A stretch of 21,537 nt of DNA. Source: a virus. Within the stretch, counting starts at the first letter, position 1. Each line of letters begins with the position of its first letter. The notes under the pieces are model-generated. The model was given only the letters and a program-made list of their open reading frames with translations, did no database searches and was not told the DNA's origin. Positions 1-21,537 of the stretch are shown piece after piece. The position numbers were made by a program, and so were the translations under genes. Location: IMG/VR virus record IMGVR_UViG_3300045135_003619, positions 1 through 21,537 of that record. The stretch is one strand, 5' to 3'.

Positions 1-1257
1 TTATCCGGCCAGCGTAACCTGCGCCGTTTTCTCGCCCGATCTTTCCTTCAACCCGACCACCACCATCCCCGTCAAATGCCAGACGGCCGCCATCATGATC
101 CCCATATTGAAGGCAAACTCGTTGGCGCAGCTCTGCTTGAAGAACTCCCCCTCGAGGAACATGCAGGATCCCTTGCAGAGCTGAACGACGGGGCATGACA
201 TGCACTCGTCCCGGAATGCAAAGTGCGTCGCGGTATCGAGCGCGATGGCGTCAAAGTCGGCGACATGACCGATCTTGTGCACGCCCTTCGCACCGGTGTT
301 CTGGCAGGTCATGACGTTCCCGCGCAGGTCGACGGCGATGGCGTCGGGGCTGTCCATCCCGCATTTCTGGCCAAGGGCCTCGAGCGGCCGCCGACGTTGA
401 ATGGAGGCATAGAATTCGTTGATGCGCTCGCCAAGGCCGAAGGCATTCGGGTCCTCGACCAGTTCTTCGAAAATCGACCGCGTCAGGCTGTTCAACTCGG
501 CCGGCTCGAACCGCCCTGTGCCGATGGCGGTCGCGGCGTCATAAACATTCACCACGCCCTCGAGCCCGACGAAGATGTCCGGCCCAACCTTTTCGGCGAA
601 CCAGGCCTTGAGGGCCCGAAGGTCGTGATGCTGGCGCGTCAGCACCGCATTGAACCCGGTCTTTTCGGGGCGCTCGGCCAACAGGGTTTGGATCCAGTGT
701 CTCTTGTCAGGATCGTCGAACGGATCCGGCCCGCGCAGATGCTGCCCCGGGCCATCATGAGAGATTGTGATCGCGATGTCATGCGTGGAGATGAAGTCGA
801 GCTTCTCGCGGTCAAGGAGTGATCCGTTGGTGATGATCGAGAAGGTAGCCGTAGGGAACCGCGCCGCCAACGCCGGCACCAACCGCTTGATCTTGCCCCA
901 ATAAAGAAACGGCTCGCCACCCCAGAGCTCGATCTTTTCCGGGGCGTCGGTGATCCAACTGTCGAGCTGAGTCAGGAAGTGCTCGACATCGGCCAGCTTC
1001 GAGACCGTGGCATCGGCGATCTGGAAGGCCTGGCTGCAATAGCTGCAGGCATAATTGCAGGAGAGCCCAAGCTGGATTTTCAACACACGAGGCGCTCGTG
1101 ATTTTCCGATGGGCTTGTCTTTGGCCACGCGCGGTACCGGCGCAAATATCCCCGGTTCTACCGGCAGCGGCAGCCCCTCGCATTCCGATGTGTGCGGGTT
1201 GTAGTGTGCGTGGTGGCGGCTGCCGTCACGCGCTTCCAGTGTCAGATCAAACCACAT
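1..1257 (-). CDS. Radical SAM/SPASM peptide-maturase-like enzyme
   Basis: Complete 418-aa protein ending exactly at the window edge. The radical SAM cluster motif CxxxCxxC is at C67, C71, C74, with the SAM-binding GGEP at 113-116. The C-terminal part carries a full SPASM cysteine set: C299, then a G-x4-C ending at C318, then C352-x2-C355-x5-C361-x3-C365 and a last C377. That is the pattern seen in anaerobic sulfatase-maturating enzymes and RiPP maturases that hold two auxiliary [4Fe-4S] clusters. Members of this family modify ribosomal peptides or proteins, for example by thioether or C-C crosslinks or Cys/Ser oxidation. The start overlaps the stop of the upstream oxygenase (TGATG), so it is translationally coupled. 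No sulfatase is nearby; the obvious local substrate is the Cys-rich protein at 1892-2185, which is an inference. A hydrophobic stretch at about 385-402 is odd but short. The family is secure; the substrate is not known. Confidence 0.9.
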
Positions 1258-1889
1258 CAGTCGAACAGCCTTTCTTCAATCGCCGTTGGCAGGTTGACCC
1301 GGAAGTTCGCAACGACCTGCACATGCGGCGCGCTCCCCTCATAGGGGTGCTGGTTGTGGGGGATATGGGAGGGGAAGAAGACCGAGAGCCCCGGCCGCGG
1401 ATTGACCGAGAAGCCATGGCGGCTCTCATAAGGCAGCCGCCCCTCATCGAAATATCGCGACGGATCCTCGATCACGAAGCGCGGGGTGCCCACGCTATTC
1501 ACCGGCTGGCCCGACCCACTGCCGGTCAGGAAGTGGACGCAGGTCAGATCCCCCTCGCGGCTATCCTTGTGGGTCGAGATGAAGCCGCCTTTCTCGATGA
1601 CGAGGGCGCGGTTTTCGCAATGGCGGGGGTCGAGATATTGGGCCCAAGGGCCAAGCACGGCGCGCGCGCAAGCGAAGAGATGGGCTTTCAGGGTCTGACC
1701 GGCTGCGCTTTTCTCAAGTATGCCGCGCACCCGACGCTCAGCCGCGCTCAGCGGCCTGGCACCCCCTTCCCCGCCCACGGCCGCAATGGCCTCATCCGCT
1801 AGCTGGCGATTGACCTCCCAGCCCACCGGCGCTTCAAAAAAGCTGACATGGGTGGGCCAGAGCGCAAGGTTTGTCTGCTGAACTTGCAT
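1257..1889 (-). CDS. 2OG-Fe(II) oxygenase-like protein (second copy)
   Basis: 210-aa protein counted from the ATG at 1889, two bases after the stop of the Cys-rich gene; an in-frame GTG at 1898 overlapping that stop is an alternative start. The likely facial-triad motif is H107-K-D109, with a distal histidine in the segment FFPSHIPHNQH (H175/H178/H181) and a probable 2-oxoglutarate-binding R197 in VANFRVNL. This matches the prolyl-4-hydroxylase-like branch of the 2OG dioxygenases, which hydroxylate Pro, Asn, Asp or other side chains. The N-terminus (hydrophobic residues, WPTHV, then APVGW) resembles that of the other oxygenase at 2175-2915 (IYPAFV, MPVGF), so the two are probably distant paralogues. 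Its stop overlaps the radical SAM start. Its position directly after the Cys-rich gene suggests a modifying enzyme. Substrate unknown. Confidence 0.78.
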   Translation of the reverse strand: MQVQQTNLALWPTHVSFFEAPVGWEVNRQLADEAIAAVGGEGGARPLSAAERRVRGILEKSAAGQTLKAHLFACARAVLGPWAQYLDPRHCENRALVIEKGGFISTHKDSREGDLTCVHFLTGSGSGQPVNSVGTPRFVIEDPSRYFDEGRLPYESRHGFSVNPRPGLSVFFPSHIPHNQHPYEGSAPHVQVVANFRVNLPTAIEERLFD

Positions 1890-1891
1890 CG

Positions 1892-2185
1892 TCAGCACCG
1901 GCAGGCGCAGTTACAGTTGAAGTAGGCGAGATTGGCTGTGACGGATACGTCTCCAGTAGCGCCGCCCCCTGAGAGGCTCGCGACATAGCAGTTGGCCGTA
2001 CAATTGCAGTTCCCACCCCCGCTTCCACTCACCGCAAAGAAGGGAGATCCCGTGGAGGGCGTGCCATTGGCAACCGTCACGGATGTGATGTCACCGGCCC
2101 CAATCGCGGGCTTGTTGGCAATGCGGGACCAATCCACAAAGCCGCTGTCGTCGATCACGATGGTGGTTCCGACCTTATAGGCCAT
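1892..2185 (-). CDS. Cysteine-rich tail-fibre-like small protein (candidate modified peptide precursor)
   Basis: 97-aa protein. Residues about 17-40 (VDWSRIANKPAIG, GDITSV) look like the repeat of phage tail fibres; compare PWAGITGKP in the 327-aa fibre upstream. A Gly/Ser-rich linker leads into two cysteine clusters: C60, C62, C66 (NCNCTANC) and C91, C93, C95, C97 (FNCNCACRC), the last Cys being the C-terminal residue. Seven cysteines in 38 residues is striking for a phage structural-type protein. The ATG at 2185 overlaps the end of the upstream oxygenase by 11 bases, and the next oxygenase starts 2 bases after its stop, so the precursor sits between two 2OG oxygenases and before a radical SAM/SPASM enzyme. 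I infer a modified tail-tip or fibre component with a leader-like N-terminus. Alternatives are a metal-binding or disulfide-linked tail protein that is not modified. No signal peptide is visible. Confidence 0.8.
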   Translation of the reverse strand: MAYKVGTTIVIDDSGFVDWSRIANKPAIGAGDITSVTVANGTPSTGSPFFAVSGSGGGNCNCTANCYVASLSGGGATGDVSVTANLAYFNCNCACRC

Positions 2186-2915
2186 GGCTGTCTCCTTGCG
2201 CCTGATGGGCCAGGATCTCTGAGAGACCGGCCTTGCAGTGGGAATTTGGGAGATCGAGGGAGCAAAGGACTGGGATGCACATCCGCTCCTCGCCCTCAAA
2301 ATAGGTGCTGTCATGGGGCAGATGCCCCTCGAAGACGAGCATGGAGCCCGTCTTGGGCTCGACCGCGTACCAGCCGCCGACATAGGCGTTCGGGTTGTTG
2401 CAGGGCCACAGCCGCTTGCCGACATTCGCGGGATCGTAAAACCGCACAGCCCCACGATGGAGCGAGGTCTCGGGGCAATCCGCGTCCAGCACGACCCGCG
2501 GGTAATAGGTACAGACGATGTCCGTCTGGATATGGGTGTGGGTGTTGATGCCGACATTTTCCCGTGCGGCACGCCGCTGCCAGAACGTGTCCGACATCAT
2601 GGCGATCTCGCCGGTATGATCATATCCGTAAGCCAACTGCAGGTATTCCCGCACGGCCGCCGCCACCATCTGCGCCAGCACCGCAATCGCCGGGTCCTGC
2701 CGATCCATCAGGAAGTTGTGGCGCAGATGTCCAAGATGGTTGGTCTGATCCCCGACGTTGCGTCCGTCACCCGCATCTTGAATGCGGTTCGCCACAGCGT
2801 CCTCAGCCGCCAGCGCGTACAGGCGGTCATTGAAGCCCACGGGCATGTCCCAATGCTTGTGCAGGACGAAGGCCGGGTAGATCAGCTGGAACTCGGTCGT
2901 GGTCGCGATCTCCAT
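2175..2915 (-). CDS. 2OG-Fe(II) oxygenase, TIGR02466-like
   Basis: 246-aa protein. The reading frame is open further upstream, but the ATG at 2915 gives the family-like N-terminus and overlaps the upstream stop (TGATG). The Fe-binding region is NTHTHIQTD (H126, H128, D132), followed by a beta strand ending TYYP as in PF13759/TIGR02466 proteins. The distal part has VFEGHLPHDS (H198/H201) and R211, the expected second His and the 2OG-binding Arg. TIGR02466-type putative 2OG oxygenases are common in marine phages, often beside structural genes, and their substrates are mostly unknown. Here it is followed immediately by the Cys-rich protein and preceded by collagen-like fibres, either of which could be hydroxylated. 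Enzyme family fairly secure; function inferred. Confidence 0.85.
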   Translation of the reverse strand: MEIATTTEFQLIYPAFVLHKHWDMPVGFNDRLYALAAEDAVANRIQDAGDGRNVGDQTNHLGHLRHNFLMDRQDPAIAVLAQMVAAAVREYLQLAYGYDHTGEIAMMSDTFWQRRAARENVGINTHTHIQTDIVCTYYPRVVLDADCPETSLHRGAVRFYDPANVGKRLWPCNNPNAYVGGWYAVEPKTGSMLVFEGHLPHDSTYFEGEERMCIPVLCSLDLPNSHCKAGLSEILAHQAQGDSHGL

Positions 2916-3823
2916 CACACCACCTCCAGGATGATCTTGCCGATCGCGGTGTAATGCTCGGTGTTGATCTTGACTGCTATCTGATCTCCCGGACTGAGCC
3001 CCAAGGCCTCGATAGCAAAGCTGCCCACTCCGCTCGCATCGGTCCTCAGCCGCCGTTTTGGCAGATAGCCGGCGTCGCTTTCGAGCTTTAGCACCAGCGC
3101 GTGTGCGCAGGACGCGCCATCCACATTCCAACTGAGCGCCACAGGTACTTGGGCACGGCCGCCTGCAGGAACGGTAACAGATTCCTCCGTTGCCACCGCG
3201 TGGAAATAGAACTGCTTGAACCACTGCCCGTTATTCGGGATTGTCGCGTCATCGATCCGGCCCGCAATGGTGGTCCCGTTCAAGAGGATGGGGTCCTGAT
3301 CGCAGAGGATCTCGATCCGGGCCGAGGAGAGCGGCCCCTTGATCGGCATGAAGATCACGAGGGCGTTGGCCGCTTGCACACGTGCGCGGTGGCGGAAAGA
3401 GAGATCAACTTTTTCGCGGGCGGATTGGGCAAAGCGATTACGCCAGGGCAGCGGAAAGCCCTGTGCGTCTGTCATAATGTCGATGAGCGCATAATCGGTG
3501 ATTTCATCATGGCCGCGCATGCCGTCGAGGAAGACATAGGACCGGCCTTTATAGATCCCGCCATGGGTACAGCCTGGAAGGTCGGGCACAAAAAGCCCAT
3601 TGCCGCGCATATCAACGAAGCCAGCGCCCCGGTCCTGATCAAAGGGCGTGGCGAGTTCTGCCGAGAGTTCTGCCCATTCCATGGCGCCAACACTGTTGCG
3701 CAGGCCCTCGCCAGCCCCGCAGCGCGCAAAGACGGCGATCCCGGCATAGGTCTCTTGGACATCGACAGCGTAATGAAGTGGCGTGCCCGTGTTATAGATG
3801 ACATGCAGTCCGGTCTCGATCAT
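2915..3823 (-). CDS. Hypothetical protein of the fibre/modification operon
   Basis: 302-aa protein that I do not recognise as a named family. The N-terminal about 200 residues have many aromatic and Gly/Asp residues (for example [15 protein letters not shown]) and suggest a beta-rich fold that might bind carbohydrate or ligand. The last about 80 residues (from [13 protein letters not shown] on) look like an Ig- or invasin-like beta sandwich. There is no signal peptide or membrane helix. The ATG at 3823 overlaps the upstream fibre stop by four bases (ATGA), and its own stop overlaps the oxygenase start. Its position between the S74 fibre and the modifying enzymes suggests a virion appendage protein, or a partner of the fibre, rather than a host gene. 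Confidence 0.75.
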
Positions 3824-4770
3824 GGCATGGTCCTTTTCAGCTGATCAACCTCCTGAGCGAGGTCCTTGATGGCCTCTACGAGGAGGCCCACGAGATTGCC
3901 GTAGGCCAGACGCAGCACGCCTTCGGCCTCAACGACGGCCTCTGGCGCGACGGCCTGCACCTCTTGTGCAATGAGACCCATCTGCCGCGCGTCGCTGCCC
4001 GCCATGGTGAAGGTGACGCCGCTCAGCGCCTGCACCTTGGCCAGCGCATCTGCGATAGGCGCGATATCGGACTTGAGCCGTGCGTCCGACGAGGAGACGA
4101 AGTTCGGTGCGGTCACCGTGCCAGAGAAGGTCGCCCCGCTCAGGAGTGCGAAGGCACTGGCATGACTGCCATCAAGAAGATCGGCATCAATTCCCGACCC
4201 AGAGCCATCGACGGTTACCAGCTTGGCACGTACCTGCGCGGCCGTGTCGGGAGACCCATCCGCCCCTGCGGGGCCTTGTGGACCCGTAGCCCCGGTGGCA
4301 CCCGTGGGACCCGCAGGTCCCTGCGGTCCTGTTGGGCCGGTGGCGCCAGTATCACCCTTGGCTCCGGTCGCACCTGTTGCCCCGGTAGCACCTTTCAGGT
4401 TTACGTAAGCACCCCAGGTCGATCCGTTGAAAAACCGCAGACTGGTGCCAGACCATTGATGCGCTGGTGTTGGTCCTGTGGCGCCCGACGAACCCTGAGG
4501 ACCTGTTGCGCCTATGTCACCTTTCGGGCCTGTTGCCCCCGTTGGACCCGTGGGACCCTGAGGCCCTGTTGGCCCGGTCGCGCCTTGAGGACCGGCCGGT
4601 CCTTGCGGTCCAGTTTGTCCGAGCTCGATCACGGTTTCGGCGCCAGAGACACGCTTCAGAAAAAGCTTTCCGTCGGTGACATTCACTGCCAACTCACCAG
4701 CAGCGAGTTGTGCCGTGCTGGGTACCCGGCCGGCCACGGTCGTTCGTTTTACCAGAACGGTATTTGCCAT
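3820..4770 (-). CDS. Collagen-like tail fibre with C-terminal S74 intramolecular chaperone
   Basis: 316-aa protein. Residues 1-50 form an anchor-like domain shared with the next fibre upstream (MANTxxxKR start, then AAGELAVN). Gly-X-Y triplets run at 53-100 and 127-172, flanking a 25-residue non-collagen insert ([17 protein letters not shown]). From about 218 comes a peptidase S74/endosialidase chaperone domain with SSSDARLK (S226-K233), the usual site where such domains cleave themselves off after trimer assembly, and a C-terminal coiled coil. Prolines are mostly in the X position of the triplets, not the Y position hydroxylated in animal collagen. Likely a trimeric receptor-binding or side fibre. 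The S74 domain is closely related to that in the 218-aa fibre at 9008-9664. Confidence 0.88.
4255..4614 (-). repeat. Collagen-type Gly-X-Y repeats
   Basis: Two blocks, 4471-4614 and 4255-4392, of Gly-X-Y triplets in the 316-aa fibre, separated by a folded insert. Triplets are mainly GPQ, GPT, GAT and GPA. Confidence 0.8.
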
Positions 4771-4772
4771 GA

Positions 4773-5756
4773 TCAGAAGGTCCCACCGTCAAGGGTGATC
4801 CCGTTGATCGACCCACCGGTAATCGCGACATTGCTGGAGGCTTGCGTGGCCATGGACCCCAGCCCGAGGTTCGACCGCGACGTCGCTTTGTTCGGGAGGT
4901 CTGAGAGGTTCGATGCTGCGGAAAGCTTGCCAGCTAGCGCATTGGTCACGGTCGTTGCGAAGTTGGGATCATCGCCGAGGGCTGCGGCCAACTCGTTAAG
5001 CGTATCCATGGCGCCGGGAGCGGCATCAATAAGCGCACCGATGGCGGCGGCGACAAAAGCTGTGGTCGCGATCTGCGTCGTGTTTGTGCCGGCCGTTGCA
5101 GTGGGGGCCGTCGGCGATCCTGTCAGTGCAGGTGATGCAAGAGGTGCCTTTGCATCCAACGCCGTCTGGAGCCCCGTGATTTGCGCGATCGAATGGCTGT
5201 GGCTGGAGGGCGTAAAGCTCGTGGGTTTGCCGGTAATCCCGGCCCAAGGTGCGGCATCGGCAACCTCTGCGGCATCCACCTTGCCATCGTTGTCCGTATC
5301 ATAGGTGGATTTTGCCATGTCGCCCGCGCCAAAGCCGGCAATGGCGTCATTGACGAAGGCCGTTGTTGCAATCTGTGTTGAGTTCGTGCCCGCGACCGCC
5401 GTCGGCGCCGTGGGCGATCCCGTGAAGCTTGGTGACGCCAAAGGTGCTTTCGTCGACAGCAGGCCGTCGACCTGGGACTTGCGAACAAGGTCGGTCCCGC
5501 CGCTGGCATCTTGTCCGGATTTCGGGACCAGGGAGAAGGTCTTGGACCCGGCGACGGTCTGGGTGCCAGTCAGCGCAACAAACCCACCGCTGCCGGCAAC
5601 CGGCACGATGGAAGTCGCATTGCCGCTGCCGTCGTCGCCCTTGCCGACATACACCGTGTTGTCGACCTCGTTATGGGCAAGCTCGCCTGATTTCAGCGCA
5701 GCGGGCGCACCCGCCACGCCAGAGACGCGGCGTTTGAGCTGGATGGTATTGGCCAT
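4773..5756 (-). CDS. Tail fibre protein with phage tail repeats and a calcium-loop motif
   Basis: 327-aa protein. The N-terminal 40 residues resemble the anchor of the collagen-like fibre ([20 protein letters not shown]). Two near-identical 33-residue repeats occur at 103-135 and 203-235 ([18 protein letters not shown], then [10 protein letters not shown]), typical of phage tail fibre repeats. Between them lies [12 protein letters not shown] (153-164), which fits a 12-residue EF-hand/dockerin-type calcium loop with acidic residues at positions 1, 3, 5, 9 and 12. The C-terminus ends [11 protein letters not shown]. It has no S74 domain of its own. The stop falls two bases before the collagen fibre start, and its own ATG overlaps the upstream stop. 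Probably a structural fibre subunit that pairs with the neighbouring fibres. Confidence 0.85.
5052..5450 (-). repeat. Two 33-residue tail-fibre repeats
   Basis: Copies at 5352-5450 and 5052-5150 inside the 327-aa fibre encode almost the same 33 residues (differences at about four positions), with diverged DNA, which points to an old duplication under selection for protein sequence. Confidence 0.7.
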
Positions 5757-5962
5757 CAGAAAAATCCTCCATTGATGGGGGCGTCGGTGGGCAGGATCGT
5801 GATGCCCGGATCCCCTTGATCTCCCTTGTCGCCTTGTGGGCCTGTCGCGCCTTGTGGCCCTGGCTGGCCGCCAAGCCGGATGAGGAAAGGTCCCGAGACC
5901 ACGCGGACCTTGATCGGCGCGGTGATGGTGATCGGACCTGTCTGCCGGATCGCTTCACTCAT
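5756..5962 (-). CDS. Short collagen-like protein
   Basis: 68-aa protein: an N-terminal beta-type segment (ITITAPIKVRVVSGPF), then about seven Gly-X-Y triplets in residues 31-53 (from GGQPGPQGATG on), and a C-terminal tail ending INGGFF. That ending resembles the ends of the adjacent fibre (GGTF), suggesting a shared junction or a domain cut from a longer fibre. The start overlaps the upstream stop by four bases (ATGA), and the stop overlaps the next start (TGATG). Probably a small trimeric fibre connector; function inferred. Confidence 0.72.
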   Translation of the reverse strand: MSEAIRQTGPITITAPIKVRVVSGPFLIRLGGQPGPQGATGPQGDKGDQGDPGITILPTDAPINGGFF

Positions 5963-6312
5963 GGGCTCAGCCCTCGCGTCACCGGCAACATCACGGGGAT
6001 TTCGAGAAGGAAGCCCAAGTGAAGATCAGGCTCGAGATCGGTGCGCACCAAATCCAACACCGCGCGCCCGGGCGAGAGCCCTGCGGTTTGGGAGGGCGTC
6101 AGAGACAGTTCCAACACGGTCGTGCTGATGTGCTCTATCCCGCCATCAGCGCTGGAAAGCTCCGCCAAGAGCGTTGAATCACTCGGTTTGAGGCGCAAAT
6201 GGCCCACATAGCGGGCCCCTTCGGCAAAGACCGGTGCCTCAGCCTCAATTTGCAGCCGCCAGGCGTAGCCGATCAAGATCACGGGACCTTCATGAAGCTG
6301 GGGGCTGGTCAT
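5959..6312 (-). CDS. Hypothetical phage protein, first gene of the fibre operon
   Basis: 117-aa protein, predicted mostly beta strand, with no signal peptide or membrane helix. Not recognised as a named family; proteins of this size often sit just before collagen-like fibre genes in phages, so a small tail-associated beta domain is likely. The ATG at 6312 is preceded by a GAGG ribosome site. It is the first gene of the nine-gene leftward run and is divergent from the UPF0149 gene, so the promoter should lie in the 82-base gap 6313-6394. Confidence 0.7.
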   Translation of the reverse strand: MTSPQLHEGPVILIGYAWRLQIEAEAPVFAEGARYVGHLRLKPSDSTLLAELSSADGGIEHISTTVLELSLTPSQTAGLSPGRAVLDLVRTDLEPDLHLGFLLEIPVMLPVTRGLSP

Positions 6313-6394
6313 GGTATAGCCTCGGGTACAGTTGGGTCAGATTGCGAAGGGATCAGTCGAGGGTTAGGAACGGCAAAGACCAACGGAGATTCCC
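6313..6394. other. Divergent intergenic region
   Basis: 82-base gap between the leftward fibre/modification operon and the rightward UPF0149 gene. It must hold translation signals for both: GAGG for the left gene and CGGAG about eight bases before the right ATG. Promoters for one or both transcripts are expected here, but I could not pick out a convincing -35/-10 pair. Confidence 0.4.
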
Positions 6395-7078
6395 ATGCGC
6401 CAGTCGGACCAGGACCTCGATCGCCTCAGCGAATTGCTCTTCGCACTGCCGCAGGAGAATTTCCCAATGACGTTGAGCGAACTCGATGGCTATTTGACCG
6501 GCGTTCTGGCCTGCCCAGAGATGATCCCACCCTCGGACTGGCTCCCCCATGTTTGGGGCGAAACAGCCGAGGCGAACTTTCCAGATCTGAAGAGCGCAGA
6601 GGAAACAATCGGCGCCGTTATGGCGCATTACAACTCGATCGCCTCAACACTGAGCGAGACACCTTATCTTGAGCCAATTTACGAGGTAGATCCCAATAGC
6701 GACGAGACATTGTGGGAGCCGTGGGTCGATGGGTTTACCCGTGCCATGCGGTTGCGCTCCGAGGCTTGGGAAGCACTTCTCGACCGTGCAGACGAAGAGA
6801 CGCGCTCCTCGATGATTTTTTTGATGGCGTTGCAAGACATTTACGAGGGTAAGAGCACATTCAGCGAAGATGAGATTGACGAGATTGATCTTGAAGCGCC
6901 CGATCTCGTCCCAAACTGCGTTGCGGCTATTTTGTTTGAGTCCCGCCCAGAGCTTGGGGCCACAGCCATGCCCAACTTACCGGACGCTCCGTTTCGCGCG
7001 GCACCACGTCCCGGGCGCAATGATCCATGCCCCTGCGGCTCTGGGCACAAATACAAACACTGCTGCGGTAAGAATTGA
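6395..7078 (+). CDS. UPF0149 (YecA-like) protein with SEC-C zinc motif
   Basis: 227-aa protein. The body matches the UPF0149/YecA family: MTLSELDGYLTG near residue 25, then a helical region with conserved Trp and Glu. The C-terminus is a SEC-C zinc motif, NDPCPCGSG then KHCC (C212, C214, C223, C224), like the zinc tail of SecA, known to bind zinc in SecA and related proteins. The start is supported by CGGAG upstream. It is one of only two plus-strand genes and sits between the spanins and the fibre operon, so it is likely a cargo (moron) gene with its own promoter. Base composition is a little lower in GC than the structural genes. Role in the phage unknown; a protein-quality or ribosome-linked role is a family-based guess. 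Confidence 0.85.
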   Translation: MRQSDQDLDRLSELLFALPQENFPMTLSELDGYLTGVLACPEMIPPSDWLPHVWGETAEANFPDLKSAEETIGAVMAHYNSIASTLSETPYLEPIYEVDPNSDETLWEPWVDGFTRAMRLRSEAWEALLDRADEETRSSMIFLMALQDIYEGKSTFSEDEIDEIDLEAPDLVPNCVAAILFESRPELGATAMPNLPDAPFRAAPRPGRNDPCPCGSGHKYKHCCGKN

Positions 7079-7084
7079 GCGGCT

Positions 7085-7288
7085 TTACGGCTGCCACCCG
7101 CAGAGCCGCGCGCCGACTTCGTTATGGGCGACGATCTGCACCAGAGTGCCGTCGCTCAGCAGGTCCTGGCGCGAGGGGCGAATAGGCTCGGCCCAATCGC
7201 AATCGTCCCGCAAACCTCGCGGGTCAATCGCGCATCCAGCGGTCAGCCCGACGCTCAAGATCGGCACGATCAGTATTTTGAATGTCAT
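7085..7288 (-). CDS. Rz1-like o-spanin lipoprotein
   Basis: 67-aa protein with a short signal sequence (MTFKILIVPILSVGL) and lipobox LTAGC, giving a lipidated Cys19. The mature part is short and contains two more cysteines and a DGTLVQIVAHN segment. Its start lies inside the i-spanin gene in another frame (65-base overlap), the typical Rz/Rz1 arrangement. The outer-membrane lipoprotein would bridge to the i-spanin and fuse the membranes in the last step of lysis. Not Pro-rich like lambda Rz1, so the assignment rests on lipobox, size and position. Confidence 0.72.
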   Translation of the reverse strand: MTFKILIVPILSVGLTAGCAIDPRGLRDDCDWAEPIRPSRQDLLSDGTLVQIVAHNEVGARLCGWQP

Positions 7289-7481
7289 GGCGGATGTCCT
7301 TGGATGTTTGCAGTGCCCGAACCCGGGCGTCGGCGCGGCGGATGGCGAGGTCGGCCTCTGCGGCGTGCTTGCCCTGGCGGAGTAGGATCGAGACGGCGAT
7401 GCAGACCGCGGCGACAAGCGCTCCCCAATAGGCAAAGCGTTGGCCAAGGCCCGCAAACAGCGTGGTCAAGATAGCACTCAT
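7224..7481 (-). CDS. Rz-like i-spanin
   Basis: 85-aa protein with one N-terminal membrane helix (about residues 13-32, FAYWGALVAAVCIAVSILL) and a charged, helical periplasmic tail with coiled-coil character. The gene comes right after the endolysin and the small exported protein and contains the start of the lipoprotein gene. This is the layout of inner-membrane spanins. The tail is shorter than lambda Rz (153 aa), so it is a short spanin. Confidence 0.7.
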   Translation of the reverse strand: MSAILTTLFAGLGQRFAYWGALVAAVCIAVSILLRQGKHAAEADLAIRRADARVRALQTSKDIRHDIQNTDRADLERRADRWMRD

Positions 7482-7696
7482 GCAGGCGCTCCCAGTGAGA
7501 GGGCGAGGCAGCGTGTATCGAGCAGCAGCACGGATTGTCCGCGCGCATCAGCAACGGCCCGGACGTGATCATGTGTGCGGACCGCGGCATCCTCGCAGTC
7601 GGTGAAGTGTGCGTAGCGGCTTTGGCTGATGCCACTGGTGCAGACAGGCTGGTCACCCCCTGCAAGGCAAGAGACGACAATCATGACCCAGATCAT
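7478..7696 (-). CDS. Small exported protein of the lysis cassette
   Basis: 72-aa protein with a signal-like hydrophobic N-terminus (MIWVMIVVSCLAGG) and three further cysteines (C19, C34, C63), suggesting a secreted, possibly disulfide-bonded protein. It starts with a four-base overlap of the endolysin stop (ATGA) and its stop overlaps the i-spanin start. Not recognised as a named family. It could help lysis or be a small host-interaction protein. Confidence 0.62.
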   Translation of the reverse strand: MIWVMIVVSCLAGGDQPVCTSGISQSRYAHFTDCEDAAVRTHDHVRAVADARGQSVLLLDTRCLALSLGAPA

Positions 7697-8625
7697 GGCG
7701 TTTTCCCCGTGCGATAGTCGTCAATCCGGGCCGCCTTCGCGCGGAGTGCATAGATGACGACGCCAATGAACACGGCCGCGCCGATCCAAGGCAGGGAGAC
7801 GGAGAGCCAGTTTTCCAGCCCGATCAAGGTGAACACGCGGCTGGCCATGTCTCGGGCCTCTTCGGCCTCCATGAGCGCCGGGGCGATCTGGCTGCCGATC
7901 GACCCCGCTGCGCCAATGACACCGAGACCGATCTGGGCATTGGCAGCAGAAACAATACGGCTGTCCTGCGGCTCGCCCGTCGCGCGCTCGATCGCCACCG
8001 GCCTCGGACGTGCCGTAGTGAGGGCATCGGTCAGCGACACATCGATGATGGGCAGGAGGGCCAGATCGTTGTCATGCCGGAAGGCCAGAATGGCAGCGCG
8101 GCTGCGCGGCCCCACTTTTCCGTCGACTTGGCCGACTTCGTGATAGCCCAGATCTTTCAACCGCTGCTGAACCGCCTCCACCGACAGCGTCACTGCAGGC
8201 GCAACATTCCCGGCGCGCCGCACACCGAGGAGTTTCGAGGCCGGGTAGCGCTTCACATTGACGGCGTCGTCCTGATTACCCCCAAGGCCCCAGACCCATT
8301 GCCCCTCAATTCGGTCTATGAAGAAGACATGCCCCTGCCAGCTGGACGAGCCGCGGGGGATCACGCCGATGTCTCCTTGCTGGGCCTCCGCCACCTCGAT
8401 GGGAATGCCCCAGTCGAGATAGGAGCGCGCGGTCAGTTTGCGGGTGGATTGGATCCCAGCCCGCTCCAGGCAGTGCCCGACGAAGGCTGCGCACCAGGCG
8501 ACGCTATCATGCTCAACCCAATCGTGGCCGACCGAGGCATACATCTCCATGATGACGGGATTGTCGGCGGGGCCCGGCCCCTCTGATGTGCCAATATAGC
8601 TGCGGGCGATATCGAACGGCGTCAT
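7693..8625 (-). CDS. Endolysin: CHAP-like peptidase/amidase + peptidoglycan-binding domain + membrane anchor
   Basis: 310-aa protein from the ATG at 8625. Residues about 3-138 match the TIGR02594 type of cell-wall hydrolase, with SVAWCAAFVGH (catalytic C45), GHVFFI (H99) and a GGNQ near 117. Residues about 147-205 are a peptidoglycan-binding type 1 domain (LSVEAVQQRLKDLGY, then VDGKVGPRSRAAI). A hydrophobic helix at about 275-294 near the C-terminus would anchor the enzyme to the membrane, which is less common in phage endolysins and may hold it inactive until the holin fires. It follows the holin after a 74-base gap that holds a terminator-like hairpin. The frame is open upstream to 8922, but only the ATG at 8625 gives the family N-terminus. 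Confidence 0.88.
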   Translation of the reverse strand: MTPFDIARSYIGTSEGPGPADNPVIMEMYASVGHDWVEHDSVAWCAAFVGHCLERAGIQSTRKLTARSYLDWGIPIEVAEAQQGDIGVIPRGSSSWQGHVFFIDRIEGQWVWGLGGNQDDAVNVKRYPASKLLGVRRAGNVAPAVTLSVEAVQQRLKDLGYHEVGQVDGKVGPRSRAAILAFRHDNDLALLPIIDVSLTDALTTARPRPVAIERATGEPQDSRIVSAANAQIGLGVIGAAGSIGSQIAPALMEAEEARDMASRVFTLIGLENWLSVSLPWIGAAVFIGVVIYALRAKAARIDDYRTGKTP

Positions 8626-8645
8626 GGTTGTCTCCCATGCAATGC

Positions 8646-8671
8646 AAAACGCCGCCCCAGACAGGGCGGCG
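8646..8671 (-). terminator. Terminator-like hairpin between holin and endolysin
   Basis: On the minus strand an 8-bp GC-rich stem (CGCCGCCC paired with GGGCGGCG, six-base loop) is followed by TTTT. It lies in the gap between holin stop and endolysin start and could attenuate endolysin transcription. The T-tract is short, so read-through is likely. Confidence 0.5.
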
Positions 8672-8699
8672 CGTAGGATTTCCGTGAGTGGTGGGCGGG

Positions 8700-9011
8700 T
8701 TATTTCTTGCGGCAGAGCCAGGCGGCGAGCAGTGCTTCCGCTCCACGCGGGCCCAGGTAAGCAAGGGTTGCCACAAACCCAGTCGAGACGGGTTGCGACA
8801 GGCCAATGTAACGCGCGGCCGCTTCCCCAATCAGTGCCATGCCGACGGCGACGGGGATTTCCCAGAGAAGTTCCTTGCCGAAGAAGCGGCGGTTGCCGAG
8901 CTTCACCTCGCCCGAATGCCACATGAGCCGCCCGGTAAAGGCGCCAATCAGCGTGGTCACCGCCCCGCCGAAGAACGAGTTGATCATGTCGATGAACCCA
9001 CCGTCATTCAT
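8700..9011 (-). CDS. Holin, LydA-like
   Basis: 103-aa membrane protein with about three hydrophobic segments: near 11-29 (INSFFGGAVTTLIGAF), near 50-68 (WEIPVAVGMALIGEAA) and near 76-97. Basic residues end the chain (CRKK). Size and layout fit the LydA holin family (PF16083). It would form the inner-membrane lesion that triggers lysis. Its ATG overlaps the fibre stop by four bases, and it precedes the endolysin. Confidence 0.78.
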   Translation of the reverse strand: MNDGGFIDMINSFFGGAVTTLIGAFTGRLMWHSGEVKLGNRRFFGKELLWEIPVAVGMALIGEAAARYIGLSQPVSTGFVATLAYLGPRGAEALLAAWLCRKK

Positions 9012-9664
9012 GGGCGTGCCTCCTCGAGTGCCGCCACCCGGGCGGCCAGTTCCTTGACGGCCTCGATCAAGAGGCCGGTGATATTGCCGTAAGCGACGGA
9101 GAGCTGGCCCGCCTCATTGTCGCGGACCACCTCGGGCAGCACAGTCTCGACCTCCTGGGCGATGACGCCGATCTGGCGGCTGCCATCCATGGTGAAGCGC
9201 ACGCCGCGGATTGAGCAGACGAGCGCCAACGCGTCGGTGATCGTCTCGACATCGGATTTCAGGCGGGCGTCGGAGGATGAGACGAAGTTCGGGGCGGTGA
9301 CGACGCCGGTGAAGGTCGCGCCAGACAAGGCCGCTTTTGCCGCGATCGCCGCGTCGTAGTCGGCTGCGGATTTCGTCGCCATTGTCCCGAGGCCAAGGTT
9401 CGTGCGCGCCACGGCGGTATTTGCCAGCCCCGCCAGATTGCCTGCCGCATCGAGCAGCGCGTCCCAGCCCGTATTGGTCGCATTTCTTCGGCGCAGAACG
9501 GGCGGAGAGACCGAGGTATCGACCCAGAGCATGCCAGCCGTGGTTGCCGTTGGCGCCGAGGCCCCGGCACTTGTCGATTGCAGCGCGGCGATCACCTCAT
9601 TGATGCGCGCTCGTACGGCCGCGCCCGCGTCGTTCGCGATCACGAAGCTGGATGTCTGGGGCAT
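9008..9664 (-). CDS. Short tail fibre with S74 intramolecular chaperone
   Basis: 218-aa protein. Residues 1-70 are a fibre N-terminal region (LWVDTSVSPPVLRRR), followed by a short linker with RTNLGLGTMAT as in many tail fibres. From about 112 it carries an S74 chaperone domain with SSSDARLK (S129-K136), the likely self-cleavage site, and a C-terminal coiled coil. The chaperone is clearly homologous to that of the collagen-like fibre at 3820-4770 ([30 protein letters not shown]). It follows the gpJ-like protein after 102 bases with no gene. Confidence 0.87.
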   Translation of the reverse strand: MPQTSSFVIANDAGAAVRARINEVIAALQSTSAGASAPTATTAGMLWVDTSVSPPVLRRRNATNTGWDALLDAAGNLAGLANTAVARTNLGLGTMATKSAADYDAAIAAKAALSGATFTGVVTAPNFVSSSDARLKSDVETITDALALVCSIRGVRFTMDGSRQIGVIAQEVETVLPEVVRDNEAGQLSVAYGNITGLLIEAVKELAARVAALEEARP

Positions 9665-9766
9665 TTCAGCGTTTTCCGTTCTCGATCATAAAAATGTGCG
9701 GGCCTTTGCGTTCGAGGCGGAGCCGAGAGGCAGCGAAGGCGTGCGCCTTAGGAACGGGAAGCGCGT
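9665..9766. other. Gap between gpJ-like and short fibre genes
   Basis: 102 bases with no gene. It contains the 14-base dyad AAGGCG-TG-CGCCTT (9736-9749) without a T-tract, so it is not a convincing terminator. Room for a weak promoter for the fibre-lysis block, none clear. Confidence 0.35.
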
Positions 9767-12313
9767 TCACGCGACCTCGTCGGCATAGAGCCGCAATTGA
9801 CTGACGATGGGCGTGTAGGACGCATCCTTCGTCGTAAGAAATGCCCGTGCTTCGACTGCGCGGGCTTCGATTTCATGATTGTCGAGCCGGCCCCAGGGAC
9901 CCCAGTTCGGCGAAGCGGCAGGATCGTCATCGGTTTCGCGGATCTCGAAGAGCACGTCGATTTCTGCACCAGCCGATCCGTCAAAGTCGGCCCATGTGTC
10001 CATGAGCGCCGTGCGCGCGTCGATCCGGTCATTAAGCGCCAGGGCGGCAACGCCGATTTCTGAGCGGAGCCGAACGCGTTTCACTGCGCCAAGATCAAGC
10101 CCGGCAGCAAAGGCGTACTGCCCCTCCATCGTGCTGACCTGTGTCACGCCATTCGCGGTCGCCGTGGCCAGCGTCAGCGTCGTGCCTGTGACCTGCAGTC
10201 CGGATTTCGGGCCGAGGAAGCCGGGATCGGCCTGCAGGAAGTCCAAGGTCGAGAAGGCCAGCACCTGCGCACCCTTGGTCGAGACGCGGGTTTCTGGACC
10301 GGCACGACCGCCGCTGTCCTCGGCGCGCACCAGATAGGTCCCGGGTTTGAGCGGCACGACAGCAATCGCCTCGCCACCCGAGACCCGGTCCATCGAATAG
10401 CTGTCAGCCCAAGTGGCCGTCGCTTCTTTCGAATGGCGGATCACGATGTTGCCGCCGACGCGAACATCGGGATCGGCCGAGCGGGTCCATTTCAGGATGG
10501 CGAGCCCACCTGCCGTTTGCAGCGTCACATTCTCGAGTTGTGCTGGCGGTGCCGTCAGCCCGAGGATTTCGACCGAGGTTTCCTGCCAGGGCGATGAAAC
10601 GCCCAAGACCGAGATCGCTTTGACGCGGAAAGCCCAAGCCCCCGGCGCGATGTCGCGGATTTCCAGTGTGGTGCCGTCGGTGCGGCCATAATCAATCCAG
10701 TCTGAAGCCCCCGTTATTTTGCCTTGCAGCTGATAGGCCGCGACAAATCCCGAGGGTGCGGCTTCCCAGCTGATCTTCGCCAGAACCTTCAGCCCGCCCC
10801 CGTCCCGGGTGACATAGAGGTCCTCGGTGACCTGCGGTGCGCCGGGTGCCGGAATGTCATGAGGGTTGGGTAGCGCCGTGCGTGGGGCGGCTGCGTAGAT
10901 CTGTTCTTCAGACGCTGACCAGTCGTAGACCAGGGGCGAGGTCTCGCGCAGGGCCAACTCGGGCAACAAAAGAGCGCCATCGCCCGAGGCCGTAAGGTCA
11001 AGGCTCACCCCATGGACCTCGAAAGGTTTGGCGGCAAAGCCCCACCGAGCGTAGGAAAGCGTTACTACATCCCCGACGGTGGCCGCCCAGGCGGAAAGCT
11101 TGCCCGACAAGCGCACTGTCATTTGCCGCCGTGCACGTTCAAGCTCAATCTTGGCCAGTCGCTGCGCCATGGCAGCCGAGATCGTAAACGGCAGCGAGAT
11201 GTCGCGCCACTTTTGTTCGCCACCGTCCTCAGCCACATAGACAGCGCTCGAATAGGCCGGGAAGTCATCCGGTTGCCAATCGTTCTCAGGGCTGACGAAC
11301 TGCCCGCGCACGCCGTTGAAGTTTGACGACATCGTCACGCGCGTGGCCAAGGTAAGCCCGCCTTCGCGCACATGGTCTGACGTCAGCGCCACATCAGGCG
11401 CGCGCCATGCCCCTGCATGGATGCGCCAGGACCCGCTCGAGAAGGCGCAGCGGCCGGCGAAGGACGAGAGCATTCCTTCGATGATCGTCTTCGGGACCTC
11501 CGAGAGGGTGATCACCCCATTGCAGGCATAGCGCGGCTCTGAACCACCGCCCGCAAGGGGAACAGCCTCGTCACAGATATTGGCGGCCTCCACGAGGGAC
11601 ATCTCGTCAATCCCGTCGGGCTGCCCGATCCGCGCGCCAATGCCCCAGGTCGGGTTGGCCATATAGTCAGCAAGGCAAAGGGCGGGATTTTCCGAATACC
11701 CCGCAGTTTGGGTTCGCGGGTCCCAGATGTCGTCCTTGCCCTCGATGTCCACCGTGATGTTCGGGATCCCGCCCGGGAAGGCATCCTGGTCATAGGTGAG
11801 CCGCAGCCGAATGGCCGCACAGCCCCGGAGCCGATGGTTCTCAGTCCATTTGTCCGGCAGAGCTGCCTTGAGGCCTGCGAAAGCGGTCTGGTTGGTGGCG
11901 CCCAGTTTCTTTTCGACGAGGACCTTGCCGGCCCAACGGCCTTGGGCCACGCCGTCCGCGTCGATGGCCATCTCGCCTTCGAAGTAAATCGCTCCAATTG
12001 ATTTCACCTGATGCGTGGCCAGCACGATCACCAGATCGAGGAACTTGTTGTCTGCTCCAGAGGAGTGCAGGAAGACGATGACCCCGCCCTTGCGCGTGCG
12101 GCCATAGACGAGATCACGCGGCACCACAGGCTCGCGGATCGTCACCGTCCGCGGCTGCATCGTAGTCTGCGGTTTCGGCATCAAGGCCTGAGCCGCAGTG
12201 GACAGAAGCAGTGTCCCGCCAATCCGCAAGAGCGCAGCGCCTACTCCGCCAGCAGCCAAAACGCCGCTGATCGCCCCCGCGATCGCGGTGACGGCTGTCA
12301 CGATGAAGGGCAT
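9767..12313 (-). CDS. gpJ-like host specificity / tail tip protein
   Basis: 848-aa protein. Residues 1-50 are hydrophobic with a GG-rich segment, then DLVYGRTRKGGVIVF and the central-tail-hub-like domain (GIGARIGQPDGIDEMS, LYV and EVP segments). Residues about 530-700 look like fibronectin type III repeats (ISWEAAPSGFVAAYQL, ILKWTRSADPDVRVGG). The C-terminal part ends in a beta-rich region. This is the gpJ/phage-tail_3-like central fibre or baseplate hub that contacts the receptor. Shorter than lambda gpJ (1132 aa). It follows the gpK-like gene by 15 bases, as in lambda, but no gpI homologue lies between. Confidence 0.87.
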   Translation of the reverse strand: MPFIVTAVTAIAGAISGVLAAGGVGAALLRIGGTLLLSTAAQALMPKPQTTMQPRTVTIREPVVPRDLVYGRTRKGGVIVFLHSSGADNKFLDLVIVLATHQVKSIGAIYFEGEMAIDADGVAQGRWAGKVLVEKKLGATNQTAFAGLKAALPDKWTENHRLRGCAAIRLRLTYDQDAFPGGIPNITVDIEGKDDIWDPRTQTAGYSENPALCLADYMANPTWGIGARIGQPDGIDEMSLVEAANICDEAVPLAGGGSEPRYACNGVITLSEVPKTIIEGMLSSFAGRCAFSSGSWRIHAGAWRAPDVALTSDHVREGGLTLATRVTMSSNFNGVRGQFVSPENDWQPDDFPAYSSAVYVAEDGGEQKWRDISLPFTISAAMAQRLAKIELERARRQMTVRLSGKLSAWAATVGDVVTLSYARWGFAAKPFEVHGVSLDLTASGDGALLLPELALRETSPLVYDWSASEEQIYAAAPRTALPNPHDIPAPGAPQVTEDLYVTRDGGGLKVLAKISWEAAPSGFVAAYQLQGKITGASDWIDYGRTDGTTLEIRDIAPGAWAFRVKAISVLGVSSPWQETSVEILGLTAPPAQLENVTLQTAGGLAILKWTRSADPDVRVGGNIVIRHSKEATATWADSYSMDRVSGGEAIAVVPLKPGTYLVRAEDSGGRAGPETRVSTKGAQVLAFSTLDFLQADPGFLGPKSGLQVTGTTLTLATATANGVTQVSTMEGQYAFAAGLDLGAVKRVRLRSEIGVAALALNDRIDARTALMDTWADFDGSAGAEIDVLFEIRETDDDPAASPNWGPWGRLDNHEIEARAVEARAFLTTKDASYTPIVSQLRLYADEVA

Positions 12314-12328
12314 GGACTGGATCCGCGT

Positions 12329-12736
12329 TCAGATGGGCCAGGTAAGTCGGCAAGAGGTCAGCGGCACGGTCACGAGGCCTTCAGGGGCCATCCCAACCGC
12401 CGAGGCCCCAGTGCAGATACCGAACCCAAGACCGGTGTCGGCCAGAACGATATCGCCGCGTTGAGCCAAAAGAACGGCCGGGTGCGGTTCGCCCAAGAGT
12501 GCGCGTCCCATCACCTCAAGCGAGGCCCAACCCAAGCGGCGCATCACACGCGCGCCGCCGAGAGCCGTGGTGTAGCGCCCGCGCCAGAGGGCCGCGATGT
12601 CCTCACCGCCTGTCAGGATCATACGGACCTCAAAAGCGAAGGTCGGGCAGTCATGAACGCCCCAGACGAAGGGTTTTGCCCGTGCAGTGTCGATCGCCGC
12701 TGCAAGCAGGCGTTCCCAGTGGTCAACGCGGGTCAT
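12329..12736 (-). CDS. DUF6950 family protein, gpK-like tail assembly protein
   Basis: 135-aa protein with the NlpC/P60-like signature WGVHDC (C30) followed later by RGDIVLAD, as in DUF6950 and in the C-terminal domain of lambda gpK. The usual catalytic His that follows the GDIV segment is replaced here by LGFGICTG, so peptidase activity may be lost. Position just before gpJ fits a tail-tip assembly role. The start at 12736 lies two bases before the stop of the upstream minor tail gene. Confidence 0.77.
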   Translation of the reverse strand: MTRVDHWERLLAAAIDTARAKPFVWGVHDCPTFAFEVRMILTGGEDIAALWRGRYTTALGGARVMRRLGWASLEVMGRALLGEPHPAVLLAQRGDIVLADTGLGFGICTGASAVGMAPEGLVTVPLTSCRLTWPI

Positions 12737-12738
12737 GT

Positions 12739-13299
12739 CTATCCACGCCCCCAGGTGATTTCGCGATCCTGGATCGCTGTGACGTACTCAAAACCAAGAT
12801 CGCCAGGATATTGGACCTGCTGACTTTCATGGGTGTAGCGCCAGGTCCGCGCCACGGTCAGGTCGATCAAGCGGCTTTCGTAGCTGATGGTGATCGTGCA
12901 AGTGTCGTCGTTATCCTTGATTTCCGGGACGTCGAGCCTGCCCGAGAAGGCCTGAACCGGATCGGCGATGATGCCGCCATTCTCGGCCAGAAGCCCAAGC
13001 CAGATCCTGCCCGGCAGCCCCTGACGCGCTTCCTCGATCGCCATTTGAACAAGGTCCAGTGGCACGCCGGACAGCGAGACGGCGGTGCCGCCTGCCACGA
13101 CCTCCCCGGTTTCGTCGAGGGAGCCGAGCCCGAGCAGAGAGCCCGCTCCAGCCCAAGCCTGCCCGTTCCAGCTGACTTCTCCCAGACCTGACCAGATCCG
13201 AACCCAGCCCGTCGCAAACTGGCCCTCGAAGAAGATGACCGGCCTGAGGTTTTGGTCAGCCAGCGCAGTTGCGAAGGCGCTGGTAACATGACGGCTCAT
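12739..13299 (-). CDS. Minor tail protein (gpL-like position)
   Basis: 186-aa beta-rich protein, one of two minor tail genes between the tape measure and gpK-like genes. The central SLSGVPLDLV and the C-terminal ending with aromatic residues (TWRYTHESQQ, REITWGRG) are consistent with a distal tail hub protein like those of gene-transfer-agent and lambda-like tails. I assign it by position rather than a firm domain match. The ATG overlaps the upstream stop by one base (TAATG). Confidence 0.75.
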   Translation of the reverse strand: MSRHVTSAFATALADQNLRPVIFFEGQFATGWVRIWSGLGEVSWNGQAWAGAGSLLGLGSLDETGEVVAGGTAVSLSGVPLDLVQMAIEEARQGLPGRIWLGLLAENGGIIADPVQAFSGRLDVPEIKDNDDTCTITISYESRLIDLTVARTWRYTHESQQVQYPGDLGFEYVTAIQDREITWGRG

Positions 13300-13886
13300 T
13301 AAAGGGCCTCCCGCGCGGAGATCGTGAAGCGGTGTTGATCCGCCCGGCCGATGACTGAGGGGACTGGTGCCGTAAGCCGCAACAGGACCGACGGAGCATC
13401 AAGGCCGATTAGTGTGCCGACCGGCACGGAAGCACGAAGCGGCGGCACGAAGGCGAGCGTCGCCTCGCTGCCCAAAGGCGTCACATCCGCCGTCAGCTGA
13501 TAAAGCCGCGTGGTGGCATCCGACCCCAGTTGGAAGAAATCCCCTGCGCGCAGTCCGAGCCCCCATCCTGCCGTGCGAAGGGTGGATGCCCCAGCGACCT
13601 GCGCTTCGGTGACATAGGGATTGCCCGCTGCCACCGGCAGCTCGATCGAGGGATCGGGGAACAGGAACCGGCCTCGCAATCCGCCCAGCGCGGTGAAGAA
13701 GGCCGAGAGCCGCCGAGCCTTGCCCCCTTGGGTCACCGCCATCTCAAACTGGTACTCCCACCAGGAGGCACCCCAGTCCTGGATCTGGGATGTACCGGTA
13801 AAGGGCGAGCGTGCCTCGGCGACTGACGTGACCAGGCGCCGCTCGAGCGAGGACACGAGCGTTAGCGGCAAGACAGGAATGGCCAT
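13299..13886 (-). CDS. Minor tail protein (gpM-like position)
   Basis: 195-aa protein directly after the tape measure gene. The first half has WGASWWEYQFEM and LSAFFTALGGLRGRFLFPDPS, typical of distal tail proteins that follow the tape measure in lambda-like phages. The rest is beta-rich with Val/Pro/Thr segments. It probably sits at the tail tip and docks the hub; the exact gene equivalence is by position. Confidence 0.75.
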   Translation of the reverse strand: MAIPVLPLTLVSSLERRLVTSVAEARSPFTGTSQIQDWGASWWEYQFEMAVTQGGKARRLSAFFTALGGLRGRFLFPDPSIELPVAAGNPYVTEAQVAGASTLRTAGWGLGLRAGDFFQLGSDATTRLYQLTADVTPLGSEATLAFVPPLRASVPVGTLIGLDAPSVLLRLTAPVPSVIGRADQHRFTISAREAL

Positions 13887-13890
13887 GTTT

Positions 13891-16332
13891 TTAGATCACC
13901 TGACCCCGGCGCCGCCCATCGGCCACGCTTTCTTTGGCAATACGCGCAATCTCCGGAATGGCCGCGCGCAGTCGCGCATCAATCTGCTCGGCCACACCCA
14001 TCTGCGCCCCGCGCGCGTCGATGTTCACGGTCACGCTCGAACCAGCGCTGGCACCACGTCCATAACCGGCCGCCTCGCGCCGGCTCAGCACCCGTTCCCC
14101 GCGCTGCAGGATCGTCGGGACCTCATCGGGCTTGAGACCGGCCCAGCCTCCCCCATGCATCCGGGGCGCCCCGGCAAAGGCCAGGGCAGGAACAGACCGG
14201 GCATGTCCCGAGAGCCCCACGATCCCCCCGGCATGCGAGACAGCCGCTGCGAGCGGCCCGCCGCCGAAGATGCCCGAGAGCGCATTGGCCAGCGGCCCCA
14301 GCACAGCCCGCTTGAATGATAAGACCGCCAGGTCCGCCAGGATTGAGCGCACGAGGCTCTTGAAGTCGAATTTGCCGGTTTCGACAAAACTCCGAAACGC
14401 GCTTTCCGCGCCCCTGAAGGCGCCGGTCAAGGTTTCGCCGAGGCCTTTACCCCAATTCAGCGCATCCGTGGCATAGGCCTGAAGGGATTCGGACACTGCA
14501 CGCCACCCGGTAGCGATCCGTTCTCCAGCGCTCCCGGCAGCACCTCCTGCACGCCCCATGGCATCCGACAGCCGATCCGCAGATGCCGTGGCCTCATCCA
14601 GCGCTGCCGCACCGTCTTCACCGGTCCCCGCCACCGCATCCCGAAGTGCGTTCCAAGAAGTCAGTGGGGACATTGCGCCATTGGCAAGATCAGTGGCAAT
14701 CTGACGGTAGGTATTCGCGGTGGCCAGAGCCTCAGAAGCGGCATCATTGAGGCCAAAGTCTGGGACCGTGATTGGATTGGCCTCAAATGCCCGCCGGAAC
14801 GCCTCAGCCGCGGCCGTGCCGGCGTCAGCCGCAGAACCCGCAAAGGGGTTTTCCAAATCGCCTAGGCTGATCTCGCCGATCTGACCAAAGGCCGTCTCGA
14901 TCCCGACAGCCGCGAGCGCGTCCCGAATGCTGCCGGTAAAGGCATCGACACGGCGAATGACGCCGTTCAGCATCGCCTCGATCCCGTCGATCATCCGATT
15001 GGCCGCGGCATAGACCATCTCGCCGATCACGCTCGGCAAGCGGCCCCAGATGGCGCGCACGGCCGCGAGCGCCCCCTCGAATGTGTTTGCCGTGGCGTTG
15101 CCGAAAGACACCACGCTTTCAATAGCCGAGGCCATGCCAGCGGCCGCGTCCGCCTTGAGGTCAAAGAACATCGCGGTGGCGCGCGCGCCCGCCGCAGAGG
15201 CGCCCATGCGGATCCGCTCCCAGACCTCGATCGCCACATCCTTCAAAAGCCCCATGGCGTCGCCAAAGCCGCCCGCGCCCTCCATGAGCCGGGTGAACCA
15301 GTAGACAAGCTCTCCCGCCCCCACGATGAGCGCCCCGATCCCGGTGCGAATGAGCGCTCCGCGCAAAAAGGCCAGCGCGGTGGCAAGCCCGCGCACCGAG
15401 AGTGCCGCGGCCGCCAGTCCTGCCACCCACCGGCCAGCGAGGAAGGTTGCAAAGGTGCTCGCATAGATCGCCAGCCGGTCCAGATTGGCGAGCACCGCAT
15501 CAAAGGCTTGGGCAATCGGGCTAGTGCTGGACGCAAGGGCGACAAACGCATTGGCCACGGCCTCAAGGGTCGGGGCAAGCGCCACCGCAATCCGGTTGCG
15601 CACCCCGGTAAAGACCTGGCCGATGCTGACCAGCGCGAGTTCCGACCGGCGCATGGCCGCGATGGCGTCCGCATCAAGAACGGCGCCCAGAGCCTGAGCT
15701 TGCGCCCCGAGCCGGGTCATTTCCGCGCCGCCGTTTTGCAGGAGCGGAATGAGCCGCGTGGCATCGGACGCCATGGCTTCGAGATAAAAGGTCATCTCCT
15801 GCTGGCTGACGCCTGCGCGCTCCAGGCTGTCGACATAGAGCTGTAGCGCCTCCGGGCCCGAAAGCCGGGCGAACTGATCGGCTGTCACGCCCACTCGGGG
15901 CGCGATATTCTCGAAGAAGTCGGCCATGGGCCCGCCGCCCGTTTGCAGGAAGTCGCCCACCCGGTCATTTACATCCTGCAGGATCTGGGCGAGCTTCTCC
16001 TGCTCAATCCCCACCGTGGCCGAGGCCGCCGACCAACGCTGGAAGACCTCCGGGCTCGCATTGGCCACCTGAGAGAGCTGGCCGATCTCATTGGCAGCAG
16101 CAACCGTCGAGCGGGTCATCGAGACAACCGCCGCAGCAAGTGCTGTGGCCGCCGCCGTTGCCGCGATCCGCGCGCGCCGGGCAAAGGCCGCCATGCGCGC
16201 ATTGGCCTGGTCCATTTCACGGCTGAGACGGCCGAAGCCCCGCGACCCGGCCTCGCCAACGCCTTCCAGCTCAGCACGCACTTGTCGGCCGCCGGTCGCG
16301 GAGAGCCGGACGGAAACGCGCTTTTCTGCCAT
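13891..16332 (-). CDS. Tail tape measure protein
   Basis: 813-aa protein, Ala-rich and largely helical, with a basic N-terminus, hydrophobic segments near 56-72 and 290-345, and a C-terminal segment WGKGLGETLTGAF, then FKSLVRSILADLA, typical of the lambda-family tape measure C-terminal domain. Its length sets tail length; 813 residues is close to lambda gpH (853). The gene follows the frameshift chaperone pair, the usual lambda-like order. Confidence 0.92.
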   Translation of the reverse strand: MAEKRVSVRLSATGGRQVRAELEGVGEAGSRGFGRLSREMDQANARMAAFARRARIAATAAATALAAAVVSMTRSTVAAANEIGQLSQVANASPEVFQRWSAASATVGIEQEKLAQILQDVNDRVGDFLQTGGGPMADFFENIAPRVGVTADQFARLSGPEALQLYVDSLERAGVSQQEMTFYLEAMASDATRLIPLLQNGGAEMTRLGAQAQALGAVLDADAIAAMRRSELALVSIGQVFTGVRNRIAVALAPTLEAVANAFVALASSTSPIAQAFDAVLANLDRLAIYASTFATFLAGRWVAGLAAAALSVRGLATALAFLRGALIRTGIGALIVGAGELVYWFTRLMEGAGGFGDAMGLLKDVAIEVWERIRMGASAAGARATAMFFDLKADAAAGMASAIESVVSFGNATANTFEGALAAVRAIWGRLPSVIGEMVYAAANRMIDGIEAMLNGVIRRVDAFTGSIRDALAAVGIETAFGQIGEISLGDLENPFAGSAADAGTAAAEAFRRAFEANPITVPDFGLNDAASEALATANTYRQIATDLANGAMSPLTSWNALRDAVAGTGEDGAAALDEATASADRLSDAMGRAGGAAGSAGERIATGWRAVSESLQAYATDALNWGKGLGETLTGAFRGAESAFRSFVETGKFDFKSLVRSILADLAVLSFKRAVLGPLANALSGIFGGGPLAAAVSHAGGIVGLSGHARSVPALAFAGAPRMHGGGWAGLKPDEVPTILQRGERVLSRREAAGYGRGASAGSSVTVNIDARGAQMGVAEQIDARLRAAIPEIARIAKESVADGRRRGQVI

Positions 16333-16380
16333 GGAAAGACGTCCTCAAAGCGTAAGACCTCGTTCCCAATGGAAACGAAG

Positions 16381-16719
16381 TCAGGTCAGGCCTGATCCGG
16401 CCTGTAGGGTTTCATTGATCTTGCGCACCATCACTGCCTCAATGGGTGGCAAGAGTTCTGCGACGATGAGGGGCGAGAGCCCTAGGGCAGCCCCGAGTTG
16501 CAGAGCGGCGCCCATGTCCCAGCCGAGAACCGCGCCGCCGCTCATCCCGCCGGCAACCCGAACCTGGCCACCGAGGCGCTGGACAAGGTCCCAGACTTGC
16601 CAGCCCTCGAGGGTCAGCGGTTTATGGAGGCTACGCGGACATTCCGGGCATGCGGAGGAACATGCCGCGCAATACTCACCGCCCCCGCCGAATTCCCAGT
16701 CGGCGAGAGCGGTCAGGCG
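16381..16719 (-). CDS. Tail assembly chaperone, -1 frameshift extension (gpGT T-part)
   Basis: Open frame of 112 codons read only after a -1 slip near the end of the 121-aa chaperone. The product starts RLTALADWEFGGGGEYC and has a four-Cys cluster C-x2-C-x3-C-x2-C (extension residues 17-27, CAACSSACPEC), then a helical Leu-rich tail ending LQAGSGLT. It resembles the T part of lambda gpGT and other phage tail chaperones made in small amounts by frameshifting. It has no convincing start codon of its own. The fusion would be about 232 aa. Fills what otherwise looks like a 380-base gap before the tape measure gene. Confidence 0.85.
   Translation of the reverse strand, partial: RLTALADWEFGGGGEYCAACSSACPECPRSLHKPLTLEGWQVWDLVQRLGGQVRVAGGMSGGAVLGWDMGAALQLGAALGLSPLIVAELLPPIEAVMVRKINETLQAGSGLT
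16687..16704 (-). promoter_or_regulatory. Possible frameshift-stimulating hairpin
   Basis: GCCGA and TCGGC pair around an 8-base loop about 14 bases downstream of the slippery heptamer on the minus strand. A weak stem, but in the place where a stimulator would be expected. Confidence 0.35.
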
Positions 16720-17078
16720 TTTTTTTCCGCGTCCAGAATGAGCGCGCCCGCGATGTAGTTGGTCTGAAAGGCCTCGAAGATCGGCCAGAGTTCGAGAAGC
16801 GCGTCGATGCCCTCAGTCGTCAGCGGTAGCGGTTTGCCGTCCTCGTCGCCGACGCCTTCCCAGTCCTTGACGACGATCCGGGCGACGGCTTTGGCGACGA
16901 TGCGCGCGAGCTCGTCGTTTGAATGGGCCGCTTCGCCCTCAACCGCCGCCGCGGCGACAATCGCCGGATCGCTCCGCGCAGCCAGCATGATGGCGGTGGT
17001 TAGCGGCTCCACCAGCAGGCGGACGCCATGGCCGAGGTCGAGCCAGCGCGGCTCAGCGGAGAGGTTGAGTTTGAGCAT
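16713..17078 (-). CDS. Tail assembly chaperone (gpG-like)
   Basis: 121-aa protein with a preceding GGAG ribosome site about eight bases from the ATG. It starts MLKLNLSAEPRWLDLGHGV and is helical in the second half, as expected of a tail chaperone that coats the tape measure protein before tube assembly. Near its end the codons GAA AAA AAC carry the -1 slippery heptamer that extends a fraction of chains into the T-part. Lies between the tail tube and the tape measure genes as in lambda. Confidence 0.86.
   Translation of the reverse strand: MLKLNLSAEPRWLDLGHGVRLLVEPLTTAIMLAARSDPAIVAAAAVEGEAAHSNDELARIVAKAVARIVVKDWEGVGDEDGKPLPLTTEGIDALLELWPIFEAFQTNYIAGALILDAEKNA
16719..16725 (-). promoter_or_regulatory. 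Programmed -1 frameshift slippery site A AAA AAC
   Basis: In the chaperone frame the codons read GAA AAA AAC GCC TGA. A AAA AAC is the canonical -1 slippery heptamer. Slipping bypasses the TGA at 16713-16715 and continues 112 codons to 16381. Same logic as the lambda G/T frameshift. Confidence 0.85.
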
Positions 17079-17167
17079 GTATTGAGGTCTCCATTATTCA
17101 TTGGCACAAAAAGCGAAACGATCACGCGGGGCGGCCCGCTCAGGATCGGCCCCCAACCGGGTCACAC

Positions 17168-17182
17168 CTGATCCGCGATCAG
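17168..17182. promoter_or_regulatory. Short inverted repeat upstream of the plus-strand coiled-coil gene
   Basis: CTGATC and GATCAG arms separated by CGC, a perfect 15-base dyad ending just before the AAGAGGAG ribosome site. Could be an operator for the small gene. No promoter pair seen with confidence. Confidence 0.35.
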
Positions 17183-17200
17183 ATAAGAGGAGCGCGCCAT

Positions 17201-17521
17201 ATGGCCGAAGACCCCGACTGGCGTCAGATTTTGGAACTGTCCGTGGCGTTGGAGATCACCAAGTCTGAGCGCGCGAGCCTCAAAGAGCAGGTTGCCTTGC
17301 TTCAGAACCAATTGCGCGAGGCCACGCAGCGCGCCGAAAGAGCGGAAGAACGTCTGCACGACACCACCGTCATGATGGCCACCATAAGCCGCGAGGCGAT
17401 CACCGCCCCAGGCCGGTCCATGGCCACCGAAGTGACGATCAACGGCAGATCAGTCCTGCGCCTGAGTAATCCAATCTCCCATATTGAACAAAAGGCAGTC
17501 CGCGCCCGGCGCCATCAATAA
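17201..17521 (+). CDS. Small coiled-coil protein (moron)
   Basis: 106-aa protein with a strong ribosome site (AAGAGGAG, about 8 bases before ATG). Residues about 15-65 are a coiled coil (SERASLKEQVALLQNQL, then EATQRAERAEERL). The second half is basic and Ser/Arg-rich. Not recognised as a named family. It lies on the opposite strand between the tail tube and chaperone genes and converges on the tail tube stop with a seven-base overlap, so it is probably expressed independently of the late operon, perhaps in the lysogen. Confidence 0.65.
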   Translation: MAEDPDWRQILELSVALEITKSERASLKEQVALLQNQLREATQRAERAEERLHDTTVMMATISREAITAPGRSMATEVTINGRSVLRLSNPISHIEQKAVRARRHQ

Positions 17522-18456
17522 GCATCACGCTCATTGACCAACGTGACAGTGCACATACGGCCCGCGACGGGGTCGCTGGCCGCCTGCCAATCGAAGGTTG
17601 CTTGCACACCCTGTGGACCGGAGATCTCCACACGTGGCCGCGGAAGATAGACGGCATGGGCTGTCAGCGTCAGGCTTTCGCCCGTTGCCAGCGTGTAGGA
17701 AAACTCAAGCTCGCAGGCCTCACCATTGATCGCCTGTTGCACCAGCGTCTGGTCCGCGAAGCGCACAACGACATTGCCCGTGAGCGCCGCGATCGATGGA
17801 TCCGCCCCGTCAATCTTGCCATCTGCGCGGATTGTCTCGATGCGGTCGAGATTGTTGGCATAGGTCAGATCGGCGGAGACAACATTGCCAATGTTCGCGC
17901 CATTCCGCGTGATCGCTCCGTTGAAATGCCCAAAGCGCTTCAGCGCGATGTTAGCCGGTGTACCTACCGCGCTTGTCGTGGCGATGGCCTCGCCCTGTGC
18001 CACGATACTGGCCGTTGCCGTCAGCAGCCCTGAGCGCGCCATCTGCCAGTTGATGCTGTCCACCATGCAGCCGGAATACATCGCATAGCGCGGCACCTCT
18101 GGCATGCCGGTCTCGACTGAGAAGCTGGGCAGCGCCCAGTTTCCGGAGCGGAACTCATGCGTGTAGGGGGCATCGGCACCCGTTGTGGTGGGCGCGCCAA
18201 AAGCAGCCTTCAGCCAAAAGCCAAACGCCTCGGCATCGATCGGGATCACCACGTCGCCATCCGCCGTCACCGCATCCTTGATCGGCGCCTGAGGATCACG
18301 GCCATAGCCTAAGAGTTCTGAGGTCTGCAGCGGTTGCTCAGCCCCCAGCGTCGTGCTGGCAAAAGGCATCTTGGTGTAGCCGCTCGCAGGCGGCGTGCCG
18401 TATGTCGTCTCGAACGCAAGCGCCATCTGCGCCCGTGCCCCTTGGGCTCGTGCCAT
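17515..18456 (-). CDS. Major tail tube protein (gpV-like)
   Basis: 313-aa beta-rich protein with the N-terminal ALAFETTYGTPPASGYTKMP and C-terminal region of the phage tail tube family (PF18906-like). Residues about 80-150 contain a long loop with many Pro/Gly, as in other tube proteins. Forms the hexameric rings of the tail tube. Upstream of the chaperone pair, as in lambda-like phages. Confidence 0.88.
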   Translation of the reverse strand: MARAQGARAQMALAFETTYGTPPASGYTKMPFASTTLGAEQPLQTSELLGYGRDPQAPIKDAVTADGDVVIPIDAEAFGFWLKAAFGAPTTTGADAPYTHEFRSGNWALPSFSVETGMPEVPRYAMYSGCMVDSINWQMARSGLLTATASIVAQGEAIATTSAVGTPANIALKRFGHFNGAITRNGANIGNVVSADLTYANNLDRIETIRADGKIDGADPSIAALTGNVVVRFADQTLVQQAINGEACELEFSYTLATGESLTLTAHAVYLPRPRVEISGPQGVQATFDWQAASDPVAGRMCTVTLVNERDAY

Positions 18457-18480
18457 GGTGTTCTCCTCGGGTTGTAGGGG

Positions 18481-18900
18481 TCAGGCCAGCGGGTCGGCCG
18501 TGGAATAGTGCAAGACGACCGGAATAACCGCTGCCTTCAGGCTTGCCGCGCCCTCGACAGGCAGATCGACAGGCTGCGGGGCTTTAGCCTCAACCCATTC
18601 GCAGAGGCTGCCTAGCGTTCGGTCGGCGGCGAGCACCGTGCCGATGCTGGCGGTCAGCGTGTCGAATAGGACATCACGGTCAGGGCCTTGAACGACCGCC
18701 TCGATTTCGGCGCGGTGCTGGTAGTGATAGGCGAGCGGCGATAGCGTAACCTCGGGCTCCCCCGGTTCACCGTCTCGCAGGATCAGCAGGCCCTCGGTCG
18801 GCACGCGATCAGGCAGTACGTCGCCGCGCAGGGCCGTTGCGGGCAACGCCGAAAGCCGCGCGTGCAGCGCGGCGAGGATGGTTTCGCGGGGGGTGGGCAT
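18481..18900 (-). CDS. Tail terminator / gpU-like protein
   Basis: 139-aa protein in the gpU position, before the tail tube. The N-terminal helix (MPTPRETILAALHARLSAL) followed by beta strands and HYQHRAEIEAVV fits tail terminator proteins that cap the tube. Proteins of this size in Rhodobacterales phages have also been given unrelated enzyme names, which I do not accept here. Assignment is by position and fold type. Confidence 0.68.
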   Translation of the reverse strand: MPTPRETILAALHARLSALPATALRGDVLPDRVPTEGLLILRDGEPGEPEVTLSPLAYHYQHRAEIEAVVQGPDRDVLFDTLTASIGTVLAADRTLGSLCEWVEAKAPQPVDLPVEGAASLKAAVIPVVLHYSTADPLA

Positions 18901-18911
18901 TTTAGATCCAG

Positions 18912-19415
18912 CTAAACGGAGCCTTCGTCGAGGCGCCTTTTAAGTTCCATCAATTTTGGCGACGTATCGCCCAACTTTGGTTTTGAGTTCTCGAATTCAG
19001 TCTGGATCTCTTCTAGGCGTGACATTACTACTCGATTAACCAAATCGCGAAATTTTGTTTCGGTAAGCTGATGACCTGCACCACCTTCGCCTGCTAATTT
19101 AGGTCGACTTTCGCTACGTTGGGCCTTGATCGCCGCCACCGCAAACCAAACCAGTCTCGGAGTCCATTTCTCTCCAATAGCGGTCTTGATCAAAAGTTTG
19201 TTAAGCAGGCGACTGATTTCAGATGCCGTTCCAATACCATTCTTCTTTGCCGCCTCAATCACAGTTTTTATTCGCACCACTTGCTCTGGCTTCCCATACT
19301 TCAAGAAATCCAGATGCGGCTTGTCTACACTCGCAATCTTCGGCGGATGCTTCTTGTAGATATCCTGCATTTTAACTGGCGGCTCACTGGAACGCTTCTG
19401 CGCGCCACGCTGCAT
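18912..19415 (-). CDS. Inserted gene of unknown function with recombinase-like DNA-binding segment
   Basis: 167 aa from the ATG at 19415, which has an AAAGGTG ribosome site; an upstream TTG at 19454 is possible (180 aa). AT-richer than the neighbours. Lysine-rich. The segment TASEISRLLNKL, then GEKWTPRLVWF, resembles the helix-turn-helix-like recombinase domain of serine recombinases, but the catalytic domain is absent. Sits between the Z-like and U-like tail genes where lambda has none, so it is a likely moron or acquired gene. DNA-binding is inferred. Confidence 0.62.
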   Translation of the reverse strand: MQRGAQKRSSEPPVKMQDIYKKHPPKIASVDKPHLDFLKYGKPEQVVRIKTVIEAAKKNGIGTASEISRLLNKLLIKTAIGEKWTPRLVWFAVAAIKAQRSESRPKLAGEGGAGHQLTETKFRDLVNRVVMSRLEEIQTEFENSKPKLGDTSPKLMELKRRLDEGSV

Positions 19416-19589
19416 TGATCGCACCTTTGCTTTACTCAAAGTGTACCCCGCCAATTCAGTTCCCGTTCACCCGCACCGTACCCGAAAAAGCGAGCGGTTG
19501 CGACTTTTTGTTAGCTTAAAGAATATCATGTAGCTCGTCGCACAGCTGCATTCGTAGGACAATTAATAGACGTTGGACGCGCCCCTGCC

Positions 19590-20216
19590 TTAGCGTCCCT
19601 CTACCCAGCTAGCCACGATTAGCCCCGGAATCGCCGCCTGCGCGTGCTCTGCGTCCCGTGCCAGATCAAGCCGTTTCGCCAGCTTCACCTGCGGCACCAA
19701 CAGAAAAATCGGCACCGTCGCCCTGCCGCGTCCCGTCTTGGACCGTGACGCCACACCAAGCCCGCGACTGTTCAACCGCCCCTCGGCCACCAAGAGGCTC
19801 GGGCCGCGGCGCCGATAGACGAACCGTAACCGCATCCCGCGGCGGCGCTCCCATTCCCCGGGCGTGATACGCCCGCCTTTCAGGCCCTTGCCGGCAGCCG
19901 CAGTCGGGATCGCGAGCCAGAACCCGTCTTTCGACCGGATCAGCGGTCCAGCGTCATGCGCACCGACAATCACTGGGGCCTTCGACCAGACCAACGCGGC
20001 AGCTTTCAAGCTGTCACCAGATTTTGGATAGGTCTGGCTTCGGATCGAGTTCGCCAGCCGCCGCCCGAGCCCCGCTCGCGTGATCTGCCCGCGCCAAGCG
20101 TATTTTAGGCCCGTTCCCGCCTCGCGCATGGCCGTTGTCACAGCCTTCTCGCCAGCTTTGATCTCTGCTGCCATGACGGCAACCAGGTCCGGGGTGATGT
20201 CGAGGCCCAATCTCAT
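19590..20216 (-). CDS. DUF6441 family tail-completion protein (gpZ-like position)
   Basis: 208-aa basic protein recognisable as DUF6441 (MRLGLDITPDLV, GLKYAWRGQITRAGLG, GRRLANSIR). The second half contains many Arg and a long beta region (RLRFVYRRRGPSLL). In lambda the gpZ gene holds this place and acts in joining tail to head. Its start overlaps the stop of the head-tail joining gene by four bases. Confidence 0.8.
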   Translation of the reverse strand: MRLGLDITPDLVAVMAAEIKAGEKAVTTAMREAGTGLKYAWRGQITRAGLGRRLANSIRSQTYPKSGDSLKAAALVWSKAPVIVGAHDAGPLIRSKDGFWLAIPTAAAGKGLKGGRITPGEWERRRGMRLRFVYRRRGPSLLVAEGRLNSRGLGVASRSKTGRGRATVPIFLLVPQVKLAKRLDLARDAEHAQAAIPGLIVASWVEGR

Positions 20217-20524
20217 GCGGGGGTCAGTTCTATCGTCCAGACAAGTCGCTCGCGGTCACGGCGCGGCTCGCCCTGTATCAGGAAGGTCTCCTCGCCGATC
20301 AGGATTTGCTCTTGCGGTCTTGGTTCCGGAATATCCGCCACCCGAACATCGATCCGGGTGGTGTCCGACAGAATCCGCGCCGACCCGAACTCGGTGATCT
20401 CGTCGGGACGGCGCAGAATGCCCCGTGCACGCGTGAACTGCCCCTCGCTGTCCCGATGCCAAATCTCGACCGAGAGATTGGCATCGAAGAACAACAAACC
20501 GAGCGCATCAGCGAAGGCGCTCAT
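20213..20524 (-). CDS. Head-tail joining protein (gpFII-like)
   Basis: 103-aa protein, close to lambda gpFII in length (117) and position. Beta-rich after an N-terminal helix (MSAFADALGLLFFDANLS), with ILIGEETFLIQGEP near the C-terminus. It would attach to the portal/connector so the tail can join. The ATG overlaps the capsid stop (TGATG). Confidence 0.78.
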   Translation of the reverse strand: MSAFADALGLLFFDANLSVEIWHRDSEGQFTRARGILRRPDEITEFGSARILSDTTRIDVRVADIPEPRPQEQILIGEETFLIQGEPRRDRERLVWTIELTPA

Positions 20525-21537
20525 CAGGTGCGCTTGGCCGAGCGCAGCACCTGCGGCCGGGTGCAGATCGGCAGCGGGTTGCTTTCGATCTCAAGGCGCA
20601 CCCATTCATCCCGGTCGCGGTCGGGGATCATGCGCGCATAGAGCGGCAGACCCAGTGTGTTGACCGTCTCAAACGTGTCGGCGGGGGCGTAGTAGATCTC
20701 AAACAGCCCCTCGACGCCTTCAGGATAGAAATACGCCTTGTCAGTCGGCACACCGAAGCCAAGCCCGCCCCGATAGCGTCGGAAAGTGATGCCGCCAAAG
20801 CTGACCTCTTCGCCCACGCGGCCGCGCAGATCTGCCGCCGCGGCGGTATTCAGATAGGTCTCGCGCACCTCCTTGTGGGCCACGAGATCGGCAAAGAAGG
20901 CCGAGCCACATTCGGCGCGCAACTGGACCTGACCAGCTGCCAGCCCGCCGAGGCTGTCCTCGACGCTTTCGATCAGCGCCCGGCAGCGTTTGCGCAGGGC
21001 ACCTGATGCAGGCGACTGGTTATCGAGATCGAAATCAACCTCAGCCGCAGGCGTGATGCCGAACTCTGTATAGTAGTTGATGACCGTGGCGCCGTCCTTG
21101 GGGTCCTTCACCACGCCCTGGATGCCGTTGAAGAGGTGGAATTCAAACGTGGCTTCAGCGTCATTCCGAAGCCGCGCCATCTTGCGGGCCACCTCAGTTT
21201 GCACCTGCTGCACCGCCGTTTCCGATCTGAATTCGCGGATGCCTTGGATCTCGGCGGCCCAGAGCACGTCCTGCTTCTTGAACTGGCGGCAGACGAAAGC
21301 ACGCATATCGCGGCGCTCAGGCACCTGTTGCTCATAGGCCGAACCCCGTTCCGAGAACGGGATCAGCGACAGTGTGCCATCGCGGCTTTCGATCATGACG
21401 GTGCGCTGGCGCACGCCGCGCGAGCCAAAGAGGCCCGCACCCGACAGGATCGCCGGTTTGAAGGGGATGTTTTCCAGAGCCCGGGTGAGCTCGATGATGC
21501 TGAAGGCGTCGCCCTCGAAGATGTCCATGGTTGCCAT
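20524..21537 (-). CDS. Major capsid protein (gpE-like)
   Basis: 337-aa protein complete in the window, starting at its right edge. Matches the lambda gpE family (PF03864) in length (341 in lambda) and motifs: IFEGDAFSIIELTRAL near the start, a GRVGEEVSFGGITFRRYRGG loop in the second half, and YFYPEGVEGLFEIYYAPAD. Forms the icosahedral shell. Decoration protein and protease genes would lie further right, outside the window. Confidence 0.92.
   Translation of the reverse strand: MATMDIFEGDAFSIIELTRALENIPFKPAILSGAGLFGSRGVRQRTVMIESRDGTLSLIPFSERGSAYEQQVPERRDMRAFVCRQFKKQDVLWAAEIQGIREFRSETAVQQVQTEVARKMARLRNDAEATFEFHLFNGIQGVVKDPKDGATVINYYTEFGITPAAEVDFDLDNQSPASGALRKRCRALIESVEDSLGGLAAGQVQLRAECGSAFFADLVAHKEVRETYLNTAAAADLRGRVGEEVSFGGITFRRYRGGLGFGVPTDKAYFYPEGVEGLFEIYYAPADTFETVNTLGLPLYARMIPDRDRDEWVRLEIESNPLPICTRPQVLRSAKRT

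Follow-up and report, generated by a model that had tools for sequence, protein, structure and literature searches.

Which protein does a radical SAM/SPASM enzyme serve when its gene lies inside the tail operon of a virus? The window, that is the whole stretch of DNA analysed here, comprises a complete viral record (21,537 bases), which may itself be a fragment. Its minus-strand tail operon, of siphovirus type, carries four abutting genes, for a 2OG-Fe(II) oxygenase (2OG-A), a 97-aa Cys-rich protein, a second oxygenase (2OG-B) and the radical SAM/SPASM enzyme (Table 1). An earlier note on this DNA had described these genes as overlapping or nearly abutting, and the ORF coordinates agree: the Cys-rich ORF overlaps that of 2OG-A by 11 nt, 2OG-B begins 2 nt past the Cys-rich stop codon, and the radical SAM ORF overlaps that of 2OG-B by 1 nt.

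Table 1. Coordinates of the array protein, its presumed modifying enzymes and the operon context in the window
Feature	Position	Strand	Evidence
Radical SAM/SPASM enzyme (phrog_1802), 418 aa, presumed maturase of the array	1..1257	-	Radical_SAM and SPASM profiles
2OG-B, 2OG-Fe(II) oxygenase, 210 aa, accessory	1257..1889	-	phrog_81, 3.3e-6; invariant residues
97-aa array protein, presumed substrate	1892..2185	-	27 relatives
C-terminal array NCNCACRC, residues 90-97	1895..1918	-	invariant positions, 18 aligned relatives
Inner Cys group NCNCTANC, residues 59-66, variable	1988..2011	-	reduced or absent in some relatives
Conserved N-terminal stretch of the array protein, residues 1-26	2108..2185	-	16/26 residues invariant, 18 relatives
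2OG-A, 2OG-Fe(II) oxygenase, 246 aa, accessory	2175..2915	-	phrog_81, 5.1e-10; invariant residues
302-aa protein of unknown function, frequent neighbour	2915..3823	-	relatives near the enzyme elsewhere
Tail fibre, collagen repeats and Peptidase_S74 chaperone, operon context	3820..4770	-	PF01391, 62.8 bits; PF13884, 58.9 bits; phrog tail families
Tail fibre, operon context	4773..5756	-	phrog_2631 tail fiber protein, 2.2e-53
J-like tail-tip protein, operon context	9767..12313	-	phrog_5616, 4.5e-103; phrog_31 central tail fiber J, 2.7e-78

The last 38 residues of the 97-aa protein do hold seven cysteines, as the earlier note had counted. Elsewhere in the window, eight large ORFs together contain 13 cysteines in 3,300 residues, and from this background the binomial probability of finding at least seven in 38 is about 2e-10. 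Among 18 aligned relatives, only the N-terminal stretch and the final NCNCxCxC (N90, C91, N92, C93, C95 and C97) are invariant, and the inner Cys group is missing or reduced in part of them. The conserved segment of residues 1-26 is a possible recognition or assembly part. A PHROG profile search with the 97-aa protein and a tblastn search of phage records with it gave no match, and its structure model is poor (pLDDT 52.8). The enzyme is present beside all 20 relatives of the 97-aa gene that are followed by 1.5 kb or more of DNA, five loci with less than this and two cut relatives being set aside from the 27 found. The Cys-rich gene and the SPASM enzyme thus do occur together, which the earlier note had proposed to test, and the opposite pattern, a Cys-rich gene usually found without the enzymes, is not what these relatives display for the SPASM enzyme.

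The pairing extends far beyond close relatives of the 97-aa protein. Its common element is a C-terminal array of [Asn/Asp/Ala]-Cys dipeptides, carried by otherwise unrelated proteins encoded by ORFs of up to 726 aa; the final unit of the window's own array, RC, falls outside this preference. Relatives were gathered as the best 80 of 150 matches and, in another search, the best 80 of 217. With 17 of 98 non-redundant enzyme clusters set aside for having less than 4 kb of upstream DNA, 65 of the 81 remaining have a same-strand array upstream, against 5/81 for the antisense control and 0/59 for the downstream control. The 16 clusters without an array by the rule used include six from one bacterial clade (L248, L249, L252, L254, L255 and L259) and one (L095) in which an array followed by a Hint domain was missed by the rule; the others are L057, L087, L096, L102, L105, L250, L266, L289 and L308. 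The small precursor of the earlier note stands as a Cys-rich partner of a maturase, but what defines the system is the C-terminal array on unrelated proteins rather than one small protein.

The converse was examined by an enzyme-blind DNA scan for the array, with a pattern so strict that the array of the window itself would not match it. At least 120 stretches matched, so that the counts represent a sample; all 120 were used. Among the matches listed, the enzyme is within the fetched stretch for 71 of 86 terminal arrays and for only 1/34 other matches, and it lies downstream of the array in 70 of the 71 enzyme-bearing stretches. These 120 stretches include near copies, the 86 terminal arrays corresponding to 56 distinct 30-aa tails, 46 of them with the enzyme. 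Among the same matches, 15 terminal arrays lack the enzyme. The downstream DNA is shorter than 2.5 kb for 12 of them, including L137, which shares its contig with an enzyme-bearing locus (L068); the other three (L122, L159 and L215) resemble chance repeats by eye. The arrangement expected of a RiPP, a precursor gene adjoining and co-occurring with the gene of its maturase, is accordingly found here from the side of the enzyme (65/81), of the 97-aa relatives (20/20) and of the array (71/86 among the matches listed).

Several array carriers are recognisable tail fibres. Tail-fibre PHROG matches were obtained for eight of nine carriers, those of L120 and L147 resting on collagen repeats. In L092, the array ends a long fibre that has the N-terminal, virion-attachment domain of T7 tail fibres; a search of viral contigs with the enzyme of this locus returned only itself and one near relative. 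These carriers and the gene pairing support the earlier proposal of a precursor-maturase logic acting on a virion part. The array stands directly before a Hint domain in L109 and L058, above the Pfam cut-off for Hom_end_hint (other cases are weaker), and directly before an S74 domain in L134. Self-cleavage of such a following domain could make the array terminal. Achromobacter phages JWF and 2-1 carry the Hint form. No array of the [N/D/A]C type was seen in the first 40 kb of Campylobacter phage CP220 or in 40 kb of Erwinia phage EarlPhillipIV, both of which have other Cys repeats.

By its sequence matches, the 418-aa enzyme is a member of the radical SAM superfamily with a SPASM domain. It scores above the cut-offs of the Pfam Radical_SAM (35.8 versus 29.5 bits) and SPASM (TIGR04085, 30.2 versus 27 bits) profiles, and its residues 49-386 match phrog_1802 (183.6 bits, 1.4e-53). 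Two cysteines of the CX3CX2C cluster motif (C67 and C71) and seven of the SPASM domain (C299, C318, C352, C355, C361, C365 and C377) are invariant in 32 aligned relatives, and C74 is kept in at least 90% of them. The structure model (pLDDT 91.0) has CteB, the thioether-forming maturase of SCIFF, as its closest solved fold (Z 23.1 over 351 residues). The ranthipeptide maturases CteB and PapB are radical SAM/SPASM enzymes with a Cys-rich ribosomal substrate, as the phage enzyme would be. In the profile alignment, the phage enzyme and CteB both lack the extra auxiliary Cys of anSME, which may leave a site of the auxiliary cluster open in the phage enzyme, but the invariant D302 might ligate there and fill it. 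The phage enzyme nevertheless remains far below the curated cut-offs of PapB (NF047865, its best NCBIfam match, 66.6 versus 340 bits) and of the SCIFF maturase (TIGR03974, 32.3 versus 425 bits), and no clear RRE is visible in the model, where residues 1-50 form three short strands and no helices. The substrates would differ as well: CteB and PapB act on small peptides characterised by CX3D or six-Cys motifs, in contrast to the fibre-operon proteins with X-Cys arrays described here.

The two oxygenases score below the PF13759 cut-off of 27 bits (2OG-A 25.9, 2OG-B 16.3), and 2OG-A also matches TIGR02466 (2.8e-8) under its cut-off. Conserved iron and 2OG ligands were identified in both. Five residues are invariant in 24/24 relatives of 2OG-A (H127, H129, D133, H202 and R212) and of 2OG-B (H110, D112, H181, H184 and R200; L029 numbering for both). 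From the motif of the superfamily, we take the ligands to be H127, H129 or D133, H202 and R212 in 2OG-A, and H110, D112, H181 or H184, and R200 in 2OG-B. In the window's own clade, both oxygenases are present in 24/24 loci. They are not the core of the system, however: only 46 of the 81 clusters have a 2OG relative at a distance of 4.5 kb or less from the enzyme, and the oxygenases are therefore regarded as accessory. We also considered them as prolyl hydroxylases of the neighbouring collagen fibre. No association was seen, collagen-like repeats occurring in 9/46 loci with a 2OG gene and 4/35 without (p = 0.38), which is weak evidence either way.

We consider it probable that the locus encodes a phage module for maturing a protein of the tail fibre or tail tip, in which a RiPP-like enzyme makes a cross-linked array. 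The array-enzyme pairing, the C-terminal position, the fibre context and the enzyme family are read from sequence; the chemistry and the purpose we infer. The enzyme would recognise a fibre-operon protein and act on its C-terminal [N/D/A]-Cys array, which is very likely its substrate. Most likely, the array thiols would be bound at an open auxiliary [4Fe-4S] cluster and the Cys sulfur joined to a carbon of a nearby Asn, Asp or Ala to give thioether links, although a thioether and some other change are about evenly balanced as the product. In the literature, the open cluster site of CteB binds a substrate Cys (PMC8326336), and thioethers with Asn and Ala have precedents in NxxcA (PMC8326336) and ruminococcin C (PMC8172795). 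The latter source also states that an Asp to Asn change in PapA stops the PapB reaction, so that PapB itself appears to be a poor model for Asn-rich arrays. This would give the host-meeting end a tip that is compact, rigid and resistant to proteases, and we think it rather likely that this tip serves host contact. In the window's clade, the two oxygenases would add further oxidation, probably by hydroxylating the array protein. Where the array is initially followed by a Hint or S74 domain, as in some other phages, removal of that domain by cleavage would make the array terminal. It is plausible, if a little short of an even chance, that [Asn/Asp/Ala]-Cys arrays have been placed repeatedly at the distal fibre ends of unrelated phages, where the enzyme converts them into multi-thioether tips that Hint or S74 self-cleavage exposes.

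The array might alternatively be a thiolate site at the tip for iron, zinc or a cluster, or a source of disulfides, the enzyme acting elsewhere or only assisting. Dense alternating cysteines would suit metal binding, and some phage tips hold metal ions; this reading is nonetheless unlikely, as it leaves the enzyme-array pairing on unrelated carriers unexplained (71/86 enzyme-blind hits among the matches listed). An anSME-like enzyme converting array cysteines to formylglycine or another oxidised residue, with an aldehyde-rich tip that could bond host-surface amines, is likewise improbable. anSME is also a SPASM enzyme that modifies a Cys of a full-size protein, it is near to our enzyme in fold (Z 20.8) and in profile (E-value = 9e-16), and the JWF enzyme is annotated as anaerobic sulfatase-maturating. 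The score against the anSME model, however, is far under its cut-off (TIGR03942, 37.5 versus 349.45 bits). In the profile alignment, the extra Cys that follows the first SPASM Cys and completes the auxiliary cluster of anSME is missing in the phage family, as in CteB, and the array differs from the CxPxR motif of sulfatases.

The earlier note had also suggested an exported peptide made by a prophage, which would be a free RiPP, a bacteriocin or signal, derived from the 97-aa protein. A small Cys-rich protein beside a maturase and tailoring oxygenases fits this picture, as do enzyme relatives in a cluster of the TOMM/azole RiPP type (YcaO, nitroreductase and radical SAM), the L249 enzyme gene neighbouring a YcaO-nitroreductase fusion. 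Ramlibacter and Variovorax enzymes fall in the same half of the enzyme tree as that of the window (support 99, midpoint root). That clade has no X-Cys array in 6/6 clusters, and its loci L249 and L255 are outside a phage tail operon by eye. We rejected export as the main reading and regard it as very improbable, because the long fibre that terminates in the L092 array has a virion-attachment domain; there are tail-fibre matches for other carriers too, and the 97-aa gene and the enzyme gene, with which the window ends, sit within a tail operon. Equally remote is a radical SAM gene that aids host metabolism and has no relation to the array. PMC2853527 reports 11 radical SAM proteins in CP220, for which its authors proposed a metabolic benefit; these may belong to another family than the window's enzyme, and the tight two-way association with matched controls (65/81; 71/86 among the matches listed) speaks against the idea.

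Should the maturation of fibre tips by such enzymes be correct, phage parts that contact the host would use peptide-crosslinking chemistry hitherto tied mainly to small natural products, and would form a first class of virion proteins modified by radical SAM enzymes, with chemistry as the answer to host contact. One set of phage radical SAM genes, so far unexplained, would acquire a role, and the enzyme with its tag would be a new pair that works on the C-terminal end of a large folded protein. No description of a phage-fibre Cys array served by its own radical SAM enzyme was found in the literature searched. Collagen repeats, S74 chaperones and T7-type attachment domains, as known from phage tail fibres, are the parts found in the window and its relatives; an enzyme-reworked Cys tip on such fibres, apparently in many bacterial viruses, would be an undescribed way to build the part that touches the host.

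Two minor observations concern the neighbourhood of the enzyme. The protein of one cluster without an array by our rule (L087) ends in a short CDCANCSMK. The 302-aa protein had no match in Pfam and PHROG profile searches, and its relatives are located upstream of the enzyme in 54 of the 81 clusters.

The window spans an entire viral record of 21,537 bases. Its minus strand carries siphovirus tail genes, among them those of a J-like tail-tip protein and two tail fibres, together with four nearly abutting genes (Table). The gene of the 97-aa Cys-rich protein overlaps that of the oxygenase 2OG-A by 11 nt and is separated by a 2-nt gap from that of the second oxygenase, 2OG-B, which overlaps the radical SAM/SPASM enzyme gene by 1 nt. 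The 97-aa protein exhibits 7 cysteines in its last 38 residues, versus 13 in 3,300 residues from eight further large ORFs in the window. On the evidence of ORFs and profile scores, the cassette described in the earlier note is real. A plus-strand 227-aa ORF (window 6395-7078), opposite to the tail operon, is possibly a cargo gene; its last 21 residues resemble a SEC-C type zinc motif.

Table. Genes of the window's cassette and of the YcaO + nitroreductase neighbourhood in the Ramlibacter locus L249
Feature	Position	Strand	Description
2OG-A	2175-2915	minus	2OG-Fe(II) oxygenase, phrog_81 match
97-aa Cys-rich protein	1892-2185	minus	
2OG-B	1257-1889	minus	2OG-Fe(II) oxygenase, phrog_81 match
Radical SAM/SPASM enzyme	1-1257	minus	Radical_SAM, SPASM, phrog_1802 matches
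YcaO + nitroreductase fusion and small candidate precursor	L249:4441-6759 and 6775-6969		beside enzyme relative

Relatives of the 97-aa protein are encoded at 27 loci. In an alignment of 18 of them, invariance is confined to two stretches, the first 29 residues (MAYKVGxTIVIxDxG...W.RI...P..G) and the final eight (NCNCxCxC); the part between them, inner Cys group included, is variable. Where 1.5 kb or more of downstream DNA is available, the enzyme is present at 20/20 loci, a count leaving out five loci with less downstream DNA and two cut relatives. The suggested co-occurrence of the Cys-rich gene with the SPASM enzyme is thus borne out. A profile search gave no PHROG match for the window's protein, and modelling gave no reliable structure.

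Upstream of relatives of the enzyme (best 80 of 150) we find very different proteins whose ends consist of X-Cys repeats (NCNCNCNCNC, NCACACDCACACSK and NCNCDCNCDCNCACND are examples). We call such a C-terminal run an array (NCNCACRC in the 97-aa protein). Its frequency was determined at 162 enzyme loci, 80 viral (best 80 of 150), 80 from bacterial genomes (best 80 of 217) and 2 from named phages, which form 98 clusters at 90% identity, 81 of them with at least 4 kb upstream. An array was scored where three or more X-Cys units in a row stand towards the end of an upstream ORF on the same strand, or immediately ahead of a Hint-like motif; 65 of the 81 clusters have one. Control counts by the same rule are 5/81 on the antisense strand and 0/59 downstream on the same strand. 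The 336 units of the 65 arrays have Asn as X in 197 cases, Ala in 68 and Asp in 39. Of the 16 clusters lacking an array by this rule, six are a bacterial clade described below, one (L095) does carry an array, overlooked by the rule, and another (L087) ends in a short CDCANCSMK; L057, L096, L102, L105, L250, L266, L289 and L308 are unexplained. At L289 (Sulfuritalea MAG; enzyme at 6968), neighbouring ORFs upstream of the enzyme relative resemble, by eye, an ABC exporter with a membrane-fusion partner.

The converse search, blind to the enzyme, looked in the DNA of viral contigs for the encoded pattern C[ND]C[ND]C[ND]C[ND]C and yielded at least 120 stretches. Among the matches listed, 86 of 120 are terminal arrays, located at most 20 residues from the ORF end or preceding an S74 or Hint motif. 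An enzyme-family ORF occurs in the fetched stretch for 71 of these 86, always on the same strand and downstream in 70/71, versus one of the 34 other matches (L123, cut by the contig end; Fisher p 8e-17, inflated by near copies). When only evaluable arrays are considered (those with the enzyme, or with 2.5 kb or more of downstream DNA), the proportion is 71/74; the 86 exhibit 56 distinct tails, 46 of them with the enzyme. Because radical SAM families that are more distant also match the enzyme profile (E-values 1e-8 to below 1e-150), some array partners are not phrog_1802 itself. The array-enzyme pairing is genuine and widespread, and it extends beyond the four-gene set.

That set was read in the earlier note as a unit. 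The array protein and the radical SAM enzyme do form a core, but the oxygenases are optional, since only 46/81 clusters have a 2OG relative at most 4.5 kb away from the enzyme. Within the window's clade both occur in 24/24 loci. Their scores fall under the Pfam cut-off, one just and one clearly; the likely ligands of each are invariant in 24/24 relatives. The 302-aa neighbour (2915-3823) has a relative upstream of the enzyme in 54/81 clusters.

Tail or tail-fibre PHROGs are matched by 8 of 9 scanned carriers of arrays, some of these matches being due to collagen repeats; L133 has no PHROG match. The L092 carrier, among the eight, combines a T7 tail-fibre N-terminal domain (1.4e-20) with collagen repeats and a phage tail repeat, and has the array at its end. 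T7-type fibres are attached to the virion by the N-terminus, with the C-terminus distal, and therefore the array would be at the tip in such carriers. In the fibres of Achromobacter phages JWF and 2-1, the array (NCNCDCNCNCSC or NCNCDCNCSC) directly abuts a Hom_end-associated Hint domain (Pfam 5.3e-12 in phage 2-1). The same layout is found in L058 with Hint above the Pfam cut-off, in L054 (irregular array), L095, L282, L298 and L299 below it, and by eye only in L091 (without Pfam match) and L301. The L134 array, NCNCDCNCDC, is separated by two residues from a Peptidase_S74 domain that comes after it (22.5 bits, cut-off 22). Hint and Peptidase_S74 domains are known for self-cleavage; we infer that they cleave in these fibres, which would bring the array to the mature C-terminus or close beside it. 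In most other carriers the array itself ends the protein (62 C-terminal and 9 Hint-type arrays at the enzyme clusters).

The window's enzyme scores above the curated Radical_SAM and SPASM cut-offs (phrog_1802, 183.6 bits) and far below those of the PapB, SCIFF and anSME models. Its structure model is confident (pLDDT 91.0), with no full RRE visible; among solved folds the closest are CteB (Z 23.1, 351 residues, rmsd 3.9), ChlB (22.1), anSME (20.8) and TigE (17.8). In a profile alignment, the enzyme family, like CteB and TigE, lacks the additional Cys that follow the first SPASM Cys of anSME. Passages of a review describe one auxiliary cluster of CteB as having an open site able to bind a substrate Cys, whereas the anSME clusters are fully ligated (PMC8326336). 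Cys-binding, thioether-type chemistry is therefore favoured, although the invariant Asp D302 could change this reading. In the L053 enzyme (L053:1718-3016), Ser replaces the third Cys of the CX3CX2C motif; the enzyme may be inactive, or the Ser a sequencing error. A second radical SAM-like ORF (about 1 kb), which may encode a partner enzyme, lies just upstream of the main enzyme in L059, L079, L092, L094, L138, L162 and L281.

The best-supported reading is a putative modification of the array by the enzyme on a fibre or tip protein, probably through thioether links that would join array Cys to nearby Asn, Asp or Ala. In small peptides, excerpts of the literature provide precedents for Asn as acceptor in NxxcA (PMC8326336), and for Asn and Ala in ruminococcin C (PMC8172795). 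An Asp-to-Asn change in PapA is reported to have stopped the PapB reaction (PMC8172795), which counts against this reading, as do the 16 clusters lacking an array by the rule, the lack of a full RRE in the enzyme model and, for the window's array protein, the absence of a PHROG match and of a reliable structure. The modified array would perhaps provide a hard, protease-proof or receptor-engaging tip. Earlier papers that noted numerous radical SAM genes in phages interpreted them as metabolic (PMC2853527) or listed them with other Fe-S genes (PMC5332604). In the accessible text of the open-access literature we recognised no description of the array-enzyme pairing, and none that mentions NCNCNC together with radical SAM; subscription papers and preprints are outside this scope, which leaves priority unproven.

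Contigs of bacterial genomes, for example of Thalassovita autumnalis, encode close relatives of the enzyme (up to 93% identical), so the window's phage is probably temperate. Thalassobacter stenotrophicus CECT 5294 has four enzyme loci (L240, L241, L242, L292; one partial at a contig end), and several related prophages may therefore coexist there. Six bacterial enzymes (Ramlibacter, Variovorax, one gammaproteobacterium) form a supported clade within the window enzyme's half of the tree (support 99; midpoint root for drawing only). In L249 (Ramlibacter), Pfam identifies a YcaO + nitroreductase fusion adjoining the enzyme relative; L255 has a similar ORF, by eye. YcaO with nitroreductase is a hallmark of azole-forming RiPP clusters. 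This grouping and neighbourhood link the phage enzyme by ancestry to RiPP maturation. The rule detects no array at any of the six loci.

Other Cys-repeat proteins are observed, some of them near radical SAM genes. On the minus strand of Erwinia phage EarlPhillipIV (L312), two ORFs of CSGx-type period-4 repeats (21473-21859 and 21063-21461, the latter overlapping an annotated gene in another frame) are close to two radical SAM genes (L312:17676-19911), which suggests another substrate type with another radical SAM family. Period-3 repeats (CxxCxxC) occur in Campylobacter phage CP220 (L311:24206-24577), with the nearest radical SAM gene seen about 7 kb away, and in proteins of L114, L127 and L154, each with a radical SAM ORF nearby. 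One such L114/L127 protein also ends in NCNCDCNCNC.

Follow-up and report, generated by a model that had tools for sequence, protein, structure and literature searches.

A phage-encoded SPASM radical SAM enzyme is paired with cysteine-tract tail-fibre genes and probably cross-links tail-fibre tips

The window, by which we mean the whole stretch of DNA analysed (21,537 nucleotides), is a 21.5-kb virus record with a minus-strand head-tail module that includes a major head protein, a tape measure, a central fibre J, and collagen and S74 fibres. A radical SAM enzyme gene lies on the same strand, which agrees with the phage origin proposed for it in an earlier interpretation made from the letters of the DNA (here, the sequence-only reading). 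The genes and features of the enzyme's neighbourhood are as follows.

1..1257, minus strand: radical SAM/SPASM enzyme, 418 aa, PHROG 1802
1257..1889, minus strand: 2OG-Fe(II) oxygenase-like protein (PF13759, weak, E = 0.011; PHROG 81, E = 3.6e-6)
1892..2185, minus strand: 97-aa candidate substrate, with conserved N-terminus MAYKVGTTIVIDDSGFVDWSRI, variable middle, and C-terminal YFNCNCACRC
1895..1918, minus strand: (X-Cys)4 tract NCNCACRC, residues 90-97, at the C-terminal end of the 97-aa protein
1988..2011, minus strand: Cys-rich stretch NCNCTANC inside the protein (residues 59-66), which many relatives have and others lack
2175..2915, minus strand: second 2OG-Fe(II) oxygenase-like protein (TIGR02466, E = 2.9e-8; PHROG 81, E = 5e-10)
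2915..3823, minus strand: 302-aa protein with no recognised domain, regularly found with the enzyme
3820..4770, minus strand: collagen-repeat tail fibre with C-terminal S74 chaperone (context)

The oxygenase-like protein at 1257-1889 has the HxD and distal H residues when inspected by eye, and genes related to it were detected by BLAST in 37 of 80 prophage loci. The second oxygenase (2175-2915) matched PF13759 at E = 1.3e-5, just under the cut-off. We also detected a UPF0149/SEC-C protein (E = 6.8e-33) encoded on the plus strand at window positions 6395-7078, inside the minus-strand tail module, which is probably a cargo gene.

The enzyme gene is a single open frame that starts with ATG at position 1257 and stops with TAA at positions 1-3. 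Its 418-aa product matched the Pfam family Radical_SAM (E = 1.2e-8) and, over residues 49-386, PHROG 1802, annotated as "radical SAM domain-containing protein" (E = 1.4e-53), and it scored above the cut-off of the NCBIfam SPASM domain TIGR04085 (30.2 bits versus 27). C67, C71, and C74 form the SAM-cluster motif CX3CX2C, and the seven SPASM cysteines (C299, C318, C352, C355, C361, C365, and C377) follow the pattern CX9-15GX4C, then CX2CX5CX3C, then a final cysteine. All 10 cluster cysteines are invariant across 28 aligned relatives, at identities down to approximately 32%, which bears out the earlier claim of a radical SAM enzyme with a complete SPASM cysteine set. Two auxiliary clusters had also been claimed; by sequence this was right, with the refinement that Aux I is left with only three cysteines. 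In the alignment, the interval from C299 to C318 is free of further cysteines, whereas anSMEcpe has its fourth Aux-I ligand, C261, at this place, and Aux I of the phage enzyme is accordingly predicted to be ligated by three cysteines, not four. The division of individual cysteines between Aux I and Aux II is one that we presume from homology and from the known anSME ligands. CteB has an open Aux-I site, whereas the clusters of anSME are fully ligated (PMC6231123).

The AlphaFold model of the enzyme (mean pLDDT 91.9, pTM 0.90) was structurally closest to CteB (Z 23.1) and ChlB (Z 22.7), followed by anSMEcpe (Z 20.8) and TigE (Z 18.4), with PqqE, SuiB, and SkfB as weaker matches. Sequence-profile comparison with solved structures was led by TigE (8vpo; E = 8e-23), anSMEcpe (E = 5e-18), and CteB; the closest of these, TigE, is not a known thioether enzyme. 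The sequence-only reading had proposed looking for an RRE-like peptide-recognition element in residues 1-55. That suggestion did not hold up: in the model, residues 1-30 form three short strands and contain no helix, which rules out a canonical winged-helix RRE, and the Pfam scan detected no PqqD-like domain in the enzyme. The N-terminal sheet of the model may nevertheless be able to bind a peptide.

The gene at 1892-2185, which the sequence-only reading missed, is located two genes upstream of the enzyme, between the two 2OG-oxygenase-like genes. Its ORF overlaps the upstream neighbour, and an AAGGAG site precedes its ATG. Among 27 relatives of the 97-aa protein, tract residues N90, C91, N92, C93, C95, and C97 are invariant, as are M1-G6, T8-I11, W19, and R21-I22. 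Comparison with the homologue in L082 gave a pS of 0.63 and a pN of 0.04, and across 21 relatives pN was 0.09 at both ends versus 0.34 in the middle; the codons inside the tract vary synonymously. These substitution patterns indicate that the ORF is a real gene under purifying selection, at both ends. A chance or microsatellite origin of the tract was ruled out by the synonymous codon variation, the purifying selection, and a GNGNGNG control described below. In four relatives (L004, L008, L024, and L025) the middle of the homologue is wholly swapped while the ends are kept, and the L004 enzyme is 90% identical to the window enzyme despite the swapped middle of its peptide. Conserved ends with a replaced middle are the pattern of a diversifying tip between constrained ends. 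Profile scans of the 97-aa protein gave no Pfam or PHROG matches, and its AlphaFold model was too poor for interpretation (pLDDT 64.6); its position, together with the longer proteins that bear the same tract elsewhere, suggests that it is a fibre protein.

Relatives of the enzyme were sampled from viral contigs (80 retained) and from prokaryote genomes (80 retained out of 234 confirmed). An ORF with a C-terminal CxCxC on the enzyme's strand was found in 53 of 80 viral loci and 60 of 80 prophage loci; where at least 4.5 kb of upstream sequence was available, these counts were 47 of 57 and 53 of 65. In both sets the nearest tract ORF, where present, was always upstream of the enzyme. The sequence-only reading had proposed a phage peptide or fibre as the substrate, and this recurrent, tract-bearing, tail-fibre-like gene upstream of the enzyme supports that part of it, while the RRE part failed.

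The pairing is not universal. No CxC ORF was visible in 12 of the 65 prophage loci with room for one, for example in Ramlibacter L366 and Variovorax L368; among the loci without a tract ORF despite room are those of Ramlibacter and Variovorax and some rearranged loci. Five Ramlibacter and Variovorax loci (L365, L366, L368, L370, and L371) encode the enzyme, yet the tract ORF, the 302-aa gene, and the 2OG gene were not found nearby. These tract-less enzymes possibly act on another substrate or are relics. A relative in a cultured Campylobacter phage (approximately 30% identity over part of the protein) had no CxC gene nearby.

A reverse scan, blind to the enzyme, searched viral contigs for DNA coding CNCNCNC and so covered the Asn form of the tract. 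Among the matches listed, CNCNCNC ended an ORF of at least 80 aa at 51 loci, and the enzyme was present in 40 of these 51 loci, always on the same strand. The full record contained the enzyme for 5 of the remaining 11, giving 45 of 51 among the matches listed, and in the last 6 the contig ends 161 to 1,198 bases downstream of the ORF. Where the motif was noncoding, in a short frame, or internal, the enzyme was found in 3 of 67 loci, again among the matches listed. The matched control motif, GNGNGNG, had the enzyme in none of 120 loci, including none of the 41 C-terminal cases. The difference between 40 of 51 (among the matches listed) and 0 of 41 is significant by Fisher's test (P = 2.6e-16), with counts that are not all independent because some reverse-scan matches come from near-identical phages. 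The association of the enzyme with tract-bearing genes is shown; what we infer is that the tract is its substrate and is carried on the virion, as well as the chemistry and the biological role.

In 129 distinct tracts, the X of (X-Cys)n was mostly Asn (65%), Ala (15%), Asp (9%), or Arg (4%), with Asn and Asp together accounting for 74%, and most tracts had 4 to 6 cysteines (up to 10). The carriers are either small proteins of 60 to 130 aa or long tail fibres, many of them of 300 to 700 aa and the longest of 730 aa, and the tract occurs on otherwise unrelated fibre N-termini. Several carriers matched PHROG tail-fibre families (L170, E = 2e-70; L132, E = 2e-48; L211, E = 6e-14; L402, E = 2e-10), and P0003 also matches a tail-fibre profile; the L132 carrier has collagen repeats as well. 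No tail-fibre profile match was obtained for the carriers in L369, L364, L372, and L400. Some loci have two or three tandem tract-bearing small genes before one enzyme, with differing tails (L364:6479-6981, L029:5200-5981, and L369:4213-4680).

In six phages or prophages, a Hint-like domain directly follows the tract. In Achromobacter phage 2-1 (L347:6721-8163), the tract NCNCDCNCSC runs straight into a Hint-like domain (PF05203, E = 5e-12), and an FPAGT block after the tract is also found in L400, L415, L416, L418, and L427, although the Hint profile match is weak in L400 and L415. This arrangement suggests that the protein processes itself and thereby exposes the tract, which would be the mature C-terminus in these proteins too if the Hint domain does cleave itself.

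We consider it likely that the enzyme is a SPASM maturase specific to phages and that it acts on the C-terminal (X-Cys)n tract with which a small, tail-fibre-like protein of the virion ends. Somewhat less firmly, we favour a broader reading, a system widespread among phages that has its own dedicated radical SAM enzyme for cross-linking virion tail fibres at their C-terminal (X-Cys)n tips and uses the fibre as leader. The cross-links would most likely be Cys-to-Asn/Asp/Ala thioethers; taken alone, a product with multiple thioethers in the tract would be a moderately probable outcome. In the window, the substrate would be the 97-aa protein encoded at 1892-2185, ending NCNCACRC, with its fibre part acting as the leader. 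The C67/C71/C74 cluster would cleave SAM, hydrogen would be abstracted from an Asn, Asp, or Ala of the tract, and a cysteine thiolate at the open Aux-I site, as proposed for CteB, would close the thioether. Repetition along the tract would yield a multiply cross-linked C-terminal knot at the fibre tip. In contrast to classic RiPPs, the leader would not be removed: the fibre would be the leader, and the modified end would stay on the virion. In some phages the Hint-like domain may trim the protein and make the tract its C-terminus. The knot would probably shield or stiffen the receptor-binding tip, or form part of it.

Thioethers are the likeliest product given the three-cysteine Aux I, CteB as the nearest fold, and the NxxcA-like spacing of the tract. 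Ranthipeptide links are made to the beta carbon, as in Cys23-Asn20 of NxxcA and the Cys-Asp links of freyrasin (PMC8326336), and the i to i+3 spacing of Cys23-Asn20 is equally available in NCNC. The cysteines are invariant while X varies, which suggests that the reacting groups are the cysteines. Weighing against this reading, X can also be Arg or another residue, and the same SPASM fold supports formylglycine, cyclopropane, C-C, and ether chemistries.

An alternative hypothesis, which we regard as unlikely, is that the enzyme performs C-C, epimerising, or other radical chemistry on Asn, Ala, or Asp and leaves the cysteines free for metal or disulfides. TigE, the nearest solved sequence by profile, is consistent with this, as are the chemical diversity of SPASM enzymes (PMC6231123) and the peptide maturase TvgB, which acts repeatedly on a repeat motif (PMC9062424). 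However, invariant cysteines beside a variable X, and a three-cysteine Aux I that fits thiolate binding, argue for cysteines that react.

A slightly less probable alternative is that the enzyme, like an anSME, oxidises the tract cysteines to formylglycine, in which case the row of aldehydes could bind host amines covalently. Cysteine is the target residue of anSMEs, and anSMEcpe shares the fold and cluster set. In a tree of 47 proteins, however, the phage enzymes formed one 97% group and the anSMEs, including anSMEcpe, another. Forcing the phage clade and the anSMEs together cost 24.6 log units (p-AU 0.052), such that a sister relation is borderline rejected; of the phylogenetic check that had been proposed, the separation from anSMEs stood, and the firm exclusion of their union did not. 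The enzyme scored 37.5 bits against the anSME model TIGR03942, far below its cut-off of 349.45. The sequence-only reading had argued against anSME function from the lack of a nearby sulfatase, and the wider search agrees: a sulfatase was absent from 24 of 24 related records searched, whereas control genomes gave normal signals. anSME function was rejected on the separate clade, the absence of sulfatases from those records, the three-cysteine Aux I, and the low TIGR03942 score. Formylglycine formation on the tract is further disfavoured by the absence from it of the sulfatase-type CxPxR motif, and it leaves the preference for Asn, Ala, and Asp between the cysteines unexplained. The genomes of L350 (Thalassovita), L366 (Ramlibacter), and L402 (Limnohabitans) each had one SPASM match, which has the coordinates of the phage enzyme in L350 and L366 and which we assume to be the phage enzyme in L402 as well. 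Three other genomes had two or three SPASM matches each, at least some of which are prophage copies.

It is improbable that the tract is instead a metal- or disulfide-bonded tip while the enzyme acts elsewhere in the operon, with the collagen fibre and the 302-aa protein as examples of possible targets. Other phages are known to have tail tips that bear metal, and two companion families are frequent: the 302-aa family occurs in 58 of 80 prophage enzyme loci and window-type 2OG-oxygenases in 51 of 80, each versus 0 of 120 control loci. The tract, however, is the steadier partner. All 45 resolvable C-terminal CNCNCNC ORFs among the matches listed came with the enzyme, a pairing more constant than that with the 302-aa or 2OG genes, and the tract recurs on unrelated fibre N-termini. 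Under the preferred reading, in which the tract is the substrate, the collagen-repeat fibre at 3820-4770 is possibly also modified, and the 2OG-oxygenases may act as hydroxylases on tract residues, on the fibre, or on the collagen repeats of the fibre. Least probable is a phage-encoded secreted RiPP (a bacteriocin or signal) outside the virion: the small size and precursor-like layout in the window and in L029 and L364, the latter two with two or three tandem copies, would fit, but the window genes scanned include no peptidase or transporter, many relatives bear the tract on tail fibres of 300 to 700 aa, and the genes lie in the tail-fibre region.

Among known systems, the ranthipeptide maturases (CteB/SCIFF, PapB/freyrasin, and NxxcB) are most similar. 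They share the SPASM radical SAM fold, with CteB as the best structural match and also having a three-cysteine Aux I, and they have a Cys-rich partner encoded beside the enzyme, with Asn or Asp at NxxcA spacings. Unlike them, the phage enzyme is modelled without a canonical RRE and falls far below all family cut-offs (66.6 bits versus 340 for PapB, NF047865). Its partner is a tail-fibre protein that can reach 730 aa and carries the tract at the C-terminus, and no leader peptidase or exporter was seen among the ten genes scanned in the window, which ends at the enzyme's stop codon. The likeness to anSME lies in the SPASM fold and in action on a protein cysteine, and the differences are the separate clade, the lack of a sulfatase, and the missing fourth Aux-I cysteine. 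QhpD, the quinohemoprotein amine dehydrogenase maturase, is a radical SAM enzyme that forms Cys-Asp/Glu thioethers and does so in a structural protein, not in a peptide that is secreted (PMC8326336), but it is not sister to the phage clade in our tree and its substrate is unrelated. The nearest prior report that we found is Cluster 59 of the network of Kostenko et al. 2022, in which a recombinase gene and a radical SAM enzyme accompany a peptide whose Asp-Cys motif recurs up to six times, and whose product is stated there to be unknown (PMC9062424). The likeness is by description only, and no phage or tail-fibre link is described there. PHROG 1802, to which the window enzyme belongs, is filed as "other," an entry without a substrate, and the tract now gives it a probable one. 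The open-access literature, which was the scope of our search (subscription papers and preprints lay outside it), contained no paper linking radical SAM maturation to the tail fibres of phages.

What would be new is the class of substrate; the type of chemistry would be a known one. Elsewhere, maturation by radical SAM enzymes is known to serve secreted peptides, cofactors, and a small number of enzymes; if our reading is true, RiPP chemistry has here been transferred from such peptides to a structural protein of viruses. Phages that infect many different bacteria probably cross-link their own tail-fibre tips by chemistry in the style of peptide antibiotics, and maturation appears to be tied to the receptor-facing tail end in phages and prophages from several groups, including Rhodobacterales, Burkholderiales, and Rhodospirillales. 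This raises the question of whether a tail tip undergoes covalent hardening or activation once it has been translated. These loci, with their short and repetitive substrate motif, would also provide new cross-linking enzymes from a source that is genetically simple.

Several loci depart from the arrangement in the window. A second, shorter radical SAM gene (approximately 335 aa), without the N-terminal extension, immediately precedes the main enzyme in L032 (4970-5968), L067 (4977-5984), and L150 (5437-6459). Thalassobacter stenotrophicus (L359, L360, L361, and L409) has several prophage copies of the enzyme within one strain, comprising three full loci and one contig-end fragment. In L115, L120, L187, L197, and L219, CNCNCNC tails or motifs adjoin far more distant radical SAM proteins (E of approximately 1e-38 to 1e-54 to the phage profile), and the fibre-like N-termini are different. 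Finally, the jumbo Erwinia phage EarlPhillipIV encodes a 128-aa protein rich in CSGxCSG-type repeats (L349:3032-3418) close to two radical SAM genes (L349:4980-7215), which is perhaps a parallel system with another motif.
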